A DNA stretch of 64,000 nt from Anaerolineales bacterium (GTDB taxonomy: Bacteria; Chloroflexota; Anaerolineae; Anaerolineales; Villigracilaceae). Positions 1-64,000 of this stretch are shown one piece after another (the first letter of the stretch is position 1; each line of letters opens with the position of its first letter). A model generated the notes under the pieces. The model saw only the letters and a list, made by a program, of their open reading frames with translations, ran no database searches and was not told the origin of the DNA. Made by a program: the position numbers and the translations under genes. The stretch is taken from positions 1 through 64,000 of the forward strand of contig JACZJC010000061.1 in NCBI GenBank assembly GCA_014860745.1, given 5' to 3'.

Positions 1-47
1 CGGTTTTTTGCTTGACATCTGGCAGTTTCAGAACAACAATAGACATG

Positions 48-109
48 GATGAGTTCCTTATAAGCTTGGTGTCGATAACCTTATCTTACAAGAAACTCAT
101 CCTTTTTTC
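48..109 (+). terminator. Terminator of an upstream gene outside the window
   Basis: Arms at 48-59 (gatgagttcctt) and 90-101 (aagaaactcatc) pair with one mismatch, with extra pairing of ataag/cttat inside, and a run of six T follows. The shape fits a Rho-independent terminator reading rightward from a gene before the window. The long loop makes this only moderately sure. Confidence 0.5.
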
Positions 110-220
110 GCCTCAAACCCACCGCTTGTGTTACAGACTCAATCAGGGAGTTTTGACACTAGGGACCGGAAGGTTGGGTAGCTATACTGACAGAAAATTA
201 CAGCCTAAGGAGAGCCTGCC

Positions 221-1027
221 ATGTGTGAATTCTGTACCCAGCACGGAGAAGGGGAGAAGTGGTATTTGACGATGGAGAATTATTCGAAGGAGTTGTTGAA
301 CCAAAACCAGCGCCGCAAATACGCCGCGGACTTCCTGAACGGGTTCGACAAGCGGGTGCCGAAGAGCGTCAAACAGTTGGATAAGATCCGCAAGACGCCA
401 TTGATGAAGCTCGCCAAGCCTGTGCTGACCCACATGCAAAAAGAGGATCACTATGGGCAGGTGGTGCCGATGGAAGATGTGGAGAAAATCTTCGACATGG
501 TGCAGGGCGCAGTGCGACTGCCTTGTGTGTGTCGGCGCGTGACGACGGGCAATATGAACGCCCGTTATTGCTACGGCCTGACCATGGATAAGGAATTGAT
601 GGACTCGCTCGATGATTCTTTCAGCCTGGAAACTTTATCGAAGGAAGAAGCGCTGGAATCCATTCGCAAACTGGACAAAGAGGGACTGGTCCATTCGGTG
701 TGGACGTTCAAGACTCCATTCATCGGCGGACTGTGCAATTGCGACCAGGACTGCATGGCCTACCGCATGACGCATGCCCGCAAGGATTACCCGGTGATGT
801 TCCGCGCGGAATGGGTGGCGGAAGTCTCAATGGACGCGTGCAACGGCTGCCGCCTGTGCATGAGACAATGTCAATATGGCGCGATACGATATTCCTCGAA
901 CAACAAGAAGGTGAGCATCGACCCGACGGCTTGTTATGGCTGCGGCGTCTGCCGCGCGAGCTGTAAAAAGGATGCAATCACCTTAGCACCGCGGGAAATG
1001 GTCCCTGCCGCGGCGGGAGTGTTCTAG
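221..1027 (+). CDS. 4Fe-4S ferredoxin-type protein
   Basis: 268-residue soluble protein with a bacterial 2[4Fe-4S] domain at its C-terminus: CNGCRLCMRQC at about residue 207 and CYGCGVCRASC at about 238. Further cysteines lie upstream (CEFC at residues 2-5, LPCVCRR, GGLCNCDQDC), so more metal or cluster binding is possible. The start is supported by aaggag eight bases before ATG. A role in electron transfer is family knowledge; the partner enzyme is not visible, since the neighbours are unrelated. It could be the iron-sulfur subunit of an oxidoreductase whose other genes lie outside the window. Confidence 0.8.
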   Translation: MCEFCTQHGEGEKWYLTMENYSKELLNQNQRRKYAADFLNGFDKRVPKSVKQLDKIRKTPLMKLAKPVLTHMQKEDHYGQVVPMEDVEKIFDMVQGAVRLPCVCRRVTTGNMNARYCYGLTMDKELMDSLDDSFSLETLSKEEALESIRKLDKEGLVHSVWTFKTPFIGGLCNCDQDCMAYRMTHARKDYPVMFRAEWVAEVSMDACNGCRLCMRQCQYGAIRYSSNNKKVSIDPTACYGCGVCRASCKKDAITLAPREMVPAAAGVF

Positions 1028-1042
1028 CGGATTTAGCTTTTC

Positions 1043-1142
1043 TTTTGTACACGGAAAACACGGATGCTTTGCTTGCGGACAAACATCATTAATAAATCCG
1101 CGCTTGTCTATTCCGTGAAATCCGTCAAGTCCGTGTACAAAA
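1043..1142. repeat. Inverted repeat downstream of the ferredoxin gene
   Basis: ttttgtacacgga (1043-1055) is the exact reverse complement of tccgtgtacaaaa (1130-1142). Between the arms are further degenerate copies of a ccgtg motif (for example ttccgtgaaatccgt). No T-run follows, so it reads more like a repetitive intergenic element than a simple terminator. Confidence 0.6.
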
Positions 1143-1168
1143 AGCTCGGTAAAAAATTTTGCTGGTGA

Positions 1169-1174
1169 TATAAT
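1169..1174 (+). promoter_or_regulatory. Possible -10 box of the lysine-rich mini-gene
   Basis: An exact tataat lies about 98 bases before the mini-gene start. No good -35 hexamer is seen 16-18 bases upstream. Transcription from here would give a leader of roughly 90 bases. Confidence 0.35.
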
Positions 1175-1271
1175 TTTATGGACGAATGGGTTGCAGGTTT
1201 CTTTGCCCATCGCGAAGACAAATCATTTTTATTCAAGGATCAACATTCCGTTGGTTTTTGGAAAGGAGATA

Positions 1272-1346
1272 ATGATGGCAAACAAAGAGCAGAAGGGTAA
1301 GAACAAGGAAAAGAAAAAGAAGAAGAAAGAAAAGCCGAAGAAGTGA
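1272..1346 (+). CDS. 24-residue lysine-rich mini-protein
   Basis: Two tandem ATG codons follow a strong Shine-Dalgarno (aaaggag at 1262-1268). The ORF is 24 codons, and 14 residues are Lys, with Glu, Asn and Gln among the rest; it ends EKPKK. A perfect terminator hairpin starts 38 bases after the stop, so a whole small transcription unit is visible. I do not recognise a family. The charge suggests contact with nucleic acid or ribosomes, but that is inference. The A-rich sequence could mimic coding by chance; the SD plus terminator argue against that. Confidence 0.5.
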   Translation: MMANKEQKGKNKEKKKKKKEKPKK

Positions 1347-1383
1347 ACGGCTGATCGCTGTTTGAAACGTAAGATTCGTATCC

Positions 1384-1421
1384 CATCCCCCAAGTCACGT
1401 TTGATTGGGGGATGGTTGTTT
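1384..1421 (+). terminator. Rho-independent terminator
   Basis: Arms catcccccaa (1384-1393) and ttgggggatg (1405-1414) pair perfectly over 10 bp around an 11-base loop, followed by gttgtttt. It serves the mini-gene and lies just before the end of the convergent STAND gene. Confidence 0.8.
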
Positions 1422-1444
1422 TAAAAATGGGTCCAGCAGGGGGA

Positions 1445-3487
1445 TTACAGGCTTTCGAGATTTCCGCGCACAACCTGGATACTTGGGTGATCCGGCGGCA
1501 GGAATTTCTCGAAAATTTTTAGGGCGCGCTCGAAGGCCGCTTTCGCCCCCGCCAGGTCGCCCAGGGCTTTCAGAACATTGCCCAGGTTGTTGACGCCAGT
1601 GGCAACTTGCGGATGATCCGAACCAAGATTTGCTTCCCATATTTTTAGGGCGCGCTCGAAGGCCGCTTTCGCCCCCGCATAGTCTGCTACAGTGTTTATA
1701 TGATAACCCAGGCTGTTCCATAACTGGCCGGCAGGCGCCAAGGCCGCCTTTTCAGCATATTCCGCAACTGACCGGACATGCGGAAGGAAGGGTGTGTATA
1801 AATTATAGTTCCCCATACGGTCTTCGGTGTGGTTCGTCTGGTTCGCAAGCCCAGCAAGTGCTTCTGCAAAGGACCCCAGCAGGCTGTGATCTGAATCCAA
1901 GCCGCGGGCAAATTGGGCCAATAGTGGGTGGATGATAGGCCCCTGCTTGAGCAAGCCGAAGCCCATCAGGTCGGTCAGACACTCGTCACAAGCATCCTTT
2001 GCATCGCCCAAGGCCGCGTCCAGAATTTCTGCGGGAACAAGTGTGTTGGGCGCACAATAGCCGAATAAGATGAATAATTTTTGCGTCGCGGCGTCTGCCA
2101 CTTGCCCCCAGGATTTGGCAAAGGTTTGCAGGAGGCTCAGGTCATGCCCGGTCAGGCTCTTCCGCTCCGCCTTCCAGTTCTGCATGGATTTGTGCTCGAG
2201 CGCCTTTTCAAGCTGGTTAATATAATTTTCGACCTTCAGCCGCGCCTGTTTTTCCAGATAGCGCCCGGCGAGCTCCAGGGCCAGGGGCAGCTGCCCAAGG
2301 TGAACGGCGAGTTTGTCGAGTTCTTCGTCCCCGCCGCGGTCTGGGGAGATGTAGTTCCGAAGAAAATCACGGCTTTCCTGCGGATCGAATTCATCCAATG
2401 GCAGCCGCTTTAACCCAAGCGCGGAGTTCCAGTCTGTGCGGCGGGAGGTGATCAAAAGACGCAAGCCGGAGTGCCTTAAACGCGCCAGCACTTCGTTGGC
2501 TGATTCGATCTCCTCAAAGTTATCCAATATGAGCAGGCGCGGGTTGTTCTGCAGCCATTCCCGCAAGGTGGCAGTGACCTGCTCCGGGAGGGTCTGAGGC
2601 CAGGAGTTAAGTCCCATTTTTTCACCACAGAGGGCAATCTGGGTTTCGAGAGTCTGCGCCTCGTGAAGATCCAGCCAGTGCACACCTTGAAAGCGATACC
2701 CGTACTGAAAGGCGAATTCAACCGCCAGCTGTGTCTTGCCGAGTCCACCCATGCCGGTCAACGCCTGGTTGATGACGACACTGTTTGGATGGTCATCGAG
2801 CAGGGCCTGGGATAATTTTTCAAGATCTGTAACGCGGCCTGTGAAAAATTCATTGCGCGGAAAAGGCAAATGAGAACCAGGCGGCAGGTCGCCGGGCAGG
2901 GTGGGGGAGGGGGCAGGTGCGGCATTCACTCTCCCTTGAAGAAGAAGGATAACCTGATCAAGTTTTTCATTATGCAGGTATTGCCCCTTTTTCAAGTCCA
3001 GGGCAGTTTGCAAGAGGATGGGGGAGACGAATTGTTCGAGTGTGCCGACAGCCCGGAGCAAAGCATCGGTGTACAAGCGCGCCGCTTCGCTGTGTTGTTT
3101 GGATGATAAATTCGGTACATCACGGGTGAACGAGGCCAGCAAGACCCGCTCTAATTTTCCTGAGTCCATCACCTGCGGAAGTTTGGTCAACGCGGTTTGG
3201 ATAGAGGGCAGATCACCAAAGTTGATGTCACGAAATAGATAACGCAAATCTGCGTCAGGACAGTTGTGCTGGTCTTGAAGATAGAGCTGAGCTTGTTCGG
3301 AAGCTTTGAGCAGCTTCCTGGCTGTTTCATCCGATTTCAACCAGTCATCGAGCCGCTTTTGCAGGTCTTCGTCGATCAAGGAATCCGCGGCAATTCCAGC
3401 CGCATCTTCGCCAAGCCATAATTTGGCCTGGTGCTTCAGTAGTGCGGAAAGAAACTTGACAGTTGTTTTCGCTGGATCAGGCGGCAT
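1445..3487 (-). CDS. STAND ATPase (NB-ARC) with C-terminal TPRs
   Basis: 680 residues from an ATG at 3487 that has gagggg just upstream; the longer open frame lacks such a site. An all-helical N-terminal region of about 200 residues is followed by an NB-ARC module: Walker A GMGGLGKTQ, Walker B RLLILDNFEE, sensor LLITSRR and a GxP-like LPLALELAGRYL. The C-terminus holds two 42-residue kinesin-light-chain-type TPRs (AKAAFERALKIWE, AKAAFERALKIFE). Proteins of this build act as NTP-driven switches, often in phage defence; the effector is not identified here. A tyrosine recombinase is transcribed divergently next to it, which fits a mobile defence gene. The function is inferred from architecture. 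Confidence 0.8.
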   Translation of the reverse strand: MPPDPAKTTVKFLSALLKHQAKLWLGEDAAGIAADSLIDEDLQKRLDDWLKSDETARKLLKASEQAQLYLQDQHNCPDADLRYLFRDINFGDLPSIQTALTKLPQVMDSGKLERVLLASFTRDVPNLSSKQHSEAARLYTDALLRAVGTLEQFVSPILLQTALDLKKGQYLHNEKLDQVILLLQGRVNAAPAPSPTLPGDLPPGSHLPFPRNEFFTGRVTDLEKLSQALLDDHPNSVVINQALTGMGGLGKTQLAVEFAFQYGYRFQGVHWLDLHEAQTLETQIALCGEKMGLNSWPQTLPEQVTATLREWLQNNPRLLILDNFEEIESANEVLARLRHSGLRLLITSRRTDWNSALGLKRLPLDEFDPQESRDFLRNYISPDRGGDEELDKLAVHLGQLPLALELAGRYLEKQARLKVENYINQLEKALEHKSMQNWKAERKSLTGHDLSLLQTFAKSWGQVADAATQKLFILFGYCAPNTLVPAEILDAALGDAKDACDECLTDLMGFGLLKQGPIIHPLLAQFARGLDSDHSLLGSFAEALAGLANQTNHTEDRMGNYNLYTPFLPHVRSVAEYAEKAALAPAGQLWNSLGYHINTVADYAGAKAAFERALKIWEANLGSDHPQVATGVNNLGNVLKALGDLAGAKAAFERALKIFEKFLPPDHPSIQVVRGNLESL
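1517..1680 (-). repeat. TPR-encoding direct repeat, 126-bp period
   Basis: A stretch of about 35 bases beginning ttttagggcgcgctcgaagg is present twice, 126 bp (42 codons) apart, near 1517 and 1643. Near identity at DNA level points to a recent duplication of one TPR unit, so repeat number may vary between strains. Confidence 0.75.
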
Positions 3488-3767
3488 ATAGCCCCTCGCA
3501 GATGATGGTTTCAACCAGTATAGAGGCAATCCATGCAAATTGCAAGAATAGAGAGGTAATGCAGCAGGGCAGGGGAGGGGAAGTGCAAAAATGAAAGTTG
3601 AATGATGAAGGCGGGATAAAACCAACCGTCCCGTAAATAGGAAGCGGTTCTGCTTGAACTGTCTGGAGTCCATTGTCAACGGTCAAAGCGACAAGTGGGG
3701 GAGCACGTCCAAAAGGTGAATTTCAGATTTACTCTAATGGTTTCGATAAGTATTATTATCAAAAACA
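3488..3767. other. Divergent intergenic region without a supported gene
   Basis: This stretch separates the STAND gene from the recombinase. Open frames here lack ribosome sites and recognisable content. I see no att-like duplication or clear repeat; only the recombinase promoter at its right edge is convincing. Confidence 0.5.
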
Positions 3768-3795
3768 TTGACAAACCCGTGAATATTCGTATAAT
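3768..3795 (+). promoter_or_regulatory. Consensus sigma-70 promoter of the recombinase, leaderless
   Basis: ttgaca (3768-3773), 16-base spacer, tataat (3790-3795). The ATG at 3803 lies only 7 bases after the -10 box, where transcription should begin, so the mRNA would start at or next to its start codon. The upstream in-frame ATG at 3794 overlaps the -10 box and cannot be used from this promoter. Confidence 0.8.
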
Positions 3796-3802
3796 GACCC
3801 CT

Positions 3803-4831
3803 ATGGCAACCAAAGAATCCAAACCGGTAACGATCGCGGACGCGATAAAGAGCTATCTAGACACGGTGAAGCTCTCCCGCAGCATCCACACAATGTTTGC
3901 GTATAAGAATGCGCTCAACGTTTTCGGCGATGTGCTGATGGAAAAAAATCTCAACCCGCAATCCACCCCCATTGGAAAACTCACAGAAGACCTGGTCTCA
4001 CCAATGGCCGGCTATCTCAAAACCTATTCCCCGACCACCGAACAATTGTATTTGCAGGCGGTTAAAGGCTTTTATGAATATGTGGATTCAGAACGCCTGA
4101 CGGAGATCAATTTGTCCCGCGTGCGTGTGCTTATACGACAACGTTCGCGCCGGCCCGGGTTGCGCCTTCCCCAGTTCCCCGCCGAGGATATCGAGCATAT
4201 TTTGGAGTATGTGGATACGATTGAAAACATGGATTTACCCAGCGGCGACGAAGACCTCCCCAACATTCGGTTACGCGCATACCGTGACCGGGCGTTTTTG
4301 CTCACTTTAGCCGATACCGGCCTGCGCGTCCATGAGGCATGCAATCTGCGCCGCGGTGATGTGGATTGGAACGAAAGCCGCGCGGTGATCATCGGCAAAG
4401 GCGACAAGCAGGCCGTGGTGCGATTCTCCACCCGCAGCACGAAAGCCATCAAGGATTATCTCTCGCTTCGCGCCTCACTCGACGGCGGGTCGGGAAAACA
4501 ATTGGCATCCCTGCCCCTCTTCGCCCGCCACGACAAAGGCGCGGGCAAAAAAATAAAACCCATCACCCCCACCACGGGCAGAAATATCGTCAAAGAACGT
4601 GTAACTCAAATACTAGGAAAAGAATCCGTCGGCAAGATCACACCCCACTCCTTCCGCCATTATTTCGTCACCACTGTGTTACGCGGCTCGGGTAATTTGA
4701 AATTAGCTCAGGAGCTTGCGCGTCACAGCAACATCCAGGTGACACAGCGTTACGCCCATTTATCCGACGATGAATTGGATAAGGGCTATTACGACATTTT
4801 CGAAAAAAGTCCAAAACAAAAGACGGGATAA
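3803..4831 (+). CDS. Tyrosine recombinase (XerC/D-like integrase)
   Basis: 342 residues. The N-terminal SAM-like core-binding domain covers about residues 10-115 and the catalytic domain follows. Visible active-site set: Arg in DTGLRVHEA, Lys in IIGKGDKQ, HSFRH (His and second Arg), ARHSNIQVTQRYAHL with the third His and the Tyr nucleophile. The start at 3803 is set by the promoter immediately upstream; there is no SD. It could serve chromosome dimer resolution or integration of a mobile element; its position beside a STAND gene favours a mobile element, but no att sites were found. Confidence 0.88.
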   Translation: MATKESKPVTIADAIKSYLDTVKLSRSIHTMFAYKNALNVFGDVLMEKNLNPQSTPIGKLTEDLVSPMAGYLKTYSPTTEQLYLQAVKGFYEYVDSERLTEINLSRVRVLIRQRSRRPGLRLPQFPAEDIEHILEYVDTIENMDLPSGDEDLPNIRLRAYRDRAFLLTLADTGLRVHEACNLRRGDVDWNESRAVIIGKGDKQAVVRFSTRSTKAIKDYLSLRASLDGGSGKQLASLPLFARHDKGAGKKIKPITPTTGRNIVKERVTQILGKESVGKITPHSFRHYFVTTVLRGSGNLKLAQELARHSNIQVTQRYAHLSDDELDKGYYDIFEKSPKQKTG

Positions 4832-4891
4832 CCCGGCGGGCTTGTAATTTGCCACCTGTTGTTGTAGATTGAAAACGACAGGAGGTGCGGC

Positions 4892-5338
4892 ATGAAAAAC
4901 GATCGGGATCTCTCCCATTCCGTTGTAGACCTTGCAGACCACATGCTGATGCTCGCAGGGCTGGTGCGGGGACTCGTGGATGCACTTGCATTCGACCGCA
5001 GCCGAAAACTGACCCAGGCAGGCATTATCTGGAACCTGGCATTGAACTCAGCTCATACGCATGAAATTCGAATGAAGATATTTGGTTCTCAGGGCCAGCC
5101 AGTCACCGACGACCCTGAAAAGCTGGAGGAATATCTTCGCGAGATCCAGCTGTATATTTTTGGCGAATTGATCAACACGTTCCCGCAGAGTTCCTGCAAA
5201 AAATGCGGGGCCGATTTACGAGTTTATACCCATCGGGAAAGCCACAATGTTTCCTTCTGCAACCTGTGCGACGATTTCTACTGCACCAATTGCATGATCG
5301 AGCACGAAAAAGATCCCTGGGCTCACCCGGATTCCTGA
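4892..5338 (+). CDS. Zinc-ribbon protein of unknown function
   Basis: 148 residues with an excellent SD (aggagg) seven bases before ATG. The first ~95 residues are helical and unrecognised. The C-terminal 45 residues carry CKKC, CNLC and CTNC pairs ending in a His-rich tail (EHEKDPWAH), which should bind one or two zinc ions, B-box or RING-like in spacing. Its end overlaps the convergent aminotransferase by 16 bases. No function can be assigned; a protein or nucleic-acid binding role is possible. Confidence 0.7.
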   Translation: MKNDRDLSHSVVDLADHMLMLAGLVRGLVDALAFDRSRKLTQAGIIWNLALNSAHTHEIRMKIFGSQGQPVTDDPEKLEEYLREIQLYIFGELINTFPQSSCKKCGADLRVYTHRESHNVSFCNLCDDFYCTNCMIEHEKDPWAHPDS

Positions 5339-6216
5339 ACGATTCTTTCGCTTCTTTCCTGAACGTAAGCCTGATACGCCTGCGAAAGAGTTTTCGTCCA
5401 CGCCCCCACCGCTTCGACAGGCTCAGCGCGGCGCCTCCCCTCCCCCACTGGGACATCGTCTATCGAAACGATCGGGACGATACCGCGGGAACTGGAAGTG
5501 AGAAATGCTTCATCGAATTTTTCATTGATGAGCGGCGGACGATATTCAATGGACAGCCCCTGCCCTCTTGCAATCCGCAGCACGGCACGGCGCGTAACGC
5601 CAAGCAGGATCCCGCTGCGGGCGGTGATCAATTTAACAACGGGAGCTTGCTTCGCCTGTCGGCTCGCAACGACATACTCAACAGCATAAAAATTCGAGGT
5701 CATCCCTTCGAGAATCTTTCCGTTATGTGTTAATAAAACCTCGAATATCCCTCCATCCACCAACTTCCTTTGTTCCGCACTCTTTGTGATGAAGTCGGTA
5801 CCTTTGGTACGCGGGTCACTTCGTTCCATCGTGGAGGTGACCACGTGTACTCCATTCTCGTACACCTCCTTCGCCAAGGGTGTAAAAGGCTGCGAAAGGA
5901 TGAACATCTCGCCATGTTCCTTCGCCAAGATCAGGCGCACCCTGGACTCTCGCGGGAGATTCTTCAGTGCAAGTTCGGCAATCCGTTGGCGCAGAGCAGT
6001 CTCCTCCACAACGGGTTTCAGCTTTAATTCCCGCGCAGGCAAATAGAGCCGGTCCAGATGAGCTTGAAGGCCAAGCACCTTTGTCCCTTGCGCGAGAGTG
6101 CTGAAGGTGGTGTAAAAACCCGGGTCAAGCGAAGCAGTTACCCCGTCGAAAGATGAGGCGGGATTCTGGAGCGGAAAAATTCCATTGGGGCGGACCTGTA
6201 CGGTTGTGAGCGTCAT
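5323..6216 (-). CDS. Class IV PLP aminotransferase
   Basis: 297 residues from ATG at 6216. Fold-type IV features: an RTKGTDFITK stretch that likely carries the PLP lysine, and the class signature EGMTSNFYAVE. The family includes branched-chain aminotransferase, D-amino acid aminotransferase and aminodeoxychorismate lyase (PabC); the sequence alone does not decide which. A tataat lies six bases before the ATG and no properly spaced SD is present, so the mRNA may be leaderless. Residues about 262-271 (RRRAEPVEAVG) are encoded by a palindromic repeat inserted in frame near the C-terminus. Confidence 0.82.
   Translation of the reverse strand: MTLTTVQVRPNGIFPLQNPASSFDGVTASLDPGFYTTFSTLAQGTKVLGLQAHLDRLYLPARELKLKPVVEETALRQRIAELALKNLPRESRVRLILAKEHGEMFILSQPFTPLAKEVYENGVHVVTSTMERSDPRTKGTDFITKSAEQRKLVDGGIFEVLLTHNGKILEGMTSNFYAVEYVVASRQAKQAPVVKLITARSGILLGVTRRAVLRIARGQGLSIEYRPPLINEKFDEAFLTSSSRGIVPIVSIDDVPVGEGRRRAEPVEAVGAWTKTLSQAYQAYVQERSERIVQESG
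5409..5432. repeat. REP-like element inside the aminotransferase gene
   Basis: Contains cttcgacaggctcagcg, the same core seen in the hsdS relics (48-50 kb) and in the hsdR fragment. It adds about ten codons without breaking the frame. Confidence 0.6.
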
Positions 6217-6222
6217 TCCTTC

Positions 6223-6228
6223 ATTATA
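6223..6228 (-). promoter_or_regulatory. -10 box of the aminotransferase, leaderless arrangement
   Basis: tataat on the minus strand, six bases before the ATG at 6216. The -35 region is poor. The position suggests transcription starting at or within a base or two of the start codon. Confidence 0.5.
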
Positions 6229-6280
6229 CTTATGAGATGGCCCGCAGCTCGGCCATGCGAAATTAATATTCCTCTCATCC

Positions 6281-6310
6281 TTGACATATCGCACAAGCAA
6301 GGTGTAAACT
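6281..6310 (+). promoter_or_regulatory. Promoter of the exporter leader
   Basis: ttgaca (6281-6286), 18-base spacer, taaact (6305-6310). Transcription should begin near 6317, giving a 38-base leader before the 25-codon ORF. It is divergent from the aminotransferase promoter. Confidence 0.7.
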
Positions 6311-6354
6311 CGGCACACAGAACGAAAAATCTAAAAGAAAGGAGCGCGCTCTTG

Positions 6355-6432
6355 ATGTCCACTGTTATCTTTATCCTCCCCTTTGCAGTTGGGAATTTCC
6401 CTTCTCGGAGTGCGCCTATTGACCGAACCTAG
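6355..6432 (+). CDS. 25-residue leader peptide ahead of the ABC exporter
   Basis: Start ATG has aaaggag ten bases upstream. The peptide begins hydrophobic (VIFILPFAV) and ends SRSAPIDRT. Its stop lies 27 bases before a terminator hairpin and 111 bases before the exporter start. Codons 19-21 (agt gcg cct, Ser-Ala-Pro) overlap an RNA segment that can pair with the terminator. The arrangement matches ribosome-controlled attenuation; the known parallel is BmrB, the leader peptide of the heterodimeric exporter BmrCD in Bacillus subtilis. That similarity is of layout, not sequence. The peptide is probably regulatory rather than functional itself. Confidence 0.62.
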   Translation: MSTVIFILPFAVGNFPSRSAPIDRT

Positions 6433-6489
6433 GTCTTTTTCAGTCCCCTGTTTGTTTTGGGCTGTGGCGCATTCGCCGCAGCCTTTTTA
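6409..6489 (+). promoter_or_regulatory. Attenuator: terminator with competing antiterminator
   Basis: Terminator: 6460-6469 pairs with 6474-6483 over 10 bp (one G-U), loop catt, then ttttt. Antiterminator: gagtgcgcc (6408-6416), inside the leader ORF, pairs with ggcgcattc (6466-6474) over 9 bp with one G-U, which would remove the inner half of the terminator stem. A ribosome finishing the ORF covers the first strand and favours termination; one stalled earlier in the hydrophobic part frees it and favours read-through into the exporter. Confidence 0.6.
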
Positions 6490-6506
6490 TTTCCCCTCAC
6501 CCCCTG

Positions 6507-6535
6507 CCCCTCTCCCATTTTGGGAGAGGGGGGAG
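6507..6535 (+). promoter_or_regulatory. Hairpin abutting the exporter ribosome site
   Basis: cccctctccca (6507-6517) pairs with tgggagagggg (6521-6531) over 11 bp. The Shine-Dalgarno gggag (6531-6535) begins at the foot of this stem, so folding may limit translation of the exporter. The element also resembles widespread repetitive ctctccc/gggagag palindromes. Confidence 0.45.
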
Positions 6536-6543
6536 AATTTGAA

Positions 6544-8391
6544 ATGACCACACTACAACCCACTCACGAGCCTGCGCTCACCTTCGACTTCCGCCCCACC
6601 CTTCAGGAAAACCGCCTCAAGGGTCTCTGGCAGATGATGTCCGATTACCGCATGTCTTACATCGCGGCGACGGTCGCGCTTGCCATCTCTGCGCTTTCCA
6701 AGACCTTTACCTACCTGCTCCTGCGTTTCTTCGCGGATGACGTCCTGGTGGAAGGCAGGTTTATTGGAAATTCGTTTGGCGCTTCCCTGATTTGGATCGC
6801 GATGGGATTCGTCGGCCTCGCCGTGGTTGAAGGAAGTTTCGCGTTTCTTTCCGGACGGTTGGCTGCCTACACCGCCGAGGGCATTACCCGCCGCCTAAGA
6901 GACTTTCTCTTCGACCACATCCAGCGTTTGAATTTCTCGTATCACGCCACCACCCCGACGGGTGATCTGATCGAACGCGTCACCTCGGATGTGGATGCGC
7001 TGCGCCGCTTTTTCAGCGAACAGGCCATCGGCGTGGGACGCATCATCCTGCTTTTCGTGATCAACTTCATTGCCATTCTAAATCTCAACGCAGAGCTTGC
7101 ATGGGTTTCGATCATCGTCATCCCGTTGATTCTGCTTGTCTCGCTTTGGTTCTTCAAGAAAGTGACCAAGGCCTATGAAGAATATCAGGCACAGGAGGCC
7201 GTGTTATCCACAACCTTACAGGAGAATTTAACCGGTGTGCGCGTGGTGAAAGCCTTTGCACGACAGGATTATGAAAAGACAAAGTTCGAGAAGGACAACT
7301 GGGGCAAGTATTTGAAGGGCAAGATTTTGCTCTTTATGCATTCCATGTTCTGGCCACTCTCGGACATTGTGCTGGGATTTCAGATGCTGTTTGGTTTTGT
7401 TTATGGCGCGATGATGGCAATTGACGGTGAAATTTCCGTCGGCACCTACGTAGCGTACCTTGGGCTCGTCGTCTGGCTCATCTGGCCCATCCGCAATCTG
7501 GGCCGCATCATCGTGCAAACGTCCACGGGCATGGTCTCGTATGCGCGTCTCATGGAAGTGGTTAAGCAGCAGCGGGAACCGCTGTTCGATGGACGGTACC
7601 AGCCCGAAGGCGCGGCAAGGGGCGATCTCGTCTTCGAGGATGTCTCGTTCATGTATTCGGACGGCAAATCGGATGTGTTGAAAAGCGTCTCGTTCCATGC
7701 CAGGCCCGGGCAGGCAATCGCATTGCTTGGGTCCACGGGGTCGGGTAAAACATCCCTCGTGAATCTGCTGCCGCGCTTCCATGAATACACGGGTGGACGC
7801 ATTCTGCTCGACGGCGTGGAATTGAAGGACTACTCGCGGTCGTTCTTGCGAAAGCAGATCGGTATCGTGGAGCAGGAACCGTTCCTGTTCAGCCGCTCGA
7901 TCCGTGAGAATATTTCCTACGGTGTGGGGCGTGACGTTTCACAGGAAGAGATCGAGCGCGCCGCCAAAGCCGCCGCTGTGCATGATGTGATCGTCGGCTT
8001 CCCTGACGGGTATGATACTCTGGTCGGCGAGAAGGGTGTAACCCTCTCCGGCGGACAGAAACAGCGCGTGGCGATTGCGCGGACTCTGCTGAAGAACCCG
8101 AGGATCCTGATCTTCGATGACTCCACCTCCGCAGTGGACACGGAGACCGAAGCCGAGATCCGCGACGCGTTGAATGAGTTGATGCAGAACCGCACCACGT
8201 TTATCATCGCGCACCGAATTCAATCGGTGATGATCGCCGACCTGATCCTTGTTTTGGATAAAGGCGAGGTTGTGCAAATGGGAACTCACGACGAACTATT
8301 GAAAGATCAGGATGGCATGTATCGAAGAATTTATGATATTCAGACGAAGATCGACACGGAACTGGAAATCGAGATTGCAAGAGTAAATTAA
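6544..8391 (+). CDS. ABC exporter half, degenerate-site subunit
   Basis: 615 residues: a six-helix type IV exporter membrane domain (about 20-335) and a nucleotide-binding domain. Walker A is GSTGSGKTS, signature LSGGQKQR, Walker B ILIFDDSTSAVD, H-loop AHR. The catalytic Glu after Walker B is Asp. With the next gene, whose signature is LSVGQ, this gives one canonical and one degenerate ATP site, as in TM287/288 and BmrCD. Substrate is not predictable; drugs, lipids or peptides are typical. It lies behind a leader ORF and attenuator, which suggests induction by something that slows translation. Start chosen at ATG with gggag upstream. Confidence 0.9.
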   Translation: MTTLQPTHEPALTFDFRPTLQENRLKGLWQMMSDYRMSYIAATVALAISALSKTFTYLLLRFFADDVLVEGRFIGNSFGASLIWIAMGFVGLAVVEGSFAFLSGRLAAYTAEGITRRLRDFLFDHIQRLNFSYHATTPTGDLIERVTSDVDALRRFFSEQAIGVGRIILLFVINFIAILNLNAELAWVSIIVIPLILLVSLWFFKKVTKAYEEYQAQEAVLSTTLQENLTGVRVVKAFARQDYEKTKFEKDNWGKYLKGKILLFMHSMFWPLSDIVLGFQMLFGFVYGAMMAIDGEISVGTYVAYLGLVVWLIWPIRNLGRIIVQTSTGMVSYARLMEVVKQQREPLFDGRYQPEGAARGDLVFEDVSFMYSDGKSDVLKSVSFHARPGQAIALLGSTGSGKTSLVNLLPRFHEYTGGRILLDGVELKDYSRSFLRKQIGIVEQEPFLFSRSIRENISYGVGRDVSQEEIERAAKAAAVHDVIVGFPDGYDTLVGEKGVTLSGGQKQRVAIARTLLKNPRILIFDDSTSAVDTETEAEIRDALNELMQNRTTFIIAHRIQSVMIADLILVLDKGEVVQMGTHDELLKDQDGMYRRIYDIQTKIDTELEIEIARVN

Positions 8392-8403
8392 AAGAATATC
8401 ACT

Positions 8404-8546
8404 CCTGGTGGTTGAGTAGCCCTCAGCGTACTTCGCGGAGGGCGTATCGAAACCACCGATGGCAAGTAAACAGGAAATGAAAAGCGTACTATCATGTGTG
8501 GTTTCGGTACGGCGGTGGAGAGCATCGCCGCCTACTCAACCACCGG
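8404..8546. repeat. Long palindromic repeat between the two exporter genes
   Basis: tggtggttgagtag (8406-8419) is mirrored by ctactcaaccacc (8532-8544), and an inner pair of tcgaaaccacc and gtggtttcg forms a second set of arms. This is a typical ggttgagtag/cgaaaccacc repetitive intergenic element. It sits inside the exporter operon and may affect relative expression of the two halves. Confidence 0.7.
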
Positions 8547-8575
8547 AGTATGTGTGAACATAACGGAGATTTATT

Positions 8576-10471
8576 ATGAGTGACGACCTTATCGAACTCG
8601 AAGAAGAAGAGTTTACTTCACAACTGACCACCCCCGTGCTAAAACGCATTGGCGGGTTGCTGCTCCCCCACTGGAAATGGGTCGTGGGATTTTTCATCAC
8701 GATCGCCATTGTCTCCGGGCTGGATGCGTACTTTACCTACGTCAACAAGCAATTCATTGACCAGGGTATTTTGCTGGGCGACAAAGCGCGCCTGATGGAA
8801 CTGGCCACGGTCTATGGCGGGTTCATCCTTGTGCAGGCCGCGGCGGTATTCACGTTCATTTATCTCGCGGGCGTGCTGGGCGAGCGCATTCAGTATGACC
8901 TGCGCAAGATGCTCTTCAATCACCTGCAGGACCTGTCGCTTTCGTACTATGCCCAAAACGCGGTGGGACGTCTCATCGCGCGTGTGACCTCGGATACAGG
9001 CCGCGTCTCTGACCTGTTGACCTGGGGCATCGTGGATACGACCTGGGCGGTGATGAACATCATCTCGTCCACGATCTTCATGGCCATCATCAACTGGCGG
9101 CTGGCGCTGATCGTGCTGACCATCATCCCGATCATGGCGTATGTGGCCATCGAGTTCCGCAAGAAGATTCTGGCGGAGTTCCGCGTTTCACGGCGCGCCA
9201 ACAGCAAGATCACAGGCGCGTTCAACGAGAGCTTTCAAGGCGTGCGCGTGACCAAGGCTTTAGGACGCGAAGATGCCAACACCCAGGACTTTCAGGGTCT
9301 GACGACCAAGATGTACAACGCATCCTACCGCGCGGCCTGGCTTTCGGCGCTCTTCCTGCCGACCGTGCAGATCATTGCGGCGCTGGCGCTGGGCGTCATC
9401 GTGGGCTATGGCGGCAATCAAATTTCCGTTGGGTTGATGACCATTGGCGGTATTCAAGCCTTCGTCTCGTACCTCACGTTCATGATGTGGCCCATTCAAG
9501 ACCTTGCGCGCGTGTATGCAGAAATGCAGCACAGCATCGCGTCAGCGGAGCGAATTTTCAAGTTGGTGGATACCCCGCCCGAGGTCCATAACAGAGGCGA
9601 TGCTATCGAAGCGAAGACTCTGCTCGGTGAGATCGAATTCGATCACGTGGATTTTTTCTACGAGGACCGTAAATCCGTTTTGACAGATTTCACGCTGAAG
9701 GTGAATCCTGGCGAGATGATCGCTCTGGTCGGCCCGACAGGCGGCGGCAAAAGCACGATCGTGAATCTACTCTGCCGCTTTTACGAGCCGAGCAAGGGCG
9801 TGATCCGCATCAACGGCGTGGACTACATGGATTACAAGCTGGAGTCGATCCATAACAAGATCGGCATCGTGTTGCAGACTCCGCACCTGTTCTCAGGAAC
9901 CGTGCGGGATAACATCCGCTACGGGCGTTTGGAAGCGAGCGACGCCGAAGTGGAGGAAGCCGCGAAGATCGCGGGCGCGCATGATTTCATTGTGACGCTG
10001 GAAAAGGGCTACGAGCAAAACGTGGGCGAGAGCGGCAACCTGCTTTCGGTGGGACAGAAGCAGTTGATCAGCCTCGCGCGCGCGGTGCTGGCCAAGCCTG
10101 AGCTGTTCATCATGGACGAAGCGACTTCGTCGGTGGATACCTTGACCGAGTCACTGATCCAGCGCGGCATGGAAGCCCTGATGAAGGGACGCACTTCCTT
10201 TGTGATCGCGCATCGTCTCTCCACCATTCGCCGTGCGAACCGCATCCTTGTGATCGAGGACGGAAATATCGCCGAAGGTGGCACGCACGCCGAGTTGTTA
10301 AAGTTACGCGGACATTACTACCGCCTGTACACCCAGCAGTTCCGTCATCAGTTGGAAGTGGCTTATGGCGTGGCGGAGGAAATTGAGGGGAACGAGCGCG
10401 AGGGCGTGACCGCAGACTCGATCATGGTCAGGCGCGAGAAATCGAATGAGGAAGCAGTAGCGGCAGATTAA
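8576..10471 (+). CDS. ABC exporter half, catalytic-site subunit
   Basis: 631 residues with an acidic N-terminus, six membrane helices and a nucleotide-binding domain. Walker A is GPTGGGKST, Walker B LFIMDEATSSVD with the catalytic Glu, and the signature is the altered LSVGQKQ. Paired with the upstream subunit it supplies the working Walker A/B, while its altered signature faces the Asp-containing site of the partner. This consistent division of defects supports an obligate heterodimer. The C-terminal tail of about 40 residues is acidic and unassigned. SD cggag before ATG. Confidence 0.9.
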   Translation: MSDDLIELEEEEFTSQLTTPVLKRIGGLLLPHWKWVVGFFITIAIVSGLDAYFTYVNKQFIDQGILLGDKARLMELATVYGGFILVQAAAVFTFIYLAGVLGERIQYDLRKMLFNHLQDLSLSYYAQNAVGRLIARVTSDTGRVSDLLTWGIVDTTWAVMNIISSTIFMAIINWRLALIVLTIIPIMAYVAIEFRKKILAEFRVSRRANSKITGAFNESFQGVRVTKALGREDANTQDFQGLTTKMYNASYRAAWLSALFLPTVQIIAALALGVIVGYGGNQISVGLMTIGGIQAFVSYLTFMMWPIQDLARVYAEMQHSIASAERIFKLVDTPPEVHNRGDAIEAKTLLGEIEFDHVDFFYEDRKSVLTDFTLKVNPGEMIALVGPTGGGKSTIVNLLCRFYEPSKGVIRINGVDYMDYKLESIHNKIGIVLQTPHLFSGTVRDNIRYGRLEASDAEVEEAAKIAGAHDFIVTLEKGYEQNVGESGNLLSVGQKQLISLARAVLAKPELFIMDEATSSVDTLTESLIQRGMEALMKGRTSFVIAHRLSTIRRANRILVIEDGNIAEGGTHAELLKLRGHYYRLYTQQFRHQLEVAYGVAEEIEGNEREGVTADSIMVRREKSNEEAVAAD

Positions 10472-10494
10472 TAAGATAAATAATGGAATAACTA

Positions 10495-10531
10495 AACGGC
10501 TTCCGGGTTCTTTGAATATCCGGAAGCCGTT
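10495..10531. terminator. Bidirectional terminator between convergent genes
   Basis: aacggcttccgg (10495-10506) and ccggaagccgtt (10520-10531) form a perfect 12-bp stem with a 13-base loop, located between the exporter end and the convergent holin-like gene. Confidence 0.75.
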
Positions 10532-10545
10532 CGACCGATTCTCTC

Positions 10546-10932
10546 TTACTTCTTTTTCCTGACAACCTTCCTCGCGGCAGGGGCTGCGCCTTCCGCTTCA
10601 CCTCTGAGTCGTTCGCCCTCATCCTTCTTATTGTCCTTGGCATAGCCCAAATATTTCATGATGGAATTGATGCCCTCCGTGCCGGCGCTGACGATAAGGG
10701 CAGTGATCAGCGCATCCCACAGGTCGAAGCCGGCATAACCGAGAGGGGCCAGGACGCGAATACCGGCGCCGAACGCAAGGATCAACCCGAAGGTAAGGGA
10801 GACCAGCCCAAGGAAAATCTTCTTCCAGTCTTTTGCAAACTTTTCGATGAGCGGGTCTAAGATCTCCAGCAATTGCTGGATGGCAAAGCCTGCCGCAAAG
10901 GCGGGTCCCAAAGCCGTGACTAATTTATCCAT
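10546..10932 (-). CDS. Small membrane protein, holin-like
   Basis: 128 residues starting at the ATG with aaggag eight bases upstream. Two hydrophobic segments (about 38-60 and 64-88) are followed by TEGINSIMKYLGYAK and a charged tail ending VVRKKK. The layout of a short two-helix protein with a Lys/Arg-rich end resembles phage holin-type proteins, but no lysis genes are near, so this is only a resemblance. It forms its own unit between the bidirectional terminator and the divergent gene at 11054. Confidence 0.6.
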   Translation of the reverse strand: MDKLVTALGPAFAAGFAIQQLLEILDPLIEKFAKDWKKIFLGLVSLTFGLILAFGAGIRVLAPLGYAGFDLWDALITALIVSAGTEGINSIMKYLGYAKDNKKDEGERLRGEAEGAAPAARKVVRKKK

Positions 10933-11041
10933 GACTTTCTCCTTTTTATCGTTGAAGGTTCTTTCATGGATACTGTACAACGCCTGAGAGTGAATTTCAA
11001 GCCCTTCATTGCCGATTTCAAACCGGCATGCGTTCCTGGCT

Positions 11042-11047
11042 TATAAT
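11042..11047 (+). promoter_or_regulatory. -10 box of the 11054 gene, leaderless arrangement
   Basis: Exact tataat ending six bases before the ATG at 11054, with no SD between. The -35 is weak. This is the third clear case in the first 11 kb of a -10 box directly preceding the start codon. Confidence 0.5.
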
Positions 11048-11053
11048 CCCACC

Positions 11054-11368
11054 ATGTCGTATCAGCCCATTAAACATACATACTTCGGGATCGCCGCTTT
11101 CATTACCGGGATCCTGGCCGTGCTGGCTCTGGGATTAAATATCGGGGTTTCCTATCTGAACATTCCGCCAGCTGTATTCAGCCAGTTGAACGTCACTACC
11201 GCCCTGTTTTATTGTGTGCTGACCCCATTGGCATTCACGCTGGGTTTTGCAGGGGTTATTTTCAAGAATGATTTCAAAGCCATTTCGTGGATCGCGATGG
11301 CAATGGTGACGATTCCCTTTTTGGTGATATTTGCCCAGCTGGTTATTTCTTTTATAAACCAAAATTAG
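11054..11368 (+). CDS. Small membrane protein of unknown function
   Basis: 104 residues with three hydrophobic segments (about 12-35, 45-70, 78-100). The start follows a tataat by six bases, so I prefer this ATG to the one 45 bases upstream. The profile resembles DUF4190-like small membrane proteins, though no domain can be named with confidence. It ends 30 bases before the convergent dehydrogenase. Confidence 0.6.
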   Translation: MSYQPIKHTYFGIAAFITGILAVLALGLNIGVSYLNIPPAVFSQLNVTTALFYCVLTPLAFTLGFAGVIFKNDFKAISWIAMAMVTIPFLVIFAQLVISFINQN

Positions 11369-11398
11369 AGAGTTGGTTAAACGATTTTCCTGCCTAGG

Positions 11399-12349
11399 TT
11401 AATGATTCCCCACCAGCACCTTCAACACCCCTGGCTGGGCGGCTTTTTCAAAAGCTTTGAGCGCATCCTTCAAGTTATATTCTTCCGCGATCAATACAGT
11501 GGGGTCTACCTCGCGTTTTTCCATTAACCGCAGGGCAGGCTCGAATGGACCGCAGCGCGAACCGATGATTTGAATTTCATCCACAACAATCGACGAAAAA
11601 TTGACGTTCATATCGCCCTTGTACGTAGACTTCATTACCAGCGTGCCGCGCGGGCGAATGGCTTTTCGAGCAAGGTTGAATCCTTCAGGAGAACCTGTCA
11701 CTTCGACGACGATGTCCCATTTGTGGGGCTGTATCTCCGCTTCGGAAGTGATGCGGATCCCTCGCGCGGTAAGCAGGTTCTGTTGCAAAGAGTGACGCGC
11801 CACTACATGCAAGTCACAGCCAGTGAGCGCCAGAGTCTGCGCGATCAATTGTCCCAGCCGTCCCGCGCCAACAACTAAAACTCTATCAGTTGGTTTGATG
11901 CGGATCTGCTCCTGGATTTCCAGTGCGGCGGCGAGCGGCTCGGTGAATACAGCCATTTCATCGGAAACGGAATTCGGAACGCGATGAAGGTTGGCAGGCG
12001 GCAGGGTGGTGTATTCCGCAAATATACCGTCACGATTGACGATGCCCAGCACCGTGCGGTTTTCGCAATGGGTGGAGCGTCCATTCAGGCAGGCTTCGCA
12101 TTTTCCACAGACCACATTGATCTCCCCCACTACGCGCGCACCAACCCAGGTTTTATCGGGCGCATCCACCACCTCCCCCACAAATTCGTGGCCGAGTATT
12201 CCCGTGTATGGATAATACCCCTTTACCAATTCAAGATCGGTGCTGCAAATCCCCGCCTTGCGGATTTTGATCAGCGCCTCGTCCGCTTTCCTCGGCGCCG
12301 GCACATCTTGCAGTGAAATTTGATTGTTCTCGAGCCAAAGTGCCTGCAT
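11399..12349 (-). CDS. Zinc-dependent alcohol dehydrogenase (MDR family)
   Basis: 316 residues. Catalytic zinc ligands: Cys in AGICSTD and GHE in LGHEFVGE. Structural zinc loop: CGKCEACLNGRSTHC with four Cys. Rossmann motif VGAGRLGQL at about residue 165. The reaction is NAD(P)-linked oxidation of an alcohol or polyol; the substrate is unknown. Start at the ATG two bases after the stop of the GGDEF gene; a ggagg upstream lies inside that gene, so translation is probably coupled. Confidence 0.88.
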   Translation of the reverse strand: MQALWLENNQISLQDVPAPRKADEALIKIRKAGICSTDLELVKGYYPYTGILGHEFVGEVVDAPDKTWVGARVVGEINVVCGKCEACLNGRSTHCENRTVLGIVNRDGIFAEYTTLPPANLHRVPNSVSDEMAVFTEPLAAALEIQEQIRIKPTDRVLVVGAGRLGQLIAQTLALTGCDLHVVARHSLQQNLLTARGIRITSEAEIQPHKWDIVVEVTGSPEGFNLARKAIRPRGTLVMKSTYKGDMNVNFSSIVVDEIQIIGSRCGPFEPALRLMEKREVDPTVLIAEEYNLKDALKAFEKAAQPGVLKVLVGNH

Positions 12350-12351
12350 GG

Positions 12352-13944
12352 TTATTGTCCATTCCTCCAAACACTGATCTGATTTCGTCCCTTATTTTTT
12401 ACGGAATACATCGCCCGATCGGCGTGGTCCATCAACACATCGATATTTTTACACGAATCGTCGCAAGCCGCCACCCCAATGCTGACAGTGATCTTTACCG
12501 AATCCTTTTCGGGCTTTTCACCGGTTGCCATCTCGAAGAGATTTTCCGCCTCGTTGAGAACCGCCTCTTTAACCAGCCTGGACAGGCGTTCCGCCACCTG
12601 CACAGCCCGTTCCAGATCCGTATTAGGCAGGGCTACCGAAAATTCCTCACCGCCCAGCCTGCCAAAGATATCCACTTCGCGCAGGGATAATTTACACTGC
12701 AGGACGACCAGCTTCAATACCAGGTCCCCCACGTGATGCCCAAAGCGGTCATTGAACTTCTTGAATTCGTCCACATCCAGCATCATCACCGAAAGCGGCC
12801 TTGTATATCGTTTGGCATGGTTGAATTCGCGTTCGGCAAGTTCATAGAACTTTCTGCGCGTAAGGATCCCCGTCAATGGGTCTGTATCAGCGAGGTATTG
12901 TATGGTTGTAAACAAGCGGGAATTTTCCATTGCAATTGCGGCGTGAGAAGCAAGCAATTCAAGCAAATACTGGTCGTCTTTTGTGTAGGCATCCGGCTTG
13001 TACGATTGGGCCGAGATCATACCGCCTACTTTTCCGTGAAGAAGCATCGGAACCGCCACTATGGATTGGGAAGCCTCTTTACCGTTGCTTCCATAAAATT
13101 CAAACGTGATCCCGCTCTTGTCCATCTCCTCCAGGCTGTTAAATAACACGGGCTTCCGCGAATGGACGATCCTGCCCGCCAAACCGTGGTCGGCAAAGTA
13201 TTTTTCCGTTGCAACCCGTTTGCGCGGAAATTCGATGGCGTAGATCGGCACGATCTCATTCGTTTCCGCATTGTACCCGTCGATCACAAAATCCTCACAG
13301 GGCATCACTTTTTCAACAGTGCAGTGAATTGCGTCACATAATTCTTCCATATCCAGGCTGGCGCTTACCGCATGTGCCGCCTGGTACAACACTTTTAACC
13401 TTTCCGCCATCAAGGTCAGAGCTTCCTGCGCCCAGATCCGTTCCAGGGCGCCGGCGCAATGGTTGGCAAGCGTCTTCAGCGTTTCGAGCGAGCTTTCCGT
13501 ATAAGCATGTTTTCTATAGCTTTGTATGGAAAGCACGCCGATAGTCCTTTCTCCGCTGCGGACTGGGACGAATAATTGCGACAATGTCCTCTGCTTGCGA
13601 TTGCCAAAGGAAAGCGAAGGGGCGATTTCAAAGGTCCCTTCATATAAGGAGAGGAACCCATCCTCGCGGATCGCCCGCAGCATATTTTCGCTGGGTTTTT
13701 CGGGAACCACATCATATTCAACAACCCGTTGGCTATTAATTGTGTCCATTGCGAGCAGCGGGCGGGGTCTGCCGCCCTGTTGCGGGTCGTACAAGATAAG
13801 ATAACAAGCATCCCAACCGATCAATTCGTTGGCGGCATCTAATATAATTTCAGCAGCCGCGACTGCTCTTGCCGTGGCGCTTAATTCTTTTCCTAAACGG
13901 GCGAATACCAATTCAGAATGTGGGACAAACGTACTGGATTTCAT
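12352..13944 (-). CDS. GAF-GAF-GGDEF diguanylate cyclase
   Basis: 530 residues, no membrane segment. Two GAF-type sensory domains (about 20-175 and 190-340) precede a GGDEF domain with LTGILTRRKFYE and the active-site loop LGGEEFSVALP, so cyclic di-GMP synthesis is expected (GGEEF is an active variant). An RxxD inhibitory site is not obvious before GGEEF. No SD is seen; a tagaat lies nine bases before the ATG, so the message may be nearly leaderless. The downstream dehydrogenase overlaps its end and is probably co-transcribed. Confidence 0.88.
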   Translation of the reverse strand: MKSSTFVPHSELVFARLGKELSATARAVAAAEIILDAANELIGWDACYLILYDPQQGGRPRPLLAMDTINSQRVVEYDVVPEKPSENMLRAIREDGFLSLYEGTFEIAPSLSFGNRKQRTLSQLFVPVRSGERTIGVLSIQSYRKHAYTESSLETLKTLANHCAGALERIWAQEALTLMAERLKVLYQAAHAVSASLDMEELCDAIHCTVEKVMPCEDFVIDGYNAETNEIVPIYAIEFPRKRVATEKYFADHGLAGRIVHSRKPVLFNSLEEMDKSGITFEFYGSNGKEASQSIVAVPMLLHGKVGGMISAQSYKPDAYTKDDQYLLELLASHAAIAMENSRLFTTIQYLADTDPLTGILTRRKFYELAEREFNHAKRYTRPLSVMMLDVDEFKKFNDRFGHHVGDLVLKLVVLQCKLSLREVDIFGRLGGEEFSVALPNTDLERAVQVAERLSRLVKEAVLNEAENLFEMATGEKPEKDSVKITVSIGVAACDDSCKNIDVLMDHADRAMYSVKNKGRNQISVWRNGQ

Positions 13945-13978
13945 TTTCAACCAATTCTAACCCCTGGATTGTAAAAAA

Positions 13979-14755
13979 CTACTTACGGTTTCTTTGCCTG
14001 ACAGATTCGTAGGTTATCAACGCCGCCGCGATGGAGACATTCAGGGAATTAACCCTGCCAAGCATGGGGATCTTCACCTGCATGTCCGCATTTTTCATCC
14101 AAAAATCTGACAATCCTTCATCTTCCGTGCCGACGGCAATTGCAAGCGGGCCGGTCAGGTCGACATCGGTATAAAGCTCGTTTGCAGATGGAGCAGCTGC
14201 CAATACCCGCATCTTCCTGGACCTGAGCCATGCCAGCGCATTCGGCGACTCAACTTCGACAGTGGGTTCGGCAAAAACCGCCCCCCGGCTGGCACGGATC
14301 ACGTTGGGATTCCACAAATCCACCCGCGGGTCGCAGACGAGGACAACATCCACGCCGGCGGCATCGGCGGTGCGTAAAATTGCACCGAGGTTGCCGGGTT
14401 TCTCAACAGACTCTGCCACAAGTACCAGCGGAGAGGCGGATAATTTCAAATCCTCCAACGAGGTTTTGGGGGAAGGAAAAATTCCAAGCCAGCCATCGGG
14501 GTTTTCGCGATAGGAAATCTTTTCAAAGACGGCCCGGCTGACGGTGGTTGTTTCGGCGGCGGGAAAGTCGATAGTACGGCTGGCAAGCTCGGGCGCGGTA
14601 AGAAGCGATTGCGGTTGGAACCCCGACATGAGGGCGAGAGTCAGCTCATCATATCCTTCCACAAGAAATAATCCATCGCGCTGGCGCTGGCGTTTATCCT
14701 CGCGCAGTTTGACGATGTATTTAATTTTTGGGTTTTGCAGGCTGATGATATCCAC
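13979..14755 (-). CDS. SpoU/TrmH family RNA 2'-O-methyltransferase
   Basis: 258 residues from a GTG two bases after the upstream stop. An N-terminal substrate-binding domain (KYIVKLREDKRQRQRDG) precedes the SPOUT knot with motif 1 NLGAILRTADAAG, motif 2 AVGTEDEGLSDFW and motif 3 IPMLGRVNSLNVSIAAAL. It methylates a ribose in rRNA or tRNA with S-adenosylmethionine. It is the last gene of the peptide transporter operon, an odd partner that probably reflects read-through rather than shared function. Confidence 0.87.
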   Translation of the reverse strand: MDIISLQNPKIKYIVKLREDKRQRQRDGLFLVEGYDELTLALMSGFQPQSLLTAPELASRTIDFPAAETTTVSRAVFEKISYRENPDGWLGIFPSPKTSLEDLKLSASPLVLVAESVEKPGNLGAILRTADAAGVDVVLVCDPRVDLWNPNVIRASRGAVFAEPTVEVESPNALAWLRSRKMRVLAAAPSANELYTDVDLTGPLAIAVGTEDEGLSDFWMKNADMQVKIPMLGRVNSLNVSIAAALITYESVRQRNRK

Positions 14756-14757
14756 GA

Positions 14758-15741
14758 TTACTTTACCAGAAGCAGGCAGGCGGCCTGATGGGTTCTACTG
14801 ATCGTCACCATGGGCGGGTCGCTGACTTTACAGGCTGCAAATGCCACCGGACAGCGCGGATGAAAACGGCAGCCACTGGGGATGTCTATTGGGTTGGGAG
14901 TTTCACCCTGCAAAATAATTCGTTCGCGCCTCAAGCGCGGATTTGGAACAGGGATGACGGAGAGCAGCGCCTTTGTATACGGGTGCTGCGGCTTTTCCAA
15001 GACTTCGAGCATCGTTCCAATTTCAACTATGCGGCCAAGGTACATGACAGCCACGCGGTCGGCAAAAAAACCGACGGAACCGAGATCGTGGGTTATAAAG
15101 ATAACGGCGATCTGGCGCGTGATGCGCAGTTCCGCCAGCAGGTTGATGATCTCAGCGCGGATGGATACATCCAGCATGGAGACGGGTTCATCCGCGAGGA
15201 TGATCTCAGGCTCCAGCACAAGCGCTGCGGCGATGACCACGCGCTGGCGCTGTCCGCCGGAAAGTTCGTGTGGGTAACGCTTCAAATAAATTTCGGCAGG
15301 TTTTAGGCCTGCATCTTCCATGGCTTTTTTTACACGGTCATCCCGTTCGGCGGAATTCGTAATTCCATGCACGGCCAGCGGTTCGGTGACGATCTCTTCG
15401 ATGGTTTGTGTGGGGTTAAGGGATTCGTACGGGTCCTGAAATACCATTTGAATCTTGCGGCGCAAGTCCTTGCGTTCGTGGTCGTTCAAATGAGTAATAT
15501 CACGGCCTTCCAAAATGACTTTTCCGTCTGTCGGATCCTCCAATCCCATGAGCAATAGCGCCAGAGTGGATTTCCCACAACCGCTCTCCCCCACCAGCGC
15601 AATCACTTCACTGCGGTGCAGGGTGAAATCCACACCATCCACCGCGTGCAGGTTGCGAGGCGCGCGCGAGAAAAGTGTCGGGCTTCCCACGTCGAAGTCT
15701 TTTTTCAATCCGCGGACTTCCAAAAAGTTATCTGCGCTCAT
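14758..15741 (-). CDS. Oligopeptide/dipeptide ABC transporter ATPase (OppF/DppF-like)
   Basis: 327 residues. Walker A GESGCGKST, signature LSGGQRQRV, Walker B EIILADEPVSMLDVS, and the C-terminal oligopeptide-transporter extension with CRFHPRCPVAFAAC. It powers uptake together with the ATPase part of the fused gene just upstream, whose stop it overlaps by four bases. It cannot be told from sequence whether peptides, nickel or sugars are carried. Confidence 0.9.
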   Translation of the reverse strand: MSADNFLEVRGLKKDFDVGSPTLFSRAPRNLHAVDGVDFTLHRSEVIALVGESGCGKSTLALLLMGLEDPTDGKVILEGRDITHLNDHERKDLRRKIQMVFQDPYESLNPTQTIEEIVTEPLAVHGITNSAERDDRVKKAMEDAGLKPAEIYLKRYPHELSGGQRQRVVIAAALVLEPEIILADEPVSMLDVSIRAEIINLLAELRITRQIAVIFITHDLGSVGFFADRVAVMYLGRIVEIGTMLEVLEKPQHPYTKALLSVIPVPNPRLRRERIILQGETPNPIDIPSGCRFHPRCPVAFAACKVSDPPMVTISRTHQAACLLLVK

Positions 15742-17672
15742 TTCAAAGCCTCAACGAGATGGCAACTGACTTTATGTTCGTCCGCCAGAATATGAAGGGC
15801 TGGCTGCTCGGTATGGCAGCGGTCGAACACGGATGGACAGCGCGGCGCGAAGCGGCAGCCGGCGGGTAATGCTTCGAGTCGCGGCGGATAGCCGGGGATG
15901 GAGGATAATTTTTTCTTCGGTTTTGTCAGGTCCGGGAAGGCTTTCAGCAATTCCTGGGTGTAGGGATGTTTCGGATCGTTATAGATCACATCCACGCTGG
16001 CATATTCAGCTATTACACCGCCGTACATCACCAGAACCCGATCACACATTTCCGCAACAACGCCGAGATCGTGGGTGACGAAGATTACCGCCAGACCCAG
16101 TTTTTTTCGAAGGCTATCCAGTAATTCCAGGATCTGCGCCTGAATCATCACATCCAGGGCGGTGGTCGGTTCATCCGCAATGACTACCTGAGGATTGCAC
16201 GCCAGCGCCATCGCGATCATCGCCCGCTGGCGCATCCCACCGGAATATTGGTGGGGATAATGATCTTTGTGGTCGGCGGCAATGCCCACAAGCTCCAGAA
16301 GCTCGATCACACGCCCCTGCATCCTTTCCTTTGGAAAGGATGGCAGGTGTTTGATGATCACTTCGCTTATTTGCTCGTCTACCGGCCGCACAGGGTTCAG
16401 CGCGTTCATCGCGCCTTGAAAAATTATCGAGATCCCGCTCCAGCGGATGTCGTTTAATTCATCGTCGCTGAGCGAGACAAGGTCCTTCCCGCCGAAGAAA
16501 ACGTTTCCATTTACGATCTGCCCCGCTGCAGGCAATAGCCGCAAAAGCGCAAGCATGAGCGTTGTTTTTCCACATCCGCTTTCGCCAACCAGGCCGACCA
16601 ATTCGCCTTCCTTCAATGTGAAACTGATATTTTCGACGGCGCGCGCAGGAGGCTGTCCATCATTGACATAATTGATGGATAGATTTTGGACTTCAAGTAA
16701 CGCGCCTTTTCCGGGAACATCCAAATCCGCTTCGTTCTGGACCGGGGACCTGCCCGGCATCAAGTGGTGTGTTTCAAGCCTTGGGTTAAGGACCTTCTCC
16801 AGGCCCTGCCCAAGCAGGGTTAATCCGAGTACCACCCAAACGATGCCAAAGCCCGGAACCACCAATGCCCACCATGCCCCCGTGGACATGGCTCCACGCC
16901 CAAATGCGTAATTAAGCATTTGTCCCCAGGAGAGTGCGGTTGGGTCGCCAAGCCCAAGAAAAGACAGCGCGCTCTCATTCAGGATCGCCAGCGAAACAAC
17001 AAGCACAGCTTGCACAACCAGAATGGGCATCACCAATGGCAGGATATGCCGGGTAACGATGTGGCCTTTTCCCGCACCAATTGCCCGCGCGCGGAGAACG
17101 AACTTTTTCGATTTAACTGCCAGAGTCTGCGAGCGTACAACGCGGGCGGTTGTCGTCCAGCCGAGCAGGCCGATCACGAAAATAATGTTGAGGAGGGAGG
17201 GTTTTGTCAGCGCTACAATGACGACCATCAGCGGAAGGTCGGGAATGACAAGGAATATATCCGTAAAGCGCATGAGAAAATTTTCCCAGCGCCCGCCGAA
17301 GAACCCAGCCACAAGGCCGAAAACTCCGCCGATGATGATGGAAATGAATGCTGCGAAGAAACCAACTGTCAGCGAGACCCGAGCGCCGAAAATAAAATTC
17401 GAGAACACGTCCTGTCCGGCGTCATCCGTACCGAGCCAGTGTTCCGCGCTCGGAGGATTGTAGATATCGCTAATTCCTGCCGAACTGGTGGATGAAGAAT
17501 CATAGGGAGCAATGACCGGCGCAAAAATCGCTGTAAATAAGATGGTGGCAAGCATGCCCAGGCCTATAAGGCCCGTGCGATTTTTCCTGAATACATGCCA
17601 AAATCCCTGCAAACGGGAAGCTGTTTTGGCCGTTTTCGCCTGCGGCGTGGATGGGGATAATGTGGTTTGCAT
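15738..17672 (-). CDS. Fused peptide ABC permease (DppC) and ATPase (DppD)
   Basis: 644 residues. Residues about 1-290 are a DppC-type permease with an N-terminal OppC_N segment, six helices and the EAA loop around RARAIGAGKGHIVTRHILP. Residues about 320-644 are a DppD-type ATPase: GESGCGKTT, YSGGMRQRAMIA, VIADEPTTALDV, and the cluster-like CRFAPRCPSVFDRC near the end. In most operons these are two proteins; here a linker of about 30 residues joins them. The reading frame is uninterrupted, so the fusion seems real. Membrane and cytoplasmic halves would be fixed 1:1. Confidence 0.88.
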   Translation of the reverse strand: MQTTLSPSTPQAKTAKTASRLQGFWHVFRKNRTGLIGLGMLATILFTAIFAPVIAPYDSSSTSSAGISDIYNPPSAEHWLGTDDAGQDVFSNFIFGARVSLTVGFFAAFISIIIGGVFGLVAGFFGGRWENFLMRFTDIFLVIPDLPLMVVIVALTKPSLLNIIFVIGLLGWTTTARVVRSQTLAVKSKKFVLRARAIGAGKGHIVTRHILPLVMPILVVQAVLVVSLAILNESALSFLGLGDPTALSWGQMLNYAFGRGAMSTGAWWALVVPGFGIVWVVLGLTLLGQGLEKVLNPRLETHHLMPGRSPVQNEADLDVPGKGALLEVQNLSINYVNDGQPPARAVENISFTLKEGELVGLVGESGCGKTTLMLALLRLLPAAGQIVNGNVFFGGKDLVSLSDDELNDIRWSGISIIFQGAMNALNPVRPVDEQISEVIIKHLPSFPKERMQGRVIELLELVGIAADHKDHYPHQYSGGMRQRAMIAMALACNPQVVIADEPTTALDVMIQAQILELLDSLRKKLGLAVIFVTHDLGVVAEMCDRVLVMYGGVIAEYASVDVIYNDPKHPYTQELLKAFPDLTKPKKKLSSIPGYPPRLEALPAGCRFAPRCPSVFDRCHTEQPALHILADEHKVSCHLVEALK

Positions 17673-17675
17673 CGG

Positions 17676-18704
17676 CTACTCCGTTTGCACGCGCGGGTCG
17701 AGGAAATTGTAGGTAAGGTCCGCGATCAGGTTGGCAAGGATCACCGCAACTGCGATCAATAAGAACGCGCCCTGCAAAATGGGAAAATCCCTACGCACAA
17801 CAGCTTCGTAAATGGCGCTCCCCAATCCGGGCCACGAGAAGACTGCCTCGATCTGTATCGCACCCGCTACGGTAAAACCCAAATTGATGGCAATCACCGT
17901 CACCAATGGCAGCATGGCATTCTTAAGGGCATGGTCTTTCAAAATCTGGAAGGTGCTCAGTCCTTTTGCTTTGGCCGTAAGGATGTAATCTTCAGAAAGC
18001 ACATCCATCAGGCTGGAGCGCATGATCAAGGTGTACTCGCCCATGTAGACGATGGTGTACGTCAACGTCGGGAGGAACATATGCCGGGCAATATCTCCCC
18101 ACTGCTGTAACAGCGGCATCGAGCTCATCCCGGGGGTGGCTTTGCCGGCCAGGGGAAACCCATGTGTGCTTCCCCAAAAGAGCAGAATAATGCCCAGCCA
18201 GAATGTCGGTAAACTCCACGCGATCAGGCTGGTTGTCACTGCCGCATAATCCACGGATGTACGTGCCTTCCATGCTGCAAAAATGCCGAATACCACACCA
18301 AAGACAATGGAAAGAATCTGCCCGGCGCCGATCAACAGCACCGTATTCCATAACCGCTCAGCAAGAATATCTGCAACGGGACGGTTGGTGTGATAACTGA
18401 TTCCCAACTCTCCCTGCATGAGATTGCGGACATAAATAAAGAATTGCGTATCCAGGGGATTAATGGCGCAACTTCCCACTTCGATCGGATTCAAGGACTC
18501 AAAGCAATTGATGACCGGTTTATCCAGCCCAAAACGGACTCGCAGCATTTCAATCGCTTCTTTTTTTAGGCGGGGATCACGAATGCCGGCCCGGGCAGGG
18601 TCGCCCGGCAGGACTCGGAACAGAAAAAAATTCAAGATAATGACAAAAATAATGGTAAAAAGTGACCAGGCGGTTTTCTTTAGAAAGGCGCGGGTGCGGT
18701 TCAA
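17676..18704 (-). CDS. Peptide ABC transporter permease (DppB-like)
   Basis: 342 residues from a TTG at 18704 with aaggag six bases upstream; the longer frame starts inside a hairpin and has no SD. The N-terminal helix and FRVLPGDPAR motif are typical of DppB/OppB, followed by five further helices and the EAA loop TAKAKGLSTFQILKDHALKN. It pairs with the DppC half of the next gene, three bases downstream. Role: inner-membrane channel for peptides or similar solutes. Confidence 0.9.
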   Translation of the reverse strand: MNRTRAFLKKTAWSLFTIIFVIILNFFLFRVLPGDPARAGIRDPRLKKEAIEMLRVRFGLDKPVINCFESLNPIEVGSCAINPLDTQFFIYVRNLMQGELGISYHTNRPVADILAERLWNTVLLIGAGQILSIVFGVVFGIFAAWKARTSVDYAAVTTSLIAWSLPTFWLGIILLFWGSTHGFPLAGKATPGMSSMPLLQQWGDIARHMFLPTLTYTIVYMGEYTLIMRSSLMDVLSEDYILTAKAKGLSTFQILKDHALKNAMLPLVTVIAINLGFTVAGAIQIEAVFSWPGLGSAIYEAVVRRDFPILQGAFLLIAVAVILANLIADLTYNFLDPRVQTE

Positions 18705-18726
18705 GGCTTGCTCCTTGAATATCGGA

Positions 18727-18758
18727 AATCGGGTGCGGAGATCTCTCCGCACCCGATT
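18727..18758 (-). promoter_or_regulatory. Intra-operon hairpin after the binding-protein gene
   Basis: aatcgggtgcggaga (18727-18741) and tctccgcacccgatt (18744-18758) are perfect 15-base arms, 17 bases after the binding-protein stop. No T-run follows on the minus strand. Such hairpins commonly stabilise or partly terminate messages so that the binding protein exceeds the permease; that role is inferred. Confidence 0.7.
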
Positions 18759-18774
18759 GGTTTAATTATTTTTT

Positions 18775-20409
18775 TTACTTGACCGGTTCGATCACAATCA
18801 AGGAAGTTACATCTGAAAGTTCAACCTTGGCCTGGTCAGTGATCCAGCCCGTGAAGCGGTCGGTGCGATAGGCCTGCACATTGGCATCGTAGAACGGGAT
18901 GATATACACCACATCATCATGGACGATCTTCTGCATTTCCCAAACGATATCCTTGCGGGCATCAAAGTCCAGGGTGGTTTGCTGCTCGGCATAGAGTTCA
19001 TCGTATGCAGGATTGGAATAGCCCGTTTCACTTGAACCGGAGGGGATGGCCTCGGTGGTGTACACGTACAACAAGGCGCTTGGATCCGGGTCGGATGCCC
19101 AGCCCCAGATCATGATATCGAAATCAAAAGCGGGGCAGCATTGAGCGGTCAGGGCGTCCGGGTCTACTGCCTGAAGTTCCAGCGTTATTCCGATTTTCGC
19201 CCACATCTCGCTCAACAGCTCAGCCATGCGGGGGGCATTGATGCTGTCGCTTGGCCAGTTCAGGCGGAAGTTTAACGGCTGGGTTCCATCGGGCATTTCG
19301 CGCACGCCGTCATTATCTGTATCCTTGTAACCAGCGTCATCAAGAATTTGGTTCGCAGTGGCAACATCGAACTCGTAATCCTTCAATGCATCGTTATACC
19401 AGACCCCAAGTCCGTCCGGAATGAGCGTCAAACCAGAATTCCCCAAACCGAGCAGGATCAGGTCGATCAGCTTTTGTTTGTCGGTGGCGTGCGCCATTGC
19501 CAGGCGGACGTCCCGATCCCGCAGGGCCGGATGGCCAGTGCAAAGACCACCGGCATCCGTCGGGCAATTTTCCGGGGCGACCTGGTTGAAAATAATATCA
19601 GTCACCCCCGGGGCGAGCGGTGCACCGACCACCACCTCGATGTTATCCTCAGCGCGCAGAGTCTCGGCTGCCGTATTCGGCATTTCCGTCACCATGTCCA
19701 GTTGGCCGGTCTTAATGGCCTGCACAAGAGCATCCTGATTTTCAAAGGTTTGGAAGACCACTTCGTCCACCTTTGGAGGCGAAGAGAAATGGTCCTTGTT
19801 TGCCGTCAAGCGCACAAATTCATTTTGAACATATTCCGCCATCTTGAACGGCCCCGATCCGACCATTTCAAAGTTTTCGAACTCGAGTTTGTCCACCTTT
19901 TCCCAAATATGTTTGGGGAGAACATAAAGGAATACCAACTGGCTCTCGATATTCGGAATTGCCTCGGTCAAAGTCAGAATGACATTATTTCCATCCGCTT
20001 TGATCGAATCAAAATAAGGAGTGTAATAGCCATTCAGGTATGGATACTCAGGTGTATCCTTGTAAAGGTTATATGTGAAGGCAATATCCTCGGCAGTCAG
20101 CGGCTTGCCGTCGTGCCACTTGATGCCGTCTCGAATCTTGTAGGTGTAGACCAAGCCGTCATCCGAGACTTCGACGCTTTCGGCGAGAGTCAGGGTAAAG
20201 GAGCCGTCGAGGTTGAGTTCGTACATCGAGTCATAGACCAACTCGAAGATGGTGTACGCTTCGACCAGGATTGCCATACCCGGGTTAAGCGTGTCCGGGC
20301 TGCCCGCCCAGCCAACGCGAACAGTCGCGGCCCCTCCTCCCCCGCCGCCACAGGCCGACAGGATCAGTGAAACCGTTACTATGATGATGAACAAAAATCT
20401 GGTTTTCAT
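18775..20409 (-). CDS. Peptide ABC transporter solute-binding lipoprotein (SBP family 5)
   Basis: 544 residues. Lipoprotein signal with lipobox LSAC followed by a poly-Gly linker. Family 5 features: the GSPDTLNPG start, YTYKIRDGIKWHDGKPLTAEDIAFT, and ARLAMAHATDKQKLIDLI-like core. It captures the substrate outside the membrane and hands it to the permeases encoded downstream. SD gagga before ATG. It is first in the operon and separated from the permease by a hairpin. Peptide specificity is family-based inference. Confidence 0.9.
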   Translation of the reverse strand: MKTRFLFIIIVTVSLILSACGGGGGGAATVRVGWAGSPDTLNPGMAILVEAYTIFELVYDSMYELNLDGSFTLTLAESVEVSDDGLVYTYKIRDGIKWHDGKPLTAEDIAFTYNLYKDTPEYPYLNGYYTPYFDSIKADGNNVILTLTEAIPNIESQLVFLYVLPKHIWEKVDKLEFENFEMVGSGPFKMAEYVQNEFVRLTANKDHFSSPPKVDEVVFQTFENQDALVQAIKTGQLDMVTEMPNTAAETLRAEDNIEVVVGAPLAPGVTDIIFNQVAPENCPTDAGGLCTGHPALRDRDVRLAMAHATDKQKLIDLILLGLGNSGLTLIPDGLGVWYNDALKDYEFDVATANQILDDAGYKDTDNDGVREMPDGTQPLNFRLNWPSDSINAPRMAELLSEMWAKIGITLELQAVDPDALTAQCCPAFDFDIMIWGWASDPDPSALLYVYTTEAIPSGSSETGYSNPAYDELYAEQQTTLDFDARKDIVWEMQKIVHDDVVYIIPFYDANVQAYRTDRFTGWITDQAKVELSDVTSLIVIEPVK

Positions 20410-20444
20410 ATTCTCTCCTCTATTAATTTGTGAGCGTTTGAAAT

Positions 20445-20483
20445 AACCCGCGCCTAGTGCAGAAACCTGCCCTGCCGCGGGTT
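20445..20483. promoter_or_regulatory. Hairpin in the leader of the binding-protein gene
   Basis: aacccgcg (20445-20452) and cgcgggtt (20476-20483) can pair. It lies about 40 bases before the binding-protein start on the minus strand. Read rightward it is followed by ttt. No known riboswitch is recognised. Confidence 0.3.
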
Positions 20484-20605
20484 TTGATTCACTCCAGAAT
20501 GGTGTTAAAGTTGCCCGAATGGTTCAAGAGGTTATCCTGTTAAAAATTGTACTGTAATTCCAATTATTTTGCTATACTTGTCATCAAAACCGAAAGGGAT
20601 AACTC

Positions 20606-22477
20606 ATGGAAAACCCCATCAAACTCACAGAAAAATACGAACGCAACGGCTGGCCTGCGCTCAAACGAATAGACCTCAAGGACCCGCCAGGATTAAACCT
20701 CTCGCTTCTCACCTCCCTTGAGCGGATTCGGTCTCATTCGCTTTCATCACAGGGACAGATCGCCTGCATCAAGGATGGCGAATCACTATCCGATGTATTC
20801 ACCCTGCCTTCAAGCGGAGGCTGGCTCTCTCGAGTTACAACAGACCGTCCCCTGGCTCCCTACTGGGACGACGAAACCCCGGAATGGTCGCCCGACGGGA
20901 AGTGGCTTGCCTTTACTATCAAAAGCCATGTTTACATCGTGCCGAAAGATGGCGGCCTGCCCAAAAAAATTTCCGACTTTACGACATCTGCGAGCAGCCC
21001 GCGTTGGATGCCCGACTCTAATGGCTTAATCGTAACCGTGGAACGAAACGACGCAGACCAGCTTCTGCTCACAGATCATGAAGGTTCCTGGCCCCGCGCG
21101 CTTACCACCGACGCCATGGGCGACCACTGGGATGCCCGCCCCTCCCCCGACGGCAAATTCATCCTCTTCAACCTGCGCCGCTTCGACGACTTGAATCGAC
21201 TTGATATCGTATTGCTTGAAATTTCAACAGGCAAGCAAATCACCCTGTACGGTAAGCCCTCTGTGCGAGCCATGTTACCCAAATGGTCTCCCGATGGACA
21301 ATGGATATCCTTCCTTGCCCAGGAGACTCAACGTGAAGAGCTTTATCTCATCAAACCAAGTGGGGAGGGATTGCACCAGCTCACCAAAACTGGACAGGAT
21401 ATTTTTCAATATGAATGGTCGCCTTCGGGAAAACAGATCCTCGCAGTTGTGAATAACAATGGCTCGTTTGAATTAATGTTGATCGCCGTGACTCCGCAGG
21501 GGGAGACAGAATCAGGTTCACCGTCTGTGTTAAGAGGCGATGTCGGGATTCACTCCAATCCAAACTGGTCGAAAGACGAATCCTTCATCACCTTTGAGTT
21601 TGAAGGTCCTGTCACACCCCCTGAGATTTACCGCATGGATTTGAAAACAAAACAAATATCCCAGCTCACGTTTTCAAACCCGCCTGCCATGCAAAAAAAT
21701 AAGTTTATCGTACCCGATGTTGTCTCCTACAAAAGTTTTGACGGCCTGGAGATCCCCGCCTTTCTATACCGGCCAAAAAAATCGAACGGCGCGGCAATCG
21801 TCTACCCGCATGGCGGGCCGAAGGATCAATATGTTTACGGGTGGGACGAGATAGCACAATATTTTGTAGCAAAAGGATATACCTACCTCGCTCCAAATTA
21901 TCGCGGTTCCACCGGCTATGGCAAGGATTTTGAACGCTTGAACTACAACGACTGGGGCGTGGGCGATACAAAAGACTGCCTGCACGGCGCAAAATATTTG
22001 CGGACCATGAAAGAGCTTAAACCAGATCGAATTGGAATTGCCGGCGGAAGTTATGGCGGCTATATGACCGTTTGTTCCCTCTCCCGCGACCCCGAATATT
22101 TATTCGCATGCGGCATCGCAAAGTATGGCGACTCCAATCTGGTAAGTTCGTGGGCGCAATGTGAAAAACGGCTAAGGCTTTATACAGAAATTTTTTTAGG
22201 CCATCCCGCAGAAAACCTGCAAACCTACCTCAAAGGTTCACCGATCACCGAAGCAAAAAATATTCAAAAGCCCGTTCTGATTTTACATGGCCTGCTTGAT
22301 ACCATCGTCCCGCCTGAAGCCAGCGAAGAATGGGTGGAAGCCCTGCGCCGGGAAGGAAAAACCTTCGAATATAAAACCTATGACGATGAACCTCACGGCT
22401 TTTTACGGCGCGAAAATCTTAACGATGTGTACGAGCGTATGGAAAGATATTTGGACTGGTACTTACTTCCAAAATGA
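20606..22477 (+). CDS. S9 family prolyl oligopeptidase-like peptidase
   Basis: 623 residues. A beta-propeller of PD40/TolB-like repeats (for example PEWSPDGKWLAFT, PKWSPDGQWISFL) occupies about residues 45-360, and an alpha/beta hydrolase domain follows. Catalytic triad visible: Ser482 in GGSYGGY, Asp565 in LLDTIVPP, His597 in DEPHGF. No signal peptide, so cytoplasmic cleavage of short peptides or acyl-peptides is likely. SD aaaggg before ATG; tatact about 28 bases upstream may be its -10. The next gene overlaps its stop by four bases, giving a two-gene operon. Confidence 0.9.
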   Translation: MENPIKLTEKYERNGWPALKRIDLKDPPGLNLSLLTSLERIRSHSLSSQGQIACIKDGESLSDVFTLPSSGGWLSRVTTDRPLAPYWDDETPEWSPDGKWLAFTIKSHVYIVPKDGGLPKKISDFTTSASSPRWMPDSNGLIVTVERNDADQLLLTDHEGSWPRALTTDAMGDHWDARPSPDGKFILFNLRRFDDLNRLDIVLLEISTGKQITLYGKPSVRAMLPKWSPDGQWISFLAQETQREELYLIKPSGEGLHQLTKTGQDIFQYEWSPSGKQILAVVNNNGSFELMLIAVTPQGETESGSPSVLRGDVGIHSNPNWSKDESFITFEFEGPVTPPEIYRMDLKTKQISQLTFSNPPAMQKNKFIVPDVVSYKSFDGLEIPAFLYRPKKSNGAAIVYPHGGPKDQYVYGWDEIAQYFVAKGYTYLAPNYRGSTGYGKDFERLNYNDWGVGDTKDCLHGAKYLRTMKELKPDRIGIAGGSYGGYMTVCSLSRDPEYLFACGIAKYGDSNLVSSWAQCEKRLRLYTEIFLGHPAENLQTYLKGSPITEAKNIQKPVLILHGLLDTIVPPEASEEWVEALRREGKTFEYKTYDDEPHGFLRRENLNDVYERMERYLDWYLLPK

Positions 22478-22977
22478 CCATAACCATCCGCCCTGAAACC
22501 CAGCAAGATCATCAGGCTGTTGAATCGATTTTACTTTCTGCGTTTCCAACAGACGCCGAAAGTAAAGTGGTGAACGCCATCCGTGAAAATGGCAATGCTG
22601 TTATTTCACTTGTCGCCGTTTTGGACGAAAAAGTGATCGGGCATATTTTATTCAGCCCCGTCACGACTCACCCACCCACGCCTGAAAAGGGATTGGGGCT
22701 TGCGCCTGTTGCAGTGGACCCGGTACATCAATCCCAAGGGGTCGGGTCAAAATTGATCCGCGCAGGTTTACAAATCTGCATTGCCCTGCAATACGATTAC
22801 GCCGTCGTCCTCGGCAGCCCAAATTACTATATGCGCTTTGGGTTTCAGAAGGCGAACAGCTTCGGTCTGCAAAATGAATACGGTGTGGATGCCGAGTTCA
22901 TGGTTATAAAATTTAAATCGTTGCCTGGTAGCGGCTTGGTGAAATTTTCCGATGAGTTTTCTTTGTTTTCAGTGTGA
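22474..22977 (+). CDS. GNAT family N-acetyltransferase
   Basis: 167 residues. The YhbS-type GNAT fold: VAVDPVHQSQGVGSKLI is the acetyl-CoA binding motif A, and VVLGSPNYYMRFGFQKA is motif B. It acetylates an unknown amine. ATGA overlap with the peptidase stop implies translational coupling. Confidence 0.88.
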   Translation: MTITIRPETQQDHQAVESILLSAFPTDAESKVVNAIRENGNAVISLVAVLDEKVIGHILFSPVTTHPPTPEKGLGLAPVAVDPVHQSQGVGSKLIRAGLQICIALQYDYAVVLGSPNYYMRFGFQKANSFGLQNEYGVDAEFMVIKFKSLPGSGLVKFSDEFSLFSV

Positions 22978-23009
22978 GTAAGAAAAAAAAGAAAAAGTGA
23001 GGTGATAAA

Positions 23010-24188
23010 TTGGCTACACGAAATTCAACTTTTTTCAAATTCGATGAGATGACCTGGGATGAAGTTGCAAAACTTCCACGAGATGTTCCTCTTGTACTCC
23101 CACTCGGCTCAGGATATAACCTCGGTCTGCTCGCTGACCAACTGAGCAACCCTCCCCGAATCGGACTCCTGCCATCCTTCCCCTTCGGTTGGCGCAACAG
23201 CAGATTGGAACTTCCGGAGCCAATATTTCTTCAATATATAGTCAACCTGTTGGACAGCCTGCGGGATGATGGTTTTACCCGTGTCTATTGCCTCGCTCCA
23301 CAGGGATTCGATCCACAGTCCACCTTTATAGGCAGCCATTCGGCATTCATTCTTCGACAGCCAAATCCATCACAAAATATACAACCGACATTTTTACCGC
23401 CTGACAGCGAGCGCGGAAAAGTAATTCTCATCCCAATTGGGCACACCGAACAGCATGGCTACCACCTCCCTCTCCTGGTTGATACAGCCATCATAGAAGC
23501 CATAGCCCAAGGCACGGCCTCCTTATTGCCTACACGCAATTGGGCGTTTCCAGTTATGCCATATGGAGTCAGCACGCATCGCTCCTCATTTGCAGCAACA
23601 ATGAACGCAGGCGGGCGCGCCTTCGAGGATTTCTGGCTTGCGGTTATCGACCTCCTGGTTTCCCGCGGGTTTGATCGTTTTTATTTAATGAGCGGCCATG
23701 GCGGGAATTCATCCTTTCTTGTGAACATCGTAAAATTTGCCGGCGAACGCCATCGCAGAATATTTTGTGCAACCGCCTGGCTGCATACTTCCGGCAGAAT
23801 CGGTGCGGAGGCGTTGGAAAAATACCGGACAATGAAAATCGGCGGCATGGGTCATGCCGGTGAATTGGAGACATCCTATCTCCTGCATCTCCGCCCTGAC
23901 CTCTGCCACATGGAGCGTGTCGTGGATGAAACAGATTTCGTCAGCACACCGGATTATTATATGGACTGGATCGAAGGCGGCTCTTTGATTGCCAATCCAC
24001 CCTGGGACGATGATACAAAAACAGGCGCTTACGGGGCGGGAAGTCACGCCACAGCAGAGAAAGGCAAATTATGGCTTGAAGCTGCAATCAAGGAAAAGGC
24101 AGACCACGTTGAACAAATCCATGAGCAGCACGAGCGGCGTGAGCAACGAAGAAATGCAGGGTATGGTCTTTGGGGAAAATTCAAATAA
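23010..24188 (+). CDS. Creatininase-family amidohydrolase with a degenerate N-terminal duplicate
   Basis: 392 residues from a TTG with gaggt upstream. The C-terminal half has the metal-binding motifs of the creatininase family: PIGHTEQHGYHLPL, a Asp in LLVDTA, and MSGHGGNSSF, plus a late Glu (GHAGELETS). The N-terminal ~110 residues look like a shortened second copy (VPLVLPLGS, FPFGWRNSR, LLDSLRDDGFTRVYCLAPQG) in which EQHG and HGGN are lost. Family members hydrolyse creatinine, or convert formamide-type intermediates; the substrate here is unknown. Confidence 0.8.
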   Translation: MATRNSTFFKFDEMTWDEVAKLPRDVPLVLPLGSGYNLGLLADQLSNPPRIGLLPSFPFGWRNSRLELPEPIFLQYIVNLLDSLRDDGFTRVYCLAPQGFDPQSTFIGSHSAFILRQPNPSQNIQPTFLPPDSERGKVILIPIGHTEQHGYHLPLLVDTAIIEAIAQGTASLLPTRNWAFPVMPYGVSTHRSSFAATMNAGGRAFEDFWLAVIDLLVSRGFDRFYLMSGHGGNSSFLVNIVKFAGERHRRIFCATAWLHTSGRIGAEALEKYRTMKIGGMGHAGELETSYLLHLRPDLCHMERVVDETDFVSTPDYYMDWIEGGSLIANPPWDDDTKTGAYGAGSHATAEKGKLWLEAAIKEKADHVEQIHEQHERREQRRNAGYGLWGKFK

Positions 24189-24222
24189 AAAAAGGACTTC
24201 CGAAATTTTCGGAAGTCCTTTT
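24188..24222. terminator. Bidirectional terminator
   Basis: aaaggacttccgaaa (24191-24205) pairs with tttcggaagtccttt (24207-24221) over about 15 bp, flanked by A-run and T-run. It serves both the creatininase-like gene and the convergent lipid-surface protein gene. Confidence 0.85.
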
Positions 24223-24232
24223 CGAATTCTTT

Positions 24233-24958
24233 TCAAGGGATTTCAAAGGTCATCTTCATCCCACAAAAACGATTGTTGCCAACTTTTAATGTCCAGGTCG
24301 CGGTGTAAACTCCCGAGAATTTCGGAGCCTTATACAACACATTGAGGACGATTTTCCCTCCCGGACCCACAGTTGAGGAAAGATCCTGAATAAGCTTGCC
24401 CTCATGCCGATATCCGCTCTTGTAAACAAAGTCAATGGTGTTGCTGGTCCAGGATTTGGTGCCGGTGTTTACCACCGTCCAGGAAGCATAAAACACTGCT
24501 TTTGGTTGCATCAACGTACCCTTCGGAGAGGATGAACGGACTGCACATGTCCACGGCTTGCCTGTAAAAACAACTTCATCGCCGCCTGGAGTGGTATTTC
24601 CCAAAGCCAGGGCGGTTGCAGTGACCCCATACGCCGGGTCTGTTGTTTCGAGCGGAATTCCCAGCGGTGTGGAGGAGGGTCGTAAAAGAGAGAAAAAGGT
24701 GGGAGTGGCAGGTGCAAATATAAGCGTGGAGGTGGGCGGGCGTGTTTGTGTGGGGGTTAGCGTTGGAGGCAGGGCAACAGCAGTTCTCGTTTGTGCGGCA
24801 ACAGCAGTCTCCACAATCAACGTGTTCAGGCTTTCCGGGGCAAAGACATCTGCTGTTTGAGTCGAAACAGGGACGGCCGCTGATGGGATTGCACAGGCAA
24901 GTATGAAAAAGAGCAAAGCAATACCACCCCCAATAGTATGAAAATACCGAGATCTCAC
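24233..24958 (-). CDS. Secreted protein with NBR1-type Ig domain
   Basis: 241 residues from a GTG at 24958 with aaggag upstream. The longer frame would overlap the MttB-like gene and is rejected. The N-terminus is a signal/anchor helix (GGGIALLFFILACAIP, with a possible lipobox at ILAC). A long Thr/Pro-rich linker (TPTQTRPPTSTL) leads to an Ig-like domain of about 100 residues with ASWTVVNTGTKSWTS and the closing YTATWTLKVG. This NBR1-like domain is frequent in surface proteins of Anaerolineae. Role likely structural or adhesive; not known. Confidence 0.75.
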   Translation of the reverse strand: MRSRYFHTIGGGIALLFFILACAIPSAAVPVSTQTADVFAPESLNTLIVETAVAAQTRTAVALPPTLTPTQTRPPTSTLIFAPATPTFFSLLRPSSTPLGIPLETTDPAYGVTATALALGNTTPGGDEVVFTGKPWTCAVRSSSPKGTLMQPKAVFYASWTVVNTGTKSWTSNTIDFVYKSGYRHEGKLIQDLSSTVGPGGKIVLNVLYKAPKFSGVYTATWTLKVGNNRFCGMKMTFEIP

Positions 24959-24992
24959 AATTTCTCCTTGATCAAGAGAAGTATAACATGCG

Positions 24993-26411
24993 TCAGGAAG
25001 TATATTTCTGGATGTATTCTTCACCTCTTCCGATAAAATCTGCATAATCATCCGGGGCTGGGGCAGAGGCCATGAGATCCTGCGTTTTTTGACGCAGCAC
25101 CTGGCGGGCAGGCGGGGCTCCGGCTTCCAGCCATTTTTCCATGCTGAAGTGCGGATAAATGCCGCTGGTGTAATATCCATTTTTATAGTTTCGCATGGTG
25201 GAAGGCTGGCTCAGGAAATTCTTGCCCGGACCCACCCTGGCAATTTCATCCACAGCAGACTGAACATCGTCCAATTGAAACCCGGCATGGAGGCGCAAGG
25301 ATTGGTCGATGATCTCGTGGCAGTGGACAAAGGTAGTTGGCGAGATGGACTTCGAGCCGAGGGAATCTCCAATGAACGGAGCCAAATGTCCGTTTGAGAG
25401 AAGAAGCGCAAGGGTGTTCATCCAGTAGGTGTCGGCGGCGATCAAATCCATGCCCCAGCCGGTCCCGCTTCCCGAGGTGGAACAATGCGGAATACCATAA
25501 TGCTTCATCATTTCAGAACAGGCAACGCTGATGAGGATGCTTTGCGGGTCGTAAAAGTTAAGCATGGTGCGCATGTCGAAATAGACGGGCAGCATGCCAA
25601 GCAGGATCTGCGCTCCTTTTTTGATCGTCTGGCTGATGACCAGCCCTGCGAGCAATTCGGCCATGAGCAGGGTGAGCGTGCCCGCGGGTGTGAGCGGCGT
25701 GGACGCGCCGGCCATGCTGTAATTGGAGAAGATGATCGGCAGACCGCGCTCGATGGCAACTTTCATCTTATCCACTGTGCCGGCATTCATCACCAGCGGG
25801 CTGACAGGGTTGAAATAGGGAATGACAAACGGTTTGTCGCCCAATTCCCTGCTATGCAGTAATTCGAACATGCCCAGCACATCGGGGAATTTATTTTCAT
25901 CCGAAACCAATAAGACGAGCGGCTTGGTGGTGTTGGCGATATGTTCGAGCGAACCATACAGGTCACCCAACTCTTCTGGGACATCGCGAACGATGCCGAC
26001 GGTGGAAACGACATCATAGTGTTTCAAACTCGAACCCAGGCGGACCAGATCGCGAAAGTTCTCGCGCTTGAAAATATCAAGGGTTTCATCGAATGGATTT
26101 TGATAGAACAAAGCCGTCACTCCCACACCGAATCGAAGCCGATCATCTCCAAGCTTTAACTTGTGCTCCCCGCGGCGGTCGTAAACATCGATGGTTTTCG
26201 GCGCGGATCGAATCGCCTCTTCTATAATTTCGGGAGGGAATTTAATAATGCGGTCTTGTGATTTCAACCCCAGTTTCCGTTCAAGCATTTGTAATATTTC
26301 GGGCGAATCCACGCGCACACCGGTTTCGCCCAACACTTTCAAAACATTTCTGTGCGCCTCCTGAATTTGTTCCTCGTTCATTAATGTCAAATGCGGGCGG
26401 ACGTTATTCAT
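24993..26411 (-). CDS. MttB-like trimethylamine methyltransferase family protein (no pyrrolysine)
   Basis: 472 residues from ATG at 26411 with ggag ten bases upstream. It matches the MttB superfamily over its length (RVDSPEILQMLE, NPVSPLVMNAGT, GSGTGWGMDLIAADT). No in-frame TAG occurs, so it lacks pyrrolysine and belongs to the non-Pyl branch, which includes glycine-betaine and other quaternary-amine demethylases (MtgB-type). Such enzymes pass the methyl to a corrinoid protein, but no corrinoid gene is adjacent. MetVF at 38.4 kb would fit one-carbon metabolism. Substrate unknown. Confidence 0.82.
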   Translation of the reverse strand: MNNVRPHLTLMNEEQIQEAHRNVLKVLGETGVRVDSPEILQMLERKLGLKSQDRIIKFPPEIIEEAIRSAPKTIDVYDRRGEHKLKLGDDRLRFGVGVTALFYQNPFDETLDIFKRENFRDLVRLGSSLKHYDVVSTVGIVRDVPEELGDLYGSLEHIANTTKPLVLLVSDENKFPDVLGMFELLHSRELGDKPFVIPYFNPVSPLVMNAGTVDKMKVAIERGLPIIFSNYSMAGASTPLTPAGTLTLLMAELLAGLVISQTIKKGAQILLGMLPVYFDMRTMLNFYDPQSILISVACSEMMKHYGIPHCSTSGSGTGWGMDLIAADTYWMNTLALLLSNGHLAPFIGDSLGSKSISPTTFVHCHEIIDQSLRLHAGFQLDDVQSAVDEIARVGPGKNFLSQPSTMRNYKNGYYTSGIYPHFSMEKWLEAGAPPARQVLRQKTQDLMASAPAPDDYADFIGRGEEYIQKYTS

Positions 26412-26458
26412 AAAGTCAATCTCCTCACCCACAATTTTATCCTACCTGTATATGTATA

Positions 26459-26537
26459 TGTCATTGCGAGCCGATAGGCGAAGCAATCTCCAAATCACAC
26501 GGGAGATTGCTTCGTTGCTTCGCAACTCGCAATGACA
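26459..26537. repeat. tcattgcgag-type palindromic repeat
   Basis: Outer arms tgtcattgcgag (26459-26470) and ctcgcaatgaca (26526-26537), inner arms gaagcaatctcc and ggagattgcttc. This is the widespread tcattgcgag / gcaatctcc repetitive element. A related copy lies inside the FAD/Fe-S gene at 58.85 kb. Confidence 0.8.
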
Positions 26538-26542
26538 TGCAA

Positions 26543-27574
26543 CTACTTCTCCTTCTCCCAGCGCCTACGGTCCTCGGGCTTTTCGGGATCCAAATATTTC
26601 GGATCCACTTTTTCAAAAACTCTGTGACCATGTGAAGTCCACAGGTCAGCGGCGAGTTTACGCGCATCCCCGCGCATACCCTGTGCGGAAAAATACTGAC
26701 AGATGCGAATCACATCCCGCTGGAAAATTCCCCATGAGGCGGGGTTTGATTCGGGCAGGACTACTTGCGGAAAGTCAATCAACTTGATCTCTCCATCCCA
26801 GTACAGGATGTTATACGCCGAGAGGTCACCGTGGATCCGGTCTTTCGATAGCATGATATCGATGTTGTGAATCACTTTGTCGAACAGAGGTTTCACTTCG
26901 TCCCTCTCCAGGGAGATGCGGCTAAGCGGCGGCGCGGCAGTTCCAGCATCCCCAATAAACTCCATCAAGATGGCGTTCTTCTCTTTCGCATATGGTTTTG
27001 GGACATCGGCACCTGCTTCAAAAAGATTTTCCAATGTGACATACTCATACGATATCCAGGATTGATGCCGCACTTCCTCGCCATAACTGGTACGCTTCGC
27101 AATCGCATTGACATCCGCCTCCTTCCATAACGCTGTGCCGTCCTCATCCAAATCCACGCGGCCGACACGATATTGCTGGTCGTTCTTCAAATTCCGAAGC
27201 GAGCGCGGGCGATACACCTTCGCGGCAAGAAGCGGCGCATCCACCTCCGCCCCGGGCTGGCACAGATAAACGGATGCCTCTTTTCCGCCCTTGACTCTGC
27301 GCATAACATCCGAGATCCACTTGTGCTCATAAAAACTGCCAAGCGAATCCAACAGCCACCACTCTTCAAAGCGCGCCGCCTTGTAGGTAAATTTGAATTC
27401 CTTCGATACATCCTGCGCGCGGAGGAAGAGCTTTGCCTCCATCTCGCGCTTTTTCGACTCGCGTTTTTGGGTCACACGCTTTTGAAGAAACTGCGTTCCT
27501 CCTTCACCTTCATTCAAATCATCGAGCTCTTCGAACATTTCATATAAATCGTTCATGTTCATTTTTGTATACAT
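26543..27574 (-). CDS. RIO-type serine/threonine kinase (RIO1-like)
   Basis: 343 residues. RIO core: glycine-rich-like VKGGKEASVYLC, Lys in LAAKVYRP, catalytic HGDLSAYN, metal-binding LIDFPQ. The N-terminal 100 residues are charged and helical. RIO kinases act in small-subunit ribosome maturation in archaea and eukaryotes; the bacterial role is unclear. I chose ATG 27574 (aggga about ten bases upstream); an in-frame ATG at 27664 has no SD. It lies downstream of a 21-codon leader ORF and two terminator hairpins, suggesting expression that depends on read-through. Confidence 0.85.
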   Translation of the reverse strand: MYTKMNMNDLYEMFEELDDLNEGEGGTQFLQKRVTQKRESKKREMEAKLFLRAQDVSKEFKFTYKAARFEEWWLLDSLGSFYEHKWISDVMRRVKGGKEASVYLCQPGAEVDAPLLAAKVYRPRSLRNLKNDQQYRVGRVDLDEDGTALWKEADVNAIAKRTSYGEEVRHQSWISYEYVTLENLFEAGADVPKPYAKEKNAILMEFIGDAGTAAPPLSRISLERDEVKPLFDKVIHNIDIMLSKDRIHGDLSAYNILYWDGEIKLIDFPQVVLPESNPASWGIFQRDVIRICQYFSAQGMRGDARKLAADLWTSHGHRVFEKVDPKYLDPEKPEDRRRWEKEK

Positions 27575-27689
27575 TGCTGTTAATTCCCTTTTTGCTCTCA
27601 CTCTGTAACGGGGAGTTGCCTGTTCAAGGAGCGAATCTCCTTGAATACCATGCAGGGCTTCCATTACAAGTGTGCAATCAGAATACTTA

Positions 27690-27723
27690 AAACAAAAACC
27701 ACAGGTTACAACAACCCTGCGGT
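27690..27723 (-). terminator. Second hairpin between the leader and the RIO kinase
   Basis: On the minus strand accgcagg (27723-27716) pairs with cctgtggt (27705-27698), one G-U, followed by a T-rich run (fwd aacaaaaa at 27690-27697). It shares ccgcagg with the first terminator upstream, so the two may be alternatives or a duplicated element. Confidence 0.55.
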
Positions 27724-27754
27724 CAGGTGCTGCGAGATCAACTCGCTTTGGAAA

Positions 27755-27786
27755 ATAAAAACCGCAGGCGGAGCGCGCCTGCGGTT
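27755..27786 (-). terminator. Attenuator terminator with a competing antiterminator
   Basis: Minus strand: aaccgcaggc (27786-27777) pairs with gcctgcggtt (27769-27760) over 10 bp, then tttttatttt. The segment aggcgcgct (27780-27772), spanning the top of the 5' arm and the loop, is the exact complement of agcgcgcct (27835-27827) in the leader ORF. Pairing of those nine bases would break the top four base pairs of the terminator. Confidence 0.65.
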
Positions 27787-27805
27787 GATGGTCACCTAAT
27801 TGGAA

Positions 27806-27871
27806 TTACACCAACTCACGCACAGGAGGCGCGCTGAACAATGTGTGGGCAGATACCAAGATAGCTTGCAT
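27806..27871 (-). CDS. 21-residue leader peptide ahead of the RIO kinase
   Basis: ATG at 27871 has aaaggagg nine bases upstream. The peptide starts MQAILVSAHTLF and ends SAPPVRELV. A promoter precedes it and a terminator begins 19 bases after the stop, so the unit is complete. Codons 13-15 (agc gcg cct, Ser-Ala-Pro) form the antiterminator strand, the same amino acids and position in the RNA fold as codons 19-21 of the leader at 6355. Ribosome-dependent attenuation is inferred. It could instead be a free-standing mini-protein. Confidence 0.6.
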   Translation of the reverse strand: MQAILVSAHTLFSAPPVRELV

Positions 27872-27910
27872 GTTTTCGAGCCTCCTTTCGTGGAATAAGA
27901 TAGTGGCGGT

Positions 27911-27940
27911 ATTTTACATCCCGACTGCGTGACACGTCAA
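27911..27940 (-). promoter_or_regulatory. Promoter of the 21-residue leader
   Basis: Minus strand ttgacg (27940-27935), 18-base spacer, taaaat (27916-27911). The -35 overlaps the last codons of the EamA gene, and the start of transcription should fall about 25-30 bases before the leader ATG. Confidence 0.65.
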
Positions 27941-28824
27941 GCCCCGGATGTACCGAAAAACGCGCCGATCCAAACCCCCGCTATGACGATTGTAGCGCCC
28001 GCCAGGAATAAGGGTGTAACTGTCTCCTTCACCAGCCAGGAGGCTAGCAAAGTCGCCACGAGTGGGAAAAATAAAACTGCGTACGATGTGGCGGACGCAG
28101 TCCAGCGGGACAGGACATAGACGAATAAATAGAACATCACCACCGAGCCGCCCAGGATGAGATAAGTCAATGCCGCCCAGACCTGCGGCGTGGACGGCAA
28201 AACCCAGGCATTTCCCGCGATCAGGGAAGTTCCCAGAAGAAATAACGCCCCGCTGGAAATCGAAAGCGCATTGATCACCACCGAATCAGCTTTGAGGGAA
28301 TAGATTTTGAAGATCACATTGCCCTCCGCAGCCACCAATGCGCCCGCGGCCAAAGCCAAAAGAGACGGCAATAATTCGACTCCGCCGGGCTGGGCATTGA
28401 CCGCGATAGCCATACCGATCAAAGCGACGCCTCCCCCGACCAGCGCCTGGATGCGGAAAGACTCAATGCGATGCAAAACCGCCAAAAGAAAAGTAAATAA
28501 TGGACTGGTGGCAATCACGATTGTGGCAAGGCTGACGGGCACTTTCAACAAGCCCCAATACAAAAGAGCAAAACTGATTCCGATGGTCAGAAAACCGTTC
28601 AAAGCGATAATGGAGGAATCCTTTAAATTCGGCAATGGAAGTTTCCGCCACCACAGGATTATCCAAAAGGCTGCGGCTGCAAACACAAAGCGGAGGGCGG
28701 CTCCCCAAAACGGAGCCAGTTCCTGGTTGCTGTAACGAATGGCGACGGAATTCGATCCACCCAACAAAACAACAAGGAGGAAGGCAGCAAGGATTAGACG
28801 GTCGGGACGGGAGGATTCGGACAT
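27937..28824 (-). CDS. EamA/DMT-family transporter
   Basis: 295 residues, ten hydrophobic segments in two EamA repeats of about 140 residues (VLLGGSNSVAIRYS at the start of the first, SLLALAAGALVAAEGNVIF at the start of the second). Start at ATG 28824 with agga upstream. This family exports metabolites or amino acids; the substrate cannot be read from sequence. Its end overlaps the leader promoter described separately. Confidence 0.87.
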   Translation of the reverse strand: MSESSRPDRLILAAFLLVVLLGGSNSVAIRYSNQELAPFWGAALRFVFAAAAFWIILWWRKLPLPNLKDSSIIALNGFLTIGISFALLYWGLLKVPVSLATIVIATSPLFTFLLAVLHRIESFRIQALVGGGVALIGMAIAVNAQPGGVELLPSLLALAAGALVAAEGNVIFKIYSLKADSVVINALSISSGALFLLGTSLIAGNAWVLPSTPQVWAALTYLILGGSVVMFYLFVYVLSRWTASATSYAVLFFPLVATLLASWLVKETVTPLFLAGATIVIAGVWIGAFFGTSGA

Positions 28825-28844
28825 AAAGTTCCTATATCGAGATA

Positions 28845-29939
28845 TTATTTTTTGAGATAAAGGTCGAAAAATTTCTGGGTGCGTGCCATGAACACAAACC
28901 ATGGATCGCCGATGAAGGAATGTTTTTCGCCCGCATATGCGAAGATTTCCGCATCCACACCTGCTTCGAGGAATGCCTCGTAGATCTTCGTGGACCATTC
29001 AGGCGGAGTACCGGAGGATATTTTCCCATCCTCGGTGCCGTAGGCAATTTGAACCGGAATGGTGATCTCATCGAAATGATACAGCGGAGAAACAGCTTTC
29101 AGCATTACCGGATCAGCTATCCCATTAAAGTAAGCGGCGGTCAGGTCGGCTGGCAGGTCGAGGGGAAGAATATCCGATGAATTGCAGCCAAAGGCCAGCT
29201 CGCCTTCAAAAACATCGCCAACACAACCGGGCCCCCAGCGGTTGACGATATCCGCAAAACCCCCGCTGACAGATGAATAAATCACCGCAGCCTTCACCCG
29301 CGAATCAATTGCCAAAACTTTCAATGTCACTCCCCCGCCCATGCTGTGACCCCACATGCCGATACGTTTCGAGTCGGCTTGCGGAAAAGAGGGAAGGGCA
29401 TTCATCAGATTTATCACGTCGATGGCAAGGCCGGAATAAAACAAACTCTCCCCCGTTTCCGAACCGCCCCAGCTGCGATAATCGGAAGAGACCGTGAGAT
29501 AACCGCGGCGATTCAGGAAATCTGCTGCGCGGTCGGTGCCGTCGCCAGAGTTGTAAATCGTGCGCGAAAAAAACCCATGATTCATAACGATGACAGGGTA
29601 AGGCGGCTCGCCAACTGTTGGCACTTGCAGGATGCCTGTGATCGTTAATCCATCGCTTGGATATTCGATCAGGTAACGGGTAAAGTTGGGGGTTTCCAGC
29701 AATGTTTCGCGGATAGTGATCCGTCCGCTCTCGAAATCATGGTCGCGCAAACCTGCGATCGTAAACGGTGCAAGCGCCTGCTCCGTGGTTTGAGTTACGG
29801 TTGGGATCGGCGTGTTCGCTGGCGTCGATGTGGCTGGGATTATGGTCACATTTGGGGGAGGAAGGGTTGAGTTAATCTCAACGGGGTGGCATGCTGATAG
29901 CATAAGAATCAGCGCAATGATGCGAAATTTAAATTTCAT
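28845..29939 (-). CDS. Lipoprotein alpha/beta hydrolase, copy 2
   Basis: 364 residues. Lipobox LSAC, Thr/Pro-rich linker, then a dienelactone-hydrolase or S9-like fold: nucleophile in GHSMGGG, Asp in AYGTEDGKI, His in GEKHSFIG. It is anchored outside the cell membrane. It is a close paralogue of the gene just upstream (five bases between), sharing the same order of motifs such as GDGTDRAADFLNRRGYLTVSSDYRSWGG. Esterase or peptidase activity is expected; substrate unknown. Confidence 0.85.
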   Translation of the reverse strand: MKFKFRIIALILMLSACHPVEINSTLPPPNVTIIPATSTPANTPIPTVTQTTEQALAPFTIAGLRDHDFESGRITIRETLLETPNFTRYLIEYPSDGLTITGILQVPTVGEPPYPVIVMNHGFFSRTIYNSGDGTDRAADFLNRRGYLTVSSDYRSWGGSETGESLFYSGLAIDVINLMNALPSFPQADSKRIGMWGHSMGGGVTLKVLAIDSRVKAAVIYSSVSGGFADIVNRWGPGCVGDVFEGELAFGCNSSDILPLDLPADLTAAYFNGIADPVMLKAVSPLYHFDEITIPVQIAYGTEDGKISSGTPPEWSTKIYEAFLEAGVDAEIFAYAGEKHSFIGDPWFVFMARTQKFFDLYLKK

Positions 29940-29943
29940 ATAT

Positions 29944-31044
29944 TTACTTTAACTGCTCATCGAAGAATTCAACGGCGCGCGTCATGAACAACTGCCAGGC
30001 CTCGCCTGAGAAGGAATGTCCCTGCCCTTGATACACAAATAATTCCACAGCCTTACCCGCATTCAACAAAGCCTCATTTAATTTATATGACCACTGCGGC
30101 GGTGTCGACCCGATATAATCGCCATCCGCCGACCCGATATGAATCTGAATTGGAATGGAGACATTTTGCAGATGATAAATCGGAGCAATCTCCCGCATCC
30201 TCTCCGCGCTCGTGGCTGATTCTACATAAGCAGAAACGACCTCCACTGGCAGCGATTCGGGTATGACGTCCGCTGAGTTGCAGGTCTCCAACAATTCGCC
30301 TGCGGCGACATCTCCAATGCAGCCATAGCCCCATCTTGCAATCAAGTCGGCGTCATCTGCAGAGTTTGGCGCATACAACACAGCTGCACGGACGGTAGAC
30401 TCAAGCGTGAGAATCTTGGTCGTAATACCGCCGCCCATGCTGTGACCCCACATTCCGACCCGCGTCACATCGGCTTGTGGTATTGAATCCAATGAGGCTA
30501 ATAAATTCATCACATCGGCAACCAAGCCCGTATGAAAAAACGAAACGCCAAAATCCGAGCCGCCCCAGGTTCGATAGTCCGATGAAATGGTGACATATCC
30601 CCGCTCGACAAGATATTTTGCCGCGCGGTCCGAGCCGTCACCCGAGGAATAATCACTGCGCGGATAATAGCCGTGATTCATCACGATCACCGGGAAGGGA
30701 CCATTCCCTGCCGGGATATAAAGCATACCTGTAATCCGCAAGCCATCCGATGGATAGGAGATCAAATAAGCGCTGTACACGTCATTGAATGCCAGGCGCA
30801 CATCGAGGGATATCTCCCCTCCCTCAAACTCCCGTTCGCGCAAACCTGAAATGCTGTATGGATACATCGAATGCGGCAAAGGTGTGGCAGTTGGCGTCGC
30901 TGCAGGGGATGGGACCGGCGCAAGTGTTTCAGTTGAATGAACAATCGTAACAATCGGCGGCGGCAAAGCGGCGTTTGAAGTGAGGGGAGCGGAAGAACAT
31001 GCTGTGAGATAAATTAAAAAGAACAGACCAAAGCGCTGTTTCAT
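29944..31044 (-). CDS. Lipoprotein alpha/beta hydrolase, copy 1
   Basis: 366 residues with lipobox LTAC and the same layout as its neighbour: GHSMGGG nucleophile, Asp in IGSADGDYI, His in GQGHSFSG. The paralogues are clearly from a tandem duplication but have diverged considerably, so different substrates are likely. The pair forms an operon. Confidence 0.85.
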   Translation of the reverse strand: MKQRFGLFFLIYLTACSSAPLTSNAALPPPIVTIVHSTETLAPVPSPAATPTATPLPHSMYPYSISGLREREFEGGEISLDVRLAFNDVYSAYLISYPSDGLRITGMLYIPAGNGPFPVIVMNHGYYPRSDYSSGDGSDRAAKYLVERGYVTISSDYRTWGGSDFGVSFFHTGLVADVMNLLASLDSIPQADVTRVGMWGHSMGGGITTKILTLESTVRAAVLYAPNSADDADLIARWGYGCIGDVAAGELLETCNSADVIPESLPVEVVSAYVESATSAERMREIAPIYHLQNVSIPIQIHIGSADGDYIGSTPPQWSYKLNEALLNAGKAVELFVYQGQGHSFSGEAWQLFMTRAVEFFDEQLK

Positions 31045-31071
31045 TTAACGATTGTATCAAACACGCCGCGT

Positions 31072-31290
31072 TTAATACTCGCAGACGACATCCATCATCC
31101 CTTGATTGACCGCCTCTTCCGCCCTGTTCAATAATTGGATGGCTGCCTCTTCATCTACGATTGCCTCTCCGCAGTGAGGACAGATCTTTGCCGGTACACT
31201 CCTTATCAGAATTTGAAATTCTTCCCGCTTAAAATAAATTGAAGTAAATCCTTCCATAGGGTCGGCCTGCCTGCAAATCAAACATTTCAT
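31072..31290 (-). CDS. YgiT-type zinc-finger protein (antitoxin-like)
   Basis: 72 residues starting at the ATG that overlaps the upstream stop by four bases. MKCLICR and CPHCGE give the CxxC...CxxC zinc site of the YgiT/MqsA N-terminal domain; no HTH is attached. Next to a DUF4258 protein this is a recurrent toxin-antitoxin pairing, with this gene as the likely antitoxin. Confidence 0.78.
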   Translation of the reverse strand: MKCLICRQADPMEGFTSIYFKREEFQILIRSVPAKICPHCGEAIVDEEAAIQLLNRAEEAVNQGMMDVVCEY

Positions 31291-31595
31291 TTGCGACTCC
31301 GAAGATCCTTGCTCCACTTATCCTTTTCCGGCCGATACACCGTGATCACCGTGATTTCATTTTCAGCGGGGTTTTCCGAAGTCACCACATGAAAAAGACG
31401 CCTTCCTTGAGCGCCCATTATTAAACGACTGGGTTCCGGCATTTCAGCGGAATAATCCTCGATGATATCCCCCGCCTCCAATGCGCGGCGGACTTTGCTC
31501 ACGGAAATCCCGCGTTCGAACATTCTTTGCACCGCATGAACTCGGAAATTTAAGGTCAAAGATTTCTTTGCGAAAGTACTCAGAGGGGGAGTCAT
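31287..31595 (-). CDS. DUF4258 protein, putative RNase-like toxin
   Basis: 102 residues. DUF4258 core: HAVQRMFERGIS, GDIIEDY, VITVYRPEKDKW. The family has the RelE/BECR-like small toxin size and often precedes a YgiT-type antitoxin, as here. Toxicity is inferred from pairing. The start lies 17 bases downstream of the kinase stop region on the other side, so it may be transcribed from its own promoter or by read-through from the exporter operon. Confidence 0.78.
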   Translation of the reverse strand: MTPPLSTFAKKSLTLNFRVHAVQRMFERGISVSKVRRALEAGDIIEDYSAEMPEPSRLIMGAQGRRLFHVVTSENPAENEITVITVYRPEKDKWSKDLRSRK

Positions 31596-31612
31596 TTGAT
31601 TAATTTCTGCCC

Positions 31613-32302
31613 TTACAAAGGAATCGTAAAAAAGAACGAGCTCCCCTGCCCTGCCTTGCTCTCGAACCAGGTCTCGCCATCGTGCAGGTCAATGATGTGT
31701 TCGGTGATCTTCAAACCAAGCCCAAAGCCGAGGCGCGGATCGTCCTTATCTTCGAGAATGGTCTCGAACGGTTCGAAGACCAGTTCCTGATCGGCTTGCG
31801 CGATTCCAATGCCTGTGTCGCGTACTTCAAACAAAATATTATTCGCCTCCCGCTCGACCCGAACGGTGATACGGCCTTTGTCGGTAAACTTCACTGCATT
31901 GTGAATGTAATTCAGCAAAGCCTGTGAGAGACGGGTCGCATCCGCTTCGATGGACGGCAGGTTTTTCGCAACTTCCTCCTCCAGTGTCACGCCGCCCTTT
32001 TGCCCGACCAATTGCTCGGCTATTGTCAAGACACCATCCAACATTGCATAGATATCCACCTCTTCCAGTTCCAATTCCATCCTGTTCGTGACGGTTTCCG
32101 CATAATCCTGAATTTCATTTACCTGCACAACCAATGGCGCCAGCGCTGCCTGGATGTGTTCTATTGGTGAATCTTTTACATCAACGTAATCCTCCAATTC
32201 CTCCACGCGGTACAAGTCATTGACCCTGGCTTGCACCTCCGCCAATCCGCTACGCAAATGGCTTGATATTCTATATAAGAATTCGTTTTGAAAATCGGTC
32301 AT
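31613..32302 (-). CDS. Small cytoplasmic sensor histidine kinase
   Basis: 229 residues with no membrane or PAS domain. H-box-like SSHLRSGLAEV near residue 15, N-box ALLNYIHNAVKF, G1 DTGIGI, F-box and G2 GFGLGLKI. It starts four bases after the ABC exporter stop, so it is part of the exporter operon. No response regulator is adjacent. It may sense the state of the exporter or an internal signal; partner unknown. Confidence 0.82.
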   Translation of the reverse strand: MTDFQNEFLYRISSHLRSGLAEVQARVNDLYRVEELEDYVDVKDSPIEHIQAALAPLVVQVNEIQDYAETVTNRMELELEEVDIYAMLDGVLTIAEQLVGQKGGVTLEEEVAKNLPSIEADATRLSQALLNYIHNAVKFTDKGRITVRVEREANNILFEVRDTGIGIAQADQELVFEPFETILEDKDDPRLGFGLGLKITEHIIDLHDGETWFESKAGQGSSFFFTIPL

Positions 32303-32305
32303 CTT

Positions 32306-34102
32306 TTACTCCTGGAATCCCGTCTTATATAATTCGTAGTAACGGCCTCTTGACCCAAGCAATTCCTCGTGTCTGCCCTGCTCGATAATATTTCCCCCGT
32401 CTATAACAATAATTCTATCCGCATTCGTGATCGTGGACAAACGATGAGCGATCACAAAGGATGTGCGTCCCTTTAAAAGCCTCGCCAGCGCACGTTGAAT
32501 GACCTGTTCGGTTTGAATATCCACCGACGAGGTGGCTTCATCCAAAATCAGGATCCGCGGATTGGCAAGCAGCGCGCGCGCAAATGAAATCAACTGACGC
32601 TGTCCCACGCTCAAGGTTGCACCACCTTCTTCAACCAAAGTCTCGTATCCATCCTTCAAGCCAAGTATAAAATCATGCGCGCCAACCGCCTGCGCGGCAG
32701 AAATCACATCTTCGTGGCTCGCATCCAAACGACCGAATAAAATATTCTCTTTCACTGTGCCATTGAACAAAAACGGGTCTTGCAGCACCATACCCATTTG
32801 GGCGCGCAGCGATTGCTGAGTCACCATCCGCAGGTCCACGCCGTCCACGAGCACACAGCCATCGGTTGGGTCATGGAAGCGTGCGAGCAATTTGACGATG
32901 GTGGTTTTCCCCGCTCCCGTCTCGCCTACCAAGGCCACAGTTTCGCCCGCTTTTACATCCAGATTGATTTGATCGAGAACCAAAGTTGGGTCATCGGAAT
33001 AATGAAAGCTGACGTTTTCGAATCGCACCCCGCCGACGATTACTCCCAGTTCTTTGGCATTTTCCGCATCCTGCACATCCACCTCGGTATTGAGCAGCTC
33101 CAGGATTCTCTCCCCGCCCGCCATCGTGGATTGGAGCGTATCGAAACGGCGGCTCAGATCACGGATGGGTTCGAAGAATCGGTCAACATAAAGAACAAAG
33201 GCGATCAATACGCCAGGGGTTATCGATTCGCCCAACACAGCCGTGCCGCCAACATATACTACCAAGGCGGTTGCCACTGCGCCCAGCACATCCACAACCG
33301 GCGTGTATACCGATGCAACCCTGGCTGCGTCGAGACTGGTTTCATAGAAATAGCGGTTCACATATTCCTTGAAGGTTTTGTAATTCCGCTCCTGTCGGGA
33401 AAACGCCTGCACCACCCGTACTCCGTTCACATTTTCTGCCAGCACGGAATTCGTCCACGAAACGGCGGCGCGTACTTTGCGATAATTCTTTCGAGCAACC
33501 GAGCGGAACGCCATAGTAGCCAGGACCATAAAAGGCAGGACAGCAAAGGTAAGCATGGAAAGTTTCAAGTTCAAAGCGAGCATTGCGATCAAGGTGCCGA
33601 CGATCCCCAGTAAATTGCGGACGATGGCCAGCACAGCCCACGTGATGAATTCGCGCAATGTACCCACATCATTGATCACGCGGGTAATAACCCGCCCCAC
33701 GCTGTAGCGGTTGTAAAAACTCAAGGAAAGTTTTTGAAGATGCCCGAACATTGCCATACGAACATCGTACAAAACATGCTGCCCGACGCGGGACATGATG
33801 CGAACGCGGAGGTAGTTAAACCCTAATTGAAAAATCGAAACTGCAAGAAAAATCAATACAATCCTGCGCAGTGACACCGGGTCGTTCGCCGCAATGCCAT
33901 CATCGATTGCCAGTTTTACAAAATACGGCCCGGATACCGAAGCAGCCGTTACCAGAATCATAAAAAGCAAGGCGACGGACATTTGCCGGGCATACGGCTT
34001 TACAAACCGCAGCAGCCCGCGCGCCACTCTGGGGTCGTACATCTTGTCGAGGATTTCCTCCGACTGGGTGATGAAAGCTGGAGGGGAGATTCTGGTTGTC
34101 AT
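32306..34102 (-). CDS. Second ABC exporter, catalytic-site subunit
   Basis: 598 residues: six-helix exporter domain and NBD with Walker A GETGAGKTT, altered signature LSVGQRQ, Walker B ILILDEATSSVD with catalytic Glu, and AHR H-loop. The pattern equals that of the protein at 8576. It follows the partner subunit by two bases. Together they form a heterodimer with one degenerate site. Confidence 0.9.
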   Translation of the reverse strand: MTTRISPPAFITQSEEILDKMYDPRVARGLLRFVKPYARQMSVALLFMILVTAASVSGPYFVKLAIDDGIAANDPVSLRRIVLIFLAVSIFQLGFNYLRVRIMSRVGQHVLYDVRMAMFGHLQKLSLSFYNRYSVGRVITRVINDVGTLREFITWAVLAIVRNLLGIVGTLIAMLALNLKLSMLTFAVLPFMVLATMAFRSVARKNYRKVRAAVSWTNSVLAENVNGVRVVQAFSRQERNYKTFKEYVNRYFYETSLDAARVASVYTPVVDVLGAVATALVVYVGGTAVLGESITPGVLIAFVLYVDRFFEPIRDLSRRFDTLQSTMAGGERILELLNTEVDVQDAENAKELGVIVGGVRFENVSFHYSDDPTLVLDQINLDVKAGETVALVGETGAGKTTIVKLLARFHDPTDGCVLVDGVDLRMVTQQSLRAQMGMVLQDPFLFNGTVKENILFGRLDASHEDVISAAQAVGAHDFILGLKDGYETLVEEGGATLSVGQRQLISFARALLANPRILILDEATSSVDIQTEQVIQRALARLLKGRTSFVIAHRLSTITNADRIIVIDGGNIIEQGRHEELLGSRGRYYELYKTGFQE

Positions 34103-34104
34103 GG

Positions 34105-35934
34105 TTAGTTATCCGACCTTCTTTGCATCAGCGTATTCTCATGCATTTCGCCTTCCGCTGCGGCACCGAGAAGATCCTCCACCATTTCCATTTCATCGGA
34201 AAACCGTACCTGCCCCACCAATTGCAAATCGTGGATTTCCTTATACAAGCCGCCCTCCTTCAACAACGCATCGTGTGTGCCGCGTTGGATAATACGTCCC
34301 TTATCCATCACCAAAATCATATCCGCCCGCTTCACGGTGGACAGGCGATGTGCGATCACAAAGGTTGTGCGGCCTTCCATCAATTTATCAAGCGCAATCT
34401 GAATCAATTTCTCGGTCTGCGTATCCACACTGGAAAGGGAATCGTCCAAAATTAAAATACGCGGATTCATCAGGAGAGCGCGGGCAATCGCCACCCGCTG
34501 GCGTTGCCCGCCTGAAAGGGTCACACCGCGCTCGCCAACAACGGTTTCGTATCCATTCGGGAATCCTTCGATGAATTCATGAGCCTGTGCCGCTTTCGCC
34601 GCCGCAAGCACATCCTCTATCGCCGCCTCAGGTCTGCCGTACGCAATGTTATTCTTAATCGAATCCGAGAACAACAACGAGGTTTGCAGCACGATCCCAA
34701 TCTGCTTTCTCAAAGCCGCCAGATCGATACCGCGGACATCGTGCCCGTCTACCAATACTGCCCCTTCGCTGACATCATAAAAACGTGGAATGAGATTTAC
34801 AAAGGATGTCTTACCCGAACCGGTGGGACCGATCAATGCAACCAAACGGTTCGGTTCGACCTTCAAGTTGATCCCGTCCAACGAGGCATTTTTCTCGTTT
34901 TGATATTTCAGACCCACCTCGCGGAATTCGATCTCGCCGCGCAAATTCTCCAATTTAATGGCACCATCTTTTGATCGAATCGCTGGAGCTACGTCCAACA
35001 CCTCCAGCACACGCTGCGCGCCGGCAGCGGCCTCTCCCCCAGCATTGACGAGTCCGGTCAGGGCTTGTGCGGGCTCGGCCATCATTAAAATATAGGCGTT
35101 GAAGGCCACGATCGCACCGATGGTAAGCGTTCCATCCATCACCATCCCTCCGCCAAACCAAAGGATGAGCATCGTGCTGAGCAATGTCAACCAGTTGGTG
35201 GTCGGCATGATCTTCGCCCATTCATCGATCACCTTCACCCAGGTCGTAAAAACAGCCTTATTGGCCTTTTCAAAACGGTTAGTTTCATATTCTTCACGCG
35301 CAAAAGCTCGTACAACCTGAACACCGGTTACATTTTCCTGCAAACGGTTCGACACTTCTCCAACAGCCGAATCCACGGCAAAGAACAATTTCCCGATCTT
35401 CGTCCCAAAGCTGGAGGTCATGAGGATCAACGGGATGATCGGCAGCAGCGAAATAACCGCAAGGGACTGATTCACACTGAACATCACGAACAGGATGCCA
35501 AAGGAGAGAAAAACAAACCGCACCAGTTCCGCAATGGACGACCCAGCAAACCGCTCGATCGAACGAACGTCCTCGATACAGCGCGAGATCAATTGTCCGC
35601 TTTGGGCGTGGTCGTGATAGGAAAACGGGAGATATTGAATATGGTCATATAACCGATTGCGTAAATCATAGCCGACATTGATCGCGATCCACTCGGAAAT
35701 GTATCGGTGAGATAAGTTCAAAAATGCCGAACCAAGCCCAAGGCCGAATAACAAAAGCGCGGAGCGGGCCAGGCTCATGGTCTGGCCGCCCACCAACCCA
35801 TCATCGATCACAGACTGGATGATACGCGGCACGAATAGGTTTAATCCGGTTAAGGTCAGCAGGATGACGAGTGAAGCAAGCACCTGCCAGGTGTAAGGCT
35901 TGAGAAATGTGGAGATGCGAATCAAATGCTTCAT
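34105..35934 (-). CDS. Second ABC exporter, degenerate-site subunit
   Basis: 609 residues. Walker A GPTGSGKTS, canonical LSGGQRQR, and Walker B ILILDDSLSSVD with Asp in place of the catalytic Glu. First gene of a three-gene operon (two exporter halves and a histidine kinase). The order, Asp-type subunit first and LSVGQ-type second, is the same as at 6.5-10.5 kb, so the two exporters are probably old paralogues. No leader ORF was found here. Confidence 0.9.
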   Translation of the reverse strand: MKHLIRISTFLKPYTWQVLASLVILLTLTGLNLFVPRIIQSVIDDGLVGGQTMSLARSALLLFGLGLGSAFLNLSHRYISEWIAINVGYDLRNRLYDHIQYLPFSYHDHAQSGQLISRCIEDVRSIERFAGSSIAELVRFVFLSFGILFVMFSVNQSLAVISLLPIIPLILMTSSFGTKIGKLFFAVDSAVGEVSNRLQENVTGVQVVRAFAREEYETNRFEKANKAVFTTWVKVIDEWAKIMPTTNWLTLLSTMLILWFGGGMVMDGTLTIGAIVAFNAYILMMAEPAQALTGLVNAGGEAAAGAQRVLEVLDVAPAIRSKDGAIKLENLRGEIEFREVGLKYQNEKNASLDGINLKVEPNRLVALIGPTGSGKTSFVNLIPRFYDVSEGAVLVDGHDVRGIDLAALRKQIGIVLQTSLLFSDSIKNNIAYGRPEAAIEDVLAAAKAAQAHEFIEGFPNGYETVVGERGVTLSGGQRQRVAIARALLMNPRILILDDSLSSVDTQTEKLIQIALDKLMEGRTTFVIAHRLSTVKRADMILVMDKGRIIQRGTHDALLKEGGLYKEIHDLQLVGQVRFSDEMEMVEDLLGAAAEGEMHENTLMQRRSDN

Positions 35935-35976
35935 AATCGGGATATTCAGGATACCACATGGTCAGGCTGGAAATCA

Positions 35977-36004
35977 AATCGGGCTGACCTGGGTCAGCCC
36001 GATT
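35977..36004 (-). terminator. Hairpin after the Lrp-like gene
   Basis: aatcgggctgacc (35977-35989) and ggtcagcccgatt (35992-36004) pair over 13 bp. It follows the Lrp-like gene on the minus strand with a tttgattt tail and precedes the exporter operon. Confidence 0.7.
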
Positions 36005-36024
36005 CACCAAGACAATGAGTTGGG

Positions 36025-36255
36025 TTACATGTCGACAGCAAGGCAGGTGAGAGTTTGCTCCACGCCAGGAATCGGCTGAATTTCCAAAGCTGTGACGGCA
36101 CCCAGGTTTGCAATGTCGGACGCCTCCACGACAGCAACCGCGTCATACGGGCCGAACGTCATATGAGCCTCGACAACGCCTTTGATCTTGCGGAGATGGT
36201 CGATCACGCCTCCCACATCACCCGCACGAATCTTGATCATGATATATGCTTTCAT
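36025..36255 (-). CDS. Stand-alone Lrp/AsnC ligand-binding (RAM) domain protein
   Basis: 76 residues from ATG with ggagaag upstream. It has the alpha-beta RAM fold of Lrp/AsnC regulators (VGGVIDHLRKIKGVVEAHMTFGPYDAVAVVEA) but no DNA-binding HTH. Such single-domain proteins may bind amino acids or modulate partners. It follows the formate/nitrite channel gene by 16 bases, so a regulatory link to that channel is plausible. Confidence 0.83.
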   Translation of the reverse strand: MKAYIMIKIRAGDVGGVIDHLRKIKGVVEAHMTFGPYDAVAVVEASDIANLGAVTALEIQPIPGVEQTLTCLAVDM

Positions 36256-36271
36256 ATCTTCTCCTTTTCGG

Positions 36272-37159
36272 TTAATCTTTTTTATTGCGCAGGAATACGA
36301 CCCAATAGATGGCGGCCACAAGAATGGCTCCACCAATGATATTGCCTATGGTAACAGGAATCAGGTTGTTTATGAAAAATGCCTCCCAGGTCAGCGCTTC
36401 AAGGTTCGGGACCTTTTCCCCAACCCTGGAGATATATTCGGGGTCAAATCCTTTCACCAACAAAGCGTATGGAATAAAGTACATATTCGCCACGCTATGT
36501 TCGAACCCCGCCGCTACAAAGGCTGTAATCGGGAAAATGATGGAGAGAATTTTATCGAGGGTAGTGCGGGCACTGTACGTCAACCAGACTGCAAGGCAAA
36601 CCAGCGCGTTACATAAAACGCCCAATGCAACTGCTTGCAGAAATTCAAGATCACATTTTCCAACGGCGATCTTCAAGGCGGTAATACCCACAGAATCGGA
36701 ACCGAAGGTGTATTGGCGGGTGAAGAACATCATGACAGCAGTCGCAACGGACCCGATGAAGTTGCCCGTATACACAATGAGCCAATTCCGCAGGAGAGCC
36801 CGCCCGGTGACCTTGCCGCTCGCCCAAGCCATGACAATGAGATTATTGCCGGTGAATAATTCCGCGCCGCCCACAACAACAAGAATCAGGCCAAGGCAAA
36901 ATACAAGTCCGGTAAGCAGGCGGGTGACACCATATGGCAAGCCCGTAGAAAATGCCACCGTTCCATCCGTTGCCGTAACAGACATGCCCCCCGCCGCAAC
37001 GGTTGTGGCAAAGATAGCCCCCAATGCGATGAACGCACCCGCCAGGATCGAGAGCATGAGCATTGTAAATAAGGGCATCTCCGCTTTGCGGACACCAAGA
37101 TATTCAGCGCGGGTGGCCATTTCGGCGGGCAGAAGAGAATCGATTCGAATCTCACTCAT
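36272..37159 (-). CDS. Formate/nitrite transporter (FNT family)
   Basis: 295 residues, six membrane helices. FNT features: ILAGAFIALGAIFATT near the start, GNNLIVMAWASGKV and NWLIVYTGNFIGSVA in the middle, and FEHSVANMYFIP with the conserved His of the pore. These channels move formate, nitrite or hydrosulfide. A TGTGA-N6-TCACA palindrome lies just upstream, and the next gene encodes a RAM-domain protein. Confidence 0.9.
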   Translation of the reverse strand: MSEIRIDSLLPAEMATRAEYLGVRKAEMPLFTMLMLSILAGAFIALGAIFATTVAAGGMSVTATDGTVAFSTGLPYGVTRLLTGLVFCLGLILVVVGGAELFTGNNLIVMAWASGKVTGRALLRNWLIVYTGNFIGSVATAVMMFFTRQYTFGSDSVGITALKIAVGKCDLEFLQAVALGVLCNALVCLAVWLTYSARTTLDKILSIIFPITAFVAAGFEHSVANMYFIPYALLVKGFDPEYISRVGEKVPNLEALTWEAFFINNLIPVTIGNIIGGAILVAAIYWVVFLRNKKD

Positions 37160-37191
37160 AAAATCATCCTTTCATTACTTATTATTTTATT

Positions 37192-37207
37192 TGTGATTTT
37201 TTTCACA
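37192..37207. promoter_or_regulatory. CRP/FNR-type operator upstream of the FNT gene
   Basis: tgtga (37192-37196), six T, tcaca (37203-37207): a perfect CRP half-site pair. Possible -10 boxes lie on both sides (tatact about 10 bases upstream, taaaat just downstream on the minus strand). Given the placement, repression or control of the upstream promoter is as likely as activation. Confidence 0.6.
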
Positions 37208-37289
37208 ACATAAGTATATCAAAAGTGTCCAAAAGTGAAAAGCAGAGAAGTAATCAAAAACGGGTGATTAAAGTCCATCTCATCTTGAA

Positions 37290-38279
37290 TTATTTCCTAC
37301 CGAGCCAGGCGCCAATCCCAGCTGCAAGTAAGGCAACCAGAACTATGATCCCAACCGCCACCTCCCCACGTTGACGGGATGTCGGGGCCACAGGCAATGG
37401 TGTTGCCGTTGAAGCTAAGGTCGGTGTAACCAATATTGTGGCTGTGGAAGTTGGTATTCCAAGAGTGGCTGTGACAACCGGGGAAGGTGTGGCAGTATTA
37501 GGGACGGGTCTGAAAACCAACAGGCTCTGACCTTCGAAAATTGCATCGGTTGCAAGGCCGTTCAGAGATTTTAACTGCTCTACAGACGTACCATACGCCA
37601 GCGCAATCGACCACAATCCTTCGTTCTTTTTGACAATGTGGAAAATTTCTCCATTTGCTAACGGTGTGCTCAAAGAAACAATAATGGCCGGCGTACCGAA
37701 TCCCCCGGCAGTGGCCACTACAAATTCAGAGGAGGATACGGTTGGGGTCAGTGTGGGGATGGCAACATCGCTCTCCTTTCCCGCATTAAGGACAATGTAC
37801 GTAATCCCCTTCGAAGAAGCCATGCCCACGCCGACATCTTCATAAATCGAAGAGAGCATGGCATTGGAATTCGCTGTATCGCCCTGCCAGAAGGTCACTA
37901 CACCAGGGGCAGATAAGTTCGCGCCGGAATGGATGGCTTCTGCAAAGAAGCCGCCGACATCGAGATCGCCTGCCACTGAGTAGCCCGCTGCGAGCGCTCG
38001 CTGATAAGGACGGTTACCATTTTCGCTAAAATGAGTCTCCACGTTGATCCTTGCAAGATACTCGGCATGGCTTTGGGCAATTTCCGTTAGAACGGGGTTT
38101 ACTTGATACTCTGGGAGTCCACTGGAATTGCGCAGCTTGTTAACTTCGTCAACGATTTCCAGGGATGACGGGGCGGGAGAAAAATAACCAGGTTGGGCAG
38201 AAACCCGCTCGGACATGGTCAGGCCGGAGATTAATACAAGAAGCGGAATAAACATCCAAAATTCGAATCGTTTCATCAT
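37290..38279 (-). CDS. CAP-domain and LysM surface protein
   Basis: 329 residues: signal peptide, CAP/SCP domain (about 38-170; NKLRNSSGLPEYQVNP, SHAEYLARI, YEDVGVGMA), LysM (FHIVKKNEGLWSIALAYG, residues about 215-258), Thr/Pro linker and a C-terminal helix (VGIIVLVALLAAGIGAWLG) ending GRK. It is probably anchored in the membrane and binds the cell wall. Enzyme activity is not certain for CAP proteins. Confidence 0.85.
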   Translation of the reverse strand: MMKRFEFWMFIPLLVLISGLTMSERVSAQPGYFSPAPSSLEIVDEVNKLRNSSGLPEYQVNPVLTEIAQSHAEYLARINVETHFSENGNRPYQRALAAGYSVAGDLDVGGFFAEAIHSGANLSAPGVVTFWQGDTANSNAMLSSIYEDVGVGMASSKGITYIVLNAGKESDVAIPTLTPTVSSSEFVVATAGGFGTPAIIVSLSTPLANGEIFHIVKKNEGLWSIALAYGTSVEQLKSLNGLATDAIFEGQSLLVFRPVPNTATPSPVVTATLGIPTSTATILVTPTLASTATPLPVAPTSRQRGEVAVGIIVLVALLAAGIGAWLGRK

Positions 38280-38345
38280 CCCAAAATTATACCCACTCGA
38301 GCCTTTTGCTCCTTTCCAAAAAAAAGGAGTCTGGGTAAAATTATA

Positions 38346-38358
38346 TATAATATATAAT
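38346..38358 (+). promoter_or_regulatory. -10 boxes of the MetVF gene
   Basis: Two exact tataat hexamers (38346-38351 and 38353-38358) lie 17-24 bases before the ATG at 38375, with cagga SD between. The -35 region is not clear. Confidence 0.4.
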
Positions 38359-38374
38359 TTCAGGAGTCTGTCCC

Positions 38375-39862
38375 ATGCCCGGCTTTACTCCAGGTCGCCG
38401 CTACCAACCGCCTTTCATGCCGTTCAAACGACAACCTTTAAAAAAACGCGTGCTTGCCAAAATTGAGCTCGCCGTCAAAGGTCCGCTCTTTGGCTGCCGC
38501 ATGTGCGGAAATTGCCTCCTGCAAGAAACGGCTTTTATTTGCCCGATGGAATGCCCAAAAGGGCTGCGCAACGGCCCCTGCGGTGGGTCGATGCCTGAAA
38601 AATGTTATGTGGACGAATCGCGTCCGTGCATATGGTACAAAATTTATGAACGATCATTCAAGCTTGACCGCGAAGCATTGCTGTTAGAAGTTCTCCCGCC
38701 TTTGGATTGGGAAAAAGCAGGAACGGACGCATGGAGTGATGTGTTCGTTCAGGCAAAAAAAGTGGGCGTGAAAAATATCGCGGCGGGTCTTTCTTCGGGG
38801 AAAGCTGGTTCTGTTTCGAAGACGATGGATTCCATCTTTCGGCCGGTCCGCCAGCCCGATTGGTGGCAGGGCGACTCGTTGTATCACGCTCCTAAATATT
38901 TCGAGCCCGCCTCCGAGCTGGAACGCAGACTCAAAGCGGGTGAATTTGTGGTCACCGCAGAAGTGACACCTCCCAGCTCGACCGACACCGAAAAATTAAG
39001 ACAAAACATCCAGATGCTTAAACCCCATCTCGCGGCAATAAATTTTACAGATAATTCTTCGGCGGTCCCACGCATGTCTTCGTGGGCTTGCAGCAAAATC
39101 GCACTGGATCTCGGCGCGGATGCGGTGATGCAGGTAACAGGACGCGACCACACTCGCGTCAGCCTGCAATCCAGCGTGATAGGCGCATCGGCATTGGGCG
39201 TGCGAAATATTCTTTGCCTGACCGGCGACAGCACCATGCTCGGCCCTGCCCCGCACGGACGCATGGACATTGTCGATCTCGACGGGATTCAGATATTATG
39301 GATCCTAAGGCGAATGCGCGACGAGGGCAAATACCTGGATGGACGCGAGATCAAAGTACCCCCGCAATACTTCCTCGGCGCTGCGGCTTCCCCTTTCGCC
39401 TCCAACATGAAATTTCAGGCATTGCGTGAAGAAAAAAAGGTCAATGCCGGGGCGCAGTTCTTTCAGACCAATGTGATTTTCGACGCGGACGCCATTGACG
39501 ACTGGCTCAACGAACTGGCAAAACGAAACGTGCTCGACAAGGTTTATATTTTGGCAGGCCTCACACCTTTAAAGAGTTACAAAACAGCCCTTTATATGCA
39601 CAAGAAAATCCCGGGCATCCATGTCCCTGAAAAAATCCTCAAGCGCATGGAAGCCGCCCGGGAAAAAGGCGGCGAAAAAGAGGAAGGCGTGAAGATCACA
39701 CTCGAATTGATCGAAAAGATCAAGAGAAAGCAGGTCGTGCACGGCCTGCACCTGATGGCGGTCGGCTGGGAGGAAATCGTGCCCCGCATTGTAAGAGATG
39801 CGCTGGGATTTACTGCCCCTTCCATGCTTTTTGGGAACGATTTTCAAACGAAGGTTTATTGA
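38375..39862 (+). CDS. MetV-MetF fusion: methylenetetrahydrofolate reductase
   Basis: 495 residues. The N-terminal ~110 residues are a MetV-type domain with a dense Cys set (CRMCGNC, CPMECPKG, NGPCGGS, CYVDESRPCIWY), and the rest is a MetF TIM barrel (TAEVTPPSSTD, NFTDNSSAVPRMSS, LTGDST, QTNVIFDADAIDDW). In acetogens MetV and MetF are separate subunits of a ferredoxin/NADH-linked reductase; here one chain. It reduces methylene-THF to methyl-THF for methionine or the Wood-Ljungdahl methyl branch. SD cagga before ATG. Confidence 0.87.
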   Translation: MPGFTPGRRYQPPFMPFKRQPLKKRVLAKIELAVKGPLFGCRMCGNCLLQETAFICPMECPKGLRNGPCGGSMPEKCYVDESRPCIWYKIYERSFKLDREALLLEVLPPLDWEKAGTDAWSDVFVQAKKVGVKNIAAGLSSGKAGSVSKTMDSIFRPVRQPDWWQGDSLYHAPKYFEPASELERRLKAGEFVVTAEVTPPSSTDTEKLRQNIQMLKPHLAAINFTDNSSAVPRMSSWACSKIALDLGADAVMQVTGRDHTRVSLQSSVIGASALGVRNILCLTGDSTMLGPAPHGRMDIVDLDGIQILWILRRMRDEGKYLDGREIKVPPQYFLGAAASPFASNMKFQALREEKKVNAGAQFFQTNVIFDADAIDDWLNELAKRNVLDKVYILAGLTPLKSYKTALYMHKKIPGIHVPEKILKRMEAAREKGGEKEEGVKITLELIEKIKRKQVVHGLHLMAVGWEEIVPRIVRDALGFTAPSMLFGNDFQTKVY

Positions 39863-40026
39863 CAATAAATCACTCGAACTTAGTTGGGGATTGGTTGTCA
39901 TAGATTTGTCATTTCACAAACCTACCGGGCATAAAAAAATGAAGTATATTATGTTGAAGGAAGTTCCCGCAAAATGCGCGGATTCTTCACGTCCCCATTA
40001 TTTATACCGGCCTAAAGGATCAATCC

Positions 40027-40815
40027 ATGAAGCAGTTCTTACTCATTACACTCTTAAGCCTCATTCTCAGCGGCTGCCTGATTAATGCCCAAGAGCCCAC
40101 AATTAACCCAATAGAACTCCAGGAAATATCAATCCAAGCGACAGGAATCTATTTAACCCAAGCAGCTAACGCCACTGCTATAACAGCACCTCCAACAACC
40201 GACACGCCCCAGGCAGAGGGAATCACGCCTTTTTTCCGTGATGATTTCGATACCGAACTCCAACCCGGATGGATTTGGGTTAATGAAGACAAAAAAAACT
40301 GGAACCTAAGCACGAGGCCCGGTACCCTCATGATAAATATCCAGGGTGGTTATGTGAGCCTCGGCAATGCCGCGAACCTTTTGCTGCGATCTGCGCCGGA
40401 AGGAGATTTCATGATCGAAACCGCTGTGAGCGCGCTCCCGGAGGATAATAACCAATTTGCCGGGCTGATCCTTTATGAATCGGATAAAAACTATATTCAA
40501 ATGGGAAACTCTTTTTGCAGTCCCGTCAATGGTTGTACGGGGCAGGGAATTTATATCGACACCTATCGCGACGGCGGGTTAATGCTCCCACGAATTGTCA
40601 ACAAGGCAAACCTAGCATATGCAGCTTTTCGGGTGATCCGCCATGGAAGTGTTTATAGTTTTTATATGAGTTCGGATGGAAAATTGTGGTATCTCGTGCA
40701 CCAAACCCAAATTGCCCTAAACGTATTCCGGGTGGGCCTCGTAACGGGACAAAATGTTGACGACTTGATTCCCTCTGCCTATTATGACTATTTTATTATT
40801 GAAAAAGTCAAGTAA
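40027..40815 (+). CDS. Lipoprotein with a concanavalin-like (DUF1349/GH43-C-like) domain
   Basis: 262 residues. Lipobox LSGC, Thr-rich linker, then a beta-rich domain resembling the C-terminal xylosidase/laminin-G fold (FFRDDFDTELQPGWIWVNEDK, FMIETAVSALPEDNNQFAGLILY, RVIRHGSVYSFYMSSDGKLWYL). It should bind carbohydrate or another surface ligand; no catalytic residues are apparent. SD aaagga before ATG. Confidence 0.75.
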   Translation: MKQFLLITLLSLILSGCLINAQEPTINPIELQEISIQATGIYLTQAANATAITAPPTTDTPQAEGITPFFRDDFDTELQPGWIWVNEDKKNWNLSTRPGTLMINIQGGYVSLGNAANLLLRSAPEGDFMIETAVSALPEDNNQFAGLILYESDKNYIQMGNSFCSPVNGCTGQGIYIDTYRDGGLMLPRIVNKANLAYAAFRVIRHGSVYSFYMSSDGKLWYLVHQTQIALNVFRVGLVTGQNVDDLIPSAYYDYFIIEKVK

Positions 40816-40871
40816 TATTATCGGACGGGATTTGAATCCACCACCCAGTTTTTGCCTGCCGGCACAACCTA

Positions 40872-41573
40872 ATGCCAGTTTCAGCATTTGAAATACACGT
40901 TTGCACATCCTGCGGATTACGTTATCCCCTCACCGAAGAGAATTCTTTCGGCAACCGCTGCCCGCACTGTCTGGGTGAAACACAAACAGTACTCGTCAAG
41001 AGGGTTGGCAGGGAATCAATATCTGCGAAAAAGTCCAGGCGAGTTGGTCATCAGCAGAGAGCGGTGCTACTCGATAACATCCGCTCTGGGTGGAATGTCG
41101 GCTCGATCCTGCGCAGCGCAGACGGCTTCGGGTTTGACCATGCCTATTTATGCGGGATCACGCCCACGCCGGAGAAAGAAGCGGTGGCAAAGACCTCCCT
41201 AGGCGCCGAGAACTTTATCACATGGTCATATCACAAGAATGCTGTAGAATTGATCAAAGGCTTAAAATCGGAGGGGTGGAATATTTATGCGTTGGAAGAG
41301 GGGAAGAACGCGGTTGATATCAGGCAGACAACTCTACACCCCAAGGATAAAATTGTATTGATGCTCGGCAGTGAAATCACCGGGGTGGACCCTGGTCTGC
41401 TCGAACTGGCAGATCAAACGATCACTATTCCGATGAGGGGCGGGAAACGCTCACTCAACGTTTCAGTTGCCTTTGCGGTTGCGGCCTATGCCGTGAGTGG
41501 TGAAAAGCGCGAGGCGGGCAAGCCGACTACTTCAAAAGCGTCGACAAAACTTCGAAAAACTTCAAAGCGATAA
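40872..41573 (+). CDS. SpoU/TrmH RNA methyltransferase with N-terminal zinc ribbon
   Basis: 233 residues. N-terminal CTSCGLRYP and CPHC form a zinc ribbon, followed by the SPOUT core: NIRSGWNVGSILRSADGFG, VLMLGSEITGVDPGLL, IPMRGGKRSLNVSVAFAVAAY. The Lys/Arg-rich tail is likely RNA binding. It is a second SpoU-type enzyme in this window (other at 13979). Its last 47 bases overlap the convergent SGNH hydrolase. Confidence 0.85.
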   Translation: MPVSAFEIHVCTSCGLRYPLTEENSFGNRCPHCLGETQTVLVKRVGRESISAKKSRRVGHQQRAVLLDNIRSGWNVGSILRSADGFGFDHAYLCGITPTPEKEAVAKTSLGAENFITWSYHKNAVELIKGLKSEGWNIYALEEGKNAVDIRQTTLHPKDKIVLMLGSEITGVDPGLLELADQTITIPMRGGKRSLNVSVAFAVAAYAVSGEKREAGKPTTSKASTKLRKTSKR

Positions 41574-42414
41574 GGTCGTAACCTGCCTGGTTGGGATGAT
41601 TTCCATCGTCGGATAATGTGGCAGAGTTGGTGAAAATGTCTGTGGAATATAGATCAACCGTCAATGCGCCATAGCGATCCGCTTTTTCTGCGATGAACTC
41701 ATTGTATCGTTGAACTTGAACCGACATGCGAGTCAACTCATCGGGCGTAATTGATGGGAAGGCCTCACCCTTCAAGGCAATAGGCCGTTTGGATTGATCG
41801 TCCAGCAATGCAATAATTACCTGCGCGCCTTCGCCGCGCAAACCAGCCAATATGAGATCGAGATTGGCGGAGAAATGTTCCGCATCAAGCGCTTCTGCAC
41901 CCTCAGTGACATCCCCGCCATATTCATATAAATACCATAGGTCGTTGCTGCCGATCCAGACGAATACGACTGCGCCCCGGCCCTGGGCGGCAGCTGCCTG
42001 CACCTCCGCTATAGCTCGGAGCAACTGGCTGGGCAGTCCCTGTTCCCCATTGATCAAAGCATCCGAGTTCCAGCCGGAGGCACCAAAATTAGTGATTGCA
42101 GAGCCGGGCCGAAGAGTGTCGACCATTTCCAAAATGCGGCCGGGATATCCGCGCGCAGTTTCATCTCCCTCGCCGAAGGTTAAGCTGTCGCCGATGGCGA
42201 TCATGTTGATCGGACCGGGCAGGAGCGGGGACGGAGGTGGATAATCGACAAACGGGGTTGGTGTCGGAAGCGTGGGGGTGGAGGTTGGCTGCGGGGTTTC
42301 GGTCACAACCGGTGTCGGTATGATGATCGATACCGGTTGGGGAGTCCAACCGGCAGGGATTTCCTGCAAACAAGCAGACAGTAAAATTGCGGCCAGGATC
42401 ATTGCGCGTTTCAT
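41527..42414 (-). CDS. SGNH/GDSL-family lipoprotein hydrolase
   Basis: 295 residues from ATG 42414. Lipobox LSAC, long Thr/Pro linker, then SGNH blocks: IAIGDSLTFGEGD (nucleophile Ser), GASGWNSD, VWIGSNDLW, and DDGNHPNQAGYD with the catalytic Asp-His. Esterase or lipase acting on a surface acyl group is likely. No close SD; a tattat six bases before the ATG would allow a leaderless start, though the gene also lies four bases after the preceding stop. Confidence 0.85.
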   Translation of the reverse strand: MKRAMILAAILLSACLQEIPAGWTPQPVSIIIPTPVVTETPQPTSTPTLPTPTPFVDYPPPSPLLPGPINMIAIGDSLTFGEGDETARGYPGRILEMVDTLRPGSAITNFGASGWNSDALINGEQGLPSQLLRAIAEVQAAAAQGRGAVVFVWIGSNDLWYLYEYGGDVTEGAEALDAEHFSANLDLILAGLRGEGAQVIIALLDDQSKRPIALKGEAFPSITPDELTRMSVQVQRYNEFIAEKADRYGALTVDLYSTDIFTNSATLSDDGNHPNQAGYDLIALKFFEVLSTLLK

Positions 42415-42418
42415 GATC

Positions 42419-43066
42419 TTATAATACCCCATCGGTCAGGATCTTTGGCTGAACCTGTCTTCGATAAATCCCCTGGTTTAATTCAAACCCCATCCGTTTT
42501 AAATATGATTCATGGCGCAGATCGCCCGCGGCCGAGGTGAGCTGCCTGATGCCCTTTTGCAAAAAATATTCAGCACTTTCCTCAAAAAGGAATCTCCCGG
42601 CCCGAAAATCCCGATAGCCGGGGATGACAAAATCGAGAAATATTTCAGCCTGCCCGCCCTGCGGACGGACGATCAGCACCCCGGCAGGGACCATGTTGCG
42701 CAAAACGAAGACAACCAGCTGGCCGCTCTTCGGTTTGAACATATAGCCCGGGAAAAATTCACGGATCTCTTTTTGGTAAAAATCGATAAAGTTCCCCAGA
42801 TAACGGCTGTCGAAATTGACCTCCATTAGTTTGAAATAATCTTTTTGTTTCCACATTTGCGCCAGGTAAACGACATTCACGCCAACGATAAGCAAGTTCA
42901 GCACGATCACCGGCAGAGCATGAATCAAAAATCCGTAGCAGACAAAAAACAGCGCACCCCCCAAATTGATCACCCGCAGCCGAAGCAGGGATTTCATCGT
43001 CAGCGACAAGGCAACCAATACGGACCCAACGTACCCCACCAGCTCATAAAGAAAAGGATTATCCAT
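42419..43066 (-). CDS. YgjV-like membrane domain fused to a GNAT-like domain
   Basis: 215 residues. Residues 1-75 hold three membrane helices of the YgjV inner-membrane type (VGSVLVALSLTMKSLLRLRVINLGG is within it). Residues 90-205 resemble a GNAT acyltransferase (FVLRNMVPAGVLIVRP, FLFEESAEYFLQKGIRQLTS, ESYLKRMGFELNQG). The combination suggests membrane-bound acylation; the motif A is weak, so activity is uncertain. It precedes the SGNH hydrolase by four bases. Confidence 0.72.
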   Translation of the reverse strand: MDNPFLYELVGYVGSVLVALSLTMKSLLRLRVINLGGALFFVCYGFLIHALPVIVLNLLIVGVNVVYLAQMWKQKDYFKLMEVNFDSRYLGNFIDFYQKEIREFFPGYMFKPKSGQLVVFVLRNMVPAGVLIVRPQGGQAEIFLDFVIPGYRDFRAGRFLFEESAEYFLQKGIRQLTSAAGDLRHESYLKRMGFELNQGIYRRQVQPKILTDGVL

Positions 43067-43174
43067 TTACTTCCTTCGTTTAAAGATTTTCCGCAAGTTT
43101 ACTTCATACGGTTGGGTTTTGCTACTTTTTGAAATCATCCCCGTATACCTCCTTGAATTAGAAAAGGAGATACC

Positions 43175-43369
43175 ATGACAACACAAAAACAAACTTTAAG
43201 AAGGTCGAAGAACAATCGAATGGTGGCCGGGGTATGCAGCGGGCTGGCAGAGTTCTTCGGAATCAGTTCATTCTGGTTCCGCCTGGCCTTCCTGATCGCC
43301 TTGATACCGGGCGGGGTGCCGGGAATATTGATCTATCTGATCGCCATGATCATGATCCCTTCGGAATGA
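43175..43369 (+). CDS. PspC-domain membrane protein
   Basis: 64 residues with aaggag seven bases before ATG. N-terminal basic RRSKNNRMVAGVCSGLAEFFGI followed by a hydrophobic helix ending MIMIPSE, the full PspC domain and nothing else. PspC proteins sit in the inner membrane and take part in phage-shock-type stress responses. It is followed by a strong terminator. Confidence 0.88.
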   Translation: MTTQKQTLRRSKNNRMVAGVCSGLAEFFGISSFWFRLAFLIALIPGGVPGILIYLIAMIMIPSE

Positions 43370-43388
43370 ACAGCGACAAGGTTGATAA

Positions 43389-43419
43389 ACAAACAGACCC
43401 TCGTGAGAGGGTCTGTTTT
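43389..43419 (+). terminator. Rho-independent terminator of the PspC gene
   Basis: aaacagaccctc (43391-43402) and gagggtctgttt (43407-43418) pair over 12 bp with a 4-base loop and T-run. It also faces the convergent LysM gene, so it may work both ways. Confidence 0.9.
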
Positions 43420-43439
43420 GATTCCAGGTTCGGGTAATG

Positions 43440-44012
43440 TCATCTGACCCGAATGACCTGGCCGGCATAGATCCAATTTGCATCATACACCAGGGGATTG
43501 AGCAGTTGTAAACCATATACGGATGTGCCATAGTAGCCGGCGATGATGCGGAGAGTTTCACCGCTTTGGACTGTGTGATAAACAGGGGCGGCAGCCGGCA
43601 GGTTGATGACCTGCCCGCCATAGATAAGGCTGGGATTCCAGATCTGCGGGTTGACAGCCAGGATATCGTAATAACTGACCCCCATCCGCGCGGCAATACT
43701 GCCAAGAGTATCACCCCACTGCACCACATAGGTACCGCCCGAAGGAGCATAATATACGGGAGCAGGGGCATAATACCCGGTTGGTATATATAAGACCTGA
43801 CCGGCATACACCCAGGAACCAAGCCCAGGATTGGCGGCTTGAATGGCATAGGTGGTTGTACCGCAGAGCGCAGCGATGCCGCTGAGAGTATCCCCCCACT
43901 GGACGGTTACATAGGAACTGCAATAATATGCTTTGGCGGAGCCGGTAAAACCAAGCGATGAAACCAGGATGGCAAGCAGGACAAAGAGCTGGGCACTTCT
44001 CTTAAACGACAT
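43440..44012 (-). CDS. Secreted triple-LysM protein
   Basis: 190 residues from ATG 44012 with ggagg upstream. Signal peptide (LFVLLAILVSSLGFTGSAKA), then three LysM repeats of about 45 residues: VQWGDTLSGIAALCG, VQWGDTLGSIAARMG, VQSGETLRIIAGYYG. No enzymatic domain. It should bind peptidoglycan or another glycan. It has a 164-base leader of its own. Confidence 0.87.
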   Translation of the reverse strand: MSFKRSAQLFVLLAILVSSLGFTGSAKAYYCSSYVTVQWGDTLSGIAALCGTTTYAIQAANPGLGSWVYAGQVLYIPTGYYAPAPVYYAPSGGTYVVQWGDTLGSIAARMGVSYYDILAVNPQIWNPSLIYGGQVINLPAAAPVYHTVQSGETLRIIAGYYGTSVYGLQLLNPLVYDANWIYAGQVIRVR

Positions 44013-44176
44013 GGGGATCCTCCTTTGAATCCAATTGAACAAATGTGTCGGCGACAAAGGACTAAACCCTTCGGCGAGGGTTGAGGTACGGCCGGTGAAG
44101 CCGAAAGACTCTGGAATGGCCGCCCAGCTCAAAGGTCGGGATGGAGGCGGGAATCTTGTCCCAAGGAAATGGAGAG
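44013..44176 (-). other. Structured leader of the LysM gene, identity unknown
   Basis: On the minus strand, several hairpins can be drawn: aaccct/agggtt around cgccga, and cggcc with ggccg further upstream. LysM and cell-wall genes often have a cyclic di-AMP riboswitch here, but I do not see its conserved core, so I do not call it. Confidence 0.3.
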
Positions 44177-44656
44177 CTACGGCTGCGGGGTCATGACTGG
44201 CAGCCAGGATAAATCCATGGCGGGATCTACGTTCACATGGGCGGCCTGGATCCAGCAAATGTTATAAAAGTACGGGTCGCGAATCACATACCAGCCTTCC
44301 ACACTGCCAATACCGATGATATCTACTTTTCTTTTTTCGTCGATGTTTGTGACGTGCTGATATTCGGGGCCAGGTCCGCGCCAACAAGTTGTAAACTGAT
44401 TGACACGGGGCGGCTTGGGAGGTTCGCTGCTGGTCGGGGGAGGTATGGGAGTCTCTGTGAAACTGGGAGTCAGTGTAATCGTGGGAGGAAGAAGCGTGGG
44501 CGTGGCAGCACCAGCGGTCTGGGTGAGCATGACGGCTGCAAGCTGGGCCGCGGTGGTACCGACGATGTCTACTGGTGTTGGGGTGGCCTGTGGCGCGCAG
44601 GCAGATGCAATCAGAATCCCTGCCAGTACGACAAGGGTCAACTTTATGAGTCGCAT
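44177..44656 (-). CDS. Lipoprotein with bacterial SH3-like domain
   Basis: 159 residues. Lipobox ASAC, Thr/Pro linker, then an SH3_3-like domain (TTCWRGPGPEYQHVTNIDEKR, GSVEGWYVIRDPYFYNICWI) that commonly binds cell-wall peptides. Start at the ATG near 44656; upstream sequence is AT-rich. Confidence 0.75.
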   Translation of the reverse strand: MRLIKLTLVVLAGILIASACAPQATPTPVDIVGTTAAQLAAVMLTQTAGAATPTLLPPTITLTPSFTETPIPPPTSSEPPKPPRVNQFTTCWRGPGPEYQHVTNIDEKRKVDIIGIGSVEGWYVIRDPYFYNICWIQAAHVNVDPAMDLSWLPVMTPQP

Positions 44657-44827
44657 GTTGTATCAATCCGATCTATATTTGATTTGAAAATCCCTGGTAA
44701 TTATACCGATTTTTATTGAAATCAAAATCAGACCCGCCCGCCATCAATGCGCCGCATCACCCGATGATCTTCCAGGGTTAATATCCGCAAGAAAACGAAT
44801 CAAAATAAGCGTCTTTGCAGTGTGCTA

Positions 44828-45235
44828 TTAATCCTTTTTCCCACGGATCGATTCACCGAATTTTTCACCCCTTGTGCGTTCATCGATGATATTTTTCAGG
44901 TCTTCGGCGAAACTTGGATTTTCATTCCGTCCGCCCTTCGGGAAGATATTGAAGACCTTATATGGAATGTAAAACACGCTAATCAACCCGCCCAATGGCC
45001 CCATGAGCGGGCCAAGCGTTGTTGCGGAAATGAGGGTGAGGGAGACCACAATAAACAGCACCGTGCCAGATGCCGATATGATCACCATTGCGTCTGCCCA
45101 CCGAAAATGAGAGTTTCGATTGCGCGCGACCAAGTATCCGTAACCGAGATTTAGAAATGGCTGGAGGATTATCCCCACTTCAGCCAGCCCCAACGAAAGC
45201 GAAAGCAAAACAAACAACCCAGTGACAAGGCACAT
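44828..45235 (-). CDS. Small membrane protein of unknown function
   Basis: 135 residues with three to four hydrophobic stretches up to residue 95 and a charged tail (FAEDLKNIIDERTRGEKFGESIRGKKD). No domain recognised. It stands alone between two intergenic regions. Confidence 0.55.
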   Translation of the reverse strand: MCLVTGLFVLLSLSLGLAEVGIILQPFLNLGYGYLVARNRNSHFRWADAMVIISASGTVLFIVVSLTLISATTLGPLMGPLGGLISVFYIPYKVFNIFPKGGRNENPSFAEDLKNIIDERTRGEKFGESIRGKKD

Positions 45236-45308
45236 ATCCGCCTCCCAGCCAGCTGATCGGTTTGCAGCGGCTATGTTTTCATTGTACAGAAGTTGGGAGG
45301 AAAGTCAA

Positions 45309-45404
45309 TCAGGAATGTTGGATGACCAGATGATATCCATCGGGGCCGCGCAGGATAAATTCAGGGTTGCACCCCGCCCTGCGCAACCCCGTTCGCTCGA
45401 TCAT
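45309..45404 (-). pseudogene. Remnant of a VOC/glyoxalase-family gene
   Basis: The last 20 codons before the stop read EFILRGPDGYHLVIQHS, which is the typical C-terminal strand and PDG turn of VOC proteins. Only about 30 codons are open and the N-terminal domain is missing. It is a decayed end of a gene. Confidence 0.45.
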
Positions 45405-45445
45405 CGTATGTCTTCCTGAACACAAGATCACGAAAGGAAAATAAA

Positions 45446-45667
45446 ATGAGCACAGAATCAAGATCGAATGAACAGGTAGATCAAAAGAAAAAGGCGATCT
45501 ACAGAGGCACGTCTTCCGATGCGGTGTATGGATTCGGCCTGATCGGCGCGTGGATCTATTACATCAGCCACGCCACCAGCTTGTGGTTTGGCGTATTGGG
45601 ATTCTTCAAGGGCATCGTCTGGCCCGCAATGCTGGTCTATGAATTGTTGAAATACCTGGAAATGTAG
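45446..45667 (+). CDS. Small two-helix membrane protein
   Basis: 73 residues with aaaggaa before ATG. A polar N-terminus (about 25 residues) precedes hydrophobic SDAVYGFGLIGAWIYYIS and LWFGVLGFFKGIVWPAMLVYELL. The pattern, including the GLIGAWIYY core, occurs in small conserved membrane proteins without known role. A terminator-like stem follows. Confidence 0.65.
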   Translation: MSTESRSNEQVDQKKKAIYRGTSSDAVYGFGLIGAWIYYISHATSLWFGVLGFFKGIVWPAMLVYELLKYLEM

Positions 45668-45693
45668 CTCGTAAAGATAAAGACATAAAGGAT

Positions 45694-45727
45694 CCGGGCG
45701 GAGGGACTCCTGCCCTCCTCTGCCCGG
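45694..45727. terminator. Hairpin between convergent genes
   Basis: ccgggc (45694-45699) pairs with gcccgg (45722-45727) and ggaggg (45700-45705) with ccctcc (45713-45718). The T-run is weak. Confidence 0.5.
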
Positions 45728-45750
45728 CATTTGTGTATCCTGTTTTCACA

Positions 45751-46626
45751 TCATAGAAAGAACTGGCCCAGGATAAAAGCAAGCATCCCGACCAACGCGC
45801 CAAGATAAATCCCCCGCATGGACTTGACACCCTCGGCAGATGTTTTGCTTTTCAAGAGTCGAACGGTAAATACGACCGTCAGCGTATCGGTAATAATAAT
45901 CAGCAGAAGATAACCCGCTCCCAGCCAATGAAAAACAACCGGAATAAAACTGATCAATACAACCAGTCCAAAAAATGAAGCGGAAAGGGTAAGGGCAACG
46001 CTTCGCCCATACACCAGCGCAATGGATTTTGAACCCCGCTGTTTATCCCCTTCCATATCCATGGCATCCCCCGCTATTTCTTCACCAAGGTCAAGAAAGA
46101 AACCAATCAGCGCAAAACACCATACGATCTTATTCCACGGCCCGCCCACGATCATTCCACCGAGGATGAACGTGATCGCCACGGAAGCACTGACCATCAA
46201 ATTACCGAGCAAACCAGCTGCTTTGAATTTCCAGTTATACAGAAAACCTATTCCCCAAAAAACAATACAAAGAATAAAGGCGGGAAGGCTGATCGCGAAG
46301 GCGGCCGCCCAACCGATGAAGGCAGCGACCCCTGCCAGTAGTATTGCCTCGAACGGGGAAAGAATCCCCGACGGCAACGGTCGATTGGGAGCATTGATCC
46401 TGTCCACTTCAAGATCAAAATAATCATTCAAAACAATCGCTGACCCTGAAATGAAAAATCCGCATATAAACCCCAGAGTCATTTCCGACCAGGATGGGAA
46501 TTTTCCGAGCGCGATAATTTCCCCCAAGAGAACGCAAATCCCAGCGGCAAAAGGAAGCTCTGGCCGAAAGATTTGGACGACCCCTTTCACTTTCTTATGG
46601 TACATAAAGCGCTCCACAATGGTCAT
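45751..46626 (-). CDS. UbiA-family prenyltransferase
   Basis: 291 residues, about eight membrane helices. The two Asp-rich motifs are NDYFDLEVD and GDAMDMEGDKQRGS, both intact. It resembles the geranylgeranylglycerol-phosphate synthase / chlorophyll synthase branch. It would transfer a prenyl chain to a membrane acceptor; the product cannot be set from sequence. Confidence 0.88.
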   Translation of the reverse strand: MTIVERFMYHKKVKGVVQIFRPELPFAAGICVLLGEIIALGKFPSWSEMTLGFICGFFISGSAIVLNDYFDLEVDRINAPNRPLPSGILSPFEAILLAGVAAFIGWAAAFAISLPAFILCIVFWGIGFLYNWKFKAAGLLGNLMVSASVAITFILGGMIVGGPWNKIVWCFALIGFFLDLGEEIAGDAMDMEGDKQRGSKSIALVYGRSVALTLSASFFGLVVLISFIPVVFHWLGAGYLLLIIITDTLTVVFTVRLLKSKTSAEGVKSMRGIYLGALVGMLAFILGQFFL

Positions 46627-46752
46627 TCTTCCTGATATCTACATGCAATGTATTAAATGATCCCCAAAGGTCTCTTTTATATGATGTTGATCTTCGCCAT
46701 TTGAAAAACTCGTTTTGGTCTTAAATGATCAAAGCGGATCGAACATCCCTGC

Positions 46753-47208
46753 CTAGGAAACAAAGAGAATGAGAATGATGACGATCACCGTATAAAGCAG
46801 CCCAAAATAAAACAATAACCATGATGCAGAAAAAGCGGCTCTTAATTTCGAGTACATAAACCTGCGGGCATCAGATTGAAATGAAAAACTGACCAATTTT
46901 TGTTCTTCCATTTCCCTCAAGCGGCTTCGCAGGAAATTCGTATACCGATTGAATTGGAGGAATAGGGCGTATCCAAACCAATAAATGAAGCAGCCAATCA
47001 CCCGTTGGGCATCTGGAAGCGACAGACCCAATACACTTAAGCCTGCCTGACCATCCTTAATATCAAACGAAAGACCCAAGACCGCAAAGCTGATACTAAG
47101 GAAAAATGTGGTAACTGTCCAGCGGGTGCGACCCTGGTCCTGTTCAATCTTCCAGATCTCCAGATAAGCCCCATCTTGCGGTAACGGATTTTTATTCTTC
47201 ATTGGCAT
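46753..47208 (-). CDS. Membrane protein of unknown function
   Basis: 151 residues from ATG 47208 with aaagga upstream. Hydrophobic segments at about 32-50, 65-85 and 125-150; a basic loop with EMEEQKLVSFSFQSDARRFMYSK between. No domain recognised. Confidence 0.6.
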   Translation of the reverse strand: MPMKNKNPLPQDGAYLEIWKIEQDQGRTRWTVTTFFLSISFAVLGLSFDIKDGQAGLSVLGLSLPDAQRVIGCFIYWFGYALFLQFNRYTNFLRSRLREMEEQKLVSFSFQSDARRFMYSKLRAAFSASWLLFYFGLLYTVIVIILILFVS

Positions 47209-47290
47209 GGATCGGTTTTCCTTTCTTAGCAAATATACCGCAGTCATTGGGTCACAATTTAGCTGCCTCACACTTTGATTCCAGGGGAGG

Positions 47291-47761
47291 TTACCGCCTC
47301 AAGCTGGCGACAACCCGCCTGGGGTTTTCGAACAATTCCAACGCGGAGAGGATGTGCGGTGCGACCAGATCGGCAGCAAGCAGGGATTCCCTGGCAACGC
47401 CTTCCGTAGACATGACGCAAATACCAAGCTGCGCCGCTGTGAGCATTTCCGCATCGTTCGCCCCTTGCCCAATGGCTGCGACCTTTTCACTGCCCAGCCC
47501 GCGGACGTATTCCGCCTTTTGCGATGCCTCGCCACCTGCCCTGATTCGCACCGCAGTTAAACCAAGCTGCTGATCGATTAACGACTGCCCGCCGTATGTA
47601 TCCGCGGTAAGCAAGTGGATGGTCAGCTCACTGCGCAGGGACGTAACCTTTTCCGCCACGCCTTCGATGAGCCGACCATCCACCGCCAACGTGCCGTTTA
47701 CATCCATGACAAGATGCTCAATGGCATAATTACCAACTCCAGGAATGTTAAATCTGATCAT
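47291..47761 (-). CDS. HAD-family phosphatase-like protein (P-type ATPase-like, COG4087)
   Basis: 156 residues. HAD motif I is DVNGTLAVDG, with Asn in place of the second Asp as in the soluble P-type-ATPase-like branch; motif IV region GQGANDAEML and the ICVMSTEGVARESLLAADL core match. Activity may be phosphatase or non-catalytic. It is downstream of the last hsdS relic and appears to be an ordinary gene outside the island. Confidence 0.8.
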   Translation of the reverse strand: MIRFNIPGVGNYAIEHLVMDVNGTLAVDGRLIEGVAEKVTSLRSELTIHLLTADTYGGQSLIDQQLGLTAVRIRAGGEASQKAEYVRGLGSEKVAAIGQGANDAEMLTAAQLGICVMSTEGVARESLLAADLVAPHILSALELFENPRRVVASLRR

Positions 47762-47796
47762 ATTGCACCTATCAGTATGCCTGTGCTCCTATCCAT

Positions 47797-48026
47797 GAAT
47801 CGCCTCCGCCAGCCCTTCGACACGCCCTATCGGGCAGTCAGGACAAGCAAACTCTCAAACAACCCGTTCAACCCTTCCCCAACCCTACCACTCGCCGCGC
47901 TTCGGGTACGATGTCCCCGAACGGGGAGGGAACAGACTCTCCTCTCCTTCAGGAGAAAGGCTGGGGGTGAGGTCGCACCGACCCGCGCCACCACGCCCGT
48001 ATCATCCCCGAAGGGGGCAAACTCCG
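47797..48026 (-). pseudogene. hsdS 3'-end relic, copy a
   Basis: Minus strand retains gagtttgc, then (after inserted sequence) ggcgtggtggcgcgggtcg (Val-Val-Ala-Arg-Val) and aacgggttgtttgagagtttgct (Asn-Gly-Leu-Phe-Glu-Ser-Leu-Leu). Several REP-like palindromes (ccccttcggggat, cttcgacacgccc) have split it. It follows the DUF5615 gene directly. Confidence 0.65.
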
Positions 48027-48039
48027 GTGATTGTTTTCT

Positions 48040-48378
48040 TTATCCAGTAATTTCCACAAGTATTTCCCCGCTTTCAAGAAGTTCAACCGCTTGTTGCAAA
48101 CTTGTCGCAAGAATCTCTCTCAACCTTGCATTAGAAGTATTTCCGCAAGTGACCCAGATAATCTCCGGCGGCGCGCCAAGTCTTCGTTGCAATTCAAGAA
48201 AGTCACTGTCTTTTGTCATAACTGTTACATCTGCTTCACGAGCAGAAAAAAAAATGATCTGGTCTTCCGCGTCGCGCAAGCCCAGATCACGTACAGCAAC
48301 CGCTTCGATAGTGGCAAAGTTATCATTAATCCATTTTGCCAATACGGGGGACAATTGGGCGTCGATCCAAAGTTTCAT
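48040..48378 (-). CDS. DUF5615 PIN-like toxin
   Basis: 112 residues. PIN-like acidic motifs: LWIDAQLSP near the start, DAEDQIIFFSAREADVTVMTKDSDF in the middle. DUF5615 proteins are usually paired with DUF433 as here and are predicted RNases. It begins directly after the DUF433 stop, so expression is coupled. Confidence 0.83.
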   Translation of the reverse strand: MKLWIDAQLSPVLAKWINDNFATIEAVAVRDLGLRDAEDQIIFFSAREADVTVMTKDSDFLELQRRLGAPPEIIWVTCGNTSNARLREILATSLQQAVELLESGEILVEITG

Positions 48379-48615
48379 CTATGCCGCCACCGCCAGCACG
48401 GGATGGTCAAGCCTGCGGACAGCGTAACGAGCCACAGCCTGCAAATCTTTCATTTCCAGATCTGGCATTTCTTCCAATATTTGAGCAGGCGTTAATCCAT
48501 TGGCTTGCAGCTCCAATACATCAATCACGCGGATTCTCATGCCACGAATGCACGGACGCCCGCCACACTGTTTCGGGTTAACAGTAATTCTCTCATCAAG
48601 GTTTACAGTTGCCAT
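48379..48615 (-). CDS. DUF433 antitoxin-like protein
   Basis: 78 residues. DUF433 core ITVNPKQCGGRPCIRGMRIRV and LTPAQILEEMPDL, a winged-helix-like DNA-binding fold. SD gagagg before ATG. It is the first gene of a toxin-antitoxin pair located within the hsd shell, between relics b and a. Confidence 0.83.
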   Translation of the reverse strand: MATVNLDERITVNPKQCGGRPCIRGMRIRVIDVLELQANGLTPAQILEEMPDLEMKDLQAVARYAVRRLDHPVLAVAA

Positions 48616-48658
48616 TTTTACCTCTCAATTTACCTGGTTAGCTTAATTATAAACCATC

Positions 48659-48829
48659 GTTCCCAAAACTCTTCGCCAGCCCTTCGACACGCCCTATCGG
48701 GTAGTCGACCCAACGCCTGCCGCGCGGACTCGCGAGGCTCAAACGCCGAGATCCGCCCCCGCAGCGACTCGATGTCTCGACTGGGCTCGACAACCGCCCG
48801 CGCCACCACGCCTGCAAACTCTTCTTGCG
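48659..48829 (-). pseudogene. hsdS 3'-end relic, copy b
   Basis: Minus strand codes QEEFAGVVAR, then after inserts ESLRGR, GES(A)RQ and L(A)KSFGN. At least three REP-like insertions are visible (gtcgagcccagtcgagac, ggcgtttgagcctcgcgag, cgactacccgatagggcgtg). It begins 27 bases after the DUF559 gene stop; the preceding bases gagcccgcaagaagag match copy e. Confidence 0.75.
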
Positions 48830-48855
48830 GGCTCACAAGAAAATCAAGGTGAAAT

Positions 48856-49224
48856 TTATTCTGTACTGGTTTCATCTTCCATCGCATGAAGTATGGCGAG
48901 TATAACGCCACCAATATTATTCGTCACTTCGTTGTTCCAAAAGCGGATGACTTTATAACCAAGCGAGTTCAGATATTTTGTTCTTTCTTCGTCGTACTCT
49001 TCCTGTTCCAAGTGCTGACTTCCATCCAGTTCGATGATGAGTTTCTTTTGGACACAGATGAAGTCGGGAATGTATTTACCAATGGCATGTTGCCTTCTAA
49101 AGTTGACTCCCAATTGGTCGTTGCGGATGAGTGCCCAAAGTTTGCGTTCGGCGGGCGTGAGTTCTTTGCGGAGTTCGATGGCATGGGTTCTGGTTTTTGG
49201 ATTGCTTCTGGGTGGGCGTGGCAA
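48856..49224 (-). CDS. DUF559 / Vsr-like endonuclease
   Basis: 122 residues of the DUF559 family. PD-(D/E)xK-like core: LGVNFRRQHAIGKYIPDF, VQKKLIIELDGSQH with Asp and Glu-x-Asp, and GYKVIRFWNNEV. The fold is that of Vsr nicking endonucleases, so DNA cleavage is expected. It belongs to the row of cargo genes in the hsd shell and lies between palindromic repeats and relic b. Confidence 0.85.
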   Translation of the reverse strand: MPRPPRSNPKTRTHAIELRKELTPAERKLWALIRNDQLGVNFRRQHAIGKYIPDFICVQKKLIIELDGSQHLEQEEYDEERTKYLNSLGYKVIRFWNNEVTNNIGGVILAILHAMEDETSTE

Positions 49225-49240
49225 TTTGTCCCCTCCCTAG

Positions 49241-49400
49241 CCCTCCCCAAATGTGACCCGCGAAGAGCGGCGGCTCGAATTTGGGGAGGGGACTGTTGCG
49301 TCTGAAATTAAAATTTTAGAAACACTCTCAGTTTTCATAAAAAATCTCAATGCCAAGTTCTCCCCCAAATTCGACAGCACTATCGTCGTATTTGGGGGAG
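49241..49400. repeat. Two palindromic elements upstream of the DUF559 gene
   Basis: ccctccccaaat (49241-49252)/atttggggaggg (49279-49290), and ctcccccaaat (49360-49370)/atttgggggag (49390-49400). Both share the cccaaat core, so they belong to one family. Confidence 0.7.
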
Positions 49401-49421
49401 ATGTCCAACGGACAGAGGGGG

Positions 49422-49611
49422 CTAAGCCCCAAAACTCTCCGCCAGCAGACTCTCAAACAGCCCCTCCAGGTCTCGACAGGCTCGACCCAGCGCCTGCCGC
49501 GTGGACTCGCGAGGCTCAAACGCCGAGTATCCGCCCTCGCACGAAGTCCCCGAGCGAAGCGAGTGGGAGCGACTCGACTCGCGCCACCACGCCCGCAAAC
49601 TCTTCTTGCAT
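49422..49611 (-). pseudogene. hsdS 3'-end relic, copy c
   Basis: Minus strand starts with ATG then QEEFAGVVARVES, continues after inserts with GES(T)RQ and EGLFESLLAESFGA and the stop TAG. At least three REP-like insertions interrupt it. It begins six bases after the stop of the 98-residue gene. Confidence 0.78.
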
Positions 49612-49616
49612 AGTTG

Positions 49617-49913
49617 CTATTTCACTTTATGCCAGAATGCGACTTCATTAGCAAACCCAAAAATGTTCTTACTGGAGCGATCACGAACATGTTTTACCAA
49701 GTCAACTCTCTTTTTTAATCTCTTTCCAATAGCCTTATGAACTGTTTCGAATGGTTTCTTCTTATCTTTTTGTTCAAATAGAGCCTGGATATATAGCTTT
49801 TGATACTTATGAGCTAACTCCAGGATGAATTCATGAGAGTCAAATTTCTCTGGCATTAATTTTACAATCTTGGGAAAGACATCTTCCAATGCTTTGTATA
49901 CATCTGTGTTCAT
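49617..49913 (-). CDS. Small protein of unknown function in the hsd shell
   Basis: 98 residues, helical and basic (AIGKRLKKRVDLVKHVRDRSSKN). SD aaggag five bases before ATG. No domain recognised; size and context suggest an antitoxin, nuclease inhibitor or small defence protein, but this is guesswork. Confidence 0.65.
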   Translation of the reverse strand: MNTDVYKALEDVFPKIVKLMPEKFDSHEFILELAHKYQKLYIQALFEQKDKKKPFETVHKAIGKRLKKRVDLVKHVRDRSSKNIFGFANEVAFWHKVK

Positions 49914-49930
49914 GGGATCTCCTTTGTGAA

Positions 49931-50040
49931 CTAACCTGAAAATGATTCACTCAACAATGACTCAAACAGCCCCTCCACCTGCCGCGCGGACTCCCCCATC
50001 CGCCCACGCAGACCCTCGACCCGCGCCACCACGCCCGCAA
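49931..50040 (-). pseudogene. hsdS 3'-end relic, copy d (best preserved)
   Basis: Minus strand codes AGVVARVEGLRGRMGES, ARQVEGLFESLLSESFSG, stop TAG, uninterrupted. This matches the C-terminal coiled-coil of type I specificity subunits. It is followed by aaggag and the next gene, so the original operon junction seems intact. The preceding EEF is lost to a repeat element. Confidence 0.82.
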
Positions 50041-50124
50041 TGCAGACCGTGGACGATAGACCGTTGACCGTGGTTTTCATATCGTCCATCGTCTATAGCA
50101 TCCCCTTTGGGGACCGTCCACCGT
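50041..50124. repeat. gaccgt-type repeats between relics d and e
   Basis: Contains gaccgtggac, gatagaccgttgac, gtccatcgtctatag and gaccgtccaccgtc as partial inverted copies, forming a nested palindrome that separates the two hsdS ends. Confidence 0.6.
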
Positions 50125-50270
50125 CAAAAGATTGCGCCAGCAGACTCTCAAACAACCCCTCCATCCCAGCGTGGACTCGCCCATCCGCCCACGCAGAGAC
50201 TCGACCCTCGTCACCACACGCCCGTCGAAGATCCCCGAAGCGCATCGTAGGGGGCAAACTCTTCTTGCAG
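50125..50270 (-). pseudogene. hsdS 3'-end relic, copy e
   Basis: Minus strand codes LQEEFA, then an inserted 29-base palindrome (ccccgaagcgcatcg core), then GVVTRVESLRGRMGEST and EGLFESLLAQSF. It begins 22 bases after the HEPN gene stop, in tandem with copy d. Confidence 0.78.
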
Positions 50271-50292
50271 GCTCAGCGGAGAGCACGATACA

Positions 50293-50904
50293 TTACGCGT
50301 TTGATTGATATGCTTCATAGTATTCAATCAAGTTTTTTACTTCTGCTCTTGTGATAGATTCCCAATCTGCATACTTAAGTTCACTACCGAAAAACAGCTC
50401 AAAATAAATCGTCATTATCCCAATCAGATCTTGATAAAATCTTTCAACTTGGGATAAGTCAAGTTGGATTTGGTTTTTTCTCCAATCTGGATCATTGACA
50501 TGACGACGATCCAAATGAGCAAGGTTTTGATCTCGTTGATCTTTGAGAATTGAAATGAGCGGCTTATATCTCTCAAACACCTGCGCTTGCTTTTCGAGCA
50601 AATTCTTAATCTCGCCAGGTCTTGCGTATTTAAACTTTGATTGATTGTTTTCTGCTTGGTTAGCAAGATATCGTAGATTGATAGACACGTCATCTTCTGA
50701 ATCTTCTTTAGCAAGTACTATTCTGGACAGAATCAATGCCGATTGATCCAAGCAAGAAAAATAGAATGTGTCGAATATTGTTGGAGTGAGTCTCAACTCG
50801 GTTCCAAAAATTATTTTTGCGGCGTAAAAACTACGAAGTCCCCAATACAGCTCGTCGCACAATGCTTCAATGGTTTGCTCAAGGCGTTTGTTGTTTTTGA
50901 CCAT
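50293..50904 (-). CDS. HEPN/AbiU2-like protein
   Basis: 203 residues, all-helical. The motif KDQRDQNLAHLDRR (Arg-x5-His) fits the active site of HEPN RNases, and the overall pattern resembles the AbiU2 group of abortive-infection proteins. ggagg lies inside the end of the upstream hsdM/hsdS fusion and the ATG follows its stop directly, so translation is coupled. RNA cleavage in phage defence is inferred. Confidence 0.68.
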   Translation of the reverse strand: MVKNNKRLEQTIEALCDELYWGLRSFYAAKIIFGTELRLTPTIFDTFYFSCLDQSALILSRIVLAKEDSEDDVSINLRYLANQAENNQSKFKYARPGEIKNLLEKQAQVFERYKPLISILKDQRDQNLAHLDRRHVNDPDWRKNQIQLDLSQVERFYQDLIGIMTIYFELFFGSELKYADWESITRAEVKNLIEYYEAYQSNA

Positions 50905-51105
50905 TCACTGTCCTCCAAAACCCTCATTCAACATTGACTCAAACAACCCGTTGACCTGCCTCTCACTCTCGCCCATCCTCCCCGGCAAACCATCAACCCG
51001 TGCTACCGCACCTGCAAACTCATCTTCCAAATTAGCAAGTCTCCCCGTCCAGAACTTATACCAGAGGGCATCTACTTGCGAACGGAGTTTAGGGTCGGTG
51101 AGCAT
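50905..51105 (-). pseudogene. Internal-deletion fusion of hsdM 5' end to hsdS 3' end, copy f
   Basis: 66 codons, open. Residues 1-26 (MLTDPKLRSQVDALWYKFW and the next six) match the start of HsdM methylases; residues 27-66 (DEFAGAVARVDGLPGRMGES, RQVNGLFESMLNEGF) match the HsdS C-terminus. The methylase body and all target-recognition domains are missing. The ORF still carries the SD for the next gene, which may explain why it is kept. Confidence 0.82.
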
Positions 51106-51108
51106 TAA

Positions 51109-53502
51109 TTACCGTTCCTCTGGCTTTGTTGTATCATGGATTTTGGCACGTACTTCTTCTAATGTTTGTAAATCCGCCTTCACATTTGGATGGTTTATCT
51201 TCTTTTCAAATTCAACAGTGATTTGCATATACCTATAAGCCATATCATATTGTTCTTTTTCGTGATAAATAGTGGCGATATTCCATGCAATATTGGCTTC
51301 CATGGAAATATCGCCAACTTCTTTTGAGATATCCAGAGCATTCCTGTACGCAATAAGAGCGTTTTCATACTCGCCTTTATCCGCATACACATTAGCAAGA
51401 TTATCCCAATCTGCTCCTTCACCATGGCGGTCACTTATTTCTTTTGAAATTTCTAACGCTTTATTATGATATTCCAGTGCAGAATCCAAATCACCGAGAA
51501 TCCTATATGCCCCCCCTAAATTTCCGTAAATGTTTCCCTTTCCATACGTATCACCAATTTCCTGTGCCTTGGATAAGGCTTGTTTATAGTATTCAATAGC
51601 CTTGTCAAAGTTCCCAAGAGCAGAGTACGCTCCGCCCAGATTTCCTAGAGAAATTTCCTCTGATCTCTTATCGCCAATCTCGCGAGTTATTTCAAGCACC
51701 TGCTCATAAAACTCAACTGCTTTTTGTGGTTCTGCCATTTGGATGAATGTTGACCCCAGATTGCCCAAAGGCAATAGTAACGAAACATTGTCGCCGATAT
51801 CACGATAAATCGTCAATGCTTTCTCAAGATATCCACGTGCTTGTTCTGTGTCTCCTCGCAGAATATAAGCTGCGCCAATATAATTTAAATGCCACGCTTC
51901 ACGTGCTAAGTTATTCAAGATCCGTGATGATTCCAAACCTCGCTTAACAAAGGGGTAATATTCATTTATCGAAACAGCAACATTTAGAATGTAGGGTATT
52001 CGGAAAGTTGATTCTATTAACCATAAATCTGCATTCAAAGGTTTCTTCCATGGAGATTGTTCCTTTGAGGCTAATCTCTGGGAGGCAATGCTAAGATGTA
52101 ACCAAATATGCCTAAAACCAGAAAGTGCTGGTAATACAAAATTATCACCTTTTCGATAATCAGCTTCAGCCTGTTCTGCTAGGTTCAAGTAATAGTCAGC
52201 ATATCTCCCAAGAATTTCACCAGCGTGTGGGTCTAGGCGGCATTTTCCCTCAAGAAAAAGGAGTGTCAAATCGTGGAAAATATATTTATTGGTATTCTTG
52301 TCATATTGCAACAAGCCAGTTTGTAACAATAACCCCAATAATTCATCCGTTTTATCTATTGAAGCATCTACCCAAATGGCGCTTGCTGCATGCTTTTCAA
52401 ATGGGGCTGCAAAGACTCCAAGCTGTCGTAAACGACTCTGTAAATTGTCATCAAGCGAATCGTAACTTAGTCTTAATGAACTTTCAACTAGACTTAGTCT
52501 TGCTCTGTTGTCACCTAACCGTTTTATCAACTCGGCAGGAGACCAATCAGGTCTTCTTTGCAAAACACTCACCGCCGCCCGAATCGCCAATGGTAAGAAA
52601 CCGCATCGTTTAGCAAGCGTTTCGGCGTCTTTATTATTGACTCTTGATGAAATTTCCTGTATCAATTCAATCGCGTCTTTTGGGGCTAGTGTATCCAAGT
52701 CAATTGCTACAAGCCCAGGCAAGGTAAAGTATTGGCGTGAAGTGACGAACAAGGTACAACTTTTGGGCGGCAATAAAGAATCTAGCTGTTTTTCGTCACG
52801 GGCATTATCGTAGAAAAGCAATAATTTCTTGCCGTTTAGCACGGAACGATACATTGCGCCTAATTCCCCAAAATCAAGTGGTAAAGCGGTCTCAGGATGA
52901 AAACTTCGAATCACGTGCACCATGATTTGTTCAGGCATTAGTGGCGTTTGTTCATGCGCACCGCGTAAGTCAAGATATATTTGCCCATCTGGGTAATTAG
53001 GCGCAATTTGCTCGGCAAGTTTTAAGCCAAGCGCGGTTTTCCCAATACCACCCATTCCTTGAACGCCTGAAATCACTACTCCTTTTTCAATATTCTGACG
53101 AAGTTGAACCAACTCTTTTTCCCGCCCAATGAAATCTAATGGCGGTGCAGGTAATTGGTTTAAGGATTTTGGCGTTTTGGGTTCTGACGGCTGTTGAACG
53201 GTCTGGTTTTCTATGTAAGTTTGTGTTTGAATATTGCGTGCATGATCACCCGTTGAAATCTGCGGACTACCTTTTTCAACAGTAAATTGTGTAGTTGGCG
53301 GTGTTGGTTTGTCTGGCTTGAATAAATCCATCCAACCTTTAATACTTGCTCCAATTCCTAAAATAAGAGTTATCCAATCACGCAAAGATTTTCCAAAACT
53401 TTCTGGTTCAGGGGATGTACTCGAATCAATCCAAAAAACAACAGCCGTTATCAATAACGCTGCGCCTATTAGAACAAGGATTATAGGCAAGGCTTTTTTC
53501 AT
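51109..53502 (-). CDS. Membrane-anchored STAND ATPase with six TPRs
   Basis: 797 residues. Two N-terminal membrane helices (about 4-25 and 40-60), a linker, then NB-ARC (about 125-420): DFIGREKELVQL, Walker A GMGGIGKTALG, Walker B KLLLFYDNARD, FVTSRQYF, GFLPLAIRAAV. Six 40-residue TPRs follow (GDTEQARGYLEKAL, QKAVEFYEQVLEI, DKAIEYYKQALSK, DSALEYHNKALEI, ENALIAYRNALDI, DMAYRYMQITVE). It should be a membrane-associated switch, perhaps for phage defence, with an unknown effector. It sits between the 3' end of hsdR and the hsdM start. Confidence 0.83.
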   Translation of the reverse strand: MKKALPIILVLIGAALLITAVVFWIDSSTSPEPESFGKSLRDWITLILGIGASIKGWMDLFKPDKPTPPTTQFTVEKGSPQISTGDHARNIQTQTYIENQTVQQPSEPKTPKSLNQLPAPPLDFIGREKELVQLRQNIEKGVVISGVQGMGGIGKTALGLKLAEQIAPNYPDGQIYLDLRGAHEQTPLMPEQIMVHVIRSFHPETALPLDFGELGAMYRSVLNGKKLLLFYDNARDEKQLDSLLPPKSCTLFVTSRQYFTLPGLVAIDLDTLAPKDAIELIQEISSRVNNKDAETLAKRCGFLPLAIRAAVSVLQRRPDWSPAELIKRLGDNRARLSLVESSLRLSYDSLDDNLQSRLRQLGVFAAPFEKHAASAIWVDASIDKTDELLGLLLQTGLLQYDKNTNKYIFHDLTLLFLEGKCRLDPHAGEILGRYADYYLNLAEQAEADYRKGDNFVLPALSGFRHIWLHLSIASQRLASKEQSPWKKPLNADLWLIESTFRIPYILNVAVSINEYYPFVKRGLESSRILNNLAREAWHLNYIGAAYILRGDTEQARGYLEKALTIYRDIGDNVSLLLPLGNLGSTFIQMAEPQKAVEFYEQVLEITREIGDKRSEEISLGNLGGAYSALGNFDKAIEYYKQALSKAQEIGDTYGKGNIYGNLGGAYRILGDLDSALEYHNKALEISKEISDRHGEGADWDNLANVYADKGEYENALIAYRNALDISKEVGDISMEANIAWNIATIYHEKEQYDMAYRYMQITVEFEKKINHPNVKADLQTLEEVRAKIHDTTKPEER

Positions 53503-53511
53503 AGTCGCTAT

Positions 53512-53697
53512 TTATACCGCCATCCGATTTGCAAACTCAACCACTTCAGTTACTTCCTTCTCCGTAAACCAGCGCTCCACCGCATCCGCGCCAAACATAT
53601 CTAGTGGCGGCTCATACAAGTCAGCGGTTTCGAGATGACGCTTCTGCAAGAACACTCTTTGCATGGCGCGCAAAAAGCAAATCTGATCGGCATTGGA
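53512..53697 (-). pseudogene. hsdR 3'-end relic
   Basis: 61 codons plus stop, directly after the ATPase frame. Reads ADLYEPPLDMFGADAVERWF then TEKEVTEVVEFANRMAV, which matches the end of type I R subunits (YEPPF...G..A..R.FT..EV). There is no start and an in-frame TAA precedes it, so only the 3' end survives. Confidence 0.78.
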
Positions 53698-53701
53698 TTA
53701 A

Positions 53702-54184
53702 TCAAGATTTCTCATTAGGAAACAATGATAACTGTAAATCCTTCTTACTTTTTTTCTTAATCAAAGGTATTTTACCTATTGATTTATCATCATCGACTTT
53801 CGGCTGAAATGTGAAATCCTGGGAAGTCAACAGTTCTTCTTCAAGGATGAAACCTGTCCTTCTAACGTTAGTATCCTTTTGCCAGAAAATAATCTCCTCA
53901 AATTCCTTTTTCTTCCGTATCTCTGAATATGCACTTACATCTAGAACATAAGCTTCGAAATATTTTCCTACTCGTTTACTGACCGTGACATGCGAATTCA
54001 CCTTATGAATCAGTCTTAAATCCATAAGTTCTTGCAGGGTGGCCAGCCCTTTTTCTTTTGCCGATTCGTATAAAAATAAATTTGACTTTGCATAATTTAT
54101 GCAAAACGTTTTAATTCTTTTGAATGTATCTTCAAGACTGATGTGTTCTTCGTCGCTAATCGTATCAATTTTGAATTCATCCAT
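53702..54184 (-). CDS. C-terminal part of a frameshifted P-loop ATPase
   Basis: Open for 160 codons from ATG 54184, but the same frame continues upstream without stop to the A-run at 54373-54378 (reads IFVDDAIDRLVLASGGVARD and on), and this joins the ATPase at 54337-55395 if one base is re-read. It looks like a winged-helix or similar end domain (RIKTFCINYAKSNLFLYES, LRLIHKVNSHVTVSKR). Whether it is made alone, as a fused protein, or not at all is unclear. Confidence 0.6.
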   Translation of the reverse strand: MDEFKIDTISDEEHISLEDTFKRIKTFCINYAKSNLFLYESAKEKGLATLQELMDLRLIHKVNSHVTVSKRVGKYFEAYVLDVSAYSEIRKKKEFEEIIFWQKDTNVRRTGFILEEELLTSQDFTFQPKVDDDKSIGKIPLIKKKSKKDLQLSLFPNEKS

Positions 54185-54336
54185 TTTGGTGTTTGAATAT
54201 TTACCTGCAGCTCGATTTACATCCTCGCGTCCAACTCTTTCAGTACGAAACCTATCACCGCTCGCAATTCTCTCCTTTGCTACTGTTATTGATTGATCGA
54301 ATATTCCTAGGAAATCCCTCGCTACACCACCGCTCG

Positions 54337-55395
54337 CTAAGACAAGTCTATCAATGGCATCGTCAACAAATATTTTTTAAGATCAGCGAGTTGCGATTCT
54401 TCTACAAATGCTTGCAGAATTGCTAACAAGAACTTCTTCGTTGTAGAATAATTCTCAAGAGTTAGATCTAGATTTATCTCATGGGCATCATCGCCAAGCT
54501 TTAATCCATAAGTTGGGTCACCCTTTACATACCATGTACTTCGGTGTCGCACTGTCCCAATCTTAAGCCAAAGATTATTTCCCTTTGCTATTCTGTGAAA
54601 ATAATCCACTAATTTTGCTTGGTCGGATCGCTTAATATAGTAAAGGTCATCGAGAAATAAATAGGAATCGCCATCGGAAATTCTTGACATTTCTTTGAAA
54701 ATATCTTGGTATTCTAGAATGTGCCTGTAAAGAAAGTCTATTTTATTTGCTTGAAAAACCTCTTGGATTTCCTCAGTATTGGTCTGGCTTTCTCCTGCAC
54801 TCGCCCCTGATTTTATTTGTGCTATCGGGGAGCTCAATGATCCAATTGCTTTCGCTTCAACTTTGCTTTGAAGTTCGTTTTTATGAACTCTTTGAATGTT
54901 AATCTGATCGGATGAGTTTAATACAATTGTGAGTTCTTCAATTTTTTCTTTGAGTCCGTTTGCCAGATTATCTGCTTCCTTTTTATTAAATGCGGCGCGC
55001 TTTGGAATTCTTCCGAATAAATTCTTCCAAAAAGTAGTTTTTGTGGAAGGGTTCACAGCTGCTGTTCTAAGCCATAGTTCAAACTCTTGAAATGTTTGTA
55101 TAAGTACACTAAGTAGAACATCAGGATAAGCATGTCCTTTAAATGATTCCAAATCAATAAAAGCAATGGGTCTTCTGTCAACGGTCAAATCAGCAGCAGC
55201 TTTTCTGAGCAGACTCGATTTCCCAGAGCCCCTTCGTCCAAAAACAATATTATGTACCCTGCTCGTTGCTTGATTAAGTGTTCCTACTGCTGGTTCTATG
55301 AAATATTTCACACCCCTTTTTGTCGATCTGTAACTTTCTTTAACAAGGACAATGAGTTTTGAAACTTCTTCGGAATTTAGCGTATTATTTTTCAT
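54337..55395 (-). CDS. P-loop ATPase (ORC1/Cdc6- or AAA-like), N-terminal part, frameshifted
   Basis: 352 codons with gagg before ATG. Walker A FGRRGSGKSSLLRKAA, Walker B DSYLFLDDLYYI, sensor WLKIGTVRHR. The frame stops at 54337 soon after a run of six A; a minus-one shift there would extend it by about 220 residues through the ORF ending at 53702. The gene sits exactly between the 5' and 3' relics of hsdR. The function is inferred as ATP-dependent DNA or defence protein. Confidence 0.68.
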   Translation of the reverse strand: MKNNTLNSEEVSKLIVLVKESYRSTKRGVKYFIEPAVGTLNQATSRVHNIVFGRRGSGKSSLLRKAAADLTVDRRPIAFIDLESFKGHAYPDVLLSVLIQTFQEFELWLRTAAVNPSTKTTFWKNLFGRIPKRAAFNKKEADNLANGLKEKIEELTIVLNSSDQINIQRVHKNELQSKVEAKAIGSLSSPIAQIKSGASAGESQTNTEEIQEVFQANKIDFLYRHILEYQDIFKEMSRISDGDSYLFLDDLYYIKRSDQAKLVDYFHRIAKGNNLWLKIGTVRHRSTWYVKGDPTYGLKLGDDAHEINLDLTLENYSTTKKFLLAILQAFVEESQLADLKKYLLTMPLIDLS

Positions 55396-55426
55396 TTTTC
55401 CTCGAAAATCAGTTGATCAGCTTGTA

Positions 55427-55684
55427 TCACATCAAATTGACTAACGATTTGTGGATGTTTGAGTCCACCACCGCCAACCCTTCGACAAAGCTCAGGCCAG
55501 GCACTTCCCCATTTTCGCAGTACAACGTGTAATCAGAAACTCCGTTCCACGGTTCTTTATCGTAACCGTCCACGGGGATTTCGATCTTTACCTTGGAATG
55601 GTCGCGCAAATACCAATCCGCCTTCTCCAACTGCGGGTCTATCATTTCCTTGCGGGTGCGTTCTTCGGATATTTTACGGGGCAT
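55427..55684 (-). pseudogene. hsdR 5'-end relic
   Basis: 85 codons, open. Residues 1-62 follow the start of type I restriction R subunits (TRKEMIDPQLEKADWYLRDH, KIEIPVDGYDKEPWNGVSDY). The frame then runs into a REP-like element (cttcgacaaagctcagg at 55481-55497) coding PGLSFVEGLAV and ends. The nuclease and motor are gone. Its promoter region seems retained. Confidence 0.82.
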
Positions 55685-55727
55685 GGTCCCCTTCGGAAAA
55701 TATCAAATCTGGCTTCGGGGTGGATTA

Positions 55728-55733
55728 ATTATA
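55728..55733 (-). promoter_or_regulatory. Possible -10 box of the hsd shell operon
   Basis: tataat on the minus strand, about 44 bases before the hsdR start at 55684; no clear -35. If used, it could drive the whole row of cargo genes. Confidence 0.4.
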
Positions 55734-55844
55734 TCCAAGCATACAGCGAAATTCACCTGCGCGCAAGGAAAGAAAATCAGAGAATCTTGCGCAGCGCTCC
55801 TCCCGCAGGGATACCGAGATCCATTTTTGCCGCCTGTACGATTG

Positions 55845-55872
55845 TTGAACCGCACGATAAATAATGTACAAT
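55845..55872 (+). promoter_or_regulatory. Promoter of the SRPBCC gene
   Basis: ttgaac (55845-55850), 16-base spacer, tacaat (55867-55872), about 40 bases before ATG 55912. Confidence 0.55.
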
Positions 55873-55911
55873 AAATTCATCGTATCCATCAATTGGACAT
55901 GGAGGTGTCTT

Positions 55912-56343
55912 ATGCTAAACGTTGAAAGTTCAGTTGTCATCAACAAGCCGCTCGAAGAGGTGTTCGCCTTTGCTTCGAATGGCGAAAATACCACCAAGTG
56001 GCAGGGCGGCGTGGAAGAGGTCATCCCGGATGGCCCCCCGAACGTTGTCGGCTCCAGATATACCGAAGTGCGTAAATTCATGGGTCAGGAGATGAAATCC
56101 ATCATGGAAGTCACCGCCTTCGAGCCGAACGTAAAATGGGCGGCAAAAGTGATCAAAGGGCCGGTGCCATTCGAGGTGACGGTCACGTATGAGAAGGTGG
56201 GTTCCGCGACAAAAATGTCCACCCGCGTCGAAGGCGAACCAAAAGGATTCTTCAAAATTGCGGAAGGCATGCTCGCAGGCCAATTGGAGAAATCGCTTCA
56301 AGAGGACGGTGAACGCCTGAAAAAACTTTTGGAAGGCGGTTAG
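55912..56343 (+). CDS. SRPBCC (polyketide cyclase-like) protein
   Basis: 143 residues from ATG with ggagg upstream. START-like fold: NKPLEEVFAFASNGENTTKW, then GSRYTEVRKFMGQEM and TRVEGEPKGFFKIAEG near the C-terminal helix. It would bind a hydrophobic ligand; no catalytic motif. It is followed by a strong terminator. Confidence 0.85.
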   Translation: MLNVESSVVINKPLEEVFAFASNGENTTKWQGGVEEVIPDGPPNVVGSRYTEVRKFMGQEMKSIMEVTAFEPNVKWAAKVIKGPVPFEVTVTYEKVGSATKMSTRVEGEPKGFFKIAEGMLAGQLEKSLQEDGERLKKLLEGG

Positions 56344-56391
56344 TCACGGGGATGTGCAGGGGAATCTTTTGGAATGAAAAGCATATTAATG

Positions 56392-56425
56392 AATACCTCT
56401 CACGGAGTGATTCGTGAGAGGTATT
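56392..56425. terminator. Bidirectional terminator
   Basis: aatacctctcacg (56392-56404) and cgtgagaggtatt (56413-56425): a perfect 13-bp stem with an 8-base loop. Confidence 0.8.
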
Positions 56426-56473
56426 TCGATTAACGGTGCGAACTTATGGGTAAAACCATCCAATATTCGATTG

Positions 56474-57028
56474 TTACTTCCGCATCCGCCGCCACAGCGC
56501 CAGCACCAAGCCGATGACAAGAATCACAAAACTTCCGTTCACAAAGAACCATTTCACAGATGTAAATATGGGGGCTAATGAATCTATAATCGGCGTCGAG
56601 GCGGGATACCGTCCCATCACCAGCGAGGCTGAGATGTTTTCAAGATAGTCGAATAAAAATCCAGCCAGCGGAAAGAGGTTGAGCAAACGCCAGCGGTCCG
56701 CTGCGGGGATGGCGCGGGCCAGCGCCCAGCTCACTGTCAGCGTGAGGAAAAGCAGATAGGCCAGCGGCCAGACCAGGTCAAATGTGAAGCGCGCGCGGAT
56801 GTAGGCGCTGCGTCCCTCTACGCCGTAGGATTCCGCCATGCGGTACAAGTCCGCTGCCGAATAGAAAAAAGAAGTATCGGGCGAGCCAGCTTCAGCGCTG
56901 TAGGCCTGCGCTTTTTGCGCCTGCTGCGGCAAAACGAAACCGATGAAAAACGCGAAGACGACCAGCCCGAACAAGACCGCCCAGCCTGTGGAAACCGCAT
57001 AAAAATATTTCGAGATACGAGTCAACAT
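56474..57028 (-). CDS. Four-helix membrane protein of unknown function
   Basis: 184 residues, hydrophobic stretches near 14-34, 83-105, 115-135, 155-178, and an extracytoplasmic loop after the first. Short basic C-terminus (WRRMRK). No domain recognised. Monocistronic. Confidence 0.65.
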   Translation of the reverse strand: MLTRISKYFYAVSTGWAVLFGLVVFAFFIGFVLPQQAQKAQAYSAEAGSPDTSFFYSAADLYRMAESYGVEGRSAYIRARFTFDLVWPLAYLLFLTLTVSWALARAIPAADRWRLLNLFPLAGFLFDYLENISASLVMGRYPASTPIIDSLAPIFTSVKWFFVNGSFVILVIGLVLALWRRMRK

Positions 57029-57188
57029 AAACGCCTCATTGTGTTAATGTATTCAACTTTCTGAAACTCCGCTTTTAAAATTTTCAAACTGGTCAATGTA
57101 TCAAGAATCCAGCCAGAAACCAGGGCGGGTGGATTTGGCGTACATAGGATTATCTTCAAAAACCCCCGCTGCAAATTCAATTCATTCC

Positions 57189-58382
57189 CTACTCGGAAGG
57201 AATCTTTGAAAGCAGCATATCCCTGTAATTTTGATGCGGCAATTCATACTCACGCAAAGCACGCTCCAGGCCCATGATACTTGCGATGGTGCGCACCTGC
57301 ACCTCGTCTCGAGGATCGAAGGGGATCTGGATCAGGTTCTCTTTGAAACGATCACACGCCTCCTTCTGCAAATGTCCAAAATATGTATTCAAGGAGATCG
57401 GGTCAAGTTTGGCAAAATAACCAGGGCGGCGCGTCGTGACGACCATGTGCAGGCGATGAACCTTGCTCGTCCATTGGGGCAGGTAGCCGTATCGGAATGC
57501 GCCCTTATTTCCCAGGGCTTCATTGAATTGATCGCAAGAGTAGGAAATTAATTTCCCCAGAGGCGATAAAACAAAAATATCGTCCGCCACTTCGAGCATT
57601 TTACTCTTCACCAGTAAGTGGTCTTCGTCCCTTGCTAGGATTCCATCAACAATACTAATGTAATTCCCGGTGGTAACACTGATCACCTGAATTTTTTTCC
57701 GTTTTAGTTTTTCCTGATTAATGAGGGTGCGGTAATTATCAATGGCTAGTTCCAGGTCGCTGATGGTCTCAGCGCTTAGAACGGCTTCATATTGCGAGTT
57801 GGCGAAACCCCTTAGTATCCGGCAGCGAAAGAGGGTACGCATCATATTATGGTCGCTGATGCGGCCATGCCGAATCAAATCGGACACCCCCGGCAGATTA
57901 TTTGTGATGATTTTAAGTCTGCGAGCCTTGGTACGGTCGAACTGGAAAGAGGGGTGGTTGCACAACTTGCTGAACATGGGATATACAGTCGAGCCGGCAT
58001 CCAGGATAAGGATGATGTGCAGGTTCTCGTTCTTATCGATCAGGTCCGCAACATGCTTCACAACAGATTCGGCCAATATTTCTTTTTCGGGCGAAAAATG
58101 CGCCTTGCGACGGTCAAAAAGGGACGCATCAGTAAATGACGGCGTAGGCATCATCTGCTGGTAAGGCATGAACGCGTATTGTGGAGTGACCTTGAGGGTT
58201 TGGGTAATAATGGAGCGGCTGAATTCAGACATCTCATTCAGCATTTGAGCTTGTTTTTCCTGGATGGCTTTTGCGTTCCCTTCAAATTGGATTTTCATTC
58301 GGTGTAAACGCAGGGCATACCAGGATGTGATAGCCGTTGCAATGGTCGCCACGACGGTTAGAACGGTCTGAAATAGAGTCAT
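57189..58382 (-). CDS. Membrane-anchored protein with DeoR-C-like (ISOCOT) sensor fold
   Basis: 397 residues, SD aagga before ATG. One N-terminal helix (residues about 4-24), a coiled linker, then a region like the DeoR effector-binding domain: HIILILDAGSTVYPMFSKL, RLKIITNNLPGVSDLI, VTTGNYISIVDGILA, EVADDIFVLSPLGKLISY. DeoR regulators have an HTH before this domain, which is missing here. Sugar-phosphate binding at the membrane is inferred. A winged-helix may have been replaced by the membrane helix. Confidence 0.55.
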   Translation of the reverse strand: MTLFQTVLTVVATIATAITSWYALRLHRMKIQFEGNAKAIQEKQAQMLNEMSEFSRSIITQTLKVTPQYAFMPYQQMMPTPSFTDASLFDRRKAHFSPEKEILAESVVKHVADLIDKNENLHIILILDAGSTVYPMFSKLCNHPSFQFDRTKARRLKIITNNLPGVSDLIRHGRISDHNMMRTLFRCRILRGFANSQYEAVLSAETISDLELAIDNYRTLINQEKLKRKKIQVISVTTGNYISIVDGILARDEDHLLVKSKMLEVADDIFVLSPLGKLISYSCDQFNEALGNKGAFRYGYLPQWTSKVHRLHMVVTTRRPGYFAKLDPISLNTYFGHLQKEACDRFKENLIQIPFDPRDEVQVRTIASIMGLERALREYELPHQNYRDMLLSKIPSE

Positions 58383-58471
58383 AAAACCCTTCCTTTCGCG
58401 GTTGAAGATCGTTGGAGTCCTTCGATCAGTTTACAACCTTTATCAACCCCGTGTCAACTGGATAATCCCGA

Positions 58472-61400
58472 CTATTTGGAATTTTTCGCGTTCGATTTCA
58501 AAACTTCCCTTACCAAAATCAGTGGATGCTTCGCCTCCACCCCGGCCCCGTGTTGAATTTGCATGCGGCAGGCCGCGCCGGATGAGAGCATTTCCGATTC
58601 CCGGTCATCGATCATCGATCGACGGATCTTCGGCAGCACGCCCAACTCCCCCACCTGCATCGAAAGTTCGTAATGCTCCGCATCATAACCAAACGTCCCT
58701 GCCATGCCGCAGCAGCCCGCGTCGATCACGTCCACATCGCAGCCGAAAATCTTCAACATTTCAACGGTGGCGGATACACCCGAGGGCAGGCCGTCATCGG
58801 CAAGCCCTTCCGCGCGCTGATGGCAATGTGGATGGAAAGTGACTATGTCATTGCGAGGAGGGTATTCGTCCCGACGAAGCAATCTCTCCTTGAAACCACC
58901 ACTCCGCACGATAAATTCATCCAGCAGCCAGGTCCGCTTCGAAAGGGATTGAATTTCCGCGCGGCGGCCCGGTAAAAGGGATGCATATTCATGCTTGAGG
59001 CAATACACTTCGGGAGGTTCGCATCCCACCACGCCGACGACTGATTCTGGGTCGAGTGCATGGATCGCAGCCAAAACTTTTCCCGCATGCCGCCGCGCCG
59101 CTTCGATGAATCCCTTCGAGAGCAGCGACGCCCCCGCCCCAATCACGGGCAGGACCTGGGCTTCATACCCAAGCACATTCAATATTTCAATCGCCGCATC
59201 CTCCACTACGGGCTCGATGTAATGCGAGAACACATCCGAAAGGAAGATCACTTTCTTTTCAAAACGGCGGCTGCGCAGTTTGTGCGGTCTGCGTTTAAAG
59301 ACAGGGAAAGCTCTCTGTTCCGCAATCCCCAACGAGCGGGCGATCAACTTACGCGACCAATCCATCTTCATGAATGCATTGGCAAAGGGGGCCATGGGCG
59401 TGAGCCATTTTGCTGCGACGTGAAAGTAACCGAAGAGATAGTCACGCAAGGGGCGGCGATGGGATTTGTAATATTGGCGCATGAACTCATACTTCAGCTT
59501 CGGCATATCCACTCCGCTGGGGCATTCCGAAGTACAACCCTTGCATGCGAGACAAAGATCAAGCGCCTGAAAAGTGGCGGCCTCGAGTTCCGCATGTCGA
59601 ATATTCGAAGGATCGAACTTCGAAGTCATCATCGCCCTCAACAGATTTGCCCTGCCCCTTGTCGAATTCGCTTCATCCCGTGTCGCCTGAAATGAAGGGC
59701 ACATCACTCCCGTTGTCCCTTCGACTCCGCTCGGTGCAAGTTTGCGGCATACGCCCTGCCCGTTGCAATGCTCGATGGCGCCAGCCAATCCGCGCTCGTG
59801 CTCGAAATGCAAAGCAGACGTCCATGCCTGCGTCTGATATGTCTCGCCATAGCGCAAGTGCGTATCCATCGGCGGCGCATCCAGCATCTTTTTGGGGTTC
59901 AATAAGTCATACGGATCGGCAGCGTGTTTCAGCATCCGCATGGCTTCGGTCACTTCCGCGCCGTAGGTTTTTTCGATCCATTCCCCGGCCACAATGCCAT
60001 CCCCGTGCTCGCTGCTCATCGAGCCGCCAAGGCTCATCACCAGGGCAAAGACCTGCCCGCCGATGCTTCGCAGAGCACGCACACCTTCCCCCTTTTGCAG
60101 GTCCAAAATCGGGCGGATGTGCAAGCACCCGGCCGACGCATGGGCATATATGCCGCCCTCCGTTCCATGGTCTGCCAAAATCCTTTCGACCTCACGTACA
60201 AAATCGCCCAACCGCTCCACAGGCACGGCGCAATCTTCGATGAAAGCCGCAGGCCTCGCCGATCGCGGACGAGAATCCAAAATCCCCAACCCCATCTTGC
60301 GGATGTTCCAGACGCGACTCTGCTCTTCATTGGACTCCGCAATCGTCAGCACGTCTCCAAGGCGGCGCACCGCATCCCTCAAAGCCGACGGCTGGTCGCC
60401 GCTAAATTCAATTACCAACACTGCGGCAGGGCTTGTCCTGAGCCCAGTCGAAGGATCACCGCTTATCCAGCTCATCTGACGGGCATACGCAGGGACGCTC
60501 CTTGCAAGCTGTAAAATCATCCGCGGAATCAATTCAATCGCGCTGGGTTGATACTCCAGTAATCGCGGTACATCGTCGCAGGCGGCTGCGATGCTTTCGT
60601 AGGCCAGCACCCCTAAAATCGTATGCTTCGGCTTGCGGACGAGGTTAACTTTCATGCGGCGGATGACAGCCAGAGTCCCTTCGGAGCCGGCAAGCAATGG
60701 CGCCAGGTTCAAGGTTTCAGGGGTCAGGCTGGCAGGATACACATTCCTGATCCATTGTGATGGTATGGATGGACTCCAGGGCAGGAGATAATTCAAGCGA
60801 TATCCCGCGGAATTACGCCATGATTTGGGATAACTTTTCTTTATGGCATCTGCATATTGCTCGCGGATCTTAAAAGCAGTAGAAACGATATTTGATATTC
60901 GAGAATCGGAAATAGAAGACCGAGTATCCACTATCGAATCGTCGAGTGTCGCCAAACTCCCATCGCTCAATATCACATCGGCCGCGAGCAAATGGTCCGC
61001 GCTCATGCCGTACAAGATGGAATGCGCGCCGGTGGCGTTGTTTCCGATCACACCGCCCATGGTGGCGCGTTCCGCCGAAGCCGGGTCGGGACCGTACATC
61101 AGCCCATGCTGTGCAGCGGCGCGATTCAAGTTCGCTAGAATCACCCCGGGTTCCACCACCGCGGAATGCGTTTCGGGGTCTATTTCGAGAATGGAATCAA
61201 GATATCGCGAGCAATCGAGGATCAACGCCTCGCCGATGGCCTGTCCGCCCAACGAAGACCCCGATCCGCGCGGCAGGATGGGGATTTGATATTTCGCGGC
61301 CAGTTCCACTGCCGCCTGCAAATCGTCCTGGATCTTGGGGATTGCAACTCCAAGCGGCTTGATCTGGTACATCGAGGCGTCGGTGGAATACAAAATCTTC

Positions 61401-61474
61401 GCAGCGGAATCAAGCCGCAGGTCGCCGGTGAAGCGTTTTCTTAATTCATGCAAAAAATCGGGAGACAGGGTCAT
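58472..61474 (-). CDS. FAD-linked oxidase / Fe-S oxidoreductase fusion (GlcD-GlcF-like)
   Basis: 1000 residues. FAD_binding_4 (about 40-220; LPRGSGSSLGGQAIG, ATMGGVIGNNATGAHS), FAD-oxidase C-terminal domain to about 530, Fe-S motifs (CNGQGVCRK...MCPSF and CLACKGCTSECP near 575-650), and a CCG domain (HPHCHQ, DAGCCGMAGTFGYD). Fused glycolate/D-lactate dehydrogenase-type enzymes have this order. Three REP-like insertions lie in frame at about residues 340-349, 579-586 and 861-876; the second lengthens the loop between cysteines of the first Fe-S motif. The substrate is a 2-hydroxy acid by analogy. Confidence 0.86.
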   Translation of the reverse strand: MTLSPDFLHELRKRFTGDLRLDSAAKILYSTDASMYQIKPLGVAIPKIQDDLQAAVELAAKYQIPILPRGSGSSLGGQAIGEALILDCSRYLDSILEIDPETHSAVVEPGVILANLNRAAAQHGLMYGPDPASAERATMGGVIGNNATGAHSILYGMSADHLLAADVILSDGSLATLDDSIVDTRSSISDSRISNIVSTAFKIREQYADAIKKSYPKSWRNSAGYRLNYLLPWSPSIPSQWIRNVYPASLTPETLNLAPLLAGSEGTLAVIRRMKVNLVRKPKHTILGVLAYESIAAACDDVPRLLEYQPSAIELIPRMILQLARSVPAYARQMSWISGDPSTGLRTSPAAVLVIEFSGDQPSALRDAVRRLGDVLTIAESNEEQSRVWNIRKMGLGILDSRPRSARPAAFIEDCAVPVERLGDFVREVERILADHGTEGGIYAHASAGCLHIRPILDLQKGEGVRALRSIGGQVFALVMSLGGSMSSEHGDGIVAGEWIEKTYGAEVTEAMRMLKHAADPYDLLNPKKMLDAPPMDTHLRYGETYQTQAWTSALHFEHERGLAGAIEHCNGQGVCRKLAPSGVEGTTGVMCPSFQATRDEANSTRGRANLLRAMMTSKFDPSNIRHAELEAATFQALDLCLACKGCTSECPSGVDMPKLKYEFMRQYYKSHRRPLRDYLFGYFHVAAKWLTPMAPFANAFMKMDWSRKLIARSLGIAEQRAFPVFKRRPHKLRSRRFEKKVIFLSDVFSHYIEPVVEDAAIEILNVLGYEAQVLPVIGAGASLLSKGFIEAARRHAGKVLAAIHALDPESVVGVVGCEPPEVYCLKHEYASLLPGRRAEIQSLSKRTWLLDEFIVRSGGFKERLLRRDEYPPRNDIVTFHPHCHQRAEGLADDGLPSGVSATVEMLKIFGCDVDVIDAGCCGMAGTFGYDAEHYELSMQVGELGVLPKIRRSMIDDRESEMLSSGAACRMQIQHGAGVEAKHPLILVREVLKSNAKNSK
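58847..58892. repeat. tcattgcgag-type repeat inside the FAD/Fe-S gene
   Basis: gtcattgcgagg and gacgaagcaatctctcc share the halves of the palindrome at 26459-26537. It codes about 15 extra residues (LLRRDEYPPRNDI) just before HPHCHQ of the CCG domain. Confidence 0.6.
59717..59740. repeat. REP-like element in the first Fe-S motif
   Basis: ccttcgactccgctcggtgc adds about eight codons (LAPSGVEG) between CxxxxC and MCP of the Fe-S motif; relatives lack them. Confidence 0.6.
60430..60456. repeat. REP-like element in the FAD domain
   Basis: gcttgtcctgagcccagtcg codes about DPSTGLRTSPA in frame, a classic palindromic repeat with cttgtcctgag / gtcgaagg cores. Confidence 0.65.
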
Positions 61475-62856
61475 GACGTGACCGATTCATCAAAAGCATG
61501 AGATTTGAAATGCATCCGCATCGAATAAATTAAATAACCAAACAAAAACAAATGAAACGCGCCGAGCGCCCGCAAAACGAACACGCTGTACGTGCGGACG
61601 AGCAGGGTCAAATAAGCGTACAAGAACGCGCCATATATCAACGCACCAATAAGCAAAACGGCAAGCATGACGCGGTTGAAATATGGGGAGCGGTCTTTCA
61701 GGCCGAGGCAGGCGATAAGGACGAAAGGATAAAAATGATAAAGATAACGTTCATGAGTACCGGTCAGGGTCAGGTTGAAACTTAGATTCACTAATGCGAG
61801 ATAAAGGAAGAACAGCAGGATGGTATCCGTTGTGAACGCCCGCAACTTCTGCGAGCGCTGCTGCCAGATATGTTTTGCGAAACAATAAAATAAAACAGCG
61901 TTGACCAACAGAAATAAGATAATTCCCAGCGAATATGGAACGATGGAAAACAAAGTCATCGAGCCTACCTGAATTGGAATCGCCGCATGAGATGAACCGA
62001 GCAGGTCTTTTACGAAGAAGACCCAGACATTGAAACCCACCGACGAGATGGTATCACCGTGTTTGCTTCCTGTGGCAAGGACATACTGCAAGTGCGAGAA
62101 ATAGGGCTCTTTCAAATTGAGGTTCAAATCAAGGACGAGAACAGGAAGAACAATGGAAATGGCGGCGACCAAAACGGAAAGACCCGCTTTTCCGATGGTG
62201 CGGGAATATAAAACGATACTTGCCAGCAAGACCAGGCCCAGTGCGAACAAGCTGAAGTAGATCAATTGCTTGGTCAGCAGCATGAACGAAAGCAGCACTC
62301 CGGCCAGCATCAGGAAAAGATAATATTGTTTTTCCGACCTTTCTTTTGAATTGAACCAGATGAGTAAAATGAAAAAAGCGAGGATAAGCAATTGCCCGAT
62401 TCCGTCGATCTGTCCCCACACCGAAGAGCCAAGCCACGAGGAAGGAAGCAGGCCGATCAATCCCGCCCAAAGCGGGGTATTCCTCACCCGCATCTTCATA
62501 AGGATGAACCAAATGACGAGAATGTTCAGGGCGTCCACAAGGGCAAGATAATATCGGAATCGGCTGGCAAGATGCAGAAAGTTTTCAATATCGATCCAGC
62601 TCATCACACCGCCGGAGAGGAGCGTGCCGAGGAAAGGATAATTACACCTCTCGCAATTGATATACACGCTCTGCCAGCCGGCTGCCCACCCCTGCGACCA
62701 GCGCCAGAAATCATCCACATCGCTGCCGTGAAAAAATTTGGGAAACGAGCGGATGATCAAAAACGGCAGAAGCATGGCCAGCAGGACAACCAGCCATTGA
62801 GCATAGGGAGAAAATTTTTTATATAAATTCATAATGGAATTACGAAAGTCAGGCAT
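61471..62856 (-). CDS. GT-C-like integral membrane glycosyltransferase
   Basis: 461 residues, about eleven membrane helices. GT-C-like motifs: HGSDVDDFWRW in the first outer loop (acidic), WGQIDGIGQLL, and THERYLYHFYPF near the C-terminal part. Such enzymes move a sugar from a polyprenyl-phosphate carrier. The precise acceptor is unknown. Its stop overlaps the start of the FAD/Fe-S gene by four bases. Confidence 0.72.
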   Translation of the reverse strand: MPDFRNSIMNLYKKFSPYAQWLVVLLAMLLPFLIIRSFPKFFHGSDVDDFWRWSQGWAAGWQSVYINCERCNYPFLGTLLSGGVMSWIDIENFLHLASRFRYYLALVDALNILVIWFILMKMRVRNTPLWAGLIGLLPSSWLGSSVWGQIDGIGQLLILAFFILLIWFNSKERSEKQYYLFLMLAGVLLSFMLLTKQLIYFSLFALGLVLLASIVLYSRTIGKAGLSVLVAAISIVLPVLVLDLNLNLKEPYFSHLQYVLATGSKHGDTISSVGFNVWVFFVKDLLGSSHAAIPIQVGSMTLFSIVPYSLGIILFLLVNAVLFYCFAKHIWQQRSQKLRAFTTDTILLFFLYLALVNLSFNLTLTGTHERYLYHFYPFVLIACLGLKDRSPYFNRVMLAVLLIGALIYGAFLYAYLTLLVRTYSVFVLRALGAFHLFLFGYLIYSMRMHFKSHAFDESVTS

Positions 62857-62862
62857 GGGAAG

Positions 62863-64000
62863 TCAGGCCAGTGAATAGGAGAATGGATTTGTTATTTTCC
62901 ACGTCAGATGGGAAGTGGAACGAATCACAAGGACAAGAAGAATTGTCAGATTGACGAGGTGCACGGGCAATAGCAGCAAGGGCATCCAATCGTAGACAAT
63001 CGGAAAACCGACATAGGTCAGCGTCCCATAGAGAGTGATCAAGATCATATCCAGGGTACTTTCCACAAAGAGGAGCAGAAAAGGCAATATCCAGAGAATC
63101 CATTGCGGGGAATAGATCTTCGAGAAAAGGATAAAGATTCCCACAATTAGAATCCACCATCTGCCCAGCTTATCAAAAGTGTCAATGCGAAAGAAAAACG
63201 ACAGAACAGAAGCCGCCAATTGCAGGCACAAAAAGATAAAAGCGATTGGTTTCTCTACAGATGGATTAAAGGCTGAAATGATCAAATTCGGCAGGGAAGC
63301 CGTTTCGGATGCGCGATTCAAATGAAATGTATAGGGCAGAAGCAGGGCATCCATCCCGCCGGTTAGATAGGTGGGCAGGGCGATAAAGAACAAAGTCAAG
63401 GCAAAGACAAGCGCGGGTTTCCAGGGAATTTTCCCATCGACCGACCATGCATACACAATGAGGGAAGGCATCAATAGTACGGCATACCATTTTGTCATTG
63501 CGGCAACGGCCAGCAGAAACGCCGAGAGCGACCATTTCTTCCGGCTGACAAAATAAAGCGTCAGCAGGCAGAAGAAGGCAGGCAAAATATCGAAGCGGTT
63601 GAATAAATAATACAAGGGGCCGGGCAGGAAAAGAAGCAGGGCAGGCCATTTTTTCTCCCGCTTCATGAATTCCAGCAAAAGAAAAGCGGCATATCCGGTG
63701 AGGAGCATGACGAACCGGAAGGCTCGAAAGTAGATCTCCCTGGCCACGCCTGCACGGGGTTCATCGGAGCCAAACGCATGAACCCAGCCGAAAATGTAGG
63801 TTGCCACCTGCGGATATTCGCTCGGCACATCCACATAGGGCTGCGTCTGTGTGGGAAACCATTTGCCGTTATTGTAGTAGGTCCGTAAATCCCAAATATC
63901 CACGAAAAAGCGGATTTGTGAGCCAAAATTCTCCTCGCCGAATTTCCATACAAACCCCCAAAAAAAGATGAGGAAACCCGCAACCAGAACCTTCCGCCAA
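62863..64000 (-). CDS. GT-C-like membrane glycosyltransferase, cut by window end
   Basis: The frame stays open to position 64000. Upstream of the GTG at 63903 it reads KVLVAGFLIFFWGFVWKFGE, a membrane helix, so the true start lies beyond the window. About ten helices, first loop with DIWDLRTYYNNGKW and EYPQVATYIFGW, later APQWILWILPFLLL-like. Related in style to the next gene downstream (GT-C, ALG-like); the two probably act together on one surface glycan. Confidence 0.7.
   Translation of the reverse strand, partial: WRKVLVAGFLIFFWGFVWKFGEENFGSQIRFFVDIWDLRTYYNNGKWFPTQTQPYVDVPSEYPQVATYIFGWVHAFGSDEPRAGVAREIYFRAFRFVMLLTGYAAFLLLEFMKREKKWPALLLFLPGPLYYLFNRFDILPAFFCLLTLYFVSRKKWSLSAFLLAVAAMTKWYAVLLMPSLIVYAWSVDGKIPWKPALVFALTLFFIALPTYLTGGMDALLLPYTFHLNRASETASLPNLIISAFNPSVEKPIAFIFLCLQLAASVLSFFFRIDTFDKLGRWWILIVGIFILFSKIYSPQWILWILPFLLLFVESTLDMILITLYGTLTYVGFPIVYDWMPLLLLPVHLVNLTILLVLVIRSTSHLTWKITNPFSYSLA

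Follow-up and report, generated by a model that had tools for sequence, protein, structure and literature searches.

In Bacillus subtilis, the bmrB leader precedes bmrCD, which encodes a multidrug ABC exporter. This system is induced by drugs directed against protein synthesis, and translation of the leader is required; its terminator lies inside a 53-codon ORF (PMC4191407). In Listeria monocytogenes, the rli80 leader of hflXr combines a terminator, an anti-terminator and an anti-anti-terminator. Its 14-codon ORF, which carries an RLR motif, lies over the anti-anti-terminator, and the target is a ribosome-splitting factor (PMC6310831). In Escherichia coli, the toiL uORF of topAI is reported to sense several drug classes with one ORF. 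Some of these drugs stall ribosomes at the start codon, and the control acts on translation and on Rho-dependent termination (PMC12121999).

We analysed a leader upstream of a RIO1-like protein kinase gene on the minus strand of the window, which is the whole stretch of 64,000 nucleotides. The following parts were observed, with the leader ORF and terminator 1 read directly from the sequence.

27911..27940, minus strand: candidate promoter TTGACG-18-TAAAAT, 10/12 matches, placement conserved in relatives
27880..27886, minus strand: region 1, the leader Shine-Dalgarno (SD) sequence AGGAGGC, complementary to GCCTCCT of region 2
27806..27871, minus strand: leader ORF of 21 codons, MQAILVSAHTLFSAPPVRELV followed by a stop, with SD AGGAGG
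27824..27835, minus strand: region 2, codons 13-16, AGCGCGCCTCCT; AGCGCGCCT complements region 3 and GCCTCCT complements region 1
27772..27780, minus strand: region 3, AGGCGCGCT, the 5' arm and loop of terminator 1, complementary to codons 13-15
27760..27786, minus strand: terminator 1 (3:4), hairpin AACCGCAGGCGCGCTCCGCCTGCGGTT and then T-run TTTATTTT
27768-27762, minus strand: region 4, CCTGCGG, the 3' arm of terminator 1
27697..27724, minus strand: terminator 2 (5:6), terminator-like hairpin GACCGCAGG..CCTGTGGTT and then T-run TTTGTTTT
27722-27716, minus strand: region 5, CCGCAGG, the 5' arm of terminator 2, complementary to region 4
26543..27571, minus strand: RIO1-like protein kinase, 342 aa, start set at ATG 27571, where the alignments of relatives begin

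The kinase frame was open further upstream, to an ATG at 27664. An EamA-like transporter gene ended at 27937, directly before the leader region. An intrinsic terminator was recognised by sequence between the leader ORF and the kinase gene. Codons 13-15, AGC GCG CCT (27835-27827), were the exact complement of AGGCGCGCT (27780-27772), and GCCTCCT, which overlaps these codons, was the exact complement of the leader SD AGGAGGC. The predicted pairings give a 1:2 / 2:3 / 3:4 attenuator layout, in which 1:2 competes with 2:3 and 2:3 competes with 3:4. The sequence-only reading had claimed a 21-codon ORF with a promoter and a strong SD, and all three were read at 27940-27806 on the minus strand. Its exact complement between codons 13-15 and the terminator arm and loop was found at the positions above, and the second hairpin that it placed before the kinase was present at 27724-27697, beyond its range of 27755-27940. 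The pairing of codons with the SD, the matching arms of both terminators and the common set of downstream genes were absent from it.

By sequence, the locus shares the common architecture of bmrB- and rli80-type attenuators, namely an ORF with an SD and a promoter, a terminator and alternative pairings. As in bmrB, a leader ORF, alternative stem-loops and a terminator precede the target gene, here known from sequence. However, the ORF of about 20 codons ends ahead of the terminator, whereas the bmrB terminator is inside the ORF. Compared with bmrB (PMC4191407), this leader also differs in the overlapping codons that pair with both the leader SD and the terminator, in the RIO kinase as target, and in the second terminator. 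The three-state layout is the same as that of rli80, whose target is likewise a ribosome-acting protein (PMC6310831); the window leader is without RLR. Like toiL, the RIO leader has a single ORF and is proposed to sense ribosome stalling near the start, but it would act on an intrinsic terminator rather than on translation and Rho (PMC12121999).

The chance level was estimated at the single locus. The 2:3 helix was equalled by 3 of 200 dinucleotide-preserving shuffles and the 1:2 (SD) helix by 5 of 200. A scan for promoter-like sites gave 3 per 3 kb against 2.4 in shuffles, so that the promoter match by itself means little. The pairing at the window locus is moderately improbable by chance and unconvincing alone; it is the conservation that makes the case compelling.

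Loci of RIO homologues were collected from the named genomes (34) and from further relatives (30), the window's own included. Upstream regions were counted as distinct if their last 200 bases differed, which gave 52 regions including the window's. A leader ORF plus a terminator of this kind was found in 47 of the 52; homologous loci are not independent of each other, and this bears on all conservation counts. Two of the remaining five regions had too little upstream DNA, one (L063) was positive by the covariance model R1 described below, and two (L064 and L065) were uncalled. In L064, whose RIO protein is 45% identical, an SD complement was located by eye past the leader stop codon, and no element was seen in the upstream region of L065. 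Alignment A1 was made of 38 of the 47 regions. In A1, 93.3% of the 328 cells of 2:3 were paired and 9 were doubly changed, and neither value was reached by 500 shuffles; slid controls for 2:3 gave 68.7% paired at most. Pairs with a double change were reached in 94 of 500 shuffles and pair types in 316 of 500, and on these counts the shuffles were not beaten. The 1:2 helix was paired in 94.7%. Where the terminator had ACT or GTT, the leader matched it with codon AGT or AAC in place of AGC. A promoter-like site lay upstream of the leader in 44 of 45 relatives, compared to 8.4% of shuffled sequences. Two features of the surroundings were also seen. A short hairpin, about ACGACTTnAGTCGT, stood immediately 3' of the leader stop in many, not all, RIO leaders (L046, L047, L009, L020, L016, L026, L035 and others). 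The distance from the terminator to the kinase was 423-491 bases in seven loci (L047, L050, L059, L020, L056, L017 and L018).

The distant set consisted of 48 loci whose RIO homologues belong to two other families within the class and share about 40-55% identity over their best segment. By permissive criteria, 40 of the 48 had a leader plus a terminator. The combination was absent in 8, with a terminator only in 5 and neither in 3. The letters were different and the three-way match was retained, as in L144 (SD GGAGGCGTTTA, leader TAAACGCCTCT, terminator AGGTGTTT). Strict three-way sites, with thresholds fixed after inspection of the data, were found at 53 of 125 terminators lying within 750 bases before RIO and at 0 of the 168 terminators in other parts of these loci (Fisher 8e-24); 51 of 82 RIO loci had at least one. 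Alignment A3 comprised 38 hand-picked diverse elements, with the distant RIO rows taken from loci already called with a leader. Here the paired share was 80.5% of 380 cells for 1:2 and 87.8% of 337 cells for 2:3. Double changes occurred in 31 cells of 1:2 and in 42 of 2:3, and none of 500 shuffles reached these values. The real 1:2 and 2:3 registers beat every slid control. In 299 of 500 shuffles for 1:2 and in 147 of 500 for 2:3, at least as many pairs had a double change. Regions 1, 2 and 3 covaried at one position, which was C-G-C in 15 rows and T-A-T in 9 of the 38. The pairings are rebuilt with different letters in distant families, though not in all homologues.

These results supported the earlier claim of a leader-ORF attenuator before the RIO kinase, through pairings that were both kept and rebuilt. 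Loss of the complementarity in relatives had been named as evidence against it, and instead 2:3 was kept, with the pairing level in A1 given above. The suggested search for ORF-terminator pairs upstream of RIO kinases returned them in most close regions (47/52) and most distant loci (40/48).

We consider it likely that the RIO kinase is controlled by a ribosome-mediated transcription attenuator and that this element senses translation stress. In this reading we infer that the ORF is translated, that a stalled ribosome is the signal, and the direction of the response. On a leader free of ribosomes, region 1 would pair with region 2, the 3:4 terminator would form and transcription would stop. 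A ribosome moving at normal speed would lie over region 2 during synthesis of the terminator, and here, too, transcription would stop. A ribosome dwelling at the start codon or within about the first seven codons, which is the effect of some ribosome-targeting drugs, would hide region 1 and free region 2. The free region 2 could pair with region 3 while region 4 is still to be transcribed, which would let RNA polymerase read through.

Folds were computed for the RNA before region 4 was made. The 2:3 helix formed with the ribosome P-site at codon 2, 5 or 7. The 1:2 helix formed without a ribosome and also with the ribosome at codon 8 or 9, and neither helix formed at codons 10, 12, 15 and 18. 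With the ribosome at codon 21 or at the stop, region 2 was exposed and 2:3 formed again. The 1:2 fold at codons 8 and 9 and the renewed exposure of region 2 at the last codon or stop are points against the early-stall model. In full-length folds, the antiterminator never appeared and the terminator was favoured at every ribosome position tried, with computed energies of -17.9 kcal/mol for 3:4 and -14.5 kcal/mol for 2:3. Because the terminator always wins at full length, the choice would have to be kinetic, made during transcription.

The leader peptide was compared among relatives. In 15 nearest-neighbour pairs, early-codon differences were spread evenly over the codon positions (35, 27 and 25). 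The synonymous share of changed early codons was 17/68, and the neutral share computed on window codons 2-12 was 0.25. A test of the relatives' leaders showed no conservation of the early residues at the peptide level. The ORF is kept and its early amino acids are not, and the early codons appear to evolve as if neutral. A special peptide therefore does not seem to be needed. The Arg-Leu-Arg of macrolide leader peptides was absent from MQAILVSAHTLFSAPPVRELV, and so were codon runs for one amino acid as in trp-type attenuators.

In place of general stalling at early codons, the same switch could be worked by another signal, a specific nascent-chain arrest at the conserved Ala-Pro(-Pro). The arrested ribosome would occupy region 2, and the gene would stay off until the arrest is relieved. 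This would agree with the Pro codon of region 2, which was in frame in 44 of 48 called leaders (48 called of 82 loci) and in 14 of the 18 distant ones. However, Pro16 was replaced by Leu or Ser in 8 of 45 leaders, where the SD partner was retained through G-U. Val-Pro or Thr-Pro occurred in other lineages, and a few leaders read region 2 in another frame. Because such substitutions, other dipeptides and other frames occur, RNA pairing accounts for most of the conservation, and we regard a specific arrest as unlikely. The position of region 2 relative to the start codon varied, from codon 13 to codon 26. A proline pause with the ribosome over region 2 may, as a speculation, help the default stop.

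A second terminator was present in 30 of 45 RIO leaders by a search pattern designed for arms like CCGCAGG; its 5' arm was CCGCAGG in 29 and CCGCGGG in 1. In those 30 leaders, this arm complements the 3' arm of terminator 1 (region 4). The 4:5 cross-pair was stronger than the own hairpin 5:6 in 24, equal in 6 and weaker in 0. The 3' arm was CCTGTGG, which includes one G-U pair, in 22 leaders; the window's terminator 2 has this arm. A general terminator scan of the same regions likewise listed hairpins of the CCGCAGG type between terminator 1 and the kinase. The motif CCGCAGG-N3..14-CCTGYGGTTTT occurred at 5 places in the 4.3-Mb genome, 2 of which were terminators 1 and 2 of the RIO leader, and its reversed control at 0. 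Computed energies for the window were -27.2 kcal/mol for 2:3 plus 4:5 and -31.1 kcal/mol for 3:4 plus 5:6. These results suggested that terminator 2 may be disarmed by the same event as terminator 1. When 2:3 forms, the freed region 4 could capture region 5, and both terminators would therefore fail together.

Genes under the same switch were searched for with R1, a covariance model built from RIO leaders only. Of the 151 genomes of the order that were searched, 35 contained matches to R1, at 42 places in all. Judged by eye, the downstream genes were 16 RIO kinases, 15 ABC transporter ATPases, 3 RsgA and 2 BmrCD-like exporters; the remaining places were 1 GNAT, 1 MFS and 4 without a proper leader. 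Eight representatives were scanned with Pfam. The MFS protein was related to TetA(P) (E 8e-84, below the curated cutoff), the ABC ATPase in the window's genome was related to DrrA (E 2e-61, below the curated cutoff), and the tested RsgA scored above the curated cutoff. When R1 was run on the class, 25 of 396 genomes had matches, which added, by eye, RIO kinases of further families, exporters, GNAT-like genes and an aminopeptidase-like gene.

A second model, R2, was trained on several target families. At E <= 1e-4, 113 of the 396 class genomes had a match. In a phylum sample it matched 31 of 400 genomes, of which one (L222), a doubtful match, was labelled as outside the class. We took 75 further places, mostly the better ones, from the matches listed. 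The downstream gene was the longest ORF starting at most 900 bases away, one per locus, compared by phmmer with a few references. These genes were RIO (18), ABC exporter (17), RsgA (13), GNAT (10), another ABC ATPase (3), TetA(P)-like MFS (2) and an ABC-F protein (1), counts that lean toward the families on which R2 was trained. The 11 without a reference match comprised 7 that look GNAT-like (3 scanned, all GNAT) and 4 others. The match of each leader to its own partners was tested for 72 of the 75 loci (without L215, L217 and L222), and two (L239 and L276) were dropped since the script found no terminator, which left 70. The mean for the leader against its own terminator was 21.2 compared to 18.5 for other loci (0 of 2000 permutations); the 2:3 pairing is no part of the model structure. 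Against the own SD it was 18.6 compared to 16.5 (0 of 2000 permutations), a test that is partly circular because 1:2 is built into the model. The own partner beat 95% of the others in 18 of the 70 loci for the terminator and in 13 for the SD, and some members were without a clear 2:3 or 1:2. The ABC-F protein scored above the curated cutoff, and its leader (L277) had no convincing 1:2. Matches L217, L222 and L257 were doubtful, and L104 had a weak SD. L133 was called RIO-like by eye, and a Pfam scan of its first 150 residues had no match. Seven places without a proper leader by eye were set aside (L112, L106, L117, L118, L139, L264 and L215).

The presence of this switch before RIO kinases, ribosome-assembly GTPases and drug pumps suggests that the kinase may be turned on when ribosomes are stuck. 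A homeostatic or constitutive role without a dedicated drug response, in which ribosome loading on the leader would gauge ribosome supply and adjust RIO, RsgA and pumps, draws on the same set, since RIO and RsgA are ribosome-maturation proteins and 1:2 hides the leader SD. The element is, however, common to drug-pump-related exporters and GNAT genes, and we give this role little weight. An amino-acid-responsive attenuator of the trp type would have an identical 1:2 / 2:3 / 3:4 topology, but the leader has no run of a single amino acid, early residues vary and the downstream genes are non-biosynthetic, which makes it very improbable. A sensor of stalled or slow ribosomes fits because of the target set, the lack of amino-acid runs and the free early codons. 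The hairpins could also be plain tandem terminators of the EamA-like gene, and the ORF and its complementarity products of chance. This would suit the gene end directly upstream (27937) and the modest single-locus significance, but is hardly credible given the promoter before the leader in 44/45, the recurrence before several gene families, the covariation and the 53/125 against 0/168 strict three-way sites.

The kinase itself carried the RIO1 domain PF01163 (E 4.9e-32, 111.5 bits against a curated score of 22), and its HxDLSxYNI and IDxxQ stretches aligned with solved Rio1. It has the RIO domain in common with the RIO1-type kinases of Archaea and eukaryotes, but belongs to a bacterial branch that falls below the curated cutoffs of two NCBIfam RIO1 models. 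In eukaryotes, Rio1 is described as a factor in 40S maturation (PMC3358306). In the literature searched, we found no role assigned to bacterial RIO kinases.

Rfam gave 0 matches at the gathering score in the window; the match at the locus was at chance level on the other strand (14.1 bits against 229) and was rejected. Among the papers listed by the literature searches, with most subscription papers outside their coverage, no description of such an element was seen, and the main text of a 2010 survey of premature terminators had no Chloroflexota and no RIO kinase. With the kinase under a probable ribosome-sensing switch common to RsgA and drug exporters, a direct and testable hypothesis for its bacterial role is at hand. 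The results also suggest that Anaerolineae have an extensive, unannotated family of attenuators of the antibiotic type, and they raise the possibility that two terminators are controlled by a single stall. We are evenly divided on a broader reading, in which one RNA switch, rapidly rewritten, would underlie a translation-stress regulon throughout the class Anaerolineae. The RIO kinase would be a core member of it, as an inducible ribosome-maintenance factor beside RsgA, drug exporters and acetyltransferases, and in the RIO form of the switch one stalled ribosome would disarm two successive terminators, as the freed arm of the first captures the matching arm of the second.

Further elements were found in the window's genome. 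One before the DrrA-like ABC gene (L067, C6; E 2.5e-17) was in the training set; one before GNAT genes (L069, C29; E 1.7e-7) and one before another ABC exporter (L280, C22; E 1.7e-4) were outside it. In the window, a related leader was identified by eye and by the helix test.

6340..6483, plus strand: related leader and terminator before an MsbA/BmrCD-like ABC exporter
6355-6432, plus strand: exporter leader ORF, MSTVIFILPFAVGNFPSRSAPIDRT followed by a stop; its terminator is at 6460-6483

The exporter leader had the same three-way pairing, with 2:3 reached by 3 of 200 shuffles and 1:2 by 5 of 200, and it was not found by models R1 and R2. A second ABC exporter gene pair (31613-36260, minus strand) was preceded by a hairpin and a small ORF, which we take to be Lrp/AsnC-like; no leader of the RIO type was seen before it by eye.

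Several single loci showed other arrangements; the names ABC-2, SnoaL-like, Lrp/AsnC-like, aminopeptidase-like and AspRS are provisional assignments. In L120, a 119-residue SnoaL-like gene stood between the terminator and the downstream kinase, and in L132 the leader preceded what appeared by eye to be a GNAT-RIO kinase operon. A Ser-Ala-Pro-Pro leader preceded the aminopeptidase-like gene of L134, and in L238 a leader that matches its terminator over 12 pairs (CCACGGGCGCGC) preceded a gene resembling aspartyl-tRNA synthetase. Leaders similar to the exporter leader of the window preceded related exporters in L103, L239 and L247.
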